DNA from: Fodinibius sp. Rm-B-1B1-1
GTDB taxonomy: Bacteria > Bacteroidota > Rhodothermia > Balneolales > Balneolaceae
DNA length: 64,000 nucleotides
Assembly (NCBI RefSeq): GCF_038594945.1
Contig: NZ_JBCFYD010000001.1
Coordinates: 310,001 to 374,000 of the forward strand
Direction of reading: 5' to 3'
The position numbers were made by a program, and so were the translations under genes. A model generated the notes under the pieces. The model was given only the letters and a program-made list of their open reading frames with translations, made no database searches and had not been told where the DNA came from. Positions 1 to 64,000 of this stretch are shown here, piece by piece. The stretch's first letter is position 1, and the number at the start of each line of letters is the position of its first letter.

Positions 1-2
1 GT

Positions 3-89
3 TTGGTTACAGGCTTCCATCGCAATGACGATAAGGTAGTTTTAGCTATTCCCGATGATCCCGTTCCCAATGGGACCAAACTCAATTGA
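3..89 (+). CDS. C-terminal end of an unidentified protein (cut by window start)
   Basis: Twenty-eight sense codons are open from the left edge in the third frame and end at a TGA at 87-89. The peptide ends in a Pro/Asp-rich tail (AIPDDPVPNGTKLN). The other two plus-strand frames stop within the first 40 bases, so this is probably the tail of a gene entering from the left. I do not recognise the family. Confidence 0.4.
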   Translation: MVTGFHRNDDKVVLAIPDDPVPNGTKLN

Positions 90-169
90 TAGACAAACGT
101 AAATGAGGACAAAACTGTTTATCAATATGGTATGATATAACCATTGGAAACCACTTTGTCTGGCGTTTT

Positions 170-970
170 ATGCGTAAAATTATTCTCCCAATATTATTTA
201 TTCTTCTGGGGGCTTTATATAAAAGCACTACTGCACAAGCAGTATTTATTTGGGATGATATTTCAGAGACAGAATTTACACTCTGGGCCAGAAATCACTT
301 ACCCTGCCCGGTTTACCTCAAAGCCAAACCTGACTCATTAAACCAAACCTTCGAACACTTTCTACCCAAAGGAAGTCAACATCAACTTGTTCAACTTCCG
401 CTCGATTCTCTAACGTCCCCTGCCGAATTTAAAAAACAAATTCAATATAACTTAACACTCGGCAACCCCAATGCGGTCCACGACTCCAGTTATCGATATA
501 TGCTCCCTTATCCTCAAGGGCAAACTCATCTTCTTATCCAAGGCAATAATTCCAGCTTCACACATCATCTCCCCCACTCAAAATATGCCTTCGATTTTGA
601 TATGCCCCCAAACAGTCTCGTCTGTGCAGCCCGTGGCGGGATCGTCGGATTTGTGAGCGTAAATAATAAAAAAGGAGGAGACAATGAGGATTTTATACAA
701 CAAGCTAATAAGATTTTAATCTGCCATGATGATGGTACCGTAGCAGTATATGCCCACCTACAACATAGAGGTACATTCGTCAACGTTGGCGAACACGTGT
801 ATGCTGGGCAAGTAATTGGCCTCAGTGGCAATACCGGATACTCCACCACACCTCATCTCCATTTTGTAGTTTTATCCGGATCCAACGCAGTGCCTATAAA
901 ATTCAAGATGCTCCCAGATACCCTGCAACGCGGCCATTTCTATGAACAAAAGCTTACGTTCAATAAATAA
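170..970 (+). CDS. Secreted M23 (LytM-type) metallopeptidase
   Basis: This is a predicted zinc endopeptidase that cuts peptide cross-links of peptidoglycan in the periplasm. The N-terminus is a signal peptide ending near TTAQA (residue 24). The LytM fold occupies about residues 135-245. Visible metal or catalytic residues are His136 and Asp142 (HSKYAFDF), His196 (YAHL) and His229/His231 (PHLHF), so the site looks intact. The order matches the short stand-alone M23 proteins in which a YAxDF segment leads into AARGGIVG. There is no LysM or SH3 domain, so wall targeting is not evident. It stands alone, about 130 bases before the patatin gene. Substrate is inferred from the family only. Confidence 0.85.
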   Translation: MRKIILPILFILLGALYKSTTAQAVFIWDDISETEFTLWARNHLPCPVYLKAKPDSLNQTFEHFLPKGSQHQLVQLPLDSLTSPAEFKKQIQYNLTLGNPNAVHDSSYRYMLPYPQGQTHLLIQGNNSSFTHHLPHSKYAFDFDMPPNSLVCAARGGIVGFVSVNNKKGGDNEDFIQQANKILICHDDGTVAVYAHLQHRGTFVNVGEHVYAGQVIGLSGNTGYSTTPHLHFVVLSGSNAVPIKFKMLPDTLQRGHFYEQKLTFNK

Positions 971-1104
971 TTTCGTCCACGCCCCTTTACCCTCTCAGTC
1001 ATTTAATAACGGTATTTTAATATTACCAATTCGCTGATCATTCTACATTATTATATATTTACCCCACATAAACATCATCAAACCAACCCCTATAATGGAC
1101 CGCC

Positions 1105-3336
1105 ATGTATAAATCTATTTTATCCAGGTCCTTGTTACTCCTTCTTATTTTATTTATCCCATGCATTAGTCACGGCCAACAAGATCAGGAAACGGCAAAT
1201 TTACAATCCACTGAGAAAAAAACTTCATTGGGGATAGCCCTCAGCGGCGGTGGTGCCAAAGGATTTGCTCACATTGGGGTACTCAAAGTTTTGGAAGAAG
1301 AAGGAATCCCCGTACATATGATCAGTGGTACCAGTATGGGTGCTATCGTGGGGTCGCTATACGCTATTGGTTATTCGCCCGATGAAATAGCAGAGATAGC
1401 CCTGACTGCAAATTGGGGCATTTTATTTAATGATAACTACCAGATCAATCCCCAACAGATCTCAAATAGCGTCCTAAAAAAGGACAGCTTTCTGCTTACC
1501 TTCCCTTTTGATGACAAAGGCATATCACTGCCAACCGGACTTATTGATGGACAGAACATTTCTATGATGCTTTACCGGTTGATGTTGCCTTTTCACAATG
1601 TTGAGGACTTTACGGAGCTTCCTATACCTTTTTCTACCGTAGCAACAAATTTATCCACCGGAGAACCCCAAACCTTTACCAGTGGATATTTGCCGGATGC
1701 CGTTCGCGCAAGTATTGCCATCCCCACTATTTTTAAACCCGTTGTCATCAATGGCCAAACATATATTGACGGCGGGGTAGCCCGGAATATTCCTGTTGAA
1801 GATGTAAAACAACTTGGTGCTGACCTGACTATTGCCTCTGATGTAGGCGAACCCATCAGAAATATTGACAGCCTAAACACTTTTGTTGATGTATTATTTC
1901 AATCAGTAGGCTTTCATCAGCAAGAGTCTGACATCCTCCAAAAAGAAAAAACGGATATCTATATTCGTCCCGATATTCAAGAATTCTCAACATTTAGCTA
2001 TGAACGAGCCGACGAAATAATACAGCGAGGTGAAGAGGCAGCCCGAAAAGCACTGCCAGATATTAGGGCTTTGCTTGAACAACAGCATCTTTCTGCAACG
2101 TCGTTTAAACCGATTAATACAACCAGAAAAGATTCTATAACTGTTTCTGATATACAGTTTAATAATCTTACCGGATTAGCCCAACAGCAACAAGTATTTA
2201 TCGCACTTGATATCTCCTTACCCTCCAAACTAACCCTCTCAAGACTCGAACAAAAAATTAACAGGCTATATGGATCGGGATTGTTCAGCCAAATTTCATA
2301 TCGTTTACAACAAGATCCCGATTCAGGGGGTGACACACTCGTCTTAGACTTTCAGCACAAAGAACAAGAATATGTGGGCTTTAGCATGCGCTACGACAGT
2401 CAATATAAAGCCGGCTTATTGTTTGGCGCCTCGTTCACCGATAATATTTTTTGGAATGACAGACTCACCTTACAGCTCAGAGCCGGCGAAATCCTGGAAT
2501 TTAATTCAGACTATAATATTCCCGTAAATCTTGCTCCCCTTGCCTATATTAATGGCAGCATTAACTTGCAACGATCCCCTATCAACTATTACAATCAAAG
2601 CCAAATTCTTTCAAGTATAGATGTTGAAAAGCTTACTATTCAAGCTTCAACATCGGTTCAATTATGGCAACAGGTTGATACTGAATTGGGAATTGAAAAT
2701 CAACTGTATAATTTAAACGAAGCTATTGGTAATACCCTTGTCCTTGGGAATACAAACTTCCTGCTGAATCCTTTTGCCACCGTTAACCTTAGTACCCTAA
2801 ATCGCCCGTACTTTCCCACTCACGGACAGTCACTAAATATTAAAACAGAAATCTCCGACCCTGCGTGGGGAAGCTCAACGCGCTTTATTCAAACATCTGG
2901 AAAATGGTTTTCAACCATAAAACTTATACCGGGTATCAACCTATCCAATGAATTTTTCTTTGGATATTCTTCCACCAACAATTTACCGTTACATTATTAT
3001 TACCACTTAGGGGGTTTAACTCAAAACCCCGTTTTTGAACTTAAACAACTGCCATTTATGGGGTATGCTACACAGCAGCTACGATCTCCAAATCTTATGG
3101 CATTACGTTCAAAGCTTCAATTGCGACTAAATCGGCGTTTGTATCTTAGTGGAGGCATAAATATGGCACATCTCTCCAATCACTGGACTTTTAATATTGA
3201 CGCCCAACGTATGGAATATGGCTATTCAATCTCAATGGGAGCCACATCTATTGTGGGCCCCATTGAAGTAGCTGTATCAACCCCTGACTTTTCAGGCGGA
3301 TATGCGGTTAAACTAAATGTTGGATATCATTTTTAA
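1105..3336 (+). CDS. Patatin-like phospholipase with C-terminal Omp85-type barrel
   Basis: This is a predicted outer-membrane or secreted lipid acyl hydrolase with PlpD/RssA-like architecture. A signal peptide (residues 1-24, ending SHG) is followed by a patatin domain at about 42-330. The oxyanion motif GGGAKG is at 48-53, the nucleophile elbow GTSMG has Ser77, and Asp222 lies in IDGGVARNIP, so the Ser-Asp dyad is complete. A POTRA-like segment follows at about 345-420, and a beta-rich barrel fills the rest, ending in the aromatic residues GYHF typical of outer-membrane barrels. The 743-residue length fits patatin-Omp85 fusions of Bacteroidota. A weak hairpin lies between its stop and the convergent aldo/keto reductase gene. 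Confidence 0.88.
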   Translation: MYKSILSRSLLLLLILFIPCISHGQQDQETANLQSTEKKTSLGIALSGGGAKGFAHIGVLKVLEEEGIPVHMISGTSMGAIVGSLYAIGYSPDEIAEIALTANWGILFNDNYQINPQQISNSVLKKDSFLLTFPFDDKGISLPTGLIDGQNISMMLYRLMLPFHNVEDFTELPIPFSTVATNLSTGEPQTFTSGYLPDAVRASIAIPTIFKPVVINGQTYIDGGVARNIPVEDVKQLGADLTIASDVGEPIRNIDSLNTFVDVLFQSVGFHQQESDILQKEKTDIYIRPDIQEFSTFSYERADEIIQRGEEAARKALPDIRALLEQQHLSATSFKPINTTRKDSITVSDIQFNNLTGLAQQQQVFIALDISLPSKLTLSRLEQKINRLYGSGLFSQISYRLQQDPDSGGDTLVLDFQHKEQEYVGFSMRYDSQYKAGLLFGASFTDNIFWNDRLTLQLRAGEILEFNSDYNIPVNLAPLAYINGSINLQRSPINYYNQSQILSSIDVEKLTIQASTSVQLWQQVDTELGIENQLYNLNEAIGNTLVLGNTNFLLNPFATVNLSTLNRPYFPTHGQSLNIKTEISDPAWGSSTRFIQTSGKWFSTIKLIPGINLSNEFFFGYSSTNNLPLHYYYHLGGLTQNPVFELKQLPFMGYATQQLRSPNLMALRSKLQLRLNRRLYLSGGINMAHLSNHWTFNIDAQRMEYGYSISMGATSIVGPIEVAVSTPDFSGGYAVKLNVGYHF

Positions 3337-3389
3337 ACAAAAATACTCGGAGTATTATCTCCGGGTACAGAATTATTTGCTAAGCATTA

Positions 3390-4391
3390 TCAGTTGCGCC
3401 GAAAATCAGGGGCTGGCTCAGGTTTATTTTCCAAGATCTCCTCAACCTGTTCCATCACATCAGATGTTAATTGATCTACTACCTCAATGGCTTTCATATT
3501 TTGTTCCACCTGTTCAGGCTTCGAAGCTCCCGTAATTACCGTACTTACATCCTTATTTTTGAGACACCAAGCCAACGCAAACTGCGGCATGGGAATACCT
3601 GCCTCATCAGCAATCTTAGCCAGTTTTTGAACTTTTTGTAATTTCTGTCGCCCGCTTTCTGTTTCTAACAGCTTTTCACGCAACCAATCATACTTTTCGA
3701 GGGAGAGACGACTTCCTTCAGGTACCCCATCGTTATACTTCCCCGTCAACAAACCACTTGCAAGCGGACTCCAAATAGTTGTTCCAAGGCCAATCTCATC
3801 ATAGAGGGGTGCAAATTCCTGCTCCACTTTTTCGCGCCGAAACATATTATATTGCGGCTGGTCCATCAGTGGGGGACGCAAGTGCTCGCGGCGGGCAAAG
3901 TCATACGCCGGACGAATTTCTCGGGCAGACCATTCACTTGTTCCCCAGTACAAAGCTTTGCCTTCCTGAATCATCTGATTCATCCCCCAAACTGTTTCCT
4001 CAATAGGGGTATGCTTATCAGGCCGGTGGCAAAAAATAAGGTCCACATAATCAGTCTGCAGACGCTTTAGAGCAGCCTCTGTACCTTCCTTTATATGTTT
4101 AAATGATAGTCCCTGATCATTAGGGCCATCTCCACCCCAAAATATTTTAGTCGAAAGAACTAAATCCGATCGATTCCATCCTGCCTTTTGGATAATATTA
4201 CCCATCATGATTTCCGATTGACCATCGGCATAGGCTTCGGCATTATCAAAAAAGTTGACCCCTGCATCATACGCTTTTTTCATCGATTCGTACGCTATTT
4301 GTTCATCAATCTGATCACCAAAGGTGACCCACGATCCAAATGAAAGCGCTGAAACTTTTAATCCTGAACGTCCCAAAAATCGATACTCCAT
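3390..4391 (-). CDS. Aldo/keto reductase (KCAB/YghZ-like)
   Basis: This is a predicted cytoplasmic NADPH-dependent oxidoreductase with a TIM-barrel fold. The catalytic tetrad is visible as Asp49, Tyr54 (FDNAEAYADG), Lys82 (STKIFW) and His122 (FCHRP). The early LGRSGLKVSALSFG motif and the C-terminal TGASKPEQVEQN nucleotide-binding motif place it in the AKR6-like group with potassium-channel beta subunits and YghZ. The 333-residue length is normal. The natural substrate cannot be told from the sequence. It is monocistronic and convergent with the patatin gene. The 272 bases upstream, shared with the divergent DUF1801 gene, are AT-rich with no recognisable element. Confidence 0.88.
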   Translation of the reverse strand: MEYRFLGRSGLKVSALSFGSWVTFGDQIDEQIAYESMKKAYDAGVNFFDNAEAYADGQSEIMMGNIIQKAGWNRSDLVLSTKIFWGGDGPNDQGLSFKHIKEGTEAALKRLQTDYVDLIFCHRPDKHTPIEETVWGMNQMIQEGKALYWGTSEWSAREIRPAYDFARREHLRPPLMDQPQYNMFRREKVEQEFAPLYDEIGLGTTIWSPLASGLLTGKYNDGVPEGSRLSLEKYDWLREKLLETESGRQKLQKVQKLAKIADEAGIPMPQFALAWCLKNKDVSTVITGASKPEQVEQNMKAIEVVDQLTSDVMEQVEEILENKPEPAPDFRRN

Positions 4392-4663
4392 AATCTAATA
4401 ATTGATTTCATTATGTTTGTGAAATTGACGTTATATAAGGCATTTTTTTTCTATATCGTTTACCATAATCACTTCTGATCTGTAGCAATTTCAGGGCGGA
4501 AATTGGCCTAAATAGCACTTATATTACGTGCTGAGTTTATGGCCGTATATCATGTATGAGGCCATTATCCTTAATTTCCAATGAACAAAAACGGTAATAT
4601 TCACAGAATACCGTATCCCTTTTTCAAAAGGCAATTTAAATAATTAATTAACTTCTTTCTATC

Positions 4664-5107
4664 ATGGCAAAAAGTATGGCAAAAACAGTTGATGAATATA
4701 TAGATGAGCTTCCCGAATATCGACGCGAACCTATCGAAGAAATTCGGAAGCTAATCCTTGATAATATTCCTGATGGCTATGAAGAAACAATCAATTGGGG
4801 GATGATTAGTTATGAAATCCCACTTGAAAAGTATCCTGACACCTATAATAATCAACCACTGAACTATATTGGTTTAGCAGCTCAAAAGAATCATAATTCC
4901 TTGTATCTAATGTCGGTTTACCAGGATGAAGAACTCCAGGAATGGTTGGAAGAAGAGTTCGAAAAGGCTGGCAAAAAAATGGATATGGGACGTTCTTGCC
5001 TGCGGTTCAACATGGTTACTGATCTGCCGTTAGACGCCATTTCTACCATCATTGGCAAGCATACCCCCGACGAATTTATCGAGGCTTACGAAGAAATCCG
5101 GAAGTAA
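4664..5107 (+). CDS. DUF1801 (YdhG/YobT-like) domain protein
   Basis: A small cytoplasmic protein of 147 residues. The opening TVDEYIDELPEYRREPIEEIRKLI, the central ETINWGMISYEIP, and the closing IIGKHTPDEFIEAYE match the DUF1801 fold, which some annotate as an iron-chaperone-like domain. The biochemical function is not established. It has no signal peptide or membrane segment. A strong hairpin terminator follows at 5138-5157, so it is probably transcribed alone. An alternative in-frame ATG at residue 5 cannot be excluded. Confidence 0.8.
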   Translation: MAKSMAKTVDEYIDELPEYRREPIEEIRKLILDNIPDGYEETINWGMISYEIPLEKYPDTYNNQPLNYIGLAAQKNHNSLYLMSVYQDEELQEWLEEEFEKAGKKMDMGRSCLRFNMVTDLPLDAISTIIGKHTPDEFIEAYEEIRK

Positions 5108-5137
5108 TAACGTCTGCCGGCATTTCGTTAGTTCAGT

Positions 5138-5157
5138 AAACGGGCACACCCGTTTTT
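5138..5157 (+). terminator. Rho-independent terminator after DUF1801 gene
   Basis: AAACGGG / CCCGTTT arms with a CACA loop are followed by further T residues. It lies 30 bases after the DUF1801 stop and 40 bases before msrA. Confidence 0.8.
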
Positions 5158-5196
5158 GTGTTTATACACTTCCAATTAGTGACATAACTTACTGCT

Positions 5197-5862
5197 ATGA
5201 ACATCCAAAACATCTTGATCATACCGTTTACTGCTATCACATTTATGCTGCTTTTCTCAGCCACTTCGATTGCTCAATCTAATAACAATACTAATACTAT
5301 GGGCACAAAAAAAATGGAAGAAGCAACTTTTGGCGCTGGCTGTTTTTGGTGCGTTGAAGCTGTTTTTGAAGAAGTAAAAGGAATAAAATCTGCTGTAGCA
5401 GGTTATGCCGGCGGCGAGATACCGAATCCAACATATCGACAAGTTTCATCAGGACAAACAGGTCATGCCGAGGTGGCACATATTACGTTTGACCCTTCAG
5501 TAATTTCGTATGAACAATTGCTTGAGGTATTTTGGCACACACATAATCCCACCACCAAAAATCGGCAAGGGGCAGATGTTGGGCCCCAATATCGTTCGAC
5601 TATCTTTTATCACAACGAAAAACAAAAAGAAATAGCTGAAAAATCACTAAAAAAAACAGATAGATCTGATTTGTGGGAAGATCCTATTGTAACAGAAATT
5701 GAGCCACTTTCGAACTATTCGGTAGCCGAGAACTATCATCAAAATTACTACGAGAACAATCCCAATGCGGGATATTGCCAAGTAGTTATTGCACCAAAAT
5801 TAAAGAAATTCAGACAAGAATTTTCGCATCTTCTGAAAGATGAAGTAAAACAAAAGCAATAA
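5197..5862 (+). CDS. msrA: Peptide-methionine (S)-S-oxide reductase, exported form
   Basis: MsrA reduces the S-epimer of methionine sulfoxide in damaged proteins. The catalytic GCFWCVE motif (Cys49) is followed by the conserved YAGG, SGQTGHAEV and DVGPQYRS segments, so the enzyme looks complete. Residues 1-27 form a signal peptide (hydrophobic stretch, then SIAQS), which points to a periplasmic repair enzyme. In-frame ATGs at residues 35 and 40 could give a cytosolic form but lack a better start context. It has no fused MsrB domain and no msrB beside it. It converges on the histidine kinase gene with a 15-base gap. Confidence 0.93.
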   Translation: MNIQNILIIPFTAITFMLLFSATSIAQSNNNTNTMGTKKMEEATFGAGCFWCVEAVFEEVKGIKSAVAGYAGGEIPNPTYRQVSSGQTGHAEVAHITFDPSVISYEQLLEVFWHTHNPTTKNRQGADVGPQYRSTIFYHNEKQKEIAEKSLKKTDRSDLWEDPIVTEIEPLSNYSVAENYHQNYYENNPNAGYCQVVIAPKLKKFRQEFSHLLKDEVKQKQ

Positions 5863-5877
5863 TAAAAATAGCCCTAC

Positions 5878-8604
5878 CTATCCATCTTCGGTAGCAGCAA
5901 ACTCCAGCGTAAGGGATGTCCCCTGATTGCTTTTAAGACTCCATGTAGCATCAAGTTGACGAGCAAAATTATCAATTAAATTCATGCCCAGCGTGTCACT
6001 CTCTTCGGGAGAAAAGTCATCGGGCAACCCTTTTCCATTATCACTTATTTGAGCACCAATATATTCGTTTTCTTTCGAAATATGGATAGTAATCTGATTA
6101 CCCTCAGCCCCTTCAAAAGCATGTTTCAAAGAGTTCGTAACGGCCTCATTAACCAATAACGCAAATGGTACGGCCCGGTTGATATCCAACTCTATATCCT
6201 CAATATCCAAACATACTTCAACCTCTTGGTCTGACCCAATAGTATTACGAATTGTCTCCACCAAATCCCCAATATAGGAATCACAAGAAATGTGTCCCAA
6301 GCTGTCCGAGTTATATAGTTTTTCGTGAATCAAGGCCATTGTTTGAATTCGCCGCTCACTTTCTTCCAGTGTATCATGGATTACCGGATCATCTGATTCG
6401 TACATCTGCAGCTGTAAAAGTCCCGATACAATAGCCAAATTATTTTTAACCCGGTGATGAATCTCCTGCAGTAAGATCTTCTTTTCTTTAAGCGAGGTGG
6501 ATATCTGCTTTTCGTATTCTTTTTCTTCTGTGATATCGATATACATGCCAAACCCTGCAATAGGCTCCCCATCAACATAAACTGGGATAGCAGCAATAAA
6601 AACATCAACCAGATCTCCATCTTTAGTCAACCGTTTGGCTTCACGATGAAAACTTTCTGACGCATATTTCTTAAGAGGCATTCGGGGCACCTGGCCACGC
6701 TCGGTTGGGGGTACAAGAAACTCATCAATATCTTTACCTTGTAGTTCCTCTTCAGTAAAACCAAATGTCTTCTCAAAACTTTTGTTTACATTCAGAACCT
6801 TATTCTCCGGATCTACCATCACAATACCCGCAGGAGCATTCAAAAAGAGATTTCGAAATAGCTCTTCATTTTTTCGCAGTTCTTCACGAGCCTTAACCTG
6901 ACTCGAAATATCATGACCTACTCCAATAAGATAATCCTTTCCATCCCTTTTAAAATGTTTCCCCGTAAAATAATAGGGAATTTTTCTACCGTCTTTGGTC
7001 TTTAGATTTGCTTCAATACTGGATTTTCCACCTTCAAAAACAGCCCCGATTTCATCTCTTACCGACTCGAATTCATCATCTGTGAAAAACTCTCCGGGTG
7101 TTATTTCTTGCATCTCATCAGCTGTATAACCGGTCTCATCCAACAAGTGTTGATTCCAGTGGTAATAATTCCCCTCTTCATCAAACATATAAAAAATACC
7201 AGGCAAGCTTTCTAATAAGGCCTCATTGAAACGTTTTTCATTTAATAGTTCCGCTTCTGCCTCTTTTTGCTGCATTATATTAATTCCAACACACAAGAAA
7301 TATTCTGTTCCACTAAACTCAATAAAATACCCCCGCCAGTAGTAGGGTTTCTTTTCTCCATATTTTGTCTTTAAACGAAGTTCTGTACCATGCTCCATAT
7401 CTCCTCGTGCCTCTTCCACAGCTTGTTCCATAAGAGCATGATCTTCGGCAGCAATTAGATCATAGGCATCCATATCCTCAAACTCCGCTTTGCTATAGCC
7501 TGTATTCTGTTCAGCATAATCATTCCATTCAACAAGCGCCATATCAGTATCTAATAGCAAATAGATGCTGGGTAAGCTATTTAAAATGGTATCAATATAA
7601 TTCCGTTGAGCAACTAACGATTCCTCAATACTTTTCCGTTTTTCATACGCTGCTATTATACGAGCAATTGTATTAAGCAGCGTTATCTCTTCGTCACTCC
7701 ACTTTCTCTTTTCTTGCGTATCAGCAAAACCGATATGTCCTTTCCATTCCCCCTCAACTGTAAAAGGGATAATCAAAATAGATTGTACCTGCTGCTCCTC
7801 AAAAATTGAGCGTTCGGGCTCTGGGAACTCATCAACCTGACCATTTATTTTTTGCAGGGACGATAGCTTTTCGTAAAGCCAGGGGATATCGGAATATTTC
7901 CATTGCCGGTCTGATTTCTCGGCAACAGGTTCTATATCGGGCTTGGTCACTTCGAATACCGGCTCCAAATACAAATCGTCATCCACCTCTTTATTTTTGT
8001 AGAGAAAAATACGATCAGTTCCGGTTACTTCCCGGAGTAAGTTTAAACTTTGCTCTAAAGCTTCAGAAGAGTTACTCTCTAACAGTAATTTTGAGCACCT
8101 CGAAATCACCTTCTCATATTCCAGCCGCTTTTGTAATTTCTCTTCTACTTTAGTTCGGCGTGCAATTTCTTCTTTGAGCTCTTCCGTTTTATTTTCCTGC
8201 AGCCTTATCTCTGCCTTCTTACGCTCTGTAATATCAATTGACGATCCATATATGAGTTCACGGCCCCCTTCATCCTCAATCACCTGAATCTCATCACGGA
8301 GCCAAATGTATGTCCCCTCTTTTGTCTTAAAACGATACTCATTGATAGCCCCACCCCCTTCATTTATAACCTTACGAAACTGAGATAAAACCTCTTGTTT
8401 ATCATCTGGATGGATTTGATTGGACCAGCCATTTTCGTGTTTCGTAAAGTACGAAGGGGCAAAGCCTAAAATATCTTCGGCATTCTCACTAACAGAAATT
8501 AGTGGAAAATCCTGCGTTTTTTTGCACCTAAATAAAATGACTGACCCACTGCTGAACAGCTTTTCTATACCTGCCGAAAAGCGGGATTTGGAATATTGCC
8601 CCAT
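5878..8604 (-). CDS. Multi-PAS/GAF sensor histidine kinase (HisKA_2 type)
   Basis: This 908-residue sensor kinase has no transmembrane segment or signal peptide, so it probably senses cytoplasmic signals. In order it carries PAS (about 20-130), GAF (about 175-325), PAS (335-450), PAS (455-575), PAS (585-705), a HisKA_2 dimerisation domain with the EIHHRVKNN motif (His716/His717), and an HATPase domain with N-box VNEAVTNSLKH and G-box DNGKGLPDDF. HisKA_2 kinases often act in two-component or general-stress cascades. No response regulator gene lies nearby, so this is an orphan kinase. The ligand is unknown. The repeated IDITERKKAE-type linkers mark PAS/PAC boundaries. Confidence 0.87.
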   Translation of the reverse strand: MGQYSKSRFSAGIEKLFSSGSVILFRCKKTQDFPLISVSENAEDILGFAPSYFTKHENGWSNQIHPDDKQEVLSQFRKVINEGGGAINEYRFKTKEGTYIWLRDEIQVIEDEGGRELIYGSSIDITERKKAEIRLQENKTEELKEEIARRTKVEEKLQKRLEYEKVISRCSKLLLESNSSEALEQSLNLLREVTGTDRIFLYKNKEVDDDLYLEPVFEVTKPDIEPVAEKSDRQWKYSDIPWLYEKLSSLQKINGQVDEFPEPERSIFEEQQVQSILIIPFTVEGEWKGHIGFADTQEKRKWSDEEITLLNTIARIIAAYEKRKSIEESLVAQRNYIDTILNSLPSIYLLLDTDMALVEWNDYAEQNTGYSKAEFEDMDAYDLIAAEDHALMEQAVEEARGDMEHGTELRLKTKYGEKKPYYWRGYFIEFSGTEYFLCVGINIMQQKEAEAELLNEKRFNEALLESLPGIFYMFDEEGNYYHWNQHLLDETGYTADEMQEITPGEFFTDDEFESVRDEIGAVFEGGKSSIEANLKTKDGRKIPYYFTGKHFKRDGKDYLIGVGHDISSQVKAREELRKNEELFRNLFLNAPAGIVMVDPENKVLNVNKSFEKTFGFTEEELQGKDIDEFLVPPTERGQVPRMPLKKYASESFHREAKRLTKDGDLVDVFIAAIPVYVDGEPIAGFGMYIDITEEKEYEKQISTSLKEKKILLQEIHHRVKNNLAIVSGLLQLQMYESDDPVIHDTLEESERRIQTMALIHEKLYNSDSLGHISCDSYIGDLVETIRNTIGSDQEVEVCLDIEDIELDINRAVPFALLVNEAVTNSLKHAFEGAEGNQITIHISKENEYIGAQISDNGKGLPDDFSPEESDTLGMNLIDNFARQLDATWSLKSNQGTSLTLEFAATEDG

Positions 8605-8841
8605 TTAAAATAACCCAACTTAACCTTGCACATTATTAATCAACCTCTCGATTACTACTATATAATAATTTAGAATGAGATTAGAAAATCTTAATATTTA
8701 AATATAAACCCTCTTCCGGGATCCACTTTGTTATTCCAATTATTTTGCGGTATATCAACAAAGCAAACAGATAAACGATATCCAGCTGGTTTGAGTTTAA
8801 AAATTGAACACCGCTGAATTTTCTAATAAACCATTATCGCT

Positions 8842-9387
8842 ATGAAAACTTTTACATCATCTTTAAGCAATTTTGCTCTTATTTTATTCATCGTCATTTT
8901 CTCGGCGCAAGTCACTGCGGCTCAAGAAAGAGGCAATGAAGAGCCGCGAGTAAGTCCCAATGCAACAGTTAGTCAAACGGTGGGCACGACTGATATCACC
9001 ATTACCTATGGACGTCCGGCGGTTAATGATCGCAAAATTTTTGGTGAATTAGTTCCCTACGACGAAGTATGGCGGACGGGAGCCAATGAATCTACTGCTC
9101 TGGTAGTTTCGGATGATGTTATAATTGAAGGTAATGAATTAGAGGCAGGCACCTATTCTATTTATACGATCCCGAATGAGAATGAATGGACTATTATTAT
9201 TAATTCGAAAATGTCATGGGGAACACAATACGATCAATCCCAGGATGTAATGCGCTTTACCGTAGAACCTCAAGAAGCTAACTACATGGAGCGGCTATTA
9301 TTCTATTTCGAGGATGTTACCCAAGAATCTGCTACCATTGTTTTACATTGGGATACCGTGAAGGTACCGATCCAAATAAATATATAG
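8842..9387 (+). CDS. Secreted DUF2911 family protein
   Basis: A 181-residue exported protein with a signal peptide (1-27, ending VTAAQ). The remainder matches DUF2911, seen as ITITYGRPAVNDRKIFG, VWRTGANEST and the GTYSIYTIPNENEWT stretch. The family is common in Bacteroidota, is predicted to be periplasmic, and has no defined role. The TAG stop at 9385-9387 is in the same reading frame as the following EamA coding region, which lacks a normal start (see findings). The C-terminus looks natural for the family. Confidence 0.82.
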   Translation: MKTFTSSLSNFALILFIVIFSAQVTAAQERGNEEPRVSPNATVSQTVGTTDITITYGRPAVNDRKIFGELVPYDEVWRTGANESTALVVSDDVIIEGNELEAGTYSIYTIPNENEWTIIINSKMSWGTQYDQSQDVMRFTVEPQEANYMERLLFYFEDVTQESATIVLHWDTVKVPIQINI

Positions 9388-9519
9388 AATACTATTTCAA
9401 ATTTAGATTCTCATAGAACGACCGTAAATAGCGGGAGCTTATCCCATCACGGTTTACTCATACTATTTGTCTTCTTTTGGGGCGCTAATTTTATATTAGC
9501 TGAAATTGCCCTTACAGAA

Positions 9520-10416
9520 ATGTCTCCCATCTCATTTAGCGTTTCACGCTTTGCGATGGGAGGCATTGCTATGTTTATCGTAATGTATATGCAATATCGC
9601 GCTGAGTGTAACAGCACTTCAGAAAAAGTTGCTTTTATTCCCAAAATTAAAAACAAACACTGGCCCCGGCTATTATTCGTTTCGGTGATAGGAGCAACCT
9701 TAGCCCCTTGGCTTGGCATCGAAGGACTGGGGCTTACTCATGGTGCCCGTGCATCCCTATGGCTGGCGTTGGGTCCGGCTATAAGTACCGGGATCGGCTA
9801 TTTGTTCAGTACGGAACGAATGGGGGCTTTCGGTTACCTGGGAGTAACGCTTGCTGTTATTGGCACTATTATTTTGGCTTGGGATGGATTACAACCTGAG
9901 CAAGGTTACTGGCTGGGTGACCTCATTCTAATCATAGCACTGGCTTTAACAGTCATAGAACTGCACGCCATAAAACCGCTTGCCCGGAAGTACGGCTCGG
10001 TCCCCATTGTAGCATTGCGTACTGCCATTGGAGGTACCCTTTATCTTCTAATTGCAAGTCCAGAGTTAATTGAAGTAACATGGCTGTCACTTGGTCTCTG
10101 GACGTGGATAGCTATTTTAGCGGGTGGTGCCATCGGCGTAGGTGTTGGCCAATGGGTAAAAGTACGCGCTCTAAAAAAGCTGGGGCCTACGCAAGTAGTT
10201 CTATATGGGAACATAGTACCCATTGCAGCTTTGCTTATTGCGTGGCTCAGTATTGGCGAAAATCCCAACGCTATGGAAATTATATCAGCTGTATTTATTA
10301 TTACAGGAGCAATATTCATTCAGGTAATTGACAGCCAAACAGAACCTACTCCGGAAATCCGCAAGAAGAAGGAAGAAGATTTGACCTTTTTTACCCAAAC
10401 AAAATCAGAGAGCTGA
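9520..10416 (+). CDS. EamA/DMT-superfamily transporter, start codon unclear
   Basis: A predicted inner-membrane transporter of the drug/metabolite superfamily, with about ten hydrophobic helices in two EamA repeats. The coordinates begin at the first ATG, but the typical first helix is encoded upstream in the same frame: residues HHGLLILFVFFWGANF and LAEIALTE lie at about 9445-9519. From 9388 to 9519 this frame has no ATG, GTG or TTG, so the natural start is either non-canonical (an ATT lies at 9394) or has been lost. With the ATG at 9520 the protein would lack most of helix 1. The substrate is unknown. A bidirectional terminator follows. Confidence 0.72.
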   Translation: MSPISFSVSRFAMGGIAMFIVMYMQYRAECNSTSEKVAFIPKIKNKHWPRLLFVSVIGATLAPWLGIEGLGLTHGARASLWLALGPAISTGIGYLFSTERMGAFGYLGVTLAVIGTIILAWDGLQPEQGYWLGDLILIIALALTVIELHAIKPLARKYGSVPIVALRTAIGGTLYLLIASPELIEVTWLSLGLWTWIAILAGGAIGVGVGQWVKVRALKKLGPTQVVLYGNIVPIAALLIAWLSIGENPNAMEIISAVFIITGAIFIQVIDSQTEPTPEIRKKKEEDLTFFTQTKSES

Positions 10417-10430
10417 AATCTATGAAAATA

Positions 10431-10458
10431 AAAAAGGCGGGCCTGCCGACCCGCCTTT
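10431..10458. terminator. Bidirectional terminator between EamA and TonB receptor genes
   Basis: GGCGGG (10436-10441) and CCCGCC (10450-10455) pair around an 8-base loop, with an A-run on the left and TTT on the right. It can stop transcription from both convergent genes. Confidence 0.8.
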
Positions 10459-10533
10459 CCACTAATCATCTAAACCATAACTATCTATCTTCTAAAACTT
10501 AAACGACAGCTGTAGCAGAATATTGCGTCTGGG

Positions 10534-12819
10534 TTATAATTTATATTGTAACGTGAAGAAGAAATTACGATCTGCATTTACAAAATAACCCGGTTCGTCA
10601 TTCGCTCCATCACTGTTAGTGTCTACAGGAGTACCCCCTGAATAATAAACTTCATTCTCTAAATTGTTGAACTCTAACCTAAATGACAGCCGTTCGAGCT
10701 CATACGATATAGAGGCGTCAAATACGGTATACGAAGGCAACACCATTTCCGGATCATTCGTAAGCTCCAAGAATGATTCGCTTACATATTTGCCCGTCAA
10801 TCCTATCGTAAAATTATCAAACGGAGTGAAATCTACTCTACTATTTACAATCCAATTGGGACTTAAGATAGGGCTTTTATCAGTGTAGGTATTGCCCGCA
10901 CCAGTCGTAAATGAATCTATCTGACCTTGCATATATGTCATATTCCCCTGGAATGTTAAAAAGTCAGTGGGTAGGTAATTCCACTGAAGCTCGAACCCCG
11001 TCCGGTAACTATTCGGAATATTTTTTCGCTTTTGAACGCCAAAAGCAATGATTTCTCCTATCGGGGCAATTTCGTCTTCGAAATCCATATAAAAGTAGTT
11101 TGCCTGGAGTGCAAGATTTTGATAATTAAGCTTTAGCCCTCCTTCGTAATCATTGACGTATTCCGGATCAAAATTATCAGCTCGCGCTTGCTCATAGTTA
11201 ACTTCTTCTAGTCGAAGTCCACCAAAGATATCTATCCGTGTTGGCTCTCTCCCCATCCTACCTGCAGATACATAGGCTGTAATATTTTCACTTAACAAGT
11301 AACTAACCCCAATTTTAGGATTCAAAAACGTCCAATCCTTTACGATAGAACCCTCCGGGGGGATACCAATGAAGTTATAATCGGGATGGATGGTAAGCTT
11401 GAACGTTCGAAGCTGCAGATCTCCAAAAACCTTAACATTATTATGTGACCATTCAGCTTTTGCGAACCAGCTAAACTCTTTCTTGTTAGAGGTTTCATAG
11501 TAGTAGGGATTTTCAAAATTCGGGGCAAATGACTCTTCATTTTCCCGATCGAAAATATAGCCGTGAAAACCTGAGCTGATCTCCCAATCCCCAGAATCCC
11601 AAAATCCATTTATCATAAGTCCGTAATGATCATTATACAACGGATAATTAATTTGGGCCAAGGTAGAATCGGTATCGGGATAGGTATACAGGTAGTCACC
11701 ACCTGCTCCGCCATAGTAAAGTGAAGCTGTTGTTGAAAATTCATCACTAAAAATATGCGTGTGCTGCAATTGGACTAAACGTTGCCCAAAATCGTCCTTA
11801 TCGTTTTTGTTTAAATAATTGGTGCGCGGGTCATTCTCCAGATCACTTTCTGCAACGGCACTATAACCCAAGCCATTTTTTGAGCCAGCATCAAATGCAT
11901 TGAGCTTTATCATATCGTTTTCACCAAAATATCCGCCAGAAAAGAATAATGAGTTGGCATTTGTTCCGGTATGATTTCTGTAGCCATCCGATAAAATTCG
12001 GCTATAACTACCGTAAAACGACCATTTATCGTTAATCATGCCCGATGACAGGCTGGTATTCATGCGATAACTGTCGAATGAGCCAGCGCCAAACTCGAGC
12101 TGTCCCCCCTGCTCGCGGTCTTCAATATTAACAGATTCAAAATTAATAGATCCCGCATACGATGCCACGCCATTACTGCTGGTACCAACGCCTCGTTGCA
12201 CCTGCACAGATTCGAAGCTGTCGCTGATATCTGTGAAATTAGAAAAGAATACGCCGTGATCAATCATATCATTGAGTGGCACTCCGTTCAGGGTCATATT
12301 AATCCGTTCTTGGCTGATGCCCCTCAGTCGCATGCTACCATAGTTAGTTAGCTTCGTGCCTGATTCGGAGTAGGAAAAGATAGCCGGGGTAAGATTCTCG
12401 AGATAAAAAGTGGGTTGTTCCCCGTTATACACTTCCTCCAACTCTTTCTTTTGAACGGTGCTTTGTGCTACAGGATCATTTTCTTCAGATCTAATGCCCT
12501 GTATCACAATTTCTTCGAGGCTAACTGATGGACTTAGATATACAGTTAGGTCATTTTTAGCCTCTACCTCCTTTGTCTTATATCCCACATAACTAATAGT
12601 TAATATTTGGGAATCTCCTTGAAGATCAAGACTAAAACTTCCATCAGTCCCTGTAACCGTGCCTTTGCTGGCATCAACAACATACACATTGGCCCCCACG
12701 ATGGGTTCTTCGGTCTGCTCGTTGAGTACCTTGCCGGTTATCGTTTGTGCGAAAAGAGAAGTGCTAAAAAAGAATACAAAGCACAGAAATACTGTACTTC
12801 TGAGTAGTTTGGAAAACAT
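10534..12819 (-). CDS. TonB-dependent receptor under TPP riboswitch (predicted thiamin or precursor uptake)
   Basis: An outer-membrane active-transport receptor. The start is the ATG at 12819, which has a CGGAGGA Shine-Dalgarno seven bases upstream, rather than an earlier in-frame codon. The order is signal peptide (ending SLFAQ), carboxypeptidase-regulatory-like domain (about 25-105, with TITGKVLNEQTEEP), TonB plug (about 125-230) and a 22-strand-type barrel ending FTLQYKL. The TPP riboswitch directly upstream indicates thiamin or a thiamin precursor as cargo; riboswitch-linked TonB receptors of this kind are known in Bacteroidota. No inner-membrane thiamin transporter lies next to it, and the tonB gene upstream is separate from the riboswitch. 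Confidence 0.9.
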   Translation of the reverse strand: MFSKLLRSTVFLCFVFFFSTSLFAQTITGKVLNEQTEEPIVGANVYVVDASKGTVTGTDGSFSLDLQGDSQILTISYVGYKTKEVEAKNDLTVYLSPSVSLEEIVIQGIRSEENDPVAQSTVQKKELEEVYNGEQPTFYLENLTPAIFSYSESGTKLTNYGSMRLRGISQERINMTLNGVPLNDMIDHGVFFSNFTDISDSFESVQVQRGVGTSSNGVASYAGSINFESVNIEDREQGGQLEFGAGSFDSYRMNTSLSSGMINDKWSFYGSYSRILSDGYRNHTGTNANSLFFSGGYFGENDMIKLNAFDAGSKNGLGYSAVAESDLENDPRTNYLNKNDKDDFGQRLVQLQHTHIFSDEFSTTASLYYGGAGGDYLYTYPDTDSTLAQINYPLYNDHYGLMINGFWDSGDWEISSGFHGYIFDRENEESFAPNFENPYYYETSNKKEFSWFAKAEWSHNNVKVFGDLQLRTFKLTIHPDYNFIGIPPEGSIVKDWTFLNPKIGVSYLLSENITAYVSAGRMGREPTRIDIFGGLRLEEVNYEQARADNFDPEYVNDYEGGLKLNYQNLALQANYFYMDFEDEIAPIGEIIAFGVQKRKNIPNSYRTGFELQWNYLPTDFLTFQGNMTYMQGQIDSFTTGAGNTYTDKSPILSPNWIVNSRVDFTPFDNFTIGLTGKYVSESFLELTNDPEMVLPSYTVFDASISYELERLSFRLEFNNLENEVYYSGGTPVDTNSDGANDEPGYFVNADRNFFFTLQYKL

Positions 12820-12911
12820 AAGTTCCTCCGTCTTATTTAGTTCATAAGAGCGGGAGATGAACTTGCAAGAAATGCTGATCAATCCGGCAGCAACACAAAA
12901 ACGGCGCTACT

Positions 12912-13000
12912 GCCTTGGTTTCCCTACGCCGGTGTTATCCGGTTCAGGTTCTCAGGGTATGATCTCAGCCTGCTGTTGCAAGCACCCCCAACCTTGGGTG
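12912..13000 (-). ncRNA. TPP (thi-box) riboswitch
   Basis: On the minus strand the conserved blocks appear in order: GGGGTGC, then CTGAGA, ACCC, GAACCTGA, and CCGG followed by CGTAGGGAA. GGTT/AACC can close P1 (12990-12993 with 12917-12920). This is the standard thiamin pyrophosphate aptamer. It sits about 95 bases upstream of the TonB receptor ATG. A CGGCG/CGCCG pair followed by TTTTT just downstream of the aptamer could act as an expression platform, but that part is tentative. Confidence 0.93.
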
Positions 13001-13101
13001 ATTATTATTCATGCCAAAGATAAGGGCATTGATTGGTTTCCTCAAAATTAGTTTGTCAAAAATTTGGTCTACACTCCTAAAACTGCAAGGATTTTCAAAT
13101 C

Positions 13102-13746
13102 CTAATTCTGTAACTGAAAATTAATCGTTTGAGCCGTCTGAACCGGTACAACATTGCCACGTTGACGTCCGGGAACAAATTCCGCTTCCTTGATTACCCT
13201 GATCGCTTCCTCATCACATCCCCCGCCAATACCGCGCAGTATATTTATATTTTCAGCTTTTCCGTCTTTACCCACCACAAACTGTATAATAACCTTACCC
13301 TCTATACCGGCTTTACGAGCCATATCAGGATAATTAATATTATCGTACAACCACTTTTGGCCACCTTTCATTTCAGGCTCCTGCTCTACTACTACAAAGA
13401 ACTCTTCCTCCTCTACGTCTTCTGGTTCTTTGGGTTCCGGAAGCGGCTCATCCATATTTATATCAGCATCGATATTAATTTCCTGATCATCAATAATTTC
13501 ATCATTGGGCACCTCAACGGGTACCTGTGGACGTGGTGGAGGCGGCGGCTGCTCTTCTTGTTTCGTTTGTGTTATTTCTTCCATTTCTACTACTTCTTGT
13601 TCTTGCGTTAAATCCACCTCACTTTGTTGAGATATGAATTGAATCTTACTGGCCCCTATAAATATCCCTAACACAACAATCAGCGATACTTGTAGAATGA
13701 ATATGTAATAGTTACGCAGATCCGACGATGGCTTTTTGTATCTCAT
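13102..13746 (-). CDS. tonB: TonB family energy transducer
   Basis: This protein couples the inner-membrane proton motive force to outer-membrane receptors. One N-terminal membrane helix (about residues 14-34) is followed by an acidic, proline-rich spacer including PPPPPRP (about 45-120). A C-terminal TonB domain follows (about 125-214), with the conserved YPDMARKAGIEGKVIIQFVV and a closing TINFQLQN. Bacteroidota TonB proteins often have this EEE/PPP linker. No exbB or exbD is adjacent. It lies upstream of the riboswitch on the same strand. AT-rich direct repeats of the form TTAATACTAAxTxAGTAG sit just before the start (13747-13785). Confidence 0.9.
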   Translation of the reverse strand: MRYKKPSSDLRNYYIFILQVSLIVVLGIFIGASKIQFISQQSEVDLTQEQEVVEMEEITQTKQEEQPPPPPRPQVPVEVPNDEIIDDQEINIDADINMDEPLPEPKEPEDVEEEEFFVVVEQEPEMKGGQKWLYDNINYPDMARKAGIEGKVIIQFVVGKDGKAENINILRGIGGGCDEEAIRVIKEAEFVPGRQRGNVVPVQTAQTINFQLQN

Positions 13747-13888
13747 ATTAATACTAAGTAGTTAATACTAATTAAGTAGTAATAATATATAATACGTATA
13801 AGTCATTCAAGTCTTATCCAATCATAATCACTTCCAGTATTCGGAAGGAGTAGAACTGCCAACGCTGGAACTTTGCATAGGAGGCATT

Positions 13889-13923
13889 AAAAAACCTGCC
13901 AGGCCATAAGAACCTGACAGGTT
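13889..13923 (-). terminator. Terminator after M14 peptidase gene
   Basis: AACCTGCCAGG (13893-13903) pairs with CCTGACAGGTT (13913-13923), with one mismatch in 11 bp. On the minus strand the stem is followed by six T residues. It lies 33 bases past the peptidase stop. Confidence 0.75.
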
Positions 13924-13956
13924 AAGTAGTGAAATCTATTGCTAAGCTAACTAAAA

Positions 13957-16479
13957 CTAATCGACCATAAATACCGCATTTCCAAATAGCAACTTACCAT
14001 TATACCAGAATGCGCGGAACAGTGGATTATCAACCATATAGACCACCGAGCCGGATCCCATATGTTGTACCCCAAAAGTAAGTGTATTCTTAACCTTATC
14101 TTTTGCTTTGTGACCAATAAAGCCACTCATGTGAGCATCCTCTTTGGCCACTCCTACATTCCAGCCATCTTCAAGATAGGCATAGGAATCAGCATCTAAC
14201 TTTAAGGAAAAGTATTCCTCCTCATATCCGTAGGCAAGCGGGTGGGTATTATCCATTGTAATTTTATACACGGAACCGCTGTTAAAACTGGAGATATATT
14301 CTCGCTGTTGATTACCGTAGGTTTCAAGCAAATCGTCCTGCTCTGGCTCTGAGGAATCCCCGTTTTTATTCGTCAAGCTAAAGCCATCTTTCCCAGCCAA
14401 AAAACTATTTGCATCCTGAACCGCAATCAATTTTCCTCCGTCAGAAATCCACTCCTTAACATCAGCTAATCGACTACTGTCAATACGACTGCTATAATAA
14501 CCGGAAGGTAAAATAAGCACATCGTAGGCACTTAAATCTACCCCGTCAAAATATTCAGTATCAAGCATCGTCAACGGGTATTCAATCTGCTGATCAAAAT
14601 AGTGCCAAATTTCGCCCACTTGATTTGAGGAAGTTCCTTCACCCGATAACATAGCCACACTCGGCTTATTCATATACTGCACAGAAGAAGATCCTAAATC
14701 AAAACCAGACTGGGCAAAACCGGTCTCTACAGCATGTATTTCTTGGTTATGATTTTGAGCAAGCTCCTGCACTTTTTCATCAAATTCCGGCATGTTTTTA
14801 TTATCAGAACGTGTTAAAACAAGCGTACCGGGATCGTACATCCGATCATCGATCTTAAACTCTCCACTGGTAAATCGTACTTTTATATCATGCTTCAAGA
14901 AATCTGAAAGCAGACGCAGATCATCCAGATCTTCCCAACGGGCAATATAGGCATAGGGTTTTTCAGGGAAATTTTGCTGCACTTCGGGTTTTTGATACTG
15001 CTTCGGCTCCACATTAAGCTGATGCGTTAAAGCATATCCATCCAATCCATAGGCATAATGCTGTTCCCAAGCGGTAATATCATACGTTACCGAATCTTCC
15101 AACTCGGGACGTGGTTCAAATAACGTCCGTGCAAGCACGCCCTTGGGCTGGTGGACACTAATTAAATAGTCACCTTCACTAACCCGAACACTTTCGGTAT
15201 TCCCTGTTTGATAATTATACCCGCTTAAGGTTGCCCCGGATTGGGCCTGCCCATACTCAATTTGATGCTCATCCAACAACTCAAACAATGCCTCTAACTT
15301 ATCGGGATTATTATCTTGTTTAATGACAAAGGTTTTATATTCTCCTTCGGGATTATTTTGCGCCGTTTGATAATAGTCAGCAAATTCAGAAACCAGTTGC
15401 TCAGCATTCCTCGAACTTATTTCAACCGTCGACAGGCCTGTTGTATAATGATGGAGCAAGCGATCGCTAAGGGTAAGCGTATCCCCCTCTTCGGTGGTAA
15501 TCCCTAATCCAGCCCGACTGTTTCCGGCCTGTTCGTACGTCATCCCAATCGCCCCATTAAAGATTGGATAGGTATCACCATAGCTGGGATAAAACAGATC
15601 AAAAACTTCGCGTGTAAAATAGAGCCATCCTTCCTCATCAAAATACTTGGCGTTATTTTCACCAATGGTGTGCTGAAAATCAGATTGCCAATCGGTTATA
15701 GCTGGATGAAATGGCTTGGCAGCAGGAGCAAAATAGTAAGGGGAATTCACGCCCTGTTCGTGGAAGTCAACATGGATATGAGGCATCCATTTTTGATACT
15801 CAGCTACGCGGTGACGACTTTCTTTTTGTGTAAGCCAAGCCCAGTCGCGGTTCAGATCAAAATAATAGTGATTCGTTCGTCCACCAGGCCATGGCTCATG
15901 ATGTTCGCGAGCATCGGGATGGACATTCATTTGTTCTCCAACTACGCCCTTGTACCAATCTACGTAACGGTCACGTCCATCGGGGTTTAACATCGGATCC
16001 ATCAGCACAACCGTATTCTGCAGCCACGTTTTAGCTTGGGCATTATCTGCACGAACAAGCTCATAAATGGTCTTCATGGCCGCCTCGCTGCTGGAGGTTT
16101 CATTACCGTGCACATTGTAGCTGAGCCATACAATAGCCGTACTGTCTTCAGTTGGCGTACCGTCTTCTAAACCAGTGCGTTTTAAATTATTTGTCCGGAT
16201 TTCATCCAGTCGCTGCATGTTCTCCGCACTCGAGATAACAGTTAACATCAACTCGCGACCCTCATTGGTGGTTCCATATTGATGACCCTCAACCAGTGGC
16301 GACTGCTCAGTCACATGCCAAAAATAGTCCATTACCTTGTGATGGGGCGTCCACTGAGACCCTAACTCATACCCCAAAAATTCAGATGGGGATTCCAAAT
16401 TAGATTGGGCGTTAATGCTCGTTGAAAAGAGCAGTAAAACAAAAAGTGAATAAAAAAAGCGGGATTTTAACGTTGTCAT
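13957..16479 (-). CDS. Secreted M14 family zinc carboxypeptidase-like protein
   Basis: A predicted periplasmic or secreted metallopeptidase of about 840 residues. I place the start at ATG 16479, which opens directly into a signal peptide (MTTLKSRFFYSLF...INAQ). The M14 zinc site is visible as HGNE (His124, Glu127) and a distal His240 in HVDFHEQG, with a catalytic-type arginine in DLNRDW. After about residue 390 the sequence changes to a beta/alpha region including DVLILPSGYYSS, which resembles a glutamine-amidotransferase-like domain of unknown role. Large M14 proteins of this design are frequent in Bacteroidota. The substrate is not known. Confidence 0.87.
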   Translation of the reverse strand: MTTLKSRFFYSLFVLLLFSTSINAQSNLESPSEFLGYELGSQWTPHHKVMDYFWHVTEQSPLVEGHQYGTTNEGRELMLTVISSAENMQRLDEIRTNNLKRTGLEDGTPTEDSTAIVWLSYNVHGNETSSSEAAMKTIYELVRADNAQAKTWLQNTVVLMDPMLNPDGRDRYVDWYKGVVGEQMNVHPDAREHHEPWPGGRTNHYYFDLNRDWAWLTQKESRHRVAEYQKWMPHIHVDFHEQGVNSPYYFAPAAKPFHPAITDWQSDFQHTIGENNAKYFDEEGWLYFTREVFDLFYPSYGDTYPIFNGAIGMTYEQAGNSRAGLGITTEEGDTLTLSDRLLHHYTTGLSTVEISSRNAEQLVSEFADYYQTAQNNPEGEYKTFVIKQDNNPDKLEALFELLDEHQIEYGQAQSGATLSGYNYQTGNTESVRVSEGDYLISVHQPKGVLARTLFEPRPELEDSVTYDITAWEQHYAYGLDGYALTHQLNVEPKQYQKPEVQQNFPEKPYAYIARWEDLDDLRLLSDFLKHDIKVRFTSGEFKIDDRMYDPGTLVLTRSDNKNMPEFDEKVQELAQNHNQEIHAVETGFAQSGFDLGSSSVQYMNKPSVAMLSGEGTSSNQVGEIWHYFDQQIEYPLTMLDTEYFDGVDLSAYDVLILPSGYYSSRIDSSRLADVKEWISDGGKLIAVQDANSFLAGKDGFSLTNKNGDSSEPEQDDLLETYGNQQREYISSFNSGSVYKITMDNTHPLAYGYEEEYFSLKLDADSYAYLEDGWNVGVAKEDAHMSGFIGHKAKDKVKNTLTFGVQHMGSGSVVYMVDNPLFRAFWYNGKLLFGNAVFMVD

Positions 16480-16537
16480 AATTGATTCTTGATAAGTAAT
16501 AAGCAACGAGTAAAACAGCATTTACTCGTTATTAAAA

Positions 16538-17070
16538 TTAATTGCCGTTCTGTTGTCTTTCCAATTCCATGTCAACCTGTTTCACAACCGTATCTACGAT
16601 AGCATTTGGAATCGGGATTGACAAATTATATAATGCGCAATCTTCCAGTTTTTATCTTTTTTTACAAGCACCCCTGATCCCCGCACCGGACCCAAATTGG
16701 GAGTATCCAGCGACTCGTCGAACCAAGCTGTACTACTTCCATCAGATAAATATACATGTCGTTCAACAGGAGTAAAATCCCACGCCTGCCCCTCATCAAA
16801 ATAGGGGGAAGCCCAATCCTCAAACTCCCAAATCGTCCATCGCTCAGTAGCGTCCGTACCCATAAAAATAGCACTGTCACTTGCAAAATGGCTAAAATAT
16901 CGCTCTGCATTGGCTTCGGATGCTGCTAAATGCCAGTCATCCAGTACCGTATTGATAGACTTTTTTTGCATCTCCTGGGATTTTTGCTGTCCACTTGAAC
17001 ATCCAACAAGTATTCCCACTATCACCAACGAAATGATACGAACTGTCATCTTATATACTATTCTATCCAT
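16538..17070 (-). pseudogene. NTF2-like (SnoaL/DUF4440) lipoprotein, frameshifted near 16630
   Basis: A lipoprotein-type N-terminus (VGILVGCSSG) leads into an NTF2-like domain with DDWHLAASEANAERYFSHFA and RGSGVLVKKDKNWKIAHY. Read straight, the frame ends early with a poor C-terminus at 16594. Dropping two bases within TTATATA (16626-16632) restores HYNLSIPIPNAIVDTVVKQV and continues to a stop at 16538-16540, which is the expected family ending. So this is either a real dinucleotide-slippage frameshift or a sequencing error. The ATG at 17070 is the likely start; one at 17049 is possible. The function of such proteins is unknown. Confidence 0.75.
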
Positions 17071-17346
17071 AGCCAACCCATGTTTACTACTTTAAAAGTT
17101 ATCAAATAGGAATAAACCTAATTTACCCCCAAATTGAAACAATTGTTATAATTCCTGGAAAACCATATAACATGGAGAACCAATATTTTTGGCATCATTC
17201 GTGAATAATTGTGAGTAACCGCGTACTATTTTTGCTGCTCAGCTTCCCTTCAGAAACTTACCGTTTACGTATTTGCAGAACTGCTTAAAACAAGAGGATT
17301 TCTTACCTTTAACAGTCAAAAAAGAAATTCAATATCAATTGCTTTT

Positions 17347-19110
17347 ATGTCTGTAACCAACCAAGAAATTGCCGAACGTCTGCGCGAAATTTATCAATTA
17401 ATGCAGCTTGCCGGTGAAAACCGATTCCGAGCTATTGCTTTTGACCGTGCAGCTCAAACCATTGAATCATTAAATGATGATATCAATGATTATATTTCTG
17501 ATGACTCACTAACTGACATTAAAGGAATCGGCAATTCTATTGCCGAAGATATCAAATCATACGCCGAAACGGGCAAAATTGAAGTGCTCGAAAATCTTCG
17601 AGAACGCATTCCCAAAGGGGTTATCAAATGGTTGGACATCTCGGGATTGGGACCCAAAAACATTGCAAAAATTCATGACCAGCTGGGTATTTCTGAACTT
17701 GATGAACTAAAAGCAGCCTGCCAAGACGGACGTGTTGCTGAACTCGACGGATTGGGAGAAAAATCGGCACAAAAGATTTTGAAATCCATCGAATGGATGG
17801 AACAGTTCGATGAGCGTTGCCGTCTTGATGAAGCTACAGAGGTTGCTGAACCCATCTATAACTTTCTCAAAGATCGCGAAGGGGTTGAAGCTATAGAAAT
17901 AGCTGGCTCACTTCGTCGATCCAAAGAAACTATTGGTGATGTTGATATTTTGATTGGAGCTGATGAAGAACATATTCCTGCTCTTTTTGATGCTTTTGTA
18001 GACCACGAACTGGTCGTTGAAGTATTGGGCCGCGGAGATACCAAGAGTTCTATAAGAACAAAAAATGGCCGACAGGTAGATTTACGTATCGTAAAACCCG
18101 AGCAATTTGCCGCCGCACTCATGTACTTTACCGGTAGCAAAGAGCACAACGTGGTACTACGCCAACGGGCACGAGAACGTGGGTTATCACTAAACGAATA
18201 TGGTCTTTTTAAGTTAGACGATGAGGGAAATACAAATTTTGACGAACCCATTGACTATCAAACGGAAACCGATATTTATCAGCATTTAGATCTGCACTTT
18301 GTGCCTCCAGAGTTGCGCGAAGATCGCGGTGAGGTTGCATTCTTTGAATCTCACGAGTCGATGGACCTTGTCACCAAAGATGACATCCGGGGCGTTTTAC
18401 ATGCTCACAGCACCTATAGCGACGGTAAATTCTCCATTAAAGATATGGCACAAGCTTGTATTGACCGGGGATATGAATACCTTGGCATAACAGATCACTC
18501 CAAAACGGCCGCTTATGCCGGTGGGCTTTCGGTGGATGAAATTCATCAACAGTGGGAAGAGATTGATCAACTTAATGAGGAGTTTTCTTCTGAGGGAATT
18601 GATTTTAGAATCTTCAAGGGCATCGAGTCGGATATACTTAGTGATGGCAACCTGGATTATGGAGACAATATTTTGGAAGGGTTCGACTTTGTGATTGCCA
18701 GCGTGCACAACGGGCTGGATATGTCGCGTGAAAAAATGATGACCCGCTTCCGAAATGCCATCAAAAATCCCTATACCGATATTGTTGGTCATCCAACTGG
18801 GCGTTTGTTACTACAACGCGATGGCAGCGACTTGGATATGAACGAACTTATTGAACTGGCTGCTGAACATAATACAGCCATTGAAATCAACGCGAATCCT
18901 TACCGGCTCGACTTAGATTGGCGCCACGGTAACAAAGCCAAAGACGTAGATTTAATGTCCAGCATTAATCCCGACGCACATAGTAAAAACGGCATTGATT
19001 ACATTCCCTACGGAGTACGCATTGCTCGGAAAGCCAAGTTTGAAAAAGACCGTATCCTCAATACCAAGTCAGCGGATGATCTTGCCTCTTGGTTCCAAAG
19101 CCATCGATAA
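17347..19110 (+). CDS. polX: PolX-type DNA polymerase with PHP exonuclease domain
   Basis: A family X polymerase fused to a PHP phosphoesterase, used in gap filling and base-excision repair. Helix-hairpin-helix repeats fill about residues 50-145 (TDIKGIGNSIAEDI and ELDGLGEKSAQ). The nucleotidyltransferase site GSLRR...GDVDIL has Asp198 and Asp200, with the third Asp245 in QVDLRIV. The PHP domain starts at HAHSTYSDG (His352, His354) and ends near INPDAHS. All these residues are present, so both activities look intact. The 587-residue length is typical of bacterial PolX. It converges on the LacI gene with a one-base gap between stops. Confidence 0.93.
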   Translation: MSVTNQEIAERLREIYQLMQLAGENRFRAIAFDRAAQTIESLNDDINDYISDDSLTDIKGIGNSIAEDIKSYAETGKIEVLENLRERIPKGVIKWLDISGLGPKNIAKIHDQLGISELDELKAACQDGRVAELDGLGEKSAQKILKSIEWMEQFDERCRLDEATEVAEPIYNFLKDREGVEAIEIAGSLRRSKETIGDVDILIGADEEHIPALFDAFVDHELVVEVLGRGDTKSSIRTKNGRQVDLRIVKPEQFAAALMYFTGSKEHNVVLRQRARERGLSLNEYGLFKLDDEGNTNFDEPIDYQTETDIYQHLDLHFVPPELREDRGEVAFFESHESMDLVTKDDIRGVLHAHSTYSDGKFSIKDMAQACIDRGYEYLGITDHSKTAAYAGGLSVDEIHQQWEEIDQLNEEFSSEGIDFRIFKGIESDILSDGNLDYGDNILEGFDFVIASVHNGLDMSREKMMTRFRNAIKNPYTDIVGHPTGRLLLQRDGSDLDMNELIELAAEHNTAIEINANPYRLDLDWRHGNKAKDVDLMSSINPDAHSKNGIDYIPYGVRIARKAKFEKDRILNTKSADDLASWFQSHR

Positions 19111-19111
19111 A

Positions 19112-20125
19112 TTACCCTTGATTTTCCGTTGATCCACGCTTGACCAGTACAGGATCACTGACCTCTTGTACCACTGAGGCATCAACCTCATCAATAAGTT
19201 TAGTCATCTGCTTAATAGCATTAAGACCGATGGTGTACATCTTCTGGTCAATAGTCGTAAGATCAAGATATTTGCTAAGCTTGATATTATCATAACCCAT
19301 AACTGCAATATCGTCAGGCACGGTCATCCCCAAACGAGAAAGTGCATACATAGCGCCCACAGCAAGGGTATCATTCAGGCAAAAAACAGCGTCCGGAAAA
19401 TCACCTCGCTTATCAAATTCATGGATGGCCTCAAATCCGGATTCCTCCGAAAAACCGGCATGTTTGCTAATTGACCCCCGGACAAAATGTTTATCTTTGA
19501 TTTCAATGCCTTTGTCATCCAAATAATCCTGAAATCCATTGGTACGTTCTTTGGCCATTTCAGATTCCTCGGCCGCCGAAATAATTCCAATCGACTCGTA
19601 ACCCTGCGTTACCAAGTGTTCGGCCGCTAATTGTCCACCGCGGTAATCATTCACCTGAAAATAACTATGGTCTGGATGCGTCGTGTTTACCAATACCGTT
19701 CGAACTTCGGTTGCCAGCAACTGTTTATTAATTTTATCCGGCAAATCAATCGACAGTACTATCAATGCATCAGCAATACCGCGGCTAAAAAACTCTCGTA
19801 ATCCTGACTGGGGATTGTCCGAGCCGGTGTTGTAAATCATCATATCCAGCTTTGTGCGACTGATCTCGTCCTTAATACCCTTCAACACCTCATTAAAGTA
19901 GGGCGTTGTAAATGAGGGCACAATTACACCAATAAGCTCCGGCTTACTACTGGCCAGCTTACGGGCCGTCAACCGCGGAGCATAATTCATATCGCGCATC
20001 GCCTTGAGAATACGTTTCTTCGTCTTATCAGAAACCCGGGGCGAATCGTTTAGCACCCGCGATACCGTGGCAGTACTAACTCCTACCTTTTCAGCGATTT
20101 CGTAAATGGTTGGTTTTTTAGCCAT
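19112..20125 (-). CDS. LacI-family transcriptional regulator (first)
   Basis: A DNA-binding repressor or activator that usually responds to a sugar. The N-terminal helix-turn-helix (TIYEIAEKVGVSTATVSRVL) and hinge (ARKLASS) are followed by a periplasmic-binding-protein-like effector domain to residue 337. No obvious sugar genes are adjacent: polX is convergent and a CHRD protein lies 535 bases upstream. Its targets therefore cannot be assigned from context. A site resembling the amino-sugar operators lies at 20225-20238, but it is only a half-match. Confidence 0.88.
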   Translation of the reverse strand: MAKKPTIYEIAEKVGVSTATVSRVLNDSPRVSDKTKKRILKAMRDMNYAPRLTARKLASSKPELIGVIVPSFTTPYFNEVLKGIKDEISRTKLDMMIYNTGSDNPQSGLREFFSRGIADALIVLSIDLPDKINKQLLATEVRTVLVNTTHPDHSYFQVNDYRGGQLAAEHLVTQGYESIGIISAAEESEMAKERTNGFQDYLDDKGIEIKDKHFVRGSISKHAGFSEESGFEAIHEFDKRGDFPDAVFCLNDTLAVGAMYALSRLGMTVPDDIAVMGYDNIKLSKYLDLTTIDQKMYTIGLNAIKQMTKLIDEVDASVVQEVSDPVLVKRGSTENQG

Positions 20126-20659
20126 CCCTATTTAACAGATTATGAAATTTGAGATTTACCAAAGATTACGTATCAAATCTAACAAAACAATTAGCATAAT
20201 AAATATTTTCTCCAATTATTCATTTGATACCGCTTCCAATTTTATTCTCTGGTGATAAAATTACGCTATATTTCTCTTACTGACTCTTCGAAATCCCTGG
20301 CGCATTCATCTTTTATAAATAAATTGCAAATATCTACAAAACAATAGTAATCGGGAATCCTGGAGCTCTCATCCGACAAACGTTACTCAAAATGTGGAAG
20401 CAGCTCCAAACTCATAATAAAAGCCTTGTCACTGGTATCAAAGCTTATTTTACAATATAAAGACCGGCACCCCATCAATATACAGATTTACCTCCAAACC
20501 CTCACAGACTCTATTGAAAGTCGCAGTGACACCATTTACCTTTCTGATAAATAAGTATAAAGGGACAAATAACACAACACTGCAGATTGCTTTGTTGATA
20601 TAATAATTGGAGAAACATAACGGTTATATAGTTACCAACTATTAAAAAAGATACTTGCT
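20126..20659. other. Long intergenic region without a convincing gene
   Basis: The 534 bases between the first lacI and the CHRD gene hold no gene I can support. One frame (20351-20554) is open for 67 codons but has no start codon. Two sequences that partly match the TGGAAnCnnTTCCA operator form lie at 20225-20238 and 20395-20408. The region is AT-rich, and promoters for both flanking genes must lie here. Confidence 0.5.
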
Positions 20660-21112
20660 ATGAAACGCATACTTTTTATCGTCATATCAGCTGGAATATC
20701 TTTACTATGTTTTGCATCAAATGTACAAGCGCAACAAGCCAAAAAAATTATTTTAGCTGGATATAAACATAATCCTCCCGTTCAAACCAGTGGATCGGGC
20801 ATGGCTACTGTTGAGCTACACGGGGATACACTTACTGTAAAAGGCAAGTTCGAAAACTTAACTGGTAATTTTTCTGGTGCCTATTTGATGGTAAGTCTTC
20901 GGGGCCAGGGTGGCAATCAACTTTATAGACTAAAAACTACCTTAGATAAAAATGATAAAACGAGTGGTCGTTTTGTGGGCAAGGAAAACCAATTTGTTCT
21001 TTCTCCGGCTGAAAAAAAACTTCTGAAGGATGGAGATCTTTATATCAATATCAGTTCCTTCGAAAACCGTAAGGGCGAATTAAGGGGAGATATCGGTCCC
21101 TTGGGAGAATAG
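20660..21112 (+). CDS. Secreted CHRD-domain protein
   Basis: A 150-residue exported protein with a signal peptide (1-25, ending VQAQQ). The rest resembles the CHRD domain, first defined in chordin. It shows VQTSGSGMATVELHGDTLTVKG, the central NLTGNFSGAYL, and a closing FENRKGELRGDIGPL. In CHRD proteins the end reads like NxxGEIRGQI. Bacterial CHRD proteins have no defined function and may bind at the cell surface. It appears monocistronic. Confidence 0.75.
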   Translation: MKRILFIVISAGISLLCFASNVQAQQAKKIILAGYKHNPPVQTSGSGMATVELHGDTLTVKGKFENLTGNFSGAYLMVSLRGQGGNQLYRLKTTLDKNDKTSGRFVGKENQFVLSPAEKKLLKDGDLYINISSFENRKGELRGDIGPLGE

Positions 21113-21293
21113 AAAACGTTTAAACTACCATCAGCAGAAAAGTTTCCGTTATTTGACCAACACTTGGACCAAGTATCTCCCTTCTTCCCTGCTATCCAAA
21201 AGAATAATTATGGAATGATCTCATTAAGGAATTAGGTTATACCCCCTAACATTTAAAACAGAAATTTAACGCTGAAAATATTATTTCAACATT

Positions 21294-22055
21294 ATGAAAA
21301 TTGTACTTTCTCCTGCTAAAACGTTGGACTATGAAAGTGAATTACCAATCGATCGAGCCACTAAACCTCAATTTTTGGAAGAGGCTGAAACACTAAATAA
21401 CGAGCTGGCTGAAATGTCGAAAGACGAGTTAAAAGATCTCATGGACATCAGCCAAAATTTAGCTGACCTGAACTACGAACGCTATCAAAAATTTTCTACT
21501 CCATTTAACAAAAATAATGCACGTCCCTGCATTTATGCTTTCAAGGGATCCGCTTATAAAGAATTAGATGCTCATACTATTGATGAGTCGCATATCGATA
21601 CCCTACAAAACAGTTTGCGTATTTTATCAGGTATGTACGGTATTCTTCGTCCGCTGGATTTGATGCAGCCCTATCGTCTGGAAATGGGAACAAAAATGCA
21701 GATAAACGGTCACGACCGTCTGTATGATTTTTGGGGCAATAGTCTCACCGAAGCCCTGAATGATGAAATGGAAGATGGTGAACTGTTTATCAACCTTGCC
21801 AGCAAGGAATATTTTAAAGCGTTGAATCCCGACAACCTGAAGGTGGATGTCATTACTCCAAAATTCAAAGATTTTAAAAATGGAGATTTAAAAACGATAG
21901 GTTTCCACGCAAAAAAGAACCGCGGAACGATGTCACGCTATCTTATTGAAAACGAAGTTGATAGCTATGAAGGACTGTTAGGCTTTAACGGAAATGACTA
22001 CAGTTATAGCGAAGAGCATACCGACGATAAAACCGAACCAGTTTTCATAAGGTAA
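21294..22055 (+). CDS. yaaA: YaaA-family peroxide stress protein (UPF0246)
   Basis: A cytoplasmic DNA-binding protein family which in E. coli limits intracellular iron and oxidative DNA damage. The signature start KIVLSPAKTLDY, the central YAFKGSAYKELDA, the GMYGILRPLDLMQPYRLEMGT block and the late FHAKKNRGTMSRYLIE are all present. The 253-residue length matches the family. The start ATG is 182 bases after the CHRD stop, so an own promoter is likely. A perfect palindrome follows at 22072-22099. Confidence 0.93.
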   Translation: MKIVLSPAKTLDYESELPIDRATKPQFLEEAETLNNELAEMSKDELKDLMDISQNLADLNYERYQKFSTPFNKNNARPCIYAFKGSAYKELDAHTIDESHIDTLQNSLRILSGMYGILRPLDLMQPYRLEMGTKMQINGHDRLYDFWGNSLTEALNDEMEDGELFINLASKEYFKALNPDNLKVDVITPKFKDFKNGDLKTIGFHAKKNRGTMSRYLIENEVDSYEGLLGFNGNDYSYSEEHTDDKTEPVFIR

Positions 22056-22071
22056 CAAATCCTTTAAACAA

Positions 22072-22099
22072 GTAAGGACACGCCGCGGCGTGTCCTTAC
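22072..22099. repeat. Perfect 28-bp palindrome (REP-like)
   Basis: GTAAGGACACGCC (22072-22084) and its exact reverse complement (22087-22099) flank a GC centre, so all 28 bases form one perfect palindrome. No T-run follows on either strand, so it is not a standard terminator. It resembles REP/RAYT-type intergenic palindromes. No second copy is seen in this window. Confidence 0.7.
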
Positions 22100-22180
22100 A
22101 ATCAAACATCTTAAGACCCTTTCAACTCGACTTATAAATCCTTGCGGGTAATCCAACTCCTTTAATAAATTTTGCCAGCA

Positions 22181-22423
22181 CTAAGATTTTTTTGGCTCTT
22201 TTTTCTTTACCCACTTGTCCCCCTCTTTTTCATATGTTTTTTTAACAGTCGACCATGCTACCTTATGTGCTGTTTCTTCCTGTGAGCTTTTATCGCGCCG
22301 GTTTTTGGGGCTTGAATATTGATCCCAAGCATTATTATAGGCTTCTTTATAAATCTCCTGTGCGTGCTTTGGAAGACTATTTTTTACAGAATCAGGCAGC
22401 TCACTAAGCTTATCGTATGGCAT
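22181..22423 (-). CDS. chaB: ChaB family protein
   Basis: A small basic protein of 80 residues matching ChaB, a putative cation-transport regulator. The motif LPDSVKNSLPKHAQEIYKEA and the later ETAHKVAWSTVKKTYEKEG are diagnostic. I choose the ATG at 22423 because AAAAAGGAGGG lies directly upstream at ideal spacing; an earlier in-frame codon would place that Shine-Dalgarno inside the gene. No chaA antiporter gene is adjacent, and stand-alone ChaB proteins are common. It may be stress related. Confidence 0.85.
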   Translation of the reverse strand: MPYDKLSELPDSVKNSLPKHAQEIYKEAYNNAWDQYSSPKNRRDKSSQEETAHKVAWSTVKKTYEKEGDKWVKKKEPKKS

Positions 22424-22579
22424 AACACCCTCCTTTTTAAACATGATTACTATCTCCTTTAACCATGTTAAAAAAAATATGTTCTACTTGGATGGAGGGA
22501 ACTACTTTGCGAAATGGATCAGATTACTTATCCAAATAAGAGCTTAGTAATTTTTTTAGCTGAAAAGAACCGAGTATCA

Positions 22580-23551
22580 CTAATTACCAGCTTTGGCCGT
22601 TTTACCCAAAGGAATTTTATCTACCGCATCCAAGGCCGGCGTTGGATCACCCATAATATAGAAATGGATACCCGGCGCACCACCCTCTAACAATTCAGCA
22701 CACTGTTGGGCTGCCCACTCCACACCAATCTCACGCGCATTATTGGGATCAGCCTGCACCTCATCAGAAAGAGCTTCCGGTATATTCAGGTGAAAAAACT
22801 TAGGTAGAAAATTCAGGTGTCGTTCTCGCGTCAACACTTTCAAGCCCGGCACAATGGGACAGTCAATGCCGGCAGCCCGACATTTTTCTACAAATTGAAA
22901 ATACGCATCATTGTTAAAAAACATTTGTGTCACGATATAATCGCCACCGGCATCTACCTTTTTCTTCAATTGCTGGATATCAAAATCCAGATTAGGAGCC
23001 TCAAAATGTTTCTCAGGATACCCTGCTACCCCCACACAAAAATTAGTTTGATGTGCATTTACAATATCCTCGAGATATTCTCCGCGATTCATATCCTTAA
23101 TCTGGCTCACCAAATCAAGGGCATACTTATTGTAAGTACCATTTTTTATTCTGGGAGTAGAATCATCAGGAGCATCTCCCCGAATAGCCAGCACATTATC
23201 AATTCCCAAAAAGTTAAGCTCAATAAGCGCATCTTCTGTTTCCTCTTTTGTAAAGCCTTCACAAATCAAGTGTGGCACGGGATCCACATCATATTTATGC
23301 TTGATCGCCGCACAGAGACCAATCGTCCCCGGACGCTTTCTCTTGATATGCCGCTTAATAGTCCCATCAGGCAGCTCCTCGTAATACGATTCGGCCGCAT
23401 GATAAGTCACATCAATAAAAGGTGGATTATACTTCATCACCTTATCCAGCGACTCGAAAACCTGGTCGACTGAACCCCCTCTCTTTGGAGGAATGATCTC
23501 AAATGAGATTAATGGTTCCGTTGCTCTATCGTAATGCTCAATTACTTTCAT
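22580..23551 (-). CDS. metF: Methylenetetrahydrofolate reductase
   Basis: MetF reduces 5,10-methylene-THF to 5-methyl-THF, the methyl donor used by MetH, in the cytoplasm with FAD. The start SFEIIPPKRGG, the central NVLAIRGDAP and the QMFFNND segment are the conserved flavin and folate site blocks. The 323-residue length is normal. It is divergent from metH with about 165 bases between the start codons, so the two methyl-cycle steps share a control region. I saw no SAM or cobalamin riboswitch there. Confidence 0.95.
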   Translation of the reverse strand: MKVIEHYDRATEPLISFEIIPPKRGGSVDQVFESLDKVMKYNPPFIDVTYHAAESYYEELPDGTIKRHIKRKRPGTIGLCAAIKHKYDVDPVPHLICEGFTKEETEDALIELNFLGIDNVLAIRGDAPDDSTPRIKNGTYNKYALDLVSQIKDMNRGEYLEDIVNAHQTNFCVGVAGYPEKHFEAPNLDFDIQQLKKKVDAGGDYIVTQMFFNNDAYFQFVEKCRAAGIDCPIVPGLKVLTRERHLNFLPKFFHLNIPEALSDEVQADPNNAREIGVEWAAQQCAELLEGGAPGIHFYIMGDPTPALDAVDKIPLGKTAKAGN

Positions 23552-23717
23552 TTAGTATGCTATTCTTTGTACCTTTGGGATCCAAAAACTTTTTTGCTGG
23601 TTACGCGATTTTCATTGCGAAAATCTAACAGTGTCTAAGGTAATCACTTCGTAGCTTAGTTAAAAAGTTTTTGTGCAACCACAAGTACCTAATAATCAAT
23701 TACCTGGACGTTTTTAC

Positions 23718-26700
23718 ATGAAATTTGATCAACTCACCGATCTGCTGAAAGATCGCATCCTGATTCTGGACGGCGCCATGGGCACCATGATTCAGAATCA
23801 CAATCTCACCGAAGAAGATTACCGCGGCAAACGCTTTAAGGATTACGACAAAGGGGATCTCAAGGGCAATAACGACCTGTTGAGTATCACTCAACCCGAA
23901 ATCATCAAAAATATTCATCGGCAATTCCTTTCTGCCGGGTCTGATATCATCGAAACCAATACGTTTAACGCTACTTCTATTTCGCAGGCAGATTACCACA
24001 TGCAAGATCTGGCTTACGAGCTTAACGTGGCAGCAGCAAAAAATGCACGCGAGGTCGCCGATGAGTTTACGGATGAAAACCCTGATAAGCCCCGATTCGT
24101 GGCCGGAGCTATTGGTCCCACGAACAAGACGCTATCACTTTCTCCGGATGTTGAAGATCCCGGCTATCGAGCTATTACGTTCGATCAGCTGAAGGAAGCA
24201 TACAGCGAACAGATTCGTGGCCTGGTAGATGGTGGAGCCGATATCCTGCTGGTAGAAACAATATTTGATACGCTCAATGCCAAAGCTGCTATTTACGCTA
24301 TTCATAAGTTCCAGGAAGAAACAGGTAAGGAAATCCCCGTCATGATTTCGGGGACCATTGTTGACCAAAGTGGACGTACGCTATCAGGACAAACGACCGA
24401 AGCATTCTGGATCTCGGTATCGCATACTAAAAACTTATTGAGTGTGGGATTGAACTGTTCGTTGGGATCCAAACAAATGCGTCCCTATATCGAAGAGCTG
24501 GCTGATAACGCAACCTGTTTTACCAGCCTCTATCCCAATGCGGGACTACCCGATGAAATGGGGGAATATAATGAAACGCCGGAATTTATGGCGGATCAAC
24601 TACGCGATTATGCGGAATCGAACTTTGTGAATTTAGTAGGGGGATGTTGTGGAACCACTCCCAAGCATATCAACGCAATTGCTGAAGCAGCCAGTGAATG
24701 CCAACCACGCAAAATCCCCGACCAAAAACCATACTTGCGACTTAGTGGATTAGAACCCCTGGTTGTTCGTCCCGACACCAACTTTGTGAACATTGGCGAA
24801 CGCACCAACGTAATGGGATCGCGCAAGTTTAAGCGACTCATTAAAAATGAAGAGTATGAGGAAGCATTATCTGTTGCCCGACAACAGGTAGAAAACGGCG
24901 CTCAGATCATCGACATCAACATGGATGAGGGCATGCTCGAATCCGAAGAGGTGATGGTCAATTTTCTGCAACTTATCGCTGCTGAGCCAGATATTTCGCG
25001 CGTTCCAATAATGATCGACTCCTCAAAATGGTCGGTGCTCAAGGCAGGACTCAAAGCAGCACAGGGTAAGTGCGTGGTTAACTCTATTTCACTTAAAGAA
25101 GGGGAAGAAGAGTTCAAAGAACATGCACGAGAAATCCTCAACTTTGGAGGTGCTGTGGTCGTCATGGGATTTGACGAAAAAGGGCAGGCCGACAGCTACG
25201 AACGCCGTATCGAAATTGCTGAACGTGCTTATAACATTCTTACTAAAGAAGTTGGCTTTGCCCCGCAGGATATTATTCTCGATCCCAATATCTTGACGGT
25301 TGCCACCGGCATCGAGGAGCATAATAACTATGCTGTCGATTTTATTAAGGCTACCGAATGGATTAAAGAGAACCTGCCACTGGTGAAAGTAAGCGGCGGA
25401 CTCAGTAATATTTCGTTCTCATTCCGCGGCAATAATAAAGTGCGCGAAGCCATGCACTCGGCTTTTCTGTATCACGCTATCCAAGCCGGGTTGGATATGG
25501 CCATTGTAAATGCAGGTCAGCTTGAAGTGTACGAAGAAATTCCCGAGAAGCTGCGGGAGCTCGTTGAAGACGTCCTGCTCAATCGCCGCGATGATGCTAC
25601 CGAACGATTGGTGGATTATGCCGAAAAGATTAAAGACGATGACACCGAAAAAGAAGAAAAAACGCAGGAATGGCGTACCAAATCTGTAGAAAAACGTATT
25701 GAGCATGCGCTGGTCAAAGGTATCGTCGACCATATTGTGGATGACGTCGAGGAAGCACGTCAAAAATATGACCAACCTATTGAAGTTATTGAAGGTCCCA
25801 TGATGTCTGGGATGGATGTGGTTGGAGATCTCTTCGGATCGGGCAAGATGTTCTTGCCACAAGTGGTGAAAAGTGCCCGCGTGATGAAGAAAGGCGTAGC
25901 ACATCTGATCCCCTACATCGAAAAAGAGAAAGAAAAAAATCAAAATAGTGAGCCCAAAGCCAAGGTACTGTTGGCAACTGTAAAAGGCGATGTCCACGAC
26001 ATTGGTAAAAATATTGTTTCCGTAGTGCTACGCTGTAATAATTTCGATGTGATCGATCTTGGCGTGATGGTTCCGGCGGATAAAATTCTTGAAGAAGCCC
26101 GTAAAAATAATGTGGATATCATCGGGCTAAGTGGACTCATTACCCCCTCACTGGATGAGATGGTGCACGTTGCGAAAGAGCTCAAGCGCGAAGACTTTAA
26201 ACAACCGCTCCTAATTGGTGGAGCTACCACCTCACGGACCCATACGGCCGTTAAAATTGAACCTAACTACGACCAGCCGGTAATACATGTGCTTGATGCC
26301 TCCCGATCGGTTTCGGTAACAGGTAACCTTGTTTCGAAAACACTGCACGATGAGTTCGTTAAAAAGATCAAAAATGAGTATGTAAAAGTGCGGGAACGTC
26401 ACGAGGGACGATCCAGTCGCAAGACGTATTTATCCATTGACGAGGCGCGCGATAATGCCACGGATATTGACTGGAATGCTACCAAAATTGTCAAGCCTAA
26501 CGAATTGGGCACCCAGGTTTTTGACAACTATCCACTGGATGAAATTCGCAACTACATCGACTGGGGACCATTTTTCATTGCCTGGCAAATGAAAGGTAAA
26601 TTTCCTGATGTACTTGAAGATGAAAAGTATGGCGAAGAAGCTCAGAAACTCTTTGATGACGCCAACGAGCTGCTTGATCAAATTGTCGACCAAAAGCTTC

Positions 26701-27410
26701 TAAAAGCGCGGGCCGTTCTTGGATTGTATCCCGCCAATTCAGTAGGAGACGACGTAGAACTATACACCGATGATAATCGAAATGAAGTTCTCACTACTTT
26801 TCACATGCTTCGTCAGCAGGCGAAAAAACGTAAAGGACAACCCAACAAGGCCCTCTCAGATTTCGTAGCTCCGAAATCATCAGGGATTAAAGATTATATG
26901 GGTGGTTTTGCCGTGACTGCTGGCATAGGCGCCCCGGAATTAGTCAAACAGTTCGAGGATGACCACGATGATTACAATGCAATCTTAACCAAAGCACTGG
27001 CCGACCGCCTGGCAGAGGCCTTTACCGAGTTGCTGCATGAGAAAGTCCGCAAAAAGATCTGGGGCTATGCTCCGCATGAGAGCTACAGTAACGAATCCCT
27101 GATCCGCGAAGAGTATGAGGGTATTCGTCCCGCTCCGGGATATCCTGCGCAACCCGATCATACTGAAAAGCGTATTCTGTTTGATCTGTTGGATGTGCCT
27201 GAAAATGCCGGTATTAATCTAACGGAATCGTGCGCCATGCACCCGGCAGCTTCGGTAAGCGGGCTCTATTTTGCTCATCCTGAATCCGACTATTTCAATG
27301 TTGGGAACTTTACAAAGGATCAAATCGAAGATTATGCTGAGCGGAAAGGGATGACCATGGAAGAGGTTGAAAAATGGCTGGGACCTAACCTAAATTATGA
27401 TCCGGAATAG
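23718..27410 (+). CDS. metH: Cobalamin-dependent methionine synthase
   Basis: MetH transfers a methyl group from 5-methyl-THF to homocysteine through cobalamin. All four modules are present in 1230 residues: homocysteine-binding (about 10-325, zinc cysteines in GLNCSLG and GGCCGTTP), pterin-binding (about 355-610), cobalamin-binding (about 650-890, GDVHDIGKN) and AdoMet reactivation (about 900-1225). I use the ATG at 23718 instead of an upstream GTG. This puts the cobalt-ligand histidine at position 760, next to E. coli His759, and gives the usual domain spacing. It is divergent from metF, and a bidirectional terminator follows. Confidence 0.96.
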
Positions 27411-27426
27411 ATAGCACATAATATAT

Positions 27427-27458
27427 AAAAGCCTGCCAGGTACATCCGACAGGCTTTT
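27427..27458. terminator. Bidirectional terminator between metH and lipoprotein gene
   Basis: AAAAGCCTG (27427-27435) and CAGGCTTTT (27450-27458) form a 9-bp stem with A and T runs on either side. It lies 17 bases after the metH stop and 23 bases from the convergent stop. Confidence 0.8.
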
Positions 27459-27480
27459 GTAAACTAACTCAACAACTCTA

Positions 27481-27987
27481 TTAATTTGAGTTATATATAG
27501 CATCATTAAAGGTGCTCAGTCCAGCAGAAATTCTGACGGTATATGGAAATTGTTGCGGACTGTAGTTACGTTGCTCTTCTGTACTGTCTACCTGAGTTTG
27601 GGAAGTTTTAAAGCTGTCGAAATATATTTCCGCATCTATAGGATCTCCCAAAGCAGGAACTTCGATACTATAATCCCCAGAAGAGTTGACAGTAGTCTCA
27701 TACGTAAGACTTTTATAGTCTACTCCCGGTTCAATATTACTTGCAAAATCTCTGGAATTAAGTACTACTTTGACATTAGTACCCTGTGGTGCACGCTCGT
27801 AATTTTCTTTTGTTGAAAAAGTCGTGTCATTAGTTTCATCCATATTTGCATAGGCTGTTCCCTGAATAGTCGCCGTTTGTGTCGAATCAATAGCATTTAT
27901 AGGATCAGGGTTGGAAATAGACTCACAAGAAAGTGTCAAGCCAGCAAGTGCAAATGTAATAACAAAAATTATCTTAATAGTTTTCAT
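27481..27987 (-). CDS. Putative lipoprotein of unknown function
   Basis: A 168-residue predicted lipoprotein. The N-terminus MKTIKIIFVITFALAGLTLSC carries a lipobox with Cys21, followed by Glu-Ser. The rest has beta-rich features, such as GTAYANMDETND, the NVKVVLNSRDF strand and SGDYSIEVPALG, reminiscent of a carboxypeptidase-regulatory or transthyretin-like fold. I do not recognise a specific family. It lies 35 bases downstream of a small barrel protein on the same strand and may be co-transcribed with it. Confidence 0.7.
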   Translation of the reverse strand: MKTIKIIFVITFALAGLTLSCESISNPDPINAIDSTQTATIQGTAYANMDETNDTTFSTKENYERAPQGTNVKVVLNSRDFASNIEPGVDYKSLTYETTVNSSGDYSIEVPALGDPIDAEIYFDSFKTSQTQVDSTEEQRNYSPQQFPYTVRISAGLSTFNDAIYNSN

Positions 27988-28022
27988 AATAAAATATAAT
28001 CTTGAAATACTGATAAAATTCT

Positions 28023-28883
28023 TTAGAAATAAAACATTAGATTAATAGAACCACCATAATTTCCGGTAAATACCGTCAAGCTATTACCACCTTCAAACAC
28101 AGATTGACGACTTTCTACAGAATTAGAAATAGAATCCCAATATTCATAGGTATCTTGTTCGCGATAGTCCTTGATGAAATCTACCCCAAGGGTAAATTCG
28201 GCACCAATCGATATTTTAGGAGCAACAAAATATTCAATTCCAGCAAAACCATTTAGACCAACACCAAGTTGTTTATTCTTAGCTTCTTCTGATAGACGCT
28301 CGAACCGACCTCCATTTACTTGACTAAAACCAGTAGTAGTGGTGGGAGATTGATTGCCTTCAGTAATGGGATTACCGTAATCGTATTTGGTTGAAGTCCT
28401 TCCGTAGATAAAACTTGCTTCACCACCAAAAACACCAATAACACGTCCTTCTCCTTTACGGAATTCAACTCCGCCCCCCAATCGAACAAAAGTGGAATTA
28501 TTAGTCCACTCGTCAACTACCTCTACATTGGGATCCGGCACTTCTTGATTATCCTGCATAACTCTGTTACGATTGGTCGTAACATCCTGATCTAATCGTA
28601 AGCGGCCCCGAACAGCCATATCATCAGACAAGAAATATTTACCGAAAATTTGTTGATTATTACCAACAAAATCGGCCCCAACCGAATTGTTCTGTGTATT
28701 ATTAAAAATGTTCCCTATATATTCTGCAAAAGGTATCGCATCAAACCCAATGCTAAAATCTCCCTTTTCTGGCAGAGGATCTTGCTTTCCAAAAACTGAT
28801 TCGGGGTCAGCTTGTTCTGTTTCCTGTGAAAATGCCTCTGCCGTAAAACACAGTAATACAATACATAATAGTGTATATTTCAT
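28023..28883 (-). CDS. Small outer-membrane beta-barrel protein
   Basis: A 286-residue exported protein. After a signal peptide (1-19, ending AEAFSQ) the sequence alternates polar and hydrophobic strands with Gly and aromatic residues, and it ends INLMFYF, a terminal aromatic as expected for a barrel. Segments such as FGKYFLSDDMAVRGRLRL and LGVGLNGFAGIEYFVAPKIS match the OmpA-like/porin-type barrels common in Bacteroidota. The precise role is unknown. It sits upstream of the lipoprotein gene and downstream of the SusCD pair, with a terminator between. Confidence 0.72.
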   Translation of the reverse strand: MKYTLLCIVLLCFTAEAFSQETEQADPESVFGKQDPLPEKGDFSIGFDAIPFAEYIGNIFNNTQNNSVGADFVGNNQQIFGKYFLSDDMAVRGRLRLDQDVTTNRNRVMQDNQEVPDPNVEVVDEWTNNSTFVRLGGGVEFRKGEGRVIGVFGGEASFIYGRTSTKYDYGNPITEGNQSPTTTTGFSQVNGGRFERLSEEAKNKQLGVGLNGFAGIEYFVAPKISIGAEFTLGVDFIKDYREQDTYEYWDSISNSVESRQSVFEGGNSLTVFTGNYGGSINLMFYF

Positions 28884-29072
28884 TTAGTTGAATATTTAGA
28901 ATTGAAATTCATAGATGATCAAAAATTTGCACCCATTTGGTCTCCACTTGATTTTAGTTTGCGAATAAGCAGCTGACTATTTGAGTTACAAAAACAACAA
29001 AAAAGATAAATGTTTCAACATTTTCTACGCCTGTTAATGCTAAAACTTATTTGCCCGTTGGTTTAAATAAAA

Positions 29073-29100
29073 AAGCCCGCAAGCTTTCACCTGCGGGCTT
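29073..29100 (-). terminator. Terminator after first susD
   Basis: AAGCCCGCA and TGCGGGCTT pair perfectly around a 10-base loop. Read on the minus strand the stem runs into an uninterrupted T stretch. It separates the SusCD pair from the barrel and lipoprotein genes. Confidence 0.85.
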
Positions 29101-29128
29101 AAGATCTACGAAAAAAATATGCTGGAAT

Positions 29129-30463
29129 TTATATTTCAGGATTTTCTGGTGTATTTGGATTGTTCTGACGCTCTGATGTAGGATATGGATAGTATACTCT
29201 ATTACGTTCTGCACTCAGAGCCGGATCGCTGGATGGAACCGGACGTCCCAGGCGACGTGCATCTTCAAAACGCATACCAGTAAGATACATTTCTGCGCTA
29301 CGCTGACGATAGATTTCCTCAAACAACTCAGGATCACTTGTTCCACCACTATAAGCAGGCAGATTAGCACCTACACCAAAAGCATCCTGTGACGGCTGCT
29401 TCGTGCGAATATTGTCAATCTCAGTGACAGCATCACCCGGCCGATTTAGGTTCACGTATGCTTCAGCACGAATCAGGTTCATTTCTCCGGGCAAATATAC
29501 CGGGATAGGATCGCTGGCACTCGTAAAGAATCCTTCTACTTCATCAATCGGAAGCCCATTCGGCGTGCTCTGGGCATTATCCGGACTAAGGTAGAAATCT
29601 AACCGCGCATCCCCGGCTTCTGTTACTGGAGTTCCAAAGTTATCACGCGGAGCATATTCCTGACCTTCATCACCAAAAGCAATGTTGTCAAAAATAGGAT
29701 TCCGTGTTGTAGAACCGTCAAAGCTAAAGACAGACGTTGCCGACATATCCACATCGTTAGATGCATCAATTGCTTGCTGGTAATTACCAGCAAGCAAATT
29801 ATATCGTGCCTGCATGGCATAAATCGTATTTTCCAGATCGAACCCTGAAAGCAGTATATTGCTTTCAAAATCAGCAGAAGGTGGTTCCTGAGTTATACGA
29901 TCACGCGCACTCTTAAGCAAGCGAAGAACTTCGGCCAGTACCTCTGAACGAGAGTGGAATGCCACCTCTTCACTCGTCTCAATAGGCGCCTGTTCAAAAG
30001 ACTGAATTAAATAACCAAGTGCCATAGCCCGGTAAAGTTCAGCAGTTGCCATAATCCCACTGAGTTCAGCTTCATCTATGATAACATCAGGTGCATTATC
30101 AATGATCTGTCCAGTCATACTAACTGTTCTGAGCAAACCATCCCAGATACTGTTCGTACGACTATTTTCCGGAGGCAGTGCCGTCCCACCCTCTTCCAGT
30201 TCGACGAGACTCGAAAAAGTAGTATTAATAGCTAATTCTCGTGTGGTAACACCGGTATTTAGTACTACATCGGGATAAGCATTCTCCGAGTAATAGCCTT
30301 GTACTCCTATAGTGAAAGAGCGGACTCCTTCCTGCTTAGATAGTACATCTTCTTCCGTAGCAGCGTTTGGATTCGTCATATTCAAATCACAACCTACTAC
30401 CATTACTATAACTGTAATTAAAAGTAGTTTCGTAAAGACAAATTTATTTTTGAATGTATTCAT
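29129..30463 (-). CDS. SusD/RagB-family nutrient-uptake lipoprotein (first)
   Basis: A surface glycan- or nutrient-binding lipoprotein that forms the lid of a SusC channel. The lipobox VIVMVVGCDLN is followed by tetratricopeptide-like helices, including ELYRAMALGYLIQSFEQAP, and the typical late RAEAYVNLNRPGDAVTEIDNIR. The end (LTGMRFEDARRLGRP, then YPYPTSER) also fits SusD. The 444-residue length is short but within the SusD range. It starts 22 bases after its susC gene. No glycosidase is linked, so the ligand is not predictable and might be a peptide or a small molecule. Confidence 0.88.
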   Translation of the reverse strand: MNTFKNKFVFTKLLLITVIVMVVGCDLNMTNPNAATEEDVLSKQEGVRSFTIGVQGYYSENAYPDVVLNTGVTTRELAINTTFSSLVELEEGGTALPPENSRTNSIWDGLLRTVSMTGQIIDNAPDVIIDEAELSGIMATAELYRAMALGYLIQSFEQAPIETSEEVAFHSRSEVLAEVLRLLKSARDRITQEPPSADFESNILLSGFDLENTIYAMQARYNLLAGNYQQAIDASNDVDMSATSVFSFDGSTTRNPIFDNIAFGDEGQEYAPRDNFGTPVTEAGDARLDFYLSPDNAQSTPNGLPIDEVEGFFTSASDPIPVYLPGEMNLIRAEAYVNLNRPGDAVTEIDNIRTKQPSQDAFGVGANLPAYSGGTSDPELFEEIYRQRSAEMYLTGMRFEDARRLGRPVPSSDPALSAERNRVYYPYPTSERQNNPNTPENPEI

Positions 30464-30485
30464 AATCTATCTGATTTCCGTCTGT

Positions 30486-33431
30486 TTAAAATTTTGCAGT
30501 AACTCCAAAAATGAAGCTTCTCGGAATAGGCACTTGTACAAAATCGAATCCCCGTACAGCAGTGCGTTGACCGGCAACATTTGTTTCAGGGTCGTATCCT
30601 GTATAGCTATCTATGGAAAACAGATTACGTCCTGCTAGACTTAGTTTAAGACTCTTCATGCCAAAAGCATTGAGCTTTGAAGTATATGAAACGGACAGCT
30701 CACGAAGTTTGAGATAAGAACCGTCTTCTACCCACTTCTCAAAGATTCCAAACACGCGGCTGTTATAACCAGCGGGTAGATCGCCCTCGAGTTCACGTTC
30801 ATAAATTTCCATCGTACCAAAAGCTCCTAGCGCTCCTAATCGACGTGTAAAGTTGAACACATCGTTACCGTAGGACGCATCAAATTGAGTATGGACGTTC
30901 CAGTTTCCCCCAATATTGATGTCATTAATCCATGAAGCAACCCAATCAGGATTGGGATCGCCAATAATTTGATCACCTTCGGCTTCAAGCGGCAATCCAT
31001 TAGAATCTGTCTCAATATTACCTTCACTGTCACGCTTAAAGGCATCACTGTAAAACACGCCTAAAGGCTCACCATTAATGGCAGCAACCTGTCCGAAGGA
31101 TTCAGGTATAATTAACGTACCACCTTCTACACCCTGAATTTCATTCTCGTTGGCAGAGAATGTTAATGAAGAAGTCCACTGTAGATTTTGCTTATTAATT
31201 GGCACCCCCTTAACCAACAGCTCGATACCAGTGTTATCTAACTCACCGAAGTTACCCAGCTTGGTAGAAAAACCGGTTGATGGTGCTGCAGTTCGAAACA
31301 AGAGAAGATCTTCGGTCTTCTGCTTATACCAAGTAAACTCAACAGTTAGACGATCAGAAAGGAAGTTGGCATCTACACCCAGCTCGAGCTCTGTTTGACG
31401 TTCCGGCTTTACATCAACAGCTCCACGCTGCGACGAAGGCAACATAGCACTTCTACCGTTTATAGAAGTAGGATTGAAGAGGTTAAAACGATCAAAGGCT
31501 CCAATAGCGGTCTGACCTCCAGAAACACCCAGCGATGCACGGAGCTTAAAACTGGTGACGATATCAGAAAGTCCAAAATCATCCCAGAAGTTTTCTTCTG
31601 AAACCACGTAAGAACTACTGACCTTGGGAAAAAACTGCCAACGTTCGCTCTTGCCGAAGACAGAAGAAGCATCAAACCGACCGGCCCCTGTTACAAAAAG
31701 ACGGTCTTTATAACCAAATGTCTGCTGACCAAATATTCCGTAAATAACCGTCTTACTTCTAAATTCTCCTGGTTGTTCAAAGTTAGCGCCCCCAGAAACA
31801 ACTCGAGAACCTATACTAAACTGTTGTGCTTCCAAACCAATTGTTTCAACATTTTCATACTGCAGAGTACCGCCAAATAACGTGCTGGAATTTAACCATG
31901 GTTTGATATCTGTCTGGTAGCTTATTCTCAGATCATTATTTAATTGGAAAAACGCCCGCTCTGATCGACGACCAAAGCCAGTTGATAAGCCCGGGGCAGA
32001 AGTACCGGCCGGAATAAAGGCAGTTCCTACTTGAGAGTAAGTATCTAAACCTAACGTATGGTCTATAGATAATCCCTTGTGAGGTGTTAATGATAACTTA
32101 GCGTTACCAATAACACGGTTAACTTCATTTTGGAAATCGTAGGTATCAATTACTTCCAGGGGATTTGCCAAAACTGTGTTATTGGGATATTCTCCTGTCT
32201 CAGGATCCGGTTTGGGATTAAACGTATTAGGTCCAAAAATAAATCCAGTTAGGGCCCCATAAGAAGCATTCAAACCTCCATTGGGAATCTGCTGATTATT
32301 ACTGTGGGAATAACTCAGACTAGTTGAAAGATTCGCCCAATTTGTCAATACCTGGTCTAGATTCAGACGTGCTGTAGAACGCTGGTAATTGGAACCGTCG
32401 ACGATACCTTCATTATTTTTATGAGAACCTGAAATATAATAACGGGTGTCATTTGCTCCACCAGAAATAGACAGAAATTGGTTGGTCCCAACGGCAGTCC
32501 TGAAGATATAATCCTGAAAATCATATCGCTTACCAGACATTACGTTGCCGCTGTTGTCCAGGTATTCTCCATTTTCATTTTGTGCCATATTAACATCCAG
32601 AGTCTTACGAACCTTGTCAACATTGACGGTTGACTTGATAGTTATCGAAGGCTTCCCAGATTTACCTTGTTTTGTGAAAATCTGAACAACTCCATTGTTA
32701 GCTTGCGATCCATAAAGAGCAGCAGCGGCGGCTCCTTTAACAACCTCAATGCGGTCTATATCTTCTGGATTTAAATCTGCAAGACGATTTGTAGAAGTAC
32801 CTCCTACATCAACTAATTCAGGAGAATCATTGTTTACAATCACTCCATCCACAATGTAGAGCGGGCTTGCACTACCAAGAAGAGTACCTGTCCCACGTAG
32901 TCGAACACTAATTCCACCTGCGGGATCACCAGAGTTTTGCTGCACAAGTGCACCAGCAATTTTGCCTGATAGTCCTGCATCAATTTCGGTAACTCCCGGA
33001 GAAGCCAATTCATCAGCACTTACTGTAGAAATAGAGTTACCCAACTGACGTTTCTCTGTCAAAACTGAAGCACCAGTTACAACTACTTCCTCCGCTCCAA
33101 TAACATCCTGCTGGAGTGCAATGGTACCCAAGGCAATTTCCTGCTCATCCCCGAACTCAATCTCACGCTGGACCGTCCGATATCCGATAAAAGTCATGCG
33201 CAAATTATAGGTTCCGGGCTCAAGTCTTGCTGTAAGTTCAAAATTTCCGTCTACATCAGCAGAGGTACCGATGGTGGTATTTTCAATACTTACATTAGCT
33301 CCCGTTAAGGGGTCTTCAGTGCGTTGGTCTATCAGCGTACCTGTAACAGTGTACTCTACATTTTGTGCTTGCAAAGCAAACGGCAAAAGTAGTAGACAGA
33401 TAAACGATAGTAATCGTATCCGGTATGTCAT
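30486..33431 (-). CDS. SusC/RagA-family TonB-linked outer-membrane channel (first)
   Basis: A TonB-dependent importer of 981 residues. The order is signal peptide (ending LQAQ, about residue 23), carboxypeptidase-regulatory-like domain (about 27-110), plug domain (about 125-235, with LYIVDGVIVNND and KGAAAAALYGSQANNG), then a large barrel ending FIFGVTAKF. This is a standard SusC design. It is followed after 22 bases by susD. On the minus strand a TAACTTTG sequence at 33476-33483, 45-52 bases before the start, matches the Bacteroidota -7 promoter box TAnnTTTG. No catabolic enzymes are nearby, so the cargo is unknown. Confidence 0.9.
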   Translation of the reverse strand: MTYRIRLLSFICLLLLPFALQAQNVEYTVTGTLIDQRTEDPLTGANVSIENTTIGTSADVDGNFELTARLEPGTYNLRMTFIGYRTVQREIEFGDEQEIALGTIALQQDVIGAEEVVVTGASVLTEKRQLGNSISTVSADELASPGVTEIDAGLSGKIAGALVQQNSGDPAGGISVRLRGTGTLLGSASPLYIVDGVIVNNDSPELVDVGGTSTNRLADLNPEDIDRIEVVKGAAAAALYGSQANNGVVQIFTKQGKSGKPSITIKSTVNVDKVRKTLDVNMAQNENGEYLDNSGNVMSGKRYDFQDYIFRTAVGTNQFLSISGGANDTRYYISGSHKNNEGIVDGSNYQRSTARLNLDQVLTNWANLSTSLSYSHSNNQQIPNGGLNASYGALTGFIFGPNTFNPKPDPETGEYPNNTVLANPLEVIDTYDFQNEVNRVIGNAKLSLTPHKGLSIDHTLGLDTYSQVGTAFIPAGTSAPGLSTGFGRRSERAFFQLNNDLRISYQTDIKPWLNSSTLFGGTLQYENVETIGLEAQQFSIGSRVVSGGANFEQPGEFRSKTVIYGIFGQQTFGYKDRLFVTGAGRFDASSVFGKSERWQFFPKVSSSYVVSEENFWDDFGLSDIVTSFKLRASLGVSGGQTAIGAFDRFNLFNPTSINGRSAMLPSSQRGAVDVKPERQTELELGVDANFLSDRLTVEFTWYKQKTEDLLLFRTAAPSTGFSTKLGNFGELDNTGIELLVKGVPINKQNLQWTSSLTFSANENEIQGVEGGTLIIPESFGQVAAINGEPLGVFYSDAFKRDSEGNIETDSNGLPLEAEGDQIIGDPNPDWVASWINDINIGGNWNVHTQFDASYGNDVFNFTRRLGALGAFGTMEIYERELEGDLPAGYNSRVFGIFEKWVEDGSYLKLRELSVSYTSKLNAFGMKSLKLSLAGRNLFSIDSYTGYDPETNVAGQRTAVRGFDFVQVPIPRSFIFGVTAKF

Positions 33432-33475
33432 AAATGTGTCCCTTTAGTTTGATTACGACAGTCATCCGACCATCG

Positions 33476-33483
33476 CAAAGTTA
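33476..33483 (-). promoter_or_regulatory. Candidate -7 box for first susC
   Basis: The minus strand reads TAACTTTG, a full match to the Bacteroidota -7 element TAnnTTTG. The -33 TTTG partner is not clear; a TTTA lies 16 bases upstream. Position relative to the susC start is plausible. Confidence 0.35.
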
Positions 33484-33507
33484 TCGTGATTGATATTAGT
33501 AAATTTC

Positions 33508-34088
33508 TTATTGCGAGAAGGTCAACGTCTGTATTCGATCCCACATATTGGAATCCTCCGGACCTAATCACCATACTAAGATACCGCGAAATCTATACTC
33601 TTCAAGAAGCTTAAGTTTAGGTTCTATAGATCATGTATTTTCTATAAATGCATACTGTCATGATTCCGTAATGCGTAGTAACACTGCTGTTCATCCAACC
33701 AAATAAGCTCAGCATCATAGCGTTCTGCCAATCCTATAACCTTCTTATAGGAGGCTCCTCGTCCATTCACAAATCCACCTTGGCATTCATTATAGTCGGC
33801 AAACCAGTAATTGGAATAAAAGGGAATCCCATCTATATTTTTCTCTTCAGCAATATCGATCACCCGGCTGCCAACCTCTCCCCATAATACACCAATTGGG
33901 AAAATAAAATAGGTTTGGGGCGCTACAATCGAAATGTAATCGTTGTTGGACTTAAAATTCTCAAAAAAGTCCTCGGTATCAACGTAATAGAAAAGATTTT
34001 CGGATTGGCCCTGTGCTTTTACAGCCGTGAAACCAGATAGTAAAAATCCGACTACAACAATAAAAACTAATCGTTTGGTACCAACCAT
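33508..34088 (-). pseudogene. GH18-family glycosidase remnant (internal deletion, frameshift, stop codons)
   Basis: The start (ATG 34088, signal peptide ending VKAQG) and the next segment (ENLFYYVDTEDFFENF, ISIVAPQTYF, WGEVGSRVIDIAEEKN) look like a GH18 N-terminus. The text then jumps at about 33834-33840 straight to the late GH18 part (GIPFYSNYW, then GLAERYDAELIWLDEQQ). The catalytic DxxDxDxE region is missing. The frame stops at 33642. In another frame the C-terminus continues as AFIENT, stop, SIEPKLKLLEEYRFRGILVW, stop, LGPEDSNMWDRI. The defects are thus a deletion, a frameshift and two in-frame stops. It lies downstream of the serine hydrolase gene, where an intact GH18 would fit a muropeptide or chitin operon. 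Confidence 0.85.
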
Positions 34089-34184
34089 AATTTCATGTCC
34101 CATATACCATAGCCCTCCCAGTAGGTTAACAAAATGTCCTTCTACTAACCTACTAAAAAAATATGAAACCCCATATAAATGCAC

Positions 34185-35417
34185 CTATTTTTTATTTTGC
34201 CATACCGTATCAAAAATAGCTTGTCGCAGGGAACCTAAATCAAAGTAAGTACCACCTTCTTGGCGGCCTACATGCTGGCGGTTGGTGAGTAAAATAATGG
34301 AGAGCGAATCTTGTGGAACAACTACAATATTAGTCCCCGTAAAACCGGTGTGTCCAAAGGTATCATCGGGACTCCCTTTTGCTGCGATAGTTCCTTTTTC
34401 CATCGCCCAACCCAATCCATTTCCATAGGCATCTTTGGTCAGAAATGTATCAATAACAGGTTTTGAAATAATTTGCTGATCTTTATAGATCCCATCATTT
34501 ATCAACAGATCAACCAAAACCTGCAGATTTTCAATGGTCGAAAACAATCCCGCATGTCCTGCTATACCACCATTGGCATACCAGGCATTACCATCGTTGA
34601 CTTCACCCCGAAGTGTATATTCCCGCCACTTATTCCACGAGTCGGGATCAACATCCACTGTGTAACCAAATTCCTCGTCATGCACCATTCGTTTTTCAAA
34701 GGGATTTCCGTGCGAAGTCGCTACTACCTTTTTGTATTGTTTTTCGAGTGGGTTGAAGGTTGTATATTGCAGGTTTAAAGGTTGATACAATTTCTCTTGC
34801 AAATACATATCAAACCGCTGACCGGAAATCTGTTCTATAATATCCCCCAATAACATAAAGCCCAGATCGCTGTAATGACGTTCATGGCCTACATCCCATT
34901 TTAGCGGTAACTGGGCTATATATTCATACCGTTCCTTGGGATTTTCGGCGTGATAATAGGTAGGCAGCCACTGGGCTAATCCCGAACTGTGCGTTAGTAA
35001 ATGCCGAATAGTGATGTTCGACTTCTTGCCCTCATTAAATTCCAAGAAGTATTTGCCAACTGGGTCATCCAGAGAAAGCATACCCTCATCAACCAGTTTC
35101 ATGATTCCAAAAGTAGTAGCCATCACTTTGGTTAATGACGCCAGGTCGAAAAGGTGATCGGTTGTCATCGGCTCCGGATTTTCGAGCAGCTGTAAATCGT
35201 AGTCATATTTTTGAGCGTATCCATAAGCCGCGCGATGCAACACTGAATCACCCTGCTTTACCTGTATCACTGCTCCGGGGATGTGATCGGCTTCGACCTC
35301 TTTCTGAATCAGGCTATCGATAGCTGGAATCTGACCTGACTCCGGCGATTTGATTTCGGGCTGGCCCGAACAACCAAAAAATACTGTTAGTATGATTGCA
35401 GCAAATAGTTTATGCAT
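34185..35417 (-). CDS. Class-C beta-lactamase-like serine hydrolase (lipoprotein)
   Basis: A penicillin-binding-protein-like hydrolase, probably an esterase or a peptidoglycan carboxypeptidase rather than a true beta-lactamase. I use ATG 35417 because it opens a lipoprotein signal, MHKLFAAIILTVFFGC, with Cys16. The upstream in-frame codon lies in a hairpin. Catalytic motifs are SLTK (Ser94, Lys97), a Tyr motif in HYSDLGF, and HTG in FGHTGFTG. It lies 66 bases after the symporter gene and 97 bases before the GH18 remnant. In Bacteroidota, hydrolases of this class are often found with amino-sugar and anhydro-MurNAc genes, as here. The substrate is not established. Confidence 0.87.
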   Translation of the reverse strand: MHKLFAAIILTVFFGCSGQPEIKSPESGQIPAIDSLIQKEVEADHIPGAVIQVKQGDSVLHRAAYGYAQKYDYDLQLLENPEPMTTDHLFDLASLTKVMATTFGIMKLVDEGMLSLDDPVGKYFLEFNEGKKSNITIRHLLTHSSGLAQWLPTYYHAENPKERYEYIAQLPLKWDVGHERHYSDLGFMLLGDIIEQISGQRFDMYLQEKLYQPLNLQYTTFNPLEKQYKKVVATSHGNPFEKRMVHDEEFGYTVDVDPDSWNKWREYTLRGEVNDGNAWYANGGIAGHAGLFSTIENLQVLVDLLINDGIYKDQQIISKPVIDTFLTKDAYGNGLGWAMEKGTIAAKGSPDDTFGHTGFTGTNIVVVPQDSLSIILLTNRQHVGRQEGGTYFDLGSLRQAIFDTVWQNKK

Positions 35418-35429
35418 CGTAAGAATATA

Positions 35430-35464
35430 GGATCCCAAAACTTTAATTAGAAGTTTCGGGATCC
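35430..35464 (-). terminator. Hairpin between symporter and serine hydrolase genes
   Basis: GGATCCCAAAACTT (35430-35443) pairs with AAGTTTCGGGATCC (35451-35464) over 14 bp with one mismatch. The T-run on the minus strand is weak, so it could be a partial terminator or a transcript-stabilising stem. Confidence 0.5.
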
Positions 35465-35483
35465 GAATTAAAGGTTAAGTTCC

Positions 35484-37022
35484 TTAATTTTTGCTTCGAA
35501 CCCAGTTCGAAAGATTACCAACTATTATTACAATTGCACTACCTACTACGGTATAAAGCGGCCATGCAATCACCAGTGGCTCTCCTGGCAATATACTATG
35601 GATAGGTCCCTCAACCATAAACAGCAGCGAAACTAATCCCACAAAAAAGCCAATCATTGCGTCGGTTTTATCAGGGATTTCAGAAAACCGTCCCAGTAAA
35701 AATGCTCCGAGTAATCCGCCATAGGTGTAAGAAGCAATGCCGAGTCCAAGTTCAACCACTGCGGGACGTTCGCCCTCCTGAAGCTGCAAAAAGGCAAAAA
35801 AGAAGGCCGAACCCGTTAAAATAACCGCCCAAACCATTGTAATGATTCGTGAAATCCGCAGATCCTCAGCCTGAGTATTGTCTTTACCAAAGTATGGCTT
35901 ATACAGATCCAACGTTGTAGATGAGGCCAAAGAATTCAATGATGAACTGAGACTACTCATCGCTGCGGCAAATAGTGAAGCAATAATTAATCCCGACAGG
36001 CCAACCGGAAGTTGCTCCACAATAAACTTGGCAAAAATTTCGTCGGTCGTTGCTAAACCCAACATCTCGGCCGACTGCGCATCATAAAAAGCATAAAGGA
36101 GCAGACCAATAAACAGAAAGAGTCCAAACTGTAGGGCTACAACCACGCCACTCCATACCAAGGCACGCTGACTGTTATCTATATTTCGGGTGGTCAACAA
36201 ACGCTGCACGATAAGCTGGTCGGTACCGTGAGATGCAATAGAAAATATTGCGCCACCGATTACAGCTGTAAAAAAAGTGTAGGGACTTGCAATTGCATCA
36301 GCAAATGGTTGGTCAAATCCGAAATCTATTAATTGCAATTTCCCGGCATCAGCAACAGTTGCCATGGCCCCACTCAAACCGTTCGGTAGATCAAACAGAA
36401 TAATTCCGATTGCCAAGACGGCACCGCCCACATACACTCCCATTTGCATCACATCCATCCAAACCACAGCTTTAATTCCACCGATAAGTGTATAAACAAG
36501 CGTTAGTACAGAAATAACGGTAATGGCAAGCAGGTAAATTTCGAAATCGCCCCAACCTGTAAAAGCACCTCCAAGCCGCATGATTATCGCCAGAGGAATG
36601 GCCGTCGCAAACAACCGCACGCCATCAGCAAGCAGACGGGTAACCATAAAGGTCGTGCTGGTAGCGTTACGCATTACCGCACCAAATCGCTGCTCTAAAA
36701 ATTGATAAGCAGTCGTCTGTTTGCCTTTAAAATAAGCTGGCAACAAAAGTTTGCTTACTAAAATACGTCCAATTATATAGCCAAATGTAATCTGTAGAAA
36801 CGTTAAATTACCACCATAAGCTACTGCTGGAATACTAATAAAAGTCAACGTACTTGTTTCGGTAGCAACTACCGAAAACATTACTGCCCACCACGGCAAT
36901 CCCTCTCCTCCCATGAAATAGTCTGAGGTAGATGACTGTCGCCCGGCCGCATAAATGCCCAACCCTGCTACCGCAATCAAATACAGAACGATGACTATGT
37001 AATCTATGACTGAAAATTCCAA
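35484..37022 (-). CDS. Sodium:solute symporter (SSS family)
   Basis: An inner-membrane Na+-coupled importer with about 13 hydrophobic helices. I choose the TTG at 37022: AGAGG lies five bases upstream, and the protein then begins EFSVIDYIVIVLYL, the usual SSS N-terminus. The central GGIKAVVWMDVMQMG, the ASHGTDQLIVQRLLT segment and the SSSLNSLASSTTLDLYKP segment are family hallmarks. Neighbours (serine hydrolase, GH18 remnant, divergent anmK) suggest uptake of an amino sugar, such as a GlcNAc- or anhydro-MurNAc-type compound. That is inference from context only. Confidence 0.87.
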   Translation of the reverse strand: MEFSVIDYIVIVLYLIAVAGLGIYAAGRQSSTSDYFMGGEGLPWWAVMFSVVATETSTLTFISIPAVAYGGNLTFLQITFGYIIGRILVSKLLLPAYFKGKQTTAYQFLEQRFGAVMRNATSTTFMVTRLLADGVRLFATAIPLAIIMRLGGAFTGWGDFEIYLLAITVISVLTLVYTLIGGIKAVVWMDVMQMGVYVGGAVLAIGIILFDLPNGLSGAMATVADAGKLQLIDFGFDQPFADAIASPYTFFTAVIGGAIFSIASHGTDQLIVQRLLTTRNIDNSQRALVWSGVVVALQFGLFLFIGLLLYAFYDAQSAEMLGLATTDEIFAKFIVEQLPVGLSGLIIASLFAAAMSSLSSSLNSLASSTTLDLYKPYFGKDNTQAEDLRISRIITMVWAVILTGSAFFFAFLQLQEGERPAVVELGLGIASYTYGGLLGAFLLGRFSEIPDKTDAMIGFFVGLVSLLFMVEGPIHSILPGEPLVIAWPLYTVVGSAIVIIVGNLSNWVRSKN

Positions 37023-37132
37023 CAAGACCTCTTTTTTTGAATTTACAATTACTAATTTCAACGTTGGCTGTACACCAAGTCGGTCGGGTTATCTCGAAAA
37101 TCAGCGGTCATTATTATAGCGATTTATTTATA

Positions 37133-37213
37133 GCATTACAGTACTATCTTTTTCTATCAGCAATGCTATTTTGTATGACGTACTAAAAAATATATACCTT
37201 GGCATTACAGTAT
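37133..37213. repeat. Direct repeat GCATTACAGTA in the symporter-anmK control region
   Basis: GCATTACAGTA occurs at 37133-37143 and again at 37203-37213. An inverted TAGCATT/AATGCTA pair (37131-37137 and 37162-37168) overlaps the first copy. They lie between the divergent symporter and anmK genes and could bind a regulator. The second copy overlaps the expected anmK transcription start. Confidence 0.4.
37170..37202 (+). promoter_or_regulatory. Candidate Bacteroidota-type promoter for anmK
   Basis: TTTG (37170-37173), a 21-base spacer, and TACCTTGG (37195-37202) resemble the -33 TTTG and -7 TAnnTTTG boxes; the -7 box has one mismatch. It lies 57 bases before the anmK ATG. Confidence 0.4.
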
Positions 37214-37258
37214 TAAGAAGAATATCTACCATCTGACTTTCAAGAATTACATAAATAC

Positions 37259-38449
37259 ATGAATCCTTCTGTTAAAAAGCTAATTGAAACCGCTTCCAAA
37301 GAATCGAAATTAATAATCGGACTAATGTCGGGCACTTCGCTGGATGGGTTGGACATCGCTCTGGCTAAAGTAGCTGGATCGGGGGCCAACACCTCCGTTG
37401 AACTACTGAAATTTATGACAAAGGATTATCAACCGGAGCTCAAAAAACGTCTTAAAGCCATTTCCTCTGTCCCCCAGGTTTCCCTTGAAAAGGTTTGCCT
37501 GTTGCACTCTAAACTTGCTGAGCTACATGCAGAATTTATTCTTTCGGCTTTGGATCAATGGGATATCACACCTAACCAAATTGATTGTATTGCCAGCCAT
37601 GGGCAGACGATTTATCACGCCCCAAAAATTCAGCACCAACAAGATGATATGCCTAACACTACCCTGCAAATTGGGGATGGCGATCACCTTGCTCACAAAA
37701 CGGGCATTCTCACTATCAGCGACTTTCGCCAAAAGCACACGGCGGCAGGAGGAGAAGGGGCACCGATGGTTTCGTTTGTCGATCGCGCCCTGTACACCCA
37801 CAAAACAAAAGACCGAATTTTACTGAACATCGGAGGTATCGCCAATTTCACATACCTGCCCAGTCGGGAAAAATCAGCACCCGTTATAACAACAGATACC
37901 GGTCCCGGAAACACCCTCATTGATGCGTCCATGCAGAGCTATTTTTCTAAGCCGTTTGATAAGGATGGACAAATAGCCCAAAGCGGATCGGTACACAAAT
38001 TGAGCTTAGAAAAGCTCAAAGCCGATCCCTACTTTCAAAAACCGCTACCAAAAACCACCGGTCCCGAAGTATTTAATCTGGAATGGGTGCAACAGCAACT
38101 GGATACATTAGAAACAGAACAACTGGCCCCAAAAAATCTTGTTGCCACCCTTACTCATTTATCAGCCCAAACTATTGCCGAGTCCATAAAGAAAGTGGTA
38201 CCCAATCTTACGGATACTACTATCTATGTCAGCGGTGGAGGCTTTCACAACCCTGCTCTGATGCAGGGTATTGCAGAATCACTACCCGGCTGCCGTATAG
38301 AATCTTTTGCAGAAATAGGTTTTGATCCCGATGCCAAAGAGGCGGTACTATTTGCAGTATTAGCTAACGAAATGTTATCGGGCGAAGGTTTTTTAATGGA
38401 TACTGACAAAGAAAAAATTAACTTCGGTAAAATCTCTTTCCCATCATAA
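37259..38449 (+). CDS. anmK: Anhydro-N-acetylmuramic acid kinase
   Basis: AnmK converts 1,6-anhydro-MurNAc with ATP to MurNAc-6-phosphate during peptidoglycan recycling, in the cytoplasm. The glycine-rich GLMSGTSLDGLDIAL motif (residues 21-35), the substrate-site AAGGEGAPMVSFVDRALY, NIGGIANFTYL, TDTGPGN, and the late YVSGGGFHNPALM are all present. The 396-residue length is normal. It is divergent from the symporter and convergent with the NagX-like gene. A murQ etherase, which would act next, is not in the window. Together with the serine hydrolase it marks this stretch as a muropeptide-salvage part. Confidence 0.94.
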   Translation: MNPSVKKLIETASKESKLIIGLMSGTSLDGLDIALAKVAGSGANTSVELLKFMTKDYQPELKKRLKAISSVPQVSLEKVCLLHSKLAELHAEFILSALDQWDITPNQIDCIASHGQTIYHAPKIQHQQDDMPNTTLQIGDGDHLAHKTGILTISDFRQKHTAAGGEGAPMVSFVDRALYTHKTKDRILLNIGGIANFTYLPSREKSAPVITTDTGPGNTLIDASMQSYFSKPFDKDGQIAQSGSVHKLSLEKLKADPYFQKPLPKTTGPEVFNLEWVQQQLDTLETEQLAPKNLVATLTHLSAQTIAESIKKVVPNLTDTTIYVSGGGFHNPALMQGIAESLPGCRIESFAEIGFDPDAKEAVLFAVLANEMLSGEGFLMDTDKEKINFGKISFPS

Positions 38450-38466
38450 CGGCGCCAAAAGACACC

Positions 38467-39603
38467 TTATATTTTGATGAAAATTTTGCGCTTATAGAAG
38501 ATCCACATTATCAAAAGCCAGAACATCACATATAGCAGAGCAAACATCAGCGAGGCTACTGTTGGACTGGCAATAGATAGCAACAGATTATCATAAATAA
38601 AGCCCTTAATGGTCGTTTGTCCTTCGGAGGTATACACTGGAATAAGATATAGCAGCTTTGCAGTCAGACTCGAAAGTACATACACCGCCAAAGCGTTGAG
38701 ACCATATATTTTAAACGGTGTGGCCCATGCTTGGTATTTTTTCAGATCAATGAGCCAGTAGCTAAGCGCCAAAAAATGGAGCGCAAATCCCCCGGTAAAT
38801 AATACATAACTACTGGTCCACAATCCCTTATTAATGGGGAACCACTGATCAATAATTAATCCTGCCACAAGACCTACATTTCCATAAATAAACATGTAGA
38901 TGGCCTTGTCTTTGGGTGATTTTGAAGATCGTAAAAGCTGACCAGTTAACAATCCCAATATTACGGTACCAATAGCGGGAATCGTACTCAATAAACCTTC
39001 GGGCTCCCAACCCTGTTGCCACAAGTGACCGCCCATCACCAGCTGATCGATATAGGTGGCCAGGTTCCCTTCTTTAGTTAATACCCCGGCTCCATGTCCG
39101 GGCACAGGTACGGTCATCATCAACAGCCAATAACCACCTAATAAGGCTGCAACCCAATATATTAGTTGGCGAACCTTTCGAAATTCAAGATAAATAACCG
39201 ATGCAAACAGATAACAGAGTGCAATGCGTTGCAGTACACCCATAATCCGCATGGATGAGAAATCGTACAGCTGCAGCGGATCAAATCGTACGATTGGGAA
39301 AATGGTCATGAAAAGTCCAATCCCAAACAAAAGTACCGATCGCTTAAATACTTTCTTATAGATTTCAAGCTTGGACATGCCTTTTCCAAACATTTTACCA
39401 AAAGAATAGGCCATGGCCACCCCTACGATAAAAAGGAAAAAGGGAAACACGAGATCAGTAGGCGTCCAGCCATGCCATTGAGCATGTCTGAGCGGACCGT
39501 AGATATGCGACCAGCTACCCGGATTATTAACTAAGATCATTCCCGCAATTGTAATTCCCCGAAATACATCCAGCGAAACCAATCGCTCTTTTCTTTCGAC
39601 CAT
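38467..39603 (-). CDS. nagX: NagX-like acyltransferase (DUF5009 / heparan-glucosaminide N-acetyltransferase family)
   Basis: A polytopic inner-membrane protein of 378 residues with about ten helices. The start ERLVSLDVFRGITIAGMILVN and the TPTDLVFPFFLFIVGVAMAYS block define the family, which includes human HGSNAT and bacterial NagX. NagX proteins commonly sit beside amino-sugar uptake genes in Bacteroidota and other groups, and may modify or move GlcNAc-type sugars; the role is not well proven. It is convergent with anmK (17-base gap) and divergent from nagB, with a candidate LacI operator in the shared region. Confidence 0.85.
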   Translation of the reverse strand: MVERKERLVSLDVFRGITIAGMILVNNPGSWSHIYGPLRHAQWHGWTPTDLVFPFFLFIVGVAMAYSFGKMFGKGMSKLEIYKKVFKRSVLLFGIGLFMTIFPIVRFDPLQLYDFSSMRIMGVLQRIALCYLFASVIYLEFRKVRQLIYWVAALLGGYWLLMMTVPVPGHGAGVLTKEGNLATYIDQLVMGGHLWQQGWEPEGLLSTIPAIGTVILGLLTGQLLRSSKSPKDKAIYMFIYGNVGLVAGLIIDQWFPINKGLWTSSYVLFTGGFALHFLALSYWLIDLKKYQAWATPFKIYGLNALAVYVLSSLTAKLLYLIPVYTSEGQTTIKGFIYDNLLLSIASPTVASLMFALLYVMFWLLIMWIFYKRKIFIKI

Positions 39604-40002
39604 AAATTCTGATTACCTTAAATATCTATGTATGATGACAATGCTATTATTTTCCTACCAAAGCTTTATTGCCATCAAAAACTGCTCAAATAATTACACT
39701 AAATCTAACAATCTTTCAACGCATTCTTTTTTGGTTCGAGCCATTTGCCAAGCATAATATTTTTCAATTTTAGTGCGAAAAATGCCATACCTTTATTCAA
39801 ATACCGTTTTTAGGTCAACCATCTCTAAGACATAGGTGAAATACATGGAACAATAATCGCTTTTTGGAAGCCCTTCCAAAATTTTTCGTTATCAGTAATT
39901 CATATATTAACAGTTCACTCTTGATACAAGCTGAATATTTGAGCAGTCTGAAAAGATTACTGAGCTAAATTATTTCAACATCACATTAAATATAGAAACC
40001 AA
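39604..40002. other. Divergent control region between nagX and nagB
   Basis: These 399 bases lie between two divergent genes and hold no open frame I can support. The region contains the palindromic operator candidate at 39862-39881 and is otherwise AT-rich. Confidence 0.6.
39862..39881. promoter_or_regulatory. Candidate LacI-family operator upstream of nagB
   Basis: TTTTGGAAG and CTTCCAAAA flank a CC centre, giving 9-bp perfect arms. The core TGGAAGCCCTTCCA fits the same form as the sites at 43156, 50989 and 54414. It lies about 120 bases before the nagB ATG. It lacks the central CG found in the other three. Confidence 0.6.
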
Positions 40003-41931
40003 ATGGACTTTTTCGACTCGGAACATCGTCTTACTTATTACGAGAATATCCCAACCGAAGTATTTGAACATGCTACCGATGCTTCAAAAAGCGTAGCAAA
40101 AGAAATTGCCGACCTGATCCGCAGCCGTAACAAAGAGAATGAAACTACGGTGCTGGGACTTGCCACTGGATCTACACCAACTCAAATGTATGCTGAACTT
40201 GTGCGCATGCATAACGAAGAAGGACTTTCGTTTCAAAATGTAATCACTTTTAATCTGGATGAATACTATCCCATGAAACCGCAGTCGCTACAAAGCTATG
40301 TACGGTTCATGAATGAGCATTTATTTGATCATATTGACATTCCTGAAGAGCAAGTACACATCCCGGATGGTACCATTGCAGAAGAAAACGTGACGAAATA
40401 CTGCAAAAACTATGAGCAAAAAATAAAAGATGCCGGGGGCTTGGATATCCAGGTACTTGGTATTGGACGTACTGGTCATATTGGCTTTAATGAACCAGGA
40501 TCACGACCCGATTCGCGCACCCGGCTTATCACCCTTGACAGCATCACTCGGAAAGATGCCGCCAGTGATTTTTTCGGGGAAGAATACGTACCGCGCCGGG
40601 CAATTACTATGGGTGTTGGCACTATCTTAGATGCCGATCGCATTATCATGATGGCATGGGGCGAAGGAAAAGCGCCTATCATCAAAGAAGCAGTTGAAGG
40701 TCCTATTCGTGAACGTGTACCTGCTACTTATCTACAGGAACATGAAAACGCGCAAGTAATTTTAGATAAATCCTCTGCTGAGCACCTTACTCGTAAAAAA
40801 ACGCCCTGGCTTCTTACCAACTGTGACTGGGATGATAAATTGATCCGCAAAGCAGTTGTCTGGCTTTGCCAACAGGTTGATAAACCTGTTTTGAAGCTAA
40901 CGGATGAGGATTATAATGAACATGGCATGGGCGATCTGCTTACACAATACGGACCAGCCTACGATATCAATCTTAAAGTTTTCAATCAGCTTCAACATAC
41001 TATTACAGGCTGGCCGGGCGGTAAACCTAATGCTGAGGATGCTGACAGACCTGAACGTGCTGAGCCTTATCCCAAACGCGCGATTGTATTCAGCCCTCAT
41101 CCCGATGATGACGTCATTTCAATGGGCGGTACCCTAATTCGCCTGGTGGAACATGATCATGACGTCCATATAGCCTATCAAACTTCTGGAAATATTGCCG
41201 TTTTTGATGATGATGTAATCCGTTTTGTGGATTTTGTTTCGGAGTACAACGAAATGTTTGATATGGATCAAAAGGAAGCTAAAACCATGCTTTCTGATAT
41301 CAAAAAGTTTCTAAACCAAAAAGAACCGGCTGAAGTCGATTCCGATGAAATTAAACATATCAAAGGACTTATCCGCCGGGGTGAAGCAAAGGCAGCAGCA
41401 CGCTATTGCGGGGTGCCTGAAAACAAGCTTCACTTTTTAGATATGCCTTTTTATGAGACCGGCCGCGTAAAGAAAAAGCCACTTTCACAAGAAGATATCG
41501 ATATTATTGTTGAGCTTCTTCGTGACGTTAAGCCGCATCAGATTTATGCTGCAGGTGACTTATCTGATCCACACGGAACACACCAAGTTTGCCTGAAAGC
41601 GATACTGGCGGCAGTCGAAGAGTGTGAGGACGAGGATTGGATGAATGAATGTTATATCTGGTTGTACCGCGGTGCATGGCAAGAATGGGATATCAACGAG
41701 ATTGAGATGGCTGTACCGCTGAGCCCGCAAGAATTAAAGAAGAAACGACGTGCTATCTTTAAGCACCAATCCCAGAAAGACCGTCCATTGTTCCCTGGTT
41801 CCGATGAAAGAGAATTCTGGCAGCGCTCCGAACAGCGAAACCGCGGCACGGCACAACTCTATGATAAACTTGGTTTTGCCGAATACGAAGCCATTGAGGG
41901 CTTTGTACGATACCAGTCACTGGACCTTTAA
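40003..41931 (+). CDS. nagB: Glucosamine-6-phosphate deaminase fused to a PIG-L (LmbE) deacetylase domain
   Basis: Residues about 20-270 are NagB, which converts glucosamine-6-P to fructose-6-P and ammonia. LGLATGSTP (52-60), NLDEYYP and GIGRTGHIGFNEPGS are visible. The residue matching E. coli Asp141 is Thr here, which I believe is usual for this long NagB subgroup. Residues about 355-640 form a PIG-L/LmbE zinc deacetylase domain with SPHPDDD (His366) and a later GDLSDPHGTHQV. A deacetylase joined to a deaminase suggests GlcNAc-6-P goes to fructose-6-P in one protein; no nagA is in the window. Long NagB proteins like this occur across Bacteroidota. A LacI-type operator lies upstream and a strong terminator downstream. 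Confidence 0.9.
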   Translation: MDFFDSEHRLTYYENIPTEVFEHATDASKSVAKEIADLIRSRNKENETTVLGLATGSTPTQMYAELVRMHNEEGLSFQNVITFNLDEYYPMKPQSLQSYVRFMNEHLFDHIDIPEEQVHIPDGTIAEENVTKYCKNYEQKIKDAGGLDIQVLGIGRTGHIGFNEPGSRPDSRTRLITLDSITRKDAASDFFGEEYVPRRAITMGVGTILDADRIIMMAWGEGKAPIIKEAVEGPIRERVPATYLQEHENAQVILDKSSAEHLTRKKTPWLLTNCDWDDKLIRKAVVWLCQQVDKPVLKLTDEDYNEHGMGDLLTQYGPAYDINLKVFNQLQHTITGWPGGKPNAEDADRPERAEPYPKRAIVFSPHPDDDVISMGGTLIRLVEHDHDVHIAYQTSGNIAVFDDDVIRFVDFVSEYNEMFDMDQKEAKTMLSDIKKFLNQKEPAEVDSDEIKHIKGLIRRGEAKAAARYCGVPENKLHFLDMPFYETGRVKKKPLSQEDIDIIVELLRDVKPHQIYAAGDLSDPHGTHQVCLKAILAAVEECEDEDWMNECYIWLYRGAWQEWDINEIEMAVPLSPQELKKKRRAIFKHQSQKDRPLFPGSDEREFWQRSEQRNRGTAQLYDKLGFAEYEAIEGFVRYQSLDL

Positions 41932-41940
41932 AGAATAACA

Positions 41941-41975
41941 AACCTGCAAAGTTTAAGCACTTTGCAGGTTTTTAT
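41941..41975. terminator. Terminator between nagB and second lacI
   Basis: AACCTGCAAAGT (41941-41952) and ACTTTGCAGGTT (41959-41970) pair perfectly over 12 bp with a 6-base loop, followed by TTTATTT. It serves nagB on the plus strand. Confidence 0.9.
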
Positions 41976-41977
41976 TT

Positions 41978-42994
41978 CTAATTAGCCCCACAACTTTCTC
42001 GAACAATCAGTTCCGGCTCCAAATTTTCGTGGACAACTTGGCCATCTTTATCTTCTATCTGATTGATTAACAAATTTGCTGCCCATTTACCCTTTTTAGT
42101 AATAGGTTGTTTTACAGTTGTGAGAGACGGTATGGTGTATTGAGCAAAAGGGAGATCATCAAACCCAACCACTGCCATCTCATCAGGCACCGAAATGTTT
42201 TCAGCGTTAAGCGCTGACAGTGCTCCCATCGCCAATGTATCCCCTGTACAAAAAACAGCAGTGAGATCGTCTCTTTCATTAATCCAGCCCATCATCGTAT
42301 CGTATCCATTCTGCTGGGAATAATCACCAGTAGAAATTATATCCTCTTGCACCGTTATCCCCGCATCTTCATGGGCTTTTTTGTATCCAGTAAAGCGGTC
42401 AGCCGCCTCTTGCATATCCAGATCGGCAAGCATAATTCCAATATCTCGGTGACCAAGCTCAATAAGATGATTAGTAGCTTTATATGCCCCGGCAAAATTA
42501 TCTACATCAACAGAAACAAGGTTGGGATTAGCGGGACCATGTCCCACAAGAACCAAGGGAATATCACGGTCAGCAAGTTTATTAGCAACAACATCAGTCA
42601 CTTCTTGAGTTAACAGAATAAACCCGTCGAGTCGTTTATTATCAAGCACATACTCCTCAATATCAGATTCTAAATCAGAAGATATAGGAGACATCGAAAC
42701 GTAATATCCCTGTTGAATACATTCTTCAAATATTCCAAGATGTAACAACGACCAAAACCCATTGGCCAACGCTTCATCGCACCTCCGCGGTGCTAAAATG
42801 CCGATCTCATAACTTTGATTAGTTGCAAGCCCCCGAGCCACCGAACTGGGTCTATAATTATACTTTTCGACCACTTCCAACACTCGTTCACGAGCCTCAT
42901 CACTTACATTGGGATGATCATTTAACACCCTGGAAACGACAGACCGTGACACATATGCGAGCTTTGCAACTTCATCGATGCTTAATTTTTCCAT
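41978..42994 (-). CDS. LacI-family regulator of the amino-sugar region (second)
   Basis: The N-terminal helix-turn-helix (IDEVAKLAYVSRSVVSRVL) and hinge (ARGLATNQ) are followed by a sugar-binding-protein-like effector domain to residue 338. The hinge has the Leu-Ala pair that in this family inserts at a central CG step. The near-palindrome ATGGAACCGGTTACAT lies about 160 bases upstream of its start, with relatives before nagB, susC and the ROK operon. I infer autoregulation and control of the whole cluster; the inducer is likely a GlcNAc-derived compound. Convergent with nagB across a shared terminator. Confidence 0.9.
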   Translation of the reverse strand: MEKLSIDEVAKLAYVSRSVVSRVLNDHPNVSDEARERVLEVVEKYNYRPSSVARGLATNQSYEIGILAPRRCDEALANGFWSLLHLGIFEECIQQGYYVSMSPISSDLESDIEEYVLDNKRLDGFILLTQEVTDVVANKLADRDIPLVLVGHGPANPNLVSVDVDNFAGAYKATNHLIELGHRDIGIMLADLDMQEAADRFTGYKKAHEDAGITVQEDIISTGDYSQQNGYDTMMGWINERDDLTAVFCTGDTLAMGALSALNAENISVPDEMAVVGFDDLPFAQYTIPSLTTVKQPITKKGKWAANLLINQIEDKDGQVVHENLEPELIVRESCGAN

Positions 42995-43154
42995 AACTGT
43001 CTAAACAAAAAGATTTGTATCGTTAATTATCCATATTCTAACTTTGAATATTTTGAATATAATAGCCAGATAAACCTTTACCCGGCAACAAGTCAAGCCT
43101 CATTAACCGGGCCATTAATTCCTTTCAGGGTGCCGAGAAAATAAAACTCCAGAA

Positions 43155-43170
43155 ATGGAACCGGTTACAT
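43155..43170. promoter_or_regulatory. Candidate LacI operator upstream of second lacI
   Basis: ATGGAACCGGTTACAT matches its reverse complement at 14 of 16 positions, with a central CG. It lies between lacI (start 42994) and the end of the GH20 gene. Confidence 0.65.
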
Positions 43171-43258
43171 AATTAAAAAAGCTTACTATAAATACACAAC
43201 CTGTATAAATTTTATCTTATTCCAGCCTCTATTTAAAAAGAGTATGGCCTTTTCATAT

Positions 43259-45841
43259 TTATTTATTGATAATAACTGTTCGACCACCGCGCCCATCAGA
43301 ACTAAACGTGCGTATTTTAATGACCGGATCTCCTTCCAACACTACAGGATCAGTATATTCATTCGAATCAACAGAAGGCTTACTCCCATCCAGTGTGTAA
43401 CGGATGGTCAATCCCGGAAAAGCTGAATTGGCTTTAAGCGTATCACTTTCAATAACAGCTCCGGGTGGTGGCAGTCGATATTTCATCCCATTATGAAAAT
43501 AATCCATTCGCAGTAATTCTCGCTGACCAAGCCGGTTAGCGAACTCATTCCAATCTTTGCTCATTGCTTTTTTTCGATGATTGTGATCAACAATAGTTGC
43601 CCAATCCGGCTGCTGTGCCCAAGCGCGTTCGGCAAGACCAAACAATCGAGGCATTACCATGTATTCCATCCGGTCAGCACTTATTAATTTTTCACTCCAA
43701 AGCTGTCCCTGTAATCCTAAAATATTCTCGCGTCCTTCTTCGGTTAATTTTGTTGCATCCTCAAAAGCATCGTCAGGAATGGGGTTACCCATTACGTTTT
43801 GTTCGGCATTTTTATAAAGATCAAACGGGATAAATTCGTAAGGATACTGTGATCTCACAAATCCAGCCCAGTAGAGTCCAGGCTCTTGGGGATGGTTATT
43901 GTAGGCCAGATCAAAATAGAAATTTGAAGCCTGCGACATCACCACCTCATACCCATTGTTTGCAAGCTTGTACGCGTGATCTTCGGTACCACTTCCCCAA
44001 ATATTTGCCCATACATAAGGCTGTACTTTCCCGGCAAACTCTGGATCGGGCTTGGAACCGTCATCCCCTTCATCAAGTGCAATTTCTTCCCAGCCGGCCA
44101 TTGTCAGCCCACGTTCAGCTAACAGCTTTCGGATACGCTCAAAAAAGTAATCCGGCAGGTCATCCACATTATCCAAGTCATCATCATTTTCAATCAAATC
44201 ATTACAAGCCGGAGATTTCTCCCACGCTCCATGCGGCACTTCGTCACCGCCCATATGGATGGTAGATAACGGGGCCCCAGCCTCGGCATACATATCTATA
44301 ATTTCATCAATAACCGTCTCCATGAAGCGATAGGTTGAAGCCTGACACACGTTGATGACATTGTCATCCCAGTTTTGCACTGATCGATATTGCGAGCTAT
44401 CCTCCGGCTCGTGCAAGCGATAACGATTAGCTTTCCCAATTTTATCTTCGGATTTATACTGCTCATACCGCGATTTCATTGCCACTATAGCCGCCCGGGC
44501 ATGCCCCGGCACATCAATTTCGGGCATGACCTCAATATGACGTTCCGCCGCATATCGGAGTAGCTCTACAAATGTTTCCCGATCATATGAACCGCTGCCC
44601 GGTGATTTTTCCGGATTGGGACCAGAACCATAAGACGGTATTATGTGCTCCTGCTCTTCGGTCGTATGTCCACGCCGCCCTCCAATCTCGGTCAACTCAG
44701 GCAAAGATTCTACGGGCAAGCGCCATCCTTCATCATCGGTAAGATGAAAGTGGAAAGTATTTAGTTTATAAAACGCCATAACATCCAACAGCTTTTTTAC
44801 TGTAGCTGCGGACTGGAAATTCCGAGCGACATCTAAATGGAGGCCCCGATAGCTAAAACGCGGCTCATCTTTAATAGTTTGCGCATCCAATTCAATCAAA
44901 GATACCGGCGTTTGGTATGTCTTAGGAGGAAGCAATCCACGAAGGCTCTGAATACCATAGAAAATTCCCGATTTATCGGCTCCCGAAATTGTTATCTGTT
45001 CGGATGTAATAGACAATTCATACGCTTCTGACTGCTGAACATCCGAATCCAAGAGCAAAGCAATATCATTCTTTGAAGATATTCCCTCAATAGTTTTCAC
45101 CTCTCCATTAAACACCTTTGAAAGTTCATTTGACAAAAACTGAGCCTCTTTTTTCAACTCAGGCTGGTATCCAATACCAATAGACTTTGCTAATTTAAAT
45201 GTACCAGTACCCTGTTTTATAGATGTAGGTGTTGGTATGATTTGTCCAATCTTGTCAACAGGCATGTGAGTAAGCGAGGCATTCTTTTTGAATCGCCACT
45301 CAGCATTAGGAATAGACATATTGTCACCAGGCCCCCGCTTTAGCTGCTCTTCATCGGTAAATGGCAGGACTTTAGCATTTGATATAGAAATCGTTTCTTC
45401 ACTTGCATGATCTACAAAATATAACCCCGCCGGGGCATCTCCTTCTTTTATTTTAGATCCGGGAGCTTCAAAAGGTATAGTAAATTCTTCACCAGGAGAA
45501 ATGCCATTAAAATGATCGGTAGGCTCCAGCTTATAGAAATCCCCATTTATCAATGATATATCCACTTCTGATGGCACTGTTTCCTTGTCAATAACACCTA
45601 AATAATTAAAATAAAAAGTCCAGCCCGCATTCGGCAACGGTTCATCACCATTGTTTTTAAAAGTAAGCAAAGCTCGGTAACGAGCACCATCATCCAGAAA
45701 GTTGGTTTCTACTTTCCAAGTGACAGACACTTTGGACAGAACAGTAATTTTCTCAGTAGAATCAGGGGCTGATTGTGCAAAGCAATTGCCGACAATTATT
45801 ACACTTATTGCTATGAGACAGTAAAATAATCTAAATTTCAT
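43259..45841 (-). CDS. GH20 beta-N-acetylhexosaminidase (chitobiase type)
   Basis: This enzyme removes terminal beta-linked GlcNAc from chito-oligosaccharides. After a signal peptide (1-22, ending CFAQ) come a CHB_HEX carbohydrate-binding domain (about 35-190), a GH20b domain (about 205-330), the GH20 barrel (about 333-740, starting YRGLHLDVARNFQ) and a C-terminal CHB_HEX_C domain (about 785-855). The catalytic pair Asp533-Glu534 lies in HMGGDEVPHGAW. The four-domain order is that of Serratia-type chitobiase and differs from short NagZ-like enzymes. It is the last gene after susC and susD, 100 bases downstream of susD across a hairpin. Location is periplasmic or surface. Confidence 0.93.
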   Translation of the reverse strand: MKFRLFYCLIAISVIIVGNCFAQSAPDSTEKITVLSKVSVTWKVETNFLDDGARYRALLTFKNNGDEPLPNAGWTFYFNYLGVIDKETVPSEVDISLINGDFYKLEPTDHFNGISPGEEFTIPFEAPGSKIKEGDAPAGLYFVDHASEETISISNAKVLPFTDEEQLKRGPGDNMSIPNAEWRFKKNASLTHMPVDKIGQIIPTPTSIKQGTGTFKLAKSIGIGYQPELKKEAQFLSNELSKVFNGEVKTIEGISSKNDIALLLDSDVQQSEAYELSITSEQITISGADKSGIFYGIQSLRGLLPPKTYQTPVSLIELDAQTIKDEPRFSYRGLHLDVARNFQSAATVKKLLDVMAFYKLNTFHFHLTDDEGWRLPVESLPELTEIGGRRGHTTEEQEHIIPSYGSGPNPEKSPGSGSYDRETFVELLRYAAERHIEVMPEIDVPGHARAAIVAMKSRYEQYKSEDKIGKANRYRLHEPEDSSQYRSVQNWDDNVINVCQASTYRFMETVIDEIIDMYAEAGAPLSTIHMGGDEVPHGAWEKSPACNDLIENDDDLDNVDDLPDYFFERIRKLLAERGLTMAGWEEIALDEGDDGSKPDPEFAGKVQPYVWANIWGSGTEDHAYKLANNGYEVVMSQASNFYFDLAYNNHPQEPGLYWAGFVRSQYPYEFIPFDLYKNAEQNVMGNPIPDDAFEDATKLTEEGRENILGLQGQLWSEKLISADRMEYMVMPRLFGLAERAWAQQPDWATIVDHNHRKKAMSKDWNEFANRLGQRELLRMDYFHNGMKYRLPPPGAVIESDTLKANSAFPGLTIRYTLDGSKPSVDSNEYTDPVVLEGDPVIKIRTFSSDGRGGRTVIINK

Positions 45842-45859
45842 AAGAGACTTTTTATAAAA

Positions 45860-45902
45860 AAACGCTGTTGGTATCCCGTTATCTATTGGGATCCCAACAG
45901 CG
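45860..45902 (-). terminator. Hairpin between susD and GH20 genes
   Basis: CGCTGTTGGTATCCC (45863-45877) pairs with GGGATCCCAACAGCG (45888-45902), and on the minus strand is followed by six T residues. It can terminate susCD transcripts and so lower GH20 expression relative to susCD. Confidence 0.8.
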
Positions 45903-45941
45903 TGATTACAGTTTAAGATGGGTCACAGATATCTGTACAAA

Positions 45942-47534
45942 CTACTCAACATCCCACCATACACGGGTCACCATATCATTCTCACCCTGACGCTCAATTA
46001 CTTCATCGTAATTCTTAGCATTTAGAACGCCTTCTGTCCCTTCAGGATAAATTAAACGCCGAGGAATTTCACCGTTTGTTTGATTTCCGGCAGGAGGATC
46101 ATTGCTATCAACAAGGGCCGGCTCCAGATCGGGATACCCACTTCTTCGCCAGTTGCTCCAGGCTTCGATGCCGTTTAAGAACACTGCAGCCCAATACTGT
46201 TCGTTAATTTGCTCGAGCTTATCTCCAGTTGAACCGCCTGCATTAAACGGATTGTTCGCCAGGTAGTTATTAATATCACTATCAGCTATATCGGCACCTC
46301 CCTCCTCATCATAAAGCGAGAGATACTCCATCGCTGCACGAACGCCGTTTTCATAATGTGTCGCTGCAGCATCCGATGTCCAATTACGGGCAGCTAACTC
46401 CGCCAACATAAATTCCACCTCAGCATAGGTTTGGAAAAATGTAGGATCATCGAGGTCTATTAACATTGAGTTTACCCGTGCGTAGTTTGCAGTTGTCTCA
46501 TTAAAACTGTTGTGATCTTGAATTGAAGTTGCCGTATATCCGCTGGGAAATCCAACATACGCTGAGCTATCAGTTTCAGCATAAATACTCAACCTGGGAT
46601 CATTATTATTTTTCAACCAATCAACCATTGTCTGGGCTACATACTCGTGGTCCCCACCATCGTTCATAGCTTCACTGATTGCATTGGTATTAAGACCTGC
46701 TGGTCCAGAACTCGGGCCACTCTGATGTTGAATCATCGCAATATCATCATTACTCGTCATTACCCCGCCCGGTGCATCAATTGCTGCTAAAGCTTCGGTT
46801 TCGGCTTTACTTTCGTTCACCTTAACTAACCTAAGAGCTAATCGTAATCTAAGAGAGTTTCCAAATTTTTGCCACTGTGTGATATCGCCACCAAACATTA
46901 GGTCATTGCTGCCAAACATAGGTTGCGATGAATCAAACTGATTTACTGCCTCATCCAACTCAGTAAACATATCATTATATATTTCTTCCTGAGTATCATA
47001 GGCAGGAGTAAACTCTTGGTCAATTGCCCCTTTACCAGCTTCTGAATAGGGAGCATCACCATAGAGATCAGTTATACGATGGTAGATAAATACTCGCATA
47101 ATACGTGCCGTAGCCAGCATATTACCGACCTCTTCGCCCTCTTCTTTTCGCATTTCAAGCTGGTCAATTAGTCCCTCTATGTTCTTAACCTGTGCTCGTT
47201 GTGAATTACCAGTCCCAGAATAAGCAGTATTCCAAAAAGCTGTAAGCCAATCTACAACTTCTGTATAATTATTTCCGCCGCCAAAGAATGCATTGACTGT
47301 ATGTTGCGACACATTGGAACCATATAATAACTGAGCCCGCCATACCTCGTATCGTGTACCGGCAGCCGCAAGCTGAACGGTCGTAAGAAGCATACCAGGC
47401 TCAATAGAATTAGCCTGAGTCGGATCCTCATTCATATCTCCAAAATCACTTATTGAATCACAGGTCACAAATAATCCTGCAATAAGCAATATGGATACTA
47501 CATATTTTATTTTAGATAAGTATGATCGATTCAT
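45942..47534 (-). CDS. SusD/RagB-family glycan-binding lipoprotein (second)
   Basis: A 530-residue surface lipoprotein partner of the adjacent SusC. The lipobox is LIAGLFVTCDSI (Cys25, then Asp). The body matches the SusD-like_2 type, with EDPTQANSIEPG, then ATARIMRVFIYHRITDLYGDAPYSEA and NPFNAGGSTGDKLEQI. The late NGIEAWSNWRRSGYP is also typical of this group. It starts 36 bases after susC. From its neighbours (GH20 chitobiase, nagB, ROK kinase) the ligand is predicted to be chito-oligosaccharide or another GlcNAc-containing glycan. Confidence 0.92.
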   Translation of the reverse strand: MNRSYLSKIKYVVSILLIAGLFVTCDSISDFGDMNEDPTQANSIEPGMLLTTVQLAAAGTRYEVWRAQLLYGSNVSQHTVNAFFGGGNNYTEVVDWLTAFWNTAYSGTGNSQRAQVKNIEGLIDQLEMRKEEGEEVGNMLATARIMRVFIYHRITDLYGDAPYSEAGKGAIDQEFTPAYDTQEEIYNDMFTELDEAVNQFDSSQPMFGSNDLMFGGDITQWQKFGNSLRLRLALRLVKVNESKAETEALAAIDAPGGVMTSNDDIAMIQHQSGPSSGPAGLNTNAISEAMNDGGDHEYVAQTMVDWLKNNNDPRLSIYAETDSSAYVGFPSGYTATSIQDHNSFNETTANYARVNSMLIDLDDPTFFQTYAEVEFMLAELAARNWTSDAAATHYENGVRAAMEYLSLYDEEGGADIADSDINNYLANNPFNAGGSTGDKLEQINEQYWAAVFLNGIEAWSNWRRSGYPDLEPALVDSNDPPAGNQTNGEIPRRLIYPEGTEGVLNAKNYDEVIERQGENDMVTRVWWDVE

Positions 47535-47570
47535 AACAATAGAATTCTTTTTAGAATTTATTTGGTGCTC

Positions 47571-50500
47571 TTAAAATCCGAGGTTAATACTGAATCCGTA
47601 TGAGCGTGCCCCCGGGACACCGGCCAATTCCAGACCCTGAGCATTATTTCTGTTAATGGAAGATTCCGGATCGACATTTGGCACTGAATCATAGATATAA
47701 AACAAATTACGACCGGTAGCTGAAATACTTGCTGATCTGACCGGAATCTGGGCGATCAGAGATTGTGGCAATTGATAGCTTATCTGAAGCTGACGAAGCT
47801 TAATGAAGTTCGCATCGTGTACAAACTCCTCAGTTATATTATTGCCGATTTCGGTGTAATAGGCCGAAGGAAGCACCGCTGTTTCATTAGGTCCTCCATC
47901 GATGTCAACTCCATCGGCTACAAAACAAGGAGAATAAGGAGCACCAGCCTCATCACACTCTGAACGACCTTCCAAAGTATTTTCATGAAGTCCTGCACCA
48001 TAAGCATAGGAATTAGTCCCTGTATAAAGTTGTCTGCCCCAATTCACATCTATGAGGGCACTGAGACTTATGTTTTTATAGGAGATCGTATTATTCCATC
48101 CAAGAGTCCAGTCCGGAGTACCCTTACCAAGTATGGTTTGTTCTTCGGCCTGAACCGGAAGGCCATTCTCATGTACAATGTTTCCATTTTCATCACGCAT
48201 ATATTCATAGCCTCTTATTGTGCCATACTCCTCACCGACAGTGGCAGTAATACCTGCATTCTGTGTTCGGCTCTCTGCCAGAAGCAACGTTTCTTGTTCT
48301 CCGGCAAGAGCTACAACCTTGCTCTTGTTTTGAGAGTAATTAAATCCAGTTTCCCAGAACAGATCACCCGAAGTGAATGGAACGCCCTCCAGCAATACTT
48401 CAAACCCTGTATTGTCCAGACGACCAGCATTGATAACCCGGCTGCCATATCCTGTAGTATTAGATACAGTTGTTGACAAAATCTGATCAATGGTTTGCCT
48501 GTCATACCAGGTAAAATCGACATTGAGCCGATCATCAAAGAAACGTAGATCAAGTCCCACCTCAACCTCTTCTGTCGAAGTTGGTTTTAAGTCAGCCAAA
48601 GGTATCGCATCCTGAGAAATTGTTGCCGCTGACTGTCCTTGATGGGTAAAATCCAAAATGCCATAAGTTAGATTCAATTGATAAGGGCCCGTATCACTTC
48701 CAACCTCAGCCCAGGAAGCTCGTACTTTACCGAAGCTCAACCATGAAGGCATATTTGAAGAAAATGCTTCGGAGAAAACAAAACTGGTACTAAAAGAAGG
48801 ATAAAAGAATGCGTTTTCATCCTCGGGAAGTGTTGAAGACCAGTCATTTCGTCCTGTCACCGTAAAGAACAGATAATCATTATAAGAAAACTCTGCCGAA
48901 CCGTAGACCGAATTAATTTGTCTTTCTGAGAAATCATAAGTAGGAGATATATTTGCCATATTAGAAATGGTTCTCAGCTTGGGTACTTTAAACGTACTTC
49001 CAAAAACTCCTACCGTCTCATTTCTCTTATAACTTCTGGTCCCTCCCAAGGATGCATCGACTGCAATAGACGAGGTAAGTTCCTTATTGATATTTAAAAT
49101 AACATCGGTAGTGCTCTCCATAACCCGATATTCATTCTCACTCATATCACCATTCGGTCGATATGCCGTTCCCCAAGGGGTAAGGCTTGTCCGACGGAGT
49201 GTATACCAGTCAAGACCGGTACGTGCATTTAAAGAAACCCAATCTGCTATATCGTACTGAAGATTTACGTGCCCAATGATCCGATCTTTTGTATCATCAG
49301 TATCGAACTGATTGGTCACCCAATAGGGATTATTTACAAAAGTATTCGCATTTTGGAATACCCCTTCAGTTCCATCCTCATTTATATAATTATCCTCGAG
49401 AGCGCTCATACTAATATTGGGCGGCAATATTGCTGCTGCAAAATTAGCGTTACCCGGGCTATCAGAAAGCCAAGGCCGATTGTTAGCGGTTTCATTAACG
49501 TAATTGGCTTTTACATCTGCCTCAAATTTTCCTAATGAATGTGTACCACGCAATGTGACGGAACTACGTTCGAGTCCAGAATTAGGAACAACATTATCAG
49601 CATTCTGATAAGTAGATGAAAAATAATACGTTGAGCTCTCATTTCCTCCTGAAAGTGAGAGCGTACTTTTACTGGAAAGACCTGTACGATAAAAGTTATC
49701 AAGTCGGTTGCCCTGATCTTTGTACGCCCGTTCCTGACCGTCGAATTGTATAACTGGAGATCCATCCAGAGGTGCTCCCCAACTACTTAGCCCAGTAGCC
49801 AGAGCCTCATCTTGGTTTTGGGGTTTTTGCCCCAGATTACCTTGCCCATACTCATCTTGATAATCAGTAAAACCAACAAGAGGATCTTCAATAGTGAGTG
49901 TGCTCTTAAAATTTACGATAGGCCCTTGACTTAGACCCTGACCAGATTTTGTAGTAATCTGAACGACCCCATCTCGAGCCCGCGTACCATAAAGTGCGGC
50001 AGCACTGGCTCCCTTTAATACACTAATATTTTCAATGTCTTCAGAATTGATTTGTGAGATACCATCTCCACCGTCAAAACCACCCCAAATATTGGCAGAA
50101 CCTAAATTTGAATTATCGATGGGCATACCATCAACAATATAAAGTGGTTGGTTATTACCAGCCAGCGATGATGCGCCTCGAATTGTTACCCGAGAAGCTG
50201 AACCTTGTCCCCCGGAAGTTGAACTTACATTAACACCCGCAATTTGTCCCTGTAATAAATTTGCAGTATTTAATTCTGTTGCAGAAACTAATTCTTCAGA
50301 ACTAACTTCGCTTACAGAATATCCCAGAGATTTGGATTGTCGCTCAAGTCCCAGGGCCGTGACAACCACATCATCAAGTGCCTCGGTCTGTTCTTCTAAT
50401 CGAACAGTCAACTCTGATTGACCACCGATGTTAATATCCTTAGAAGCAAACCCTATAAAACTAAATCGGAGTGTTGCTTCAGAGCTTGACACAAGTAAGG

Positions 50501-50744
50501 TAAACTCTCCTTCTGCATTTGTTGTCGTCCCCTGCTGAGTACCAACCTCAACAATGTTAACACCAGGCAACGGCTCTTCCGCATCGGCAGATAAAACGAC
50601 CCCCGAAACCGTAAAATCCTGTGCCTGAGCAGGTGATATACCACCTATTAATAAGAACACAAAACAGATCCCTCCCATAATAAACCGAGAGAACTTATTT
50701 TGCTTTATAAGAAGTGCAAACCAAGTATCATAACTCTTTTTCAT
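47571..50744 (-). CDS. SusC/RagA-family TonB-linked outer-membrane channel (second)
   Basis: A 1057-residue TonB-dependent oligosaccharide importer. The order is signal peptide (ending SPAQAQ, about 42), carboxypeptidase-regulatory-like domain (about 43-125), plug (about 135-250, with LYIVDGMPIDNS and KGASAAALYGTRARDG), and a barrel ending SYGFSINLGF. It heads the susC-susD-GH20 unit. A LacI-type operator lies about 245 bases upstream at 50989-51002. The predicted cargo is chito-oligosaccharide. Confidence 0.93.
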   Translation of the reverse strand: MKKSYDTWFALLIKQNKFSRFIMGGICFVFLLIGGISPAQAQDFTVSGVVLSADAEEPLPGVNIVEVGTQQGTTTNAEGEFTLLVSSSEATLRFSFIGFASKDINIGGQSELTVRLEEQTEALDDVVVTALGLERQSKSLGYSVSEVSSEELVSATELNTANLLQGQIAGVNVSSTSGGQGSASRVTIRGASSLAGNNQPLYIVDGMPIDNSNLGSANIWGGFDGGDGISQINSEDIENISVLKGASAAALYGTRARDGVVQITTKSGQGLSQGPIVNFKSTLTIEDPLVGFTDYQDEYGQGNLGQKPQNQDEALATGLSSWGAPLDGSPVIQFDGQERAYKDQGNRLDNFYRTGLSSKSTLSLSGGNESSTYYFSSTYQNADNVVPNSGLERSSVTLRGTHSLGKFEADVKANYVNETANNRPWLSDSPGNANFAAAILPPNISMSALEDNYINEDGTEGVFQNANTFVNNPYWVTNQFDTDDTKDRIIGHVNLQYDIADWVSLNARTGLDWYTLRRTSLTPWGTAYRPNGDMSENEYRVMESTTDVILNINKELTSSIAVDASLGGTRSYKRNETVGVFGSTFKVPKLRTISNMANISPTYDFSERQINSVYGSAEFSYNDYLFFTVTGRNDWSSTLPEDENAFFYPSFSTSFVFSEAFSSNMPSWLSFGKVRASWAEVGSDTGPYQLNLTYGILDFTHQGQSAATISQDAIPLADLKPTSTEEVEVGLDLRFFDDRLNVDFTWYDRQTIDQILSTTVSNTTGYGSRVINAGRLDNTGFEVLLEGVPFTSGDLFWETGFNYSQNKSKVVALAGEQETLLLAESRTQNAGITATVGEEYGTIRGYEYMRDENGNIVHENGLPVQAEEQTILGKGTPDWTLGWNNTISYKNISLSALIDVNWGRQLYTGTNSYAYGAGLHENTLEGRSECDEAGAPYSPCFVADGVDIDGGPNETAVLPSAYYTEIGNNITEEFVHDANFIKLRQLQISYQLPQSLIAQIPVRSASISATGRNLFYIYDSVPNVDPESSINRNNAQGLELAGVPGARSYGFSINLGF

Positions 50745-50988
50745 AATATTGACCTTCTTTAGTATTAGATTATATAACCAGGAAAGACTTATTATGGAGT
50801 TCTTATTACCATCCCTATTCTTTCCAATCCTATTAGTTACAGTTGCAATGCGCTGACTATAATTTGGTTTAGCAACCAGTTAATTTCCCGTATTGGGATA
50901 TACTGGTTTCTAAACTCAACCAACTCTATTAGTTCTTATTTTTAAATAAAGTAGGGTTCCCTCCTATAGCAAGGAAATACAGTCACTT

Positions 50989-51002
50989 TGGAACCGCTTC
51001 CA
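50989..51002. promoter_or_regulatory. Candidate LacI operator upstream of second susC
   Basis: TGGAACCGCTTCCA matches its reverse complement at 12 of 14 positions and has a central CG. It lies between the glycosidase-like gene stop (51042) and the susC start (50744). The rest of this 297-base gap shows nothing else clear. Confidence 0.65.
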
Positions 51003-51041
51003 TAGCTATTTGACACCCTTAATTTCTCTGAGAGATGATAA

Positions 51042-52130
51042 TTATCCCCTGCGTATTACACGTCGTAAATTTTTCCAGTCCGGCTTCTCCATCTCAGTAT
51101 CAGTGAATAGACTTATTCCATCGGCTCCTGCCCCCATCGCATGTTCAAAAGCCTGGGCTATCTCCTCTTCATTTAAAGAAGGGACGAATAAACCACTATA
51201 TAGACGAGTAGTTTTCGGAAGTTCCTGCCGACATTCTTTAACTGCCTGTCCAATCCAATCAATGCCTTTGTCATAAAAATTCTGATACATCATTGGCAGA
51301 ACTGCATCTAAATCCCAATCTGGCCAGTTTTGGCGAACCAGATTTCGTGCAATATCAGGTGTGGGGAAGACTGCTGCTGTTAATTCACGATTCTCCTCAT
51401 GGACCATTATAGCCAACTTGTTTACCAGTGTTGTAACCCTGTCGTATCGAAACTGAAGCCACTTTTCGTGATGTGCAGGATCTTCTATCTCCATTGGGTC
51501 ACTACCGTATTTCTCTTCAAACTTCTGGCGACACACCGAACAGTAACAATAGTCATATTGTGGGTACTCCTTGTCCTGCACAATGTCATACTTGGGCTGT
51601 AAGTCAATGGGTAAAATCACATCAGGATATCGAATATAGTCCAGATGTATACTTTGAATTTCGGAGTACTGGAGAAGCTCTTGAGCTTGCTCTTTCAGAT
51701 ACTCATGAACCGGCTTACGTGAAGGACATAGCCATTTGTAATAATCAACGTAGGCAGGTTTTTCGAGTGATGACTCCCCGTTGCGATTAACCATGAACCA
51801 TTCAGGATGCTCTTTTTGTACTTTTTTATCGCTACCGCGCTGCAAACTTACCAGCCATGCGTGAACTTCAATATCCAAAGCCTCAGCTGCAGGAATAATA
51901 TTATCAAAATTTTCTTGCGGTAGAATTGCATCAAAACCTGCCTTTTTTAAATGCTCGAGCCGACTTTTCCACTCATCAACCGTTCCCTCTGATTCGGTTA
52001 TCCAAACCCAATTTTTTGATTGGTAATGGTCTGACTTTCCTCTTATTGATAGTGGTTTGGTTATTCCAAACCCTCCAAAAAACCCTGCCATCCCCATTCC
52101 TGTTTTTTTAAGAAAGTGTTTTCTGTCCAT
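51042..52130 (-). CDS. Glycoside-hydrolase-like protein (GHL10-type), exported
   Basis: A 362-residue protein with a TIM-barrel-like pattern. The N-terminus MDRKHFLKKTGMGMAGFFGG resembles Bacteroidota Tat/secretion starts, but only a partial twin-basic motif is present. The barrel part has SIHLDYIRYPD, the YDYCYCSVCRQKFEEKYG stretch with closely spaced cysteines, and LPMMYQNFY, features of the GHL10/DUF4015-type putative glycosidases. An Asp in HLDYIRYP and a Glu or Asp later may be catalytic, but I cannot fix them. It is third in the ROK-CBM9-GHL unit. The substrate is likely a GlcNAc-containing glycan, by context only. Confidence 0.75.
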   Translation of the reverse strand: MDRKHFLKKTGMGMAGFFGGFGITKPLSIRGKSDHYQSKNWVWITESEGTVDEWKSRLEHLKKAGFDAILPQENFDNIIPAAEALDIEVHAWLVSLQRGSDKKVQKEHPEWFMVNRNGESSLEKPAYVDYYKWLCPSRKPVHEYLKEQAQELLQYSEIQSIHLDYIRYPDVILPIDLQPKYDIVQDKEYPQYDYCYCSVCRQKFEEKYGSDPMEIEDPAHHEKWLQFRYDRVTTLVNKLAIMVHEENRELTAAVFPTPDIARNLVRQNWPDWDLDAVLPMMYQNFYDKGIDWIGQAVKECRQELPKTTRLYSGLFVPSLNEEEIAQAFEHAMGAGADGISLFTDTEMEKPDWKNLRRVIRRG

Positions 52131-52180
52131 ATCTACTCTTCCATCTAATTATGATTACCAGGAACCATTAATATGTAGCA

Positions 52181-53308
52181 TCAATTTTCTTCCTGCCAAA
52201 CCCGTCCGTTCTCTCGGATATACCACTTATTTTTTGTTTTTAACCGCTCAATACTTATCTCAAAAGTATGATCAGTCGCATGGATCTCTGGCTCTGACCA
52301 TTGTTCAAAATCTACTTGTGAACTCATATCATTTTGCAATTCCCTTTGATTGAGCTCCGAAAAATCAGATGTGTAGCTTCCATTCTTATCCCAATACTCC
52401 TGTTGTTGATAATAAAGTTGTCTTAAATACCACTTTATCTGCTCTTTAATTTTCAATCCGAGAGCATCATCAATTTGCAACTGACTATTATCCTTACCCT
52501 CAGCAAACAGTACGTATCCCCACATTTCCGGATAATGCATGTTTATAAGTCCCTGCGGCGACCACGTCCAGTTATCTTCAGTATCACTCTGTTTCACATA
52601 TTCACCGTTCTGGGGTGCTATCTTCCATTCTACCCTGGAAAAGTTTACTCTCCAGAACTCACCACTCTTTGGCTTTCTCCCCTCTGGCGCCGCTTCCTCT
52701 AACGCCTTCCACGGTATAGCCAGCTCAACTGTCCAGCCTGAATCTCGGTCTGAAGGATGATTCAATGTTCCTTTGAGATCAATTCCTACTTTTATATCCC
52801 TAATATCCCAGGCATCAATTGCTTTGCCTCCATCCCGATATGGCTTGGTCAACATCAGGTCCCAATATGTGCCCAAGGCGTTCACTTCAAACTCATAATA
52901 ATTATGAGTATCACCATCGGGATCTATAAAAACCTCGAAATTATTTTCGTGAAAAATAATCGCATCTCTTTCATCAAGCGTAGCCCACAGGTTTGGTTCT
53001 TCTATGTTGGCAGCGATATAGAAGTATTGGTCATCCCAGAGCATTTTAACTTTGGTATCGTAACGAGGTTGCTCTGCTGTTTCACCTTCTATATCTAAAA
53101 AAGAATCTGTCCAGTTCACCTTTTTCCAACTGTGTTCCTCCAAGCGCCCATCAATTTTTAAAGAATCAGTTATTTTAACACTAACATAATTTTGGGGATT
53201 AAACTCTATAGATGGGCTTCGATGCTGGGCGTTAGCAATACCAAAGAAATGGGATACACTAAATACAAAAACGGCAATAAAACTAATTGTACTTTTTACC
53301 TTATCCAT
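52181..53308 (-). CDS. CBM9-like carbohydrate-binding protein
   Basis: A 375-residue exported protein with a signal peptide (about 1-27, ending IANAQ). Residues about 40-270 match the CBM9-like fold: DSLKIDGRLEEHSWKKVNW, YFYIAANIEEPNLWAT, NFEVFIDPDGDTHNYYEFEVNA-type core and GWTVELAIPWKAL. No catalytic motif is apparent. The C-terminal 100 residues are charged and helical, of unknown role. It lies 21 bases after the ROK kinase gene and 50 bases before the glycosidase-like gene, so the three form an operon. Such proteins often accompany GHL10-type genes in Bacteroidota. Confidence 0.78.
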   Translation of the reverse strand: MDKVKSTISFIAVFVFSVSHFFGIANAQHRSPSIEFNPQNYVSVKITDSLKIDGRLEEHSWKKVNWTDSFLDIEGETAEQPRYDTKVKMLWDDQYFYIAANIEEPNLWATLDERDAIIFHENNFEVFIDPDGDTHNYYEFEVNALGTYWDLMLTKPYRDGGKAIDAWDIRDIKVGIDLKGTLNHPSDRDSGWTVELAIPWKALEEAAPEGRKPKSGEFWRVNFSRVEWKIAPQNGEYVKQSDTEDNWTWSPQGLINMHYPEMWGYVLFAEGKDNSQLQIDDALGLKIKEQIKWYLRQLYYQQQEYWDKNGSYTSDFSELNQRELQNDMSSQVDFEQWSEPEIHATDHTFEISIERLKTKNKWYIRENGRVWQEEN

Positions 53309-53329
53309 TACCTTACTATAAAGATTTAG

Positions 53330-54310
53330 TTAATAACTTTTGATAAGTTCTTTTTCCTCCAGCTCTTTCCAGATAAAAGCTCCCGCTCCTAAAATAGCAG
53401 CGTTTTTTTCGGTTAGCGTGGAAAGTGAAATATCAACCTGATCTTTAAAAATATCCAGCAGTTGATCTTCCATGTGTTTCTTGGCAGGCTCAACTATTAA
53501 TGAACCGGCTTTTGACAATCCACCGGTTAGTATGATTGCTTCGGGATTTATACAGGTAACGATATCCGCTAATTTCAGTCCCAATATTCGTCCCGTAAAC
53601 TCAAAGGCTTTTAGCGCCAGCACGTCCCCATCTTTGGCAGCTCCTGTAATTCTTTTCGCATTTAATTGATTAGCTGACAAATCTCTCAACTCACTTTCAA
53701 GCTCGGTGGTTTCGGCAAGCTCATTAACAGTTTTTATCAATCCCGGTGCCGAAACATATGTTTCGAGGCAACCTCGTCGACCACAGGTACATGATCTCCC
53801 ATTATGAAAAACCGTAGTATGACCTATTTCTCCGGCATGACCATTTTGTCCAACGATGAGCTTTTTATTTAGCACAATACCGCTTCCAAGCCCAGTGCCT
53901 AATGTCAAGGAGATGAAATTTTCCAAATTTTGTCCCGCCCCATATAACATCTCTCCTATTGTTGCAGCATTGGCGTCATTAGTCAATACTACTCTCTTGT
54001 TAGCTACTGACTCTAATATTTCTGTCACAGGAATGGAACCCTCCCAGTTCAAATTCGAAGCCTCATCAATTGTACCTGTTACATTATTTCCAGCTGGAGC
54101 CCCAACACCGATTCCCTTTATTTCAACTGGGATACCAAGCTTTTCTTTCAGTCCATCTATCTTCTTATATAGATGAGTAAAAAAGGTCTGATAAGAATTT
54201 TCAGAATTGGTAGGTATTGCATCAGAAGCCAAAAGTTCGCCGGAACGGGTCACAAATCCATATTTTGTGCTCGTTCCTCCTACATCAATTCCAACAACAA
54301 CATTCTCCAT
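53330..54310 (-). CDS. ROK-family sugar kinase (predicted GlcNAc kinase)
   Basis: A cytoplasmic kinase of 326 residues. The N-terminal GIDVGGTSTKYG is the ATP-binding phosphate loop and the zinc motif CTCGRRGCLE marks the ROK family. GIGVGAPAG, LTNDANAATIGE and LTLGTGLGSGIVLNKKL are also present. No helix-turn-helix precedes them, so it is an enzyme rather than a ROK repressor. I use the ATG at 54310; a TTG four codons earlier is less likely. It heads the ROK-CBM9-GHL operon. In context it would give GlcNAc-6-P for the NagB fusion; glucose or ManNAc kinase activity is also possible. Confidence 0.88.
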   Translation of the reverse strand: MENVVVGIDVGGTSTKYGFVTRSGELLASDAIPTNSENSYQTFFTHLYKKIDGLKEKLGIPVEIKGIGVGAPAGNNVTGTIDEASNLNWEGSIPVTEILESVANKRVVLTNDANAATIGEMLYGAGQNLENFISLTLGTGLGSGIVLNKKLIVGQNGHAGEIGHTTVFHNGRSCTCGRRGCLETYVSAPGLIKTVNELAETTELESELRDLSANQLNAKRITGAAKDGDVLALKAFEFTGRILGLKLADIVTCINPEAIILTGGLSKAGSLIVEPAKKHMEDQLLDIFKDQVDISLSTLTEKNAAILGAGAFIWKELEEKELIKSY

Positions 54311-54413
54311 TTCTATGAACAATTAATTTGTTTTGATCTAAATCAATGCCATAGATGTCGAAAAAAAAATTATCAAACAACTTTCTTGATAGAATTAATG
54401 CTAAAAATAGAGA

Positions 54414-54427
54414 TGGAAACGGTTCCA
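54414..54427. promoter_or_regulatory. Candidate LacI operator upstream of ROK kinase operon
   Basis: TGGAAACGGTTCCA matches its reverse complement at 12 of 14 positions with a central CG. It lies about 105 bases before the ROK kinase ATG, between that gene and the rdgB stop at 54444. Confidence 0.65.
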
Positions 54428-54443
54428 AATATTAGACGGAAGG

Positions 54444-55037
54444 TCAGCAAGTCTGTTTTTGCAAAAAGTTGACCACTTTTTGAATGGCTTTGCCCCTATG
54501 GCTTATCCGATTTTTTTCATCAGCATCTAACTCTGAAAATGTTTTTTTGTAAGATGCCGGGACAAATACAGGATCATAACCAAATCCCTTGGTTCCTCTT
54601 TCCTTTGTAATGATCGTCCCCCGACAAATGCCTTCAAATGTGTTGGGTCCATTATTAGTAACAAAAGCAGCCACCGTTCTAAATTGGGCACCCCTGCGTT
54701 CCAAAGGAACATCGGACAGCTCATCCAACAATTTATCAACATTTTCTTGATCCGTAGCCTCTTCCCCCGCATAGCGTGCCGAATATACTCCGGGACGTCC
54801 ATTTAAGGCATCCACTTCCAGCCCGGTATCATCGGAAAGAGCAGGTAAGCCTGTTTCCTCATAAACATACTGGGCTTTTTTTAACGCATTGCCCTCGAGC
54901 GTTTCCCTATCTTCAACAACCTCTTCGAGATCTGGAAAATCATACGTCGATTTTAGCTCAATCCCCAGTGGTTTTAAGGTAGCTCGAAGCTCTTCAATTT
55001 TATGCTTATTTCGTGATGCTAAAATAATTTTCTTCAT
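54444..55037 (-). CDS. rdgB: XTP/dITP diphosphatase (non-canonical purine NTP pyrophosphatase)
   Basis: A house-cleaning enzyme that hydrolyses inosine and xanthosine triphosphates so they do not enter DNA. The start KIILASRNKHKIEEL, the LSDDTGLEVDALNGRPGVYSAR block and the late GFGYDPVFVP and SHRGKA are all hallmarks, and the 197-residue length is normal. It starts 18 bases after the adenosine-kinase-like gene, so the two are likely co-transcribed; both act on purines. It is unrelated to the amino-sugar genes downstream. Confidence 0.95.
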   Translation of the reverse strand: MKKIILASRNKHKIEELRATLKPLGIELKSTYDFPDLEEVVEDRETLEGNALKKAQYVYEETGLPALSDDTGLEVDALNGRPGVYSARYAGEEATDQENVDKLLDELSDVPLERRGAQFRTVAAFVTNNGPNTFEGICRGTIITKERGTKGFGYDPVFVPASYKKTFSELDADEKNRISHRGKAIQKVVNFLQKQTC

Positions 55038-55055
55038 TCTCCTGTCAGGTATTAT

Positions 55056-56060
55056 TTATTCGGCATCTTTTACATCGTTCAAAATATCCTGCATCTGATG
55101 CCATTTTAAGCGCGGACCAAATTGTGATACGACCTTTGAACCTGCCAGGCTGGCTAATTTTCCTGCTCCGGCAAAGCCCATTCCATTAGTAATGCCATAC
55201 AAAAAGGCACCCGCATACATATCACCGGCACCATTGGTATCTACTGCATTTACCTCATAAGGCTCAATATCAATAAAGGTGTCACCGTCATAAATTATAG
55301 CACCATTGGCACCCTGCGTAATTACAAAACGTTTGGCATCTTTTTTGAGAACTTCACGGGCCTCCATCACGTCATCTTTGCCCGTATAAATTTTAGCCTC
55401 CTGCTCATTGCAGAACAATAAATCGACAGAAGCTCCAATAATTTCTTCAAACCGATCTTTGAACCCTTCCGCAATTGCCGGGTCTGACAAAGTAAGGGCT
55501 GTCTTTACATTATTCTCTTGTGCTACCTTTTTAGTCTGTTTCATCGCCTTAAAACCACTATCTGATGTCACAAGATAGCCTTCGATATATACGTATTGCG
55601 AATTGCGAATCGCTAATTCATCAATCTCTTTTGTAGATAAGTTCTGGGTGATTCCTAAATAAGTATTCATTGTCCGCTCAGCGTCATCCGTAACCATTAC
55701 CAAGCATTTCCCCGTAATTCCGTCCTCACGCTCTTGGCGATCAAAGTTAGTGTCTATCCCTGCCTCTTTCATATCCTCAAGGTACAAATCACCAAAAGGA
55801 TCGTTCGCTACTTTACAAGAATAGAAAGCCTTGCCCCCAAACTGACTGACAGCAAATATAGTATTTGCTGCCGAGCCGCCGGGCTTTTCAATGGTCTCCT
55901 CTCTTCTAATATCATTAATTAATCTCGACTGGGTTTCTTCGTCAACTAAGGTCATGACTCCTTTCTCGACATCGTGTTTTTCGAAAAACTCATCCTTAAC
56001 CTCAAACTCCATATCTACAAGAGCATTACCGATGCCGTAAACATTGTACTTCTTTTTCAT
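55056..56060 (-). CDS. PfkB-family kinase, adenosine kinase-like
   Basis: A cytoplasmic ribokinase-family sugar or nucleoside kinase of 334 residues. The N-terminal YGIGNALVDMEFEV, the early EKPGGSAANTIFAVSQFGG and the anion-hole DTNGAGDMYAGAFLYG with the catalytic Asp (near residue 280) are present. The N-terminal form and TLSDPAIAEGFKD are typical of bacterial adenosine-kinase-like PfkB proteins. The substrate is inferred; it could be another nucleoside. It is co-oriented with rdgB with an 18-base gap. Confidence 0.87.
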   Translation of the reverse strand: MKKKYNVYGIGNALVDMEFEVKDEFFEKHDVEKGVMTLVDEETQSRLINDIRREETIEKPGGSAANTIFAVSQFGGKAFYSCKVANDPFGDLYLEDMKEAGIDTNFDRQEREDGITGKCLVMVTDDAERTMNTYLGITQNLSTKEIDELAIRNSQYVYIEGYLVTSDSGFKAMKQTKKVAQENNVKTALTLSDPAIAEGFKDRFEEIIGASVDLLFCNEQEAKIYTGKDDVMEAREVLKKDAKRFVITQGANGAIIYDGDTFIDIEPYEVNAVDTNGAGDMYAGAFLYGITNGMGFAGAGKLASLAGSKVVSQFGPRLKWHQMQDILNDVKDAE

Positions 56061-56149
56061 AAAGAATTAAGATTATTCAATCTGTAGTTTGATACACAAA
56101 ATGCAGAAAATACGAACTCTGAGGGGCCTAATAAAGTTCATCCTAAATA

Positions 56150-56179
56150 AAAAGGCACCCACCTTTACAGATGGATGCC
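56150..56179 (-). terminator. Terminator after first S8 peptidase gene
   Basis: GGCACCCA (56154-56161) pairs with TGGATGCC (56172-56179) with one mismatch; on the minus strand it is followed by TTTTTATTT. Its sequence is very like that after the second S8 gene. Confidence 0.75.
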
Positions 56180-56203
56180 AGAATCGAATAATGTCCTAAT
56201 CGT

Positions 56204-57439
56204 TTATTGGGATACGATAGGATCAGGATCACCATCAGGATCACCTGAAGCCGACCCATTGCTTGTAGGACTACCTCCGGTTGCAAGTAATACACCTGCT
56301 ACGTGAGGACTTGCCATTGAGGTTCCACTGATTGTGTCGGTACCACCATCTAACCAAAGAGATAAAATATCAACACCTGGAGCTGCATATTCTACGGGCG
56401 GATCTGTAGGTCCTGACCAGTTCGAAAATGAAGCAAACACGTCACTTTCGTCAGTAGCAGAAACTGTCCAAACGTTGTTGTACTCAACACGTGCGGGAGA
56501 GTAATTATTGGCATCGTCACCATCATTACCAGCTGCAATAGCAAATAACACACCTTGATCTGCAGCATTGCGTACCGCATCATCAACAGCATTAGAAGTG
56601 CCCCCGCCAAGACTCATATTTGCCACATCTCCAGCTGAGGCATTTTGAGCAACATAATCAATACCATCAATGACCCCAGAATAGGAACCGCTTCCACGAT
56701 CATCAAGAACTTTAACCGCTACAACTGTAGCTCCAGCTGCTACACCAACTACATCACGATCATTATCTATAGCTGCAATTGTGCCAGCAACATGTGTACC
56801 GTGACCATTTCCGTCATCTGGAGTATCAGATCCGGGGCCACTACCTACAAATACGGCACTATTACCTGTATCTACATTTAAGTCAGGGTGATCTAAGTCA
56901 ATGCCGGTATCAATAACCCAAGCCGTACCATTGCTGGCTGTGGCACCACCTACACGGTCGATACCCCAGGGAGTAACCTGATTACTTCCGTCATCTCCAC
57001 CGCCATCATCATCACGACATCCCGGCCAAGGAGAACATGCTCCCGGAGGCGCTAAAGTGAACATCTGATCTTTCTCGATGTAATCGACTCGATCATCATT
57101 ACGCAGATCTGCTAACTGGCTTTCGCTCAAGTGGGCTGCAAAACCTTTTAAGGCTACATTATATTCACCCAGTACCGACTCTTTTTTAATACTATAGTCG
57201 GAAAACATTTTGTTCCGTATATCTTTAACCTTCGATATATCAGAACCTATGGCTTTACCTTGTGAGTCTTTGTCCTTAAAAACCACAATGTATTGCCCAT
57301 CAATAGCCTGAGCTGTTTCTGATTTTAGTTCTTTTTCTTCTTCTACTTGATCAACATTGGTCGTAGGCTGATCACATGCTGTGATCCCAAAAACTACCAA
57401 TGCAATAACCAAGGTTGTTTTAAAAAATGCATTTCGCAT
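56204..57439 (-). CDS. Subtilisin-like S8 peptidase, lipoprotein (downstream copy)
   Basis: A predicted surface or periplasmic serine protease of 411 residues. The lipobox GITACDQP (Cys22) is followed by an I9 inhibitor propeptide (about 48-130). A Cys-containing, Gly/Asp-rich insert (about 134-152) comes next, then the S8 domain. The triad is Asp177 (AWVIDTGID), His213 (GNGHGTHVAG) and Ser374 (SGTSMASPH); Asn304 in AAGND gives the oxyanion hole. It ends in an Asp-rich GDPDGDPDPIVSQ tail. It is a close paralogue of the gene at 57781-59010 in the same direction. The type resembles proteinase-K-like enzymes. Maturation by self-cleavage is inferred. Confidence 0.92.
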   Translation of the reverse strand: MRNAFFKTTLVIALVVFGITACDQPTTNVDQVEEEKELKSETAQAIDGQYIVVFKDKDSQGKAIGSDISKVKDIRNKMFSDYSIKKESVLGEYNVALKGFAAHLSESQLADLRNDDRVDYIEKDQMFTLAPPGACSPWPGCRDDDGGGDDGSNQVTPWGIDRVGGATASNGTAWVIDTGIDLDHPDLNVDTGNSAVFVGSGPGSDTPDDGNGHGTHVAGTIAAIDNDRDVVGVAAGATVVAVKVLDDRGSGSYSGVIDGIDYVAQNASAGDVANMSLGGGTSNAVDDAVRNAADQGVLFAIAAGNDGDDANNYSPARVEYNNVWTVSATDESDVFASFSNWSGPTDPPVEYAAPGVDILSLWLDGGTDTISGTSMASPHVAGVLLATGGSPTSNGSASGDPDGDPDPIVSQ

Positions 57440-57780
57440 AATTTATCCCTGATTTCATTAAAATTAAGTCCGCTTATTTTACGGACATGTTAAGCAGGAC
57501 TTTATTTTCTGATCAGTTACCCTAAAGAAATTGAGCGATCAAATATCCTGCTATAGATATTAAAGATTGTAAAAGGCCCTGTTTGTTACGAATTAAATCA
57601 ATGTTAAAGATTAATTTTTTTTAATGCTTTAACTGCAGACTGAAATTATAGTTGATGTTCCCTCTTCGTGAAGCCTAACCGTTGTTTTAGACGCATCCCA
57701 CAAAAACCTTGAATTAAAAAAGACACCCACCTTTTACGGGTGGATGCCTTTATCTTTATAATAATTTTTTAAGGTCTTAC
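57440..57780. other. Gap between the two S8 peptidase genes
   Basis: This 341-base gap holds the terminator of the upstream S8 copy at 57717-57748. The remainder is AT-rich promoter-type sequence for the downstream copy. I see no gene or other structure. Confidence 0.5.
57717..57748 (-). terminator. Terminator after second S8 peptidase gene
   Basis: GACACCCACC (57722-57731) pairs with GGTGGATGCC (57739-57748) with two weak positions; on the minus strand it is followed by TTTTTT. It is nearly the same stem as at 56150-56179. Confidence 0.8.
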
Positions 57781-59010
57781 TTATTGATGAATAATGGGAT
57801 CAGGAGTGCCATCAGGATCTCCATTTGCTGTACCGTCGCTTGATGGACTTCCATTTGTTAATAGCAATACGGCAGCAGCATGTGGACTGGCCATCGACGT
57901 ACCACTTATCGTATTCACCCCATTGTTTTTCCATAAGGATTCAACATCAACCCCAGGAGCAGCATATTCTATCGGCGGATTCGCATAATTCGAAAATGAC
58001 GCAAAATCATCGTTCGAATCTATAGCTGAAATAGTATATACGTTATTATATTCAACACGTGCTGGTGAAGAGTTATTAGCATCTTCGCTATCATTTCCAG
58101 CAGCAACAGCGAAATTTATACCTTGGTCAGCGGCGTTCCGTACGGCATCATCTACTGCTTGCGAGGTACTACCACCAAGGCTCATATTTGCCACATCTCC
58201 CGACGATGCATTAGCAGCCACATAATCAATTCCATCAATGACTCCGGAATACGATCCACTGCCACTACTGTCAAGAACCTTAACCCCCACAACCGTAGCG
58301 CCGGCAGCAACACCTATAACATCAATATCATTATCAAGAGCAGCAATCGTTCCTGCTACATGTGTACCATGACCATTGCCGTCATCAGCAGAACTTTCAG
58401 TTGATACGAATGAAGTACTACGTTGGGTATCCACATTTAAATCATCATGATCGAGATCTACCCCACTATCGATAACCCAGGCTGTAAGTCCCGATCCATC
58501 TACTGCACCACCAACGCGATCAATACCATAAGGTGTAACTTGTGGATCACCACCGCTGGTATCACACCCGATTCCAAAATAAATGCACCAGAAGGAGTCG
58601 GTAGCTTCGGGGGGAGAAAGCATTACAATTCGATCTTGCTCAATGTATTTTACAGCATCATCGCTTCTCAGGTCATCCAGCTGTTTTGCCGAAAGCTTGG
58701 CAGCAAATCCACCAATAGCATTTGAATATCGGCTTGAAATTGCCTCATTCGACACTTTGTACTTACTGGCTACATTAGCAATCTTGGCCTTCATGTCATC
58801 AGCGCGTGCCTTTCCTTGCTGCATTTTATCATCCAGTACAACAATATATTGTCCTTCAATAGCTTGACCCTGTTTCTTTTTTAACTGCTCTGCTTTTTCG
58901 TCAAGCGAGGGTTCTGATTTTTCTACTTCTGTCGGCTGATCACAACTTGTTACTACTAAAAGAGCAACAACTAATATTGTGGTATATTTCGATAAGCTTT
59001 TAAATGACAT
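57781..59010 (-). CDS. Subtilisin-like S8 peptidase, lipoprotein (upstream copy)
   Basis: A 409-residue paralogue of the neighbouring protease. The lipobox is VVTSCDQP (Cys23), followed by an I9-type propeptide (about 52-132, GQYIVVLDDKMQQGK). A short Cys-containing insert (WCIYFGIGCD) comes next, then the S8 domain. The catalytic residues are Asp181 (VIDSGVD), His214 (GHGTHVAG) and Ser372 (SGTSMASPH), with Asn305 in AAGND. It ends GTPDPIIHQ. Both copies share the same domain order, similar tails and similar terminators, so they arose by tandem duplication. Substrates are unknown. The 347-base upstream region shows hairpins but no gene. Confidence 0.92.
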   Translation of the reverse strand: MSFKSLSKYTTILVVALLVVTSCDQPTEVEKSEPSLDEKAEQLKKKQGQAIEGQYIVVLDDKMQQGKARADDMKAKIANVASKYKVSNEAISSRYSNAIGGFAAKLSAKQLDDLRSDDAVKYIEQDRIVMLSPPEATDSFWCIYFGIGCDTSGGDPQVTPYGIDRVGGAVDGSGLTAWVIDSGVDLDHDDLNVDTQRSTSFVSTESSADDGNGHGTHVAGTIAALDNDIDVIGVAAGATVVGVKVLDSSGSGSYSGVIDGIDYVAANASSGDVANMSLGGSTSQAVDDAVRNAADQGINFAVAAGNDSEDANNSSPARVEYNNVYTISAIDSNDDFASFSNYANPPIEYAAPGVDVESLWKNNGVNTISGTSMASPHAAAVLLLTNGSPSSDGTANGDPDGTPDPIIHQ

Positions 59011-59357
59011 AAAAATATGTGATTTATTAAAATTATACTTACATGCTTGTAAGTCCTAATAGTAATAAGGCATCATCCCGAATAGGGATTACTATATTAA
59101 CCTTACAACTGTTTAGATTTACTTTATAAGGCAGTGGCCTTATTACATAACACGAGTATATATTTTACATTTTGTTACAAATTTAACCCTTCATCTACTT
59201 TTCAAACCGTCCTCCCTTGTTTCAAAGGAGTGCAGTATTCCGATTTACTTAAATATTTAGTTACCTTTTCCAATACTCGTTTTTTGAAACATAATTTTTA
59301 TGTTGTCCTCAAAAATTATAACGCAGCGTAACTTTTCCACAGAAAAGGGATACTGTT
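59011..59357. other. Intergenic region upstream of S8 and Nudix genes
   Basis: 347 bases between divergent genes. They contain a perfect ATAAGGC/GCCTTAT hairpin at 59126-59143 and an ACTTACA/TGTAAGT hairpin in the S8 leader near 59038-59056, neither followed by a T-run. No gene is supported. Confidence 0.5.
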
Positions 59358-60020
59358 TTGAATAAGTCCCACCAAATGGTAATGCATGAGTTAATCTCCT
59401 TCTTAAAAAGACGATTATCCCAAAATTTGCCTGGCCAAAAAGCCCAGATTAAAATGGCTCCCCGCCCGGTCGATGGTGGAAATATTCGTCAAATGGAGCC
59501 TCCTGATAACGCCCAGAAAAGTAGCGTCTTAGCATTACTGTTCCCCAATGAAGAGCAGGAATTAGAGCTGGTCTTAACACTAAGAAGCCGTGATATTGAT
59601 CATGGCGGGCAGATCAGCTTTCCCGGCGGGCGAACTGAAGAAGGAGAATCTCTTCAGCAAACCGCACTGCGCGAAGCCAAGGAAGAGGTAGATATTTCTC
59701 CAGAAACTGTCACCATCATCGGAAAGCTAAGCGACCTGTATGTCCAGCACTCGAATAATTTAGTTACTCCATTTGTAGGATTTACTGATCACCGTCCCGA
59801 ATTTAAACTTAATCCTGCTGAAGTAGAGGAAGTTTTTACCGTAGAGCTTCAATCACTCGTACAGAAAAAAAATATCACTGTTGAAGATTGGGACCTCCAT
59901 TCCTACACCTACAAAGTTCCCTATTGGGATGTCCACGAAGTACCCCTTTGGGGAGCCACCGCTATGATGCTAAATGAGTTCCTGGATATCTACAGAGAAT
60001 TTCTGGACCTACAACATTGA
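59358..60020 (+). CDS. Nudix hydrolase, CoA pyrophosphatase-like
   Basis: A 220-residue Nudix enzyme of the NudL/CoAse type that would split coenzyme A into 4'-phosphopantetheine and 3',5'-ADP. The Nudix box is GGRTEEGESLQQTALREAKEEVDI, with Asp in place of the usual Gly near its end. The CoAse-type leader LALLFPNEEQELELVLTLRS and DHGGQISFPGG precede it. The start is the TTG at 59358, which has AAGGGA seven bases upstream; ATG 59376 is an alternative. It ends one base before the P-type ATPase gene, so the two form a tight pair. Confidence 0.85.
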   Translation: MNKSHQMVMHELISFLKRRLSQNLPGQKAQIKMAPRPVDGGNIRQMEPPDNAQKSSVLALLFPNEEQELELVLTLRSRDIDHGGQISFPGGRTEEGESLQQTALREAKEEVDISPETVTIIGKLSDLYVQHSNNLVTPFVGFTDHRPEFKLNPAEVEEVFTVELQSLVQKKNITVEDWDLHSYTYKVPYWDVHEVPLWGATAMMLNEFLDIYREFLDLQH

Positions 60021-60021
60021 T

Positions 60022-62385
60022 ATGGCTGAACAAAAAAAATGTGCACTTTGCGAACTTGAAGTTCCTGATCCGCCCATCAAAGACCCCAATATTAATGGCC
60101 TTTTCTGCTGCTCGGGTTGTCTGCATGTATATAAGCTATTGCAGGAAATGGATGAAAAACAAGCCGAACAGCTACGACGTCAAACTATACAAAAAAGGCA
60201 CAGTGAGAAGGAAGCCGATAAATTGCCCGACAGCTATGAAGAAACTTTTTTCAAGGTTAGTGGAATGCACTGTGCCACCTGCGAATCATTCCTGGAAACG
60301 TTGGCTAATCGACAAGAGGGTATTCACAAAAGTGAAGCAAGCTATGCTTCCGAAATGGTTAAGGTTTACTATGATCCAGATCGTATCAACGTGGATCAGC
60401 TTCCCCACAAACTGAGTAAATTTGGATACCGCTTTCGGAATGTAGAATCTACCCAAAAAGAAGAACAACTCAACGAAATTGCCCGCCTCATTATCGGTGG
60501 TTTTTTCGGCATCATGGGGCTTCTATTATATGTTCTTTTTTTATATCCCACCTATCTTGGCAACGCGGGGATCGTTCCTCTTACTGAAGCCGAAAAACTG
60601 TTTTTTGTTTCAAATATTTTTGTGATGACCAGTTTTGTTTTGGGGTATACCGGTTTTCCTATTTTGCGCGGGGCATGGGTATCCGTGTCCGTTTTAAAAC
60701 CCAATATGGATTTATTGATCACCATTGCCGCCGTCAGTGCATATCTATATAGCGTGGGTGCACTGCTTACCGGTTCCAGCGAGGTTTATTTTGATGTGAC
60801 CATGGCTATTGTGTTGGTAGTTTCGATTGGCAACTACTATGAGAAAAAGATCCGCTCAGGAAAACAAAACCTACTGGAAAAACTTACTGAAAAACAGATT
60901 CAGCACGCTCGGCTCATTAAAAATGGAAAATCCTACCAAACGGATATTAAAGACCTTTCTCCCGGTGCTTGCATCTTAGTTAAAGCCGGAGAACGCATCC
61001 CCATTGACGGTACAATCATCGATGGAAATGGAGTAGTTAACGAGGCCCTCATGACGGGAGAATCTATGCCGGTATCCAAAAAAGAAGGTGATAAGGTGCT
61101 TAGCGGCACTATTTTGAAGACCAATGCACTGACAGTTCAAATCGGTGAATCCGTCACGAGTACAATCGATGAATTGATGCGCATGATGTGGAACATCCAA
61201 TCAGCCCGACCGGGACAACAGCGATTGGCTGACCGTATTGCGGCTTGGTTTGTGCCAGCAGTACTTATGTTGGGATGCATTACTTTTGGCTATCACTTGT
61301 TCATCGGTGCCGGAACCACTGATGCCATGCTTGCTTCCCTTGCGGTACTTATTGTTTCGTGTCCCTGTGCATTGGGACTGGCTACCCCACTGGCTATTGC
61401 TTCGGGTATCCGAAGTGGATTAAAGCATGAAATCATGTTTAAAACAGCGGCTGTCTTTGAAGAAAAAAGCGATACCAGCACCGTAGCTTTCGACAAAACT
61501 GGAACCCTAACAACCGGCCAAATGTACCTGTTGGATAAAGGCAATGATGAGCAATCGCTCCGTTATGCTGCACTGTTGGAGCAGTATTCCTCACACCCTA
61601 TTGCTGAACCGATTGCTGCCACATATAAAAATGTCCAAAAAAAGGTGACTGAATTTAAAAATACCTCCCAGGGAATTAGTGGTATAATTGATGAAAAACA
61701 GGTTTTCGTTGGACAACCCGAATGGCTGCAACAACTACAGTTTGAGTTTACTGATTCTCAATGGAAAAAAATTAATAATTCAAGAGAACAAGCAGGTCTA
61801 CCTGTTGCCGTGGGCTGGGCTGGGGTAATCCATTCTATTCTTGTAGTCGGGGATCGACTTCGCGATCAAGCATTTACCACCGTAAACAACCTGCAAGAAG
61901 ACGGAAAAAAAGTAGCAGTCATAACCGGTGACAGTGATCAAGCCGGAGAAGCCATACAAAACAAGTTAAATCCTGATTTCCTGTTTACTGAAACACTTCC
62001 CGATTCGAAATCAAATATTATTCAAGAACTTAGAAGATTTGGCCGCATTGCGATGGTTGGGGACGGCAGTAATGATGCCCCTGCACTGGCCCAGGCTGAC
62101 CTTGGTATAGCATTTGGCGACCTTACAGCTATCGCTGCAGAATCAGCACATGTAATTATTCCAAGTGATAGGTTAGAGTTGATTCCCGCCACCTTTAAAG
62201 TAATTAAACTGACCAAACATCGGATTCGCCAAAACCTGGGATGGGCTTTTCTCTATAATATTATTACGATTCCCCTGGCTATTGCCGGCACCATCAACCC
62301 TCTTTTTGCTGCCGTTGCGATGGCCACAAGTAGCCTATTGGTTGTAAGCAACTCATCACGAGATATGGCAATCACAAATACATAA
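60022..62385 (+). CDS. Copper-type P1B ATPase (FixI/CcoI-like)
   Basis: A 787-residue inner-membrane metal pump. The start is the ATG at 60022, directly after the Nudix stop. The N-terminus has a Cys-rich metal-binding segment (CALCELEVPDPPIK, then FCCSGCLHVYKLL), then an HMA domain with GMHCATC. Eight helices follow, with the CPC ion motif in SCPCALGLATP, the phosphorylation site FDKTGTLTTG, and GDGSNDAPALAQ. This N-terminal design is that of CcoI/FixI proteins which load copper for heme-copper oxidases. The oxidase subunit I gene lies 670 bases downstream on the other strand, which supports that role. Confidence 0.92.
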   Translation: MAEQKKCALCELEVPDPPIKDPNINGLFCCSGCLHVYKLLQEMDEKQAEQLRRQTIQKRHSEKEADKLPDSYEETFFKVSGMHCATCESFLETLANRQEGIHKSEASYASEMVKVYYDPDRINVDQLPHKLSKFGYRFRNVESTQKEEQLNEIARLIIGGFFGIMGLLLYVLFLYPTYLGNAGIVPLTEAEKLFFVSNIFVMTSFVLGYTGFPILRGAWVSVSVLKPNMDLLITIAAVSAYLYSVGALLTGSSEVYFDVTMAIVLVVSIGNYYEKKIRSGKQNLLEKLTEKQIQHARLIKNGKSYQTDIKDLSPGACILVKAGERIPIDGTIIDGNGVVNEALMTGESMPVSKKEGDKVLSGTILKTNALTVQIGESVTSTIDELMRMMWNIQSARPGQQRLADRIAAWFVPAVLMLGCITFGYHLFIGAGTTDAMLASLAVLIVSCPCALGLATPLAIASGIRSGLKHEIMFKTAAVFEEKSDTSTVAFDKTGTLTTGQMYLLDKGNDEQSLRYAALLEQYSSHPIAEPIAATYKNVQKKVTEFKNTSQGISGIIDEKQVFVGQPEWLQQLQFEFTDSQWKKINNSREQAGLPVAVGWAGVIHSILVVGDRLRDQAFTTVNNLQEDGKKVAVITGDSDQAGEAIQNKLNPDFLFTETLPDSKSNIIQELRRFGRIAMVGDGSNDAPALAQADLGIAFGDLTAIAAESAHVIIPSDRLELIPATFKVIKLTKHRIRQNLGWAFLYNIITIPLAIAGTINPLFAAVAMATSSLLVVSNSSRDMAITNT

Positions 62386-62386
62386 G

Positions 62387-62941
62387 TTACTGTTGGTTAT
62401 ATCGAACAGGAATTTTATCCAAGGGCACAACCTCATGGCGCCGACCATTCTCTCCATTTACCTGAACTGCACTTATAAACAACTTTTGAGGAATATCTCC
62501 ATTCGGCAATTCCCACTCAGCCAAAATATTGAGTGGCCGTTGGTTTTGTATTTGCCAAAAACGATTCTGATCGCCCAATAGCATTTCTTCACTCTGCAAC
62601 TGTAAACTATCCACTTTTACTTGTAACTCATCTTGCGTTAAGCTGTCTAATGCGCGGAGACCAATCTCAAATCGCCAATCCTGAGCATCTACCTTTATTC
62701 GAAGTCTATCAATAATAATAGGTGTCGGCTGACCCTTAAAAAGAGTGTCGCCTTCACTAACACCACGTACCTCCTCTACCTTAGCAGACGCTTGTTCATC
62801 TGATTTTTCATCATCAAAAATCTGCACATTTATAAGATTAAATAAGGTCATAAGTTCGACCAGCACCGGAATGCCAATCCCTACAATCACTAAAATTTTG
62901 ACCAGCCTTTTGGTCGAGTTATTGGAAGTTTCTTCTGCCAT
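62387..62941 (-). CDS. Membrane-anchored protein of unknown function near oxidase genes
   Basis: A protein of about 184 residues if the ATG at 62941 (MAEETSNNSTKRLVKILV) is used; an ATG ten codons upstream, at 62971, is also possible. One N-terminal membrane helix (about 12-36, VKILVIVGIGIPVLVELM) is followed by an extracytoplasmic domain rich in Gln, Asp and Leu. I do not recognise the family. It is placed after the oxidase subunit gene and a terminator, and its stop lies one base from the ATPase stop. A role in oxidase assembly is possible but is only inferred from position. Confidence 0.7.
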   Translation of the reverse strand: MAEETSNNSTKRLVKILVIVGIGIPVLVELMTLFNLINVQIFDDEKSDEQASAKVEEVRGVSEGDTLFKGQPTPIIIDRLRIKVDAQDWRFEIGLRALDSLTQDELQVKVDSLQLQSEEMLLGDQNRFWQIQNQRPLNILAEWELPNGDIPQKLFISAVQVNGENGRRHEVVPLDKIPVRYNQQ

Positions 62942-62984
62942 AGTTGTATGTGTCGTAGACTTTGCAAACAAATGCTAACTAAAA

Positions 62985-63030
62985 TTAAAAAGTCCCTGTC
63001 CGTTTCCCACTTAGAACAGACAAGGACTTT
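62985..63030 (-). terminator. Terminator after oxidase subunit I gene
   Basis: AAAGTCCCTGTC (62989-63000) pairs with GACAAGGACTTT (63019-63030) with one mismatch. On the minus strand the stem is followed by TTTTAATTTT. It lies 25 bases from the oxidase stop. Confidence 0.8.
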
Positions 63031-63055
63031 ATTCATCTAACAATAGTACTATCGA

Positions 63056-64000
63056 TTATGAGGGTCGAGGAAGAGCTCCAGGTTCAAAGATGCCATCGGC
63101 AACCATCTCCAACAATGGGAAAGCGTAGGCCAGAATTACTAATATCAACGCTAATGTAAACCAGAGCTTCATGTTGTCCAGAATAGCCGGCGTATGTTCT
63201 ACCCCAGACAGCGGCTCGGGAATATGATCATCCACAGGCTTATCGGATTTTTGCCCAGCCATCCATGATGCTATAACAACCCATAAGAACAGGATTAGCG
63301 AAATCGTTAAAATGGTTCCCCCAATAGCTATCTGCCAGTCCATCTCGGCCATTGTTCCAAAAATAGGTTCAAATTCAAACCCACTGTATTGCGGTTCGGC
63401 CGTACGACGGGGCACACCGGCAAGTCCAGCTCGGTGCATGGCATTCGACATCAACGTCATACCCAGGAACCAAGCATAGGGCTGAATCAGCGCCAGAGTT
63501 TTAAATTTAAGCTTTCTGCCCGTCAATTGCGGTAACAACCAATAGGTTATAGCCATAAACGTAAGTGCTACGGCCGTACCAACAGTTAAGTGAAAATGAC
63601 CAGGCACCCAAATAGTATTATGAATAAGGATATTAATATTCATTCCGGCGTTAATCATACCGCTAAAACCACCGGCAGCAAACATAATACCGGCCAGTGC
63701 ACATCCTACAAAAGCAGGTTTGTCCCATGGAAGCTTTCCTATCCATTTGAGATATCCTTTTCCACCACGCTGACGGGCGCCGTGCTCCATACTGGCTACT
63801 ACCGTAAAAAGCGTTATCAAACTGGGGAGTAACAGCAACATAGTTGTTGCCATTGCATAGAATTTAAAGCCCACGGAAATACCTGCATCGGCATACTGGT
63901 GGTGATATCCCACAGGTGTTGAAAGTAACAAGAATATGATGAAGACGATGCGTGTCATCGAATCGCTAAACAGTCGTCCACCGGAAAGTTTGGGAAGAAT
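63056..64000 (-). CDS. Heme-copper oxidase subunit I, B-family (ba3-type), N-terminus outside window
   Basis: This is the C-terminal 315 residues of a terminal oxidase subunit that reduces oxygen to water in the inner membrane. The frame is open to the window edge, with LPKLSGGRLFSDSM before the first in-frame Met, so the first part of the gene lies beyond 64000. PVGYHHQYAD contains the copper-B histidine pair, and WVPGHFHLTVG holds the heme-ligand histidines. The YHHQYAD form points to a B-type (ba3) oxidase rather than cbb3 or aa3. A copper ATPase of the FixI type lies nearby on the other strand. A terminator follows the stop. Confidence 0.9.
   Translation of the reverse strand: MLPKLSGGRLFSDSMTRIVFIIFLLLSTPVGYHHQYADAGISVGFKFYAMATTMLLLLPSLITLFTVVASMEHGARQRGGKGYLKWIGKLPWDKPAFVGCALAGIMFAAGGFSGMINAGMNINILIHNTIWVPGHFHLTVGTAVALTFMAITYWLLPQLTGRKLKFKTLALIQPYAWFLGMTLMSNAMHRAGLAGVPRRTAEPQYSGFEFEPIFGTMAEMDWQIAIGGTILTISLILFLWVVIASWMAGQKSDKPVDDHIPEPLSGVEHTPAILDNMKLWFTLALILVILAYAFPLLEMVADGIFEPGALPRPS

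Follow-up and report, generated by a model that had tools for sequence, protein, structure and literature searches.

The segment 34103-33508 on the minus strand of the window (the whole stretch of 64,000 nucleotides of Fodinibius sp. Rm-B-1B1-1 that was analysed) is almost certainly a pseudogene, the remnant of a gene encoding a secreted GH18 hydrolase. An intact orthologue is found at the same place in relatives and disabling lesions are found in the remnant. Its product cannot act as the GH18 enzyme because strands 3-6, part of strand 7, strand 8 and the catalytic residues are missing. The lesions are given relative to the intact GH18 gene of Aliifodinibius salipaludis WN023 (genome G002), a species renamed Fodinibius salipaludis according to the title of PMC12260241. 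The features of the locus are the following.

33508..34103, minus strand: whole GH18 remnant, bounded by the likely ATG and the original-frame stop.
33642..34103, minus strand: open frame left over, 153 aa; it encodes the signal peptide and residues ~30-91 and 252-309 (G002 numbering).
33830..33831, minus strand: junction of an in-frame deletion of ~480 bp; residues 92-251 of G002 are gone.
33656..33657, minus strand: frameshifting deletion of 10 bp, from the comparison with G002.
33631..33633, minus strand: original-frame TGA stop at the place of R321 of G002, encoded there by CGA.
33568..33570, minus strand: original-frame TGA stop at the place of R342 of G002, encoded there by CGA.
34185..35438, minus strand: serine hydrolase (PF00144), intact upstream neighbour.
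30486..33431, minus strand: SusC/RagA-type outer-membrane protein, intact downstream neighbour.
29129..30463, minus strand: SusD-like protein, named from its place behind SusC.

The likely start of the remnant is the ATG at 34103; a GGGAGGG ends 9 nt upstream. The leftover frame of 153 codons closes with a TAG at 33644-33642; in a mechanical list of open reading frames, it begins at a GTG (34184) and has 180 aa. When translated, the minus strand gives a fragmented GH18 protein. Three collinear matches to a profile of the four intact homologues were found: 34067-33828 (E 3.1e-25), 33830-33648 (E 1.6e-26) and, in another frame and with two TGA inside, 33657-33514 (E 1.4e-11). The similarity is not due to chance, since the leftover frame matches the G002 protein by BLAST with E values of 8.1e-31 and 2.4e-28 (identity 64%). 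The Pfam GH18 model (PF00704) matches neither the leftover frame nor any place in the whole 3.41-Mb genome of the strain (zero matches), so that the GH18 identity of the remnant rests on its intact relatives. The remnant belongs to GH18 by descent: it is homologous to proteins of G002, G009 and G013 that score above the PF00704 cut-off. The single Pfam candidate on the remnant, Spore_YhaL (E 0.031), is under its own cut-off and was rejected.

The four lesions are independent and of different kinds; none is a homopolymer slip. An earlier note, made from the sequence, had described a GH18 protein in three pieces with a frameshift near 33655, two stops and no catalytic segment, and all of this was confirmed. 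The deletion that it had proposed was also found, in frame and of ~480 bp; its position had been given as 33834-33840 and is corrected to 33831/33830. The junction adjoins ATTCC in the remnant; the ends of the deleted segment in G002 carry ATTCC and ATACC. In a working GH18 enzyme, the (beta/alpha)8 barrel is complete and strand 4 bears the catalytic D-x-E. The general motif of the family is DxxDxDxE, of which the intact relatives retain only the D-x-E end. According to the G002 model, the large deletion removed strands 3-6, the start of strand 7 and the catalytic region (residues 134-140 and the segment GWQFDFE included), and the 10-bp deletion put strand 8 out of frame. GWQFDFE is invariant in the 21 aligned homologues, partly through the way in which these were selected, since it served as one of the two search patterns that found most of them.

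At the same locus, an intact GH18 gene (358-388 codons) is found between the serine hydrolase and SusC in G002, G009 (an uncultured Aliifodinibius) and G013 (a Balneolaceae MAG); the symporter lies beyond the serine hydrolase. The reading as a gene in decay, not a novel short gene, is therefore upheld by intact homologues in three relatives. These lie at the same place, as the earlier note had asked, beside the same serine hydrolase, symporter and SusC; they are shorter than its 450-550 residues. In A. salipaludis, the gene (L031:7571-8656, L064) has the locus and neighbours of the remnant. In G009, the GH18-SusC-SusD cassette is present twice in tandem (L032:7658-18732). Against PF00704 (cut-off, 29.6 bits), the four intact proteins reach 87-118 bits; NCBIfam gave 0 families for each of them. 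When 92 genomes of the family were searched with the four-homologue profile, 28 had a match: full-length in G002, G009 and G013, the remnant in the window genome, and in the other 24 only other proteins, matched weakly and in part (E 2.2e-11 at best). Homologues with the same short form, which the earlier note had named as evidence against decay, were found in none of the 91 other family genomes by this profile search, in which the species is represented by one genome.

Among the best 11 of the 27 other genomes that match the serine hydrolase at 1e-60 or better, GH18 is found beside it in three and SusC/SusD in four. In G011, open SusC and SusD genes lie beside the serine hydrolase without GH18; no GH18 match was found in the gap of ~450 bp between the serine hydrolase and SusC. 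The contig of G003 stops just past the serine hydrolase, where presence or absence of GH18 cannot be judged. Absence of GH18 is common: PF00704 genes, of whatever kind, are carried by only 14 of 38 relatives and, within the genus, by 6 of the 11 other genomes. That this neighbourhood generally accompanies GH18 genes was considered and rejected: in a comparison of 42 GH18 loci (tblastn, 1e-10), the serine hydrolase, SSS, NagB-like, SusC and SusD-like genes were found at the three Balneolaceae loci and at 0 of the 39 others, several of which are short. Relatives of this GH18 with ~29-34% identity are found in many Patescibacteria (Staskawiczbacteria and others; L076-L102), without the Balneolaceae neighbours.

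The other neighbours of the remnant are an SSF symporter and a protein matching NagX below the cut-off. AnmK (after the earlier note), NagB-like and SusD-like are provisional names for further neighbours; NCBIfam gave 0 families for the SusD-like protein. Shared stretches of SusC and SusD have 93% DNA identity between the window and G002 (NG86 dS, 0.25 and 0.29), versus 68-78% for the serine hydrolase, symporter and AnmK genes (NG86 dS above 2 or undefined). The block of high identity extends from about the SusC start codon to near 29065 (29065-33431 in the window). These differences in identity suggest that the SusC/SusD block was exchanged between the lineages after their split. The damage differs between the two genomes: in A. 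salipaludis, GH18 is whole and SusC and SusD are fused by a deletion, whereas in the window GH18 is broken and the SusC/SusD pair is open. In the fusion (L031:5262-7496, minus strand), SusC residue 587 is joined to SusD residue 280 in one frame of 744 aa, at a GTAACAG that the SusC and SusD genes of the window have in common. Behind the SusD end, a fragment of the symporter 3′ end is found (L031:4759-4949, minus strand), which may point to an ancient duplication or rearrangement in the cluster.

By its model and its similarities, the product of the intact gene is a predicted SleL/YaaH-type hydrolase that is secreted and has a (beta/alpha)8 barrel. The barrel of the G002 protein is modelled with confidence (mean pLDDT 90.5; 21 alignment rows). 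The SleL/YaaH cortex-lytic enzymes (GH18; PDB 4s3k, 4s3j) include the top sequence match of the intact-homologue profile (4s3k, E 1.4e-32) and give the top fold match of the G002 model (E 8.0e-31, TMq 0.80). They differ from the intact homologues in sequence (22-24% identity) and by the signal peptide that the latter carry; the active site is gone from the remnant. Bacterial GH18 chitinases (PDB 5jh8, 4wiw, 4q6t; 23-25% identity) match the intact homologue in sequence and fold nearly as well as SleL does. Judging from fold and neighbours, the likely substrate of the intact enzyme was an extracytoplasmic polymer containing GlcNAc, whose pieces SusC/SusD would have imported. A secreted GlcNAc-releasing enzyme would thus be the natural reading of the lost function. 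Release of amino sugars as such need not be lost, since the genome retains two GH3 genes that pass the cut-off, besides a third match under it, and one GH20 gene (43613-44857 in the window). The frame that contains the latter (860 aa; 43259-45841, minus strand) lies near a second SusC (47571-50744); GH20 is present in G009 and G013 and was not found in G002 and G011.

Loss of conserved residues is uneven along the remnant. The columns that are invariant in the four intact copies are altered in 2/26 cases for residues 32-90, 1/25 for residues 252-309 and 8/22 for residues 314-352, beyond the frameshift. In controls, each intact copy was compared with the columns invariant in the other three; the corresponding values are 3/29, 4/30, 4/30 and 8/34, then 2/27, 2/27, 5/30 and 8/33, then 0/22, 3/25, 2/24 and 1/23. 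Before the frameshift, the remnant has thus lost no more (3/51) than the intact copies; after it, the loss is 8/22 (Fisher p = 0.0021; 0.012 when the stop columns are left out). Of the columns with a conservation of at least 70% in 17 distant relatives, the remnant retains 10/11, 5/5 and 11/14 and the intact copies 9-10/11, 4-5/5 and 12-14/14. Against a profile of these 17 relatives, the mean scores of the remnant are 1.24, 0.78 and 2.23, versus 1.50-1.67, 0.95-1.02 and 2.41-2.73 for the four intact copies; the remnant scores lowest in all three regions, which points to mild decay throughout. Its branch in the protein tree (0.33) compares with 0.08 for G002, 0.35 for the intact G009b and 0.36 for the intact G013. 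The codon likelihood branch test is saturated, because the neutral branch lengths of the full model range from 0.7 to 9.9 substitutions per site; it gave no difference between regions (p = 0.63) and did not reject omega = 1 on the remnant branch, either for the part before the frameshift (p = 0.051) or for the part beyond it (p = 0.056). Unique changes at codon positions 1/2/3 (10/9/10 in the remnant versus 2/1/4 in G002) were dropped as a sign of lost constraint: the intact G009a gives a similar pattern (8/7/12 versus 2/2/9 in G002). The earlier note had called the loss recent. This is not sustained: synonymous sites are saturated, and the end beyond the frameshift already lacks 8 of 22 conserved residues.

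The unevenness of the two ends could mean that the C-terminal end lost constraint first and that the internal deletion is younger, or that the two ends have different histories. Continued use of the short frame is the least likely of the three readings. Different histories would be expected if part of the 3′ end came by recombination from another, already decayed copy, the two ends having then decayed for different times. Tandem cassettes such as those of G009, the uneven loss of conserved residues and the exchanged SusC/SusD block next door are consistent with such a mosaic origin. It is unlikely, as overall DNA identity of the remnant is highest to G002 in all three regions and no clear switch of nearest relative was found; the remnant would in any case still be a pseudogene.

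Retention of a shortened gene is less probable still. The product would be a secreted, non-catalytic protein of 153 aa that combines the N-terminal part with most of the GH18 insertion domain and may bind sugars for the neighbouring SusC/SusD importer; decay would be confined to the region beyond the frameshift. The large deletion does preserve the reading frame, no stop interrupts the part before the frameshift, a start, a ribosome-binding site and a signal peptide are present, and conserved columns are altered far less often before the frameshift than after it. However, the model of the leftover frame has no confident fold (mean pLDDT 41.8; 150 of 153 residues, five alignment rows), two conserved residues within the frame are substituted (W to R and D to G), and the profile score of this part is also under that of every intact copy. 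The regions behave alike in the (saturated) codon test, and the profile search showed the short form in none of the 91 other genomes of the family set. An error of sequencing or assembly, the gene being intact in the strain, is scarcely credible even though a single genome of the species is available: there are four lesions of different kinds, one of them spans ~480 bp, none is a homopolymer slip, conserved residues are altered in the same stretch and the flanking genes are open.

The pseudogene is thus the preferred reading. This lineage once carried a GH18-SusC-SusD cassette behind the serine hydrolase of the amino-sugar cluster, as in relatives. The in-frame loss of about 480 bp perhaps arose through slippage between short stretches of similar sequence; another loss, of 10 bp, shifted the frame, and two arginine codons became stops. 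This is ordinary gene loss, the decay of a gene of a known family. No report of this pseudogene was found in the literature consulted, although one may exist; in passages of PMC9909488, none of the words chitin, peptidoglycan, glycoside hydrolase and pseudogene occurs. Synteny makes the locus a clear example of gene decay, and it carries a caution: the leftover frame should not be annotated as a new short secreted protein. In a few Balneolaceae, the GH18-SusC-SusD cassette at the amino-sugar cluster is broken in different parts according to the lineage: GH18 in the window genome, the SusC/SusD pair in A. salipaludis and, in G011, GH18 absent beside open SusC/SusD genes.
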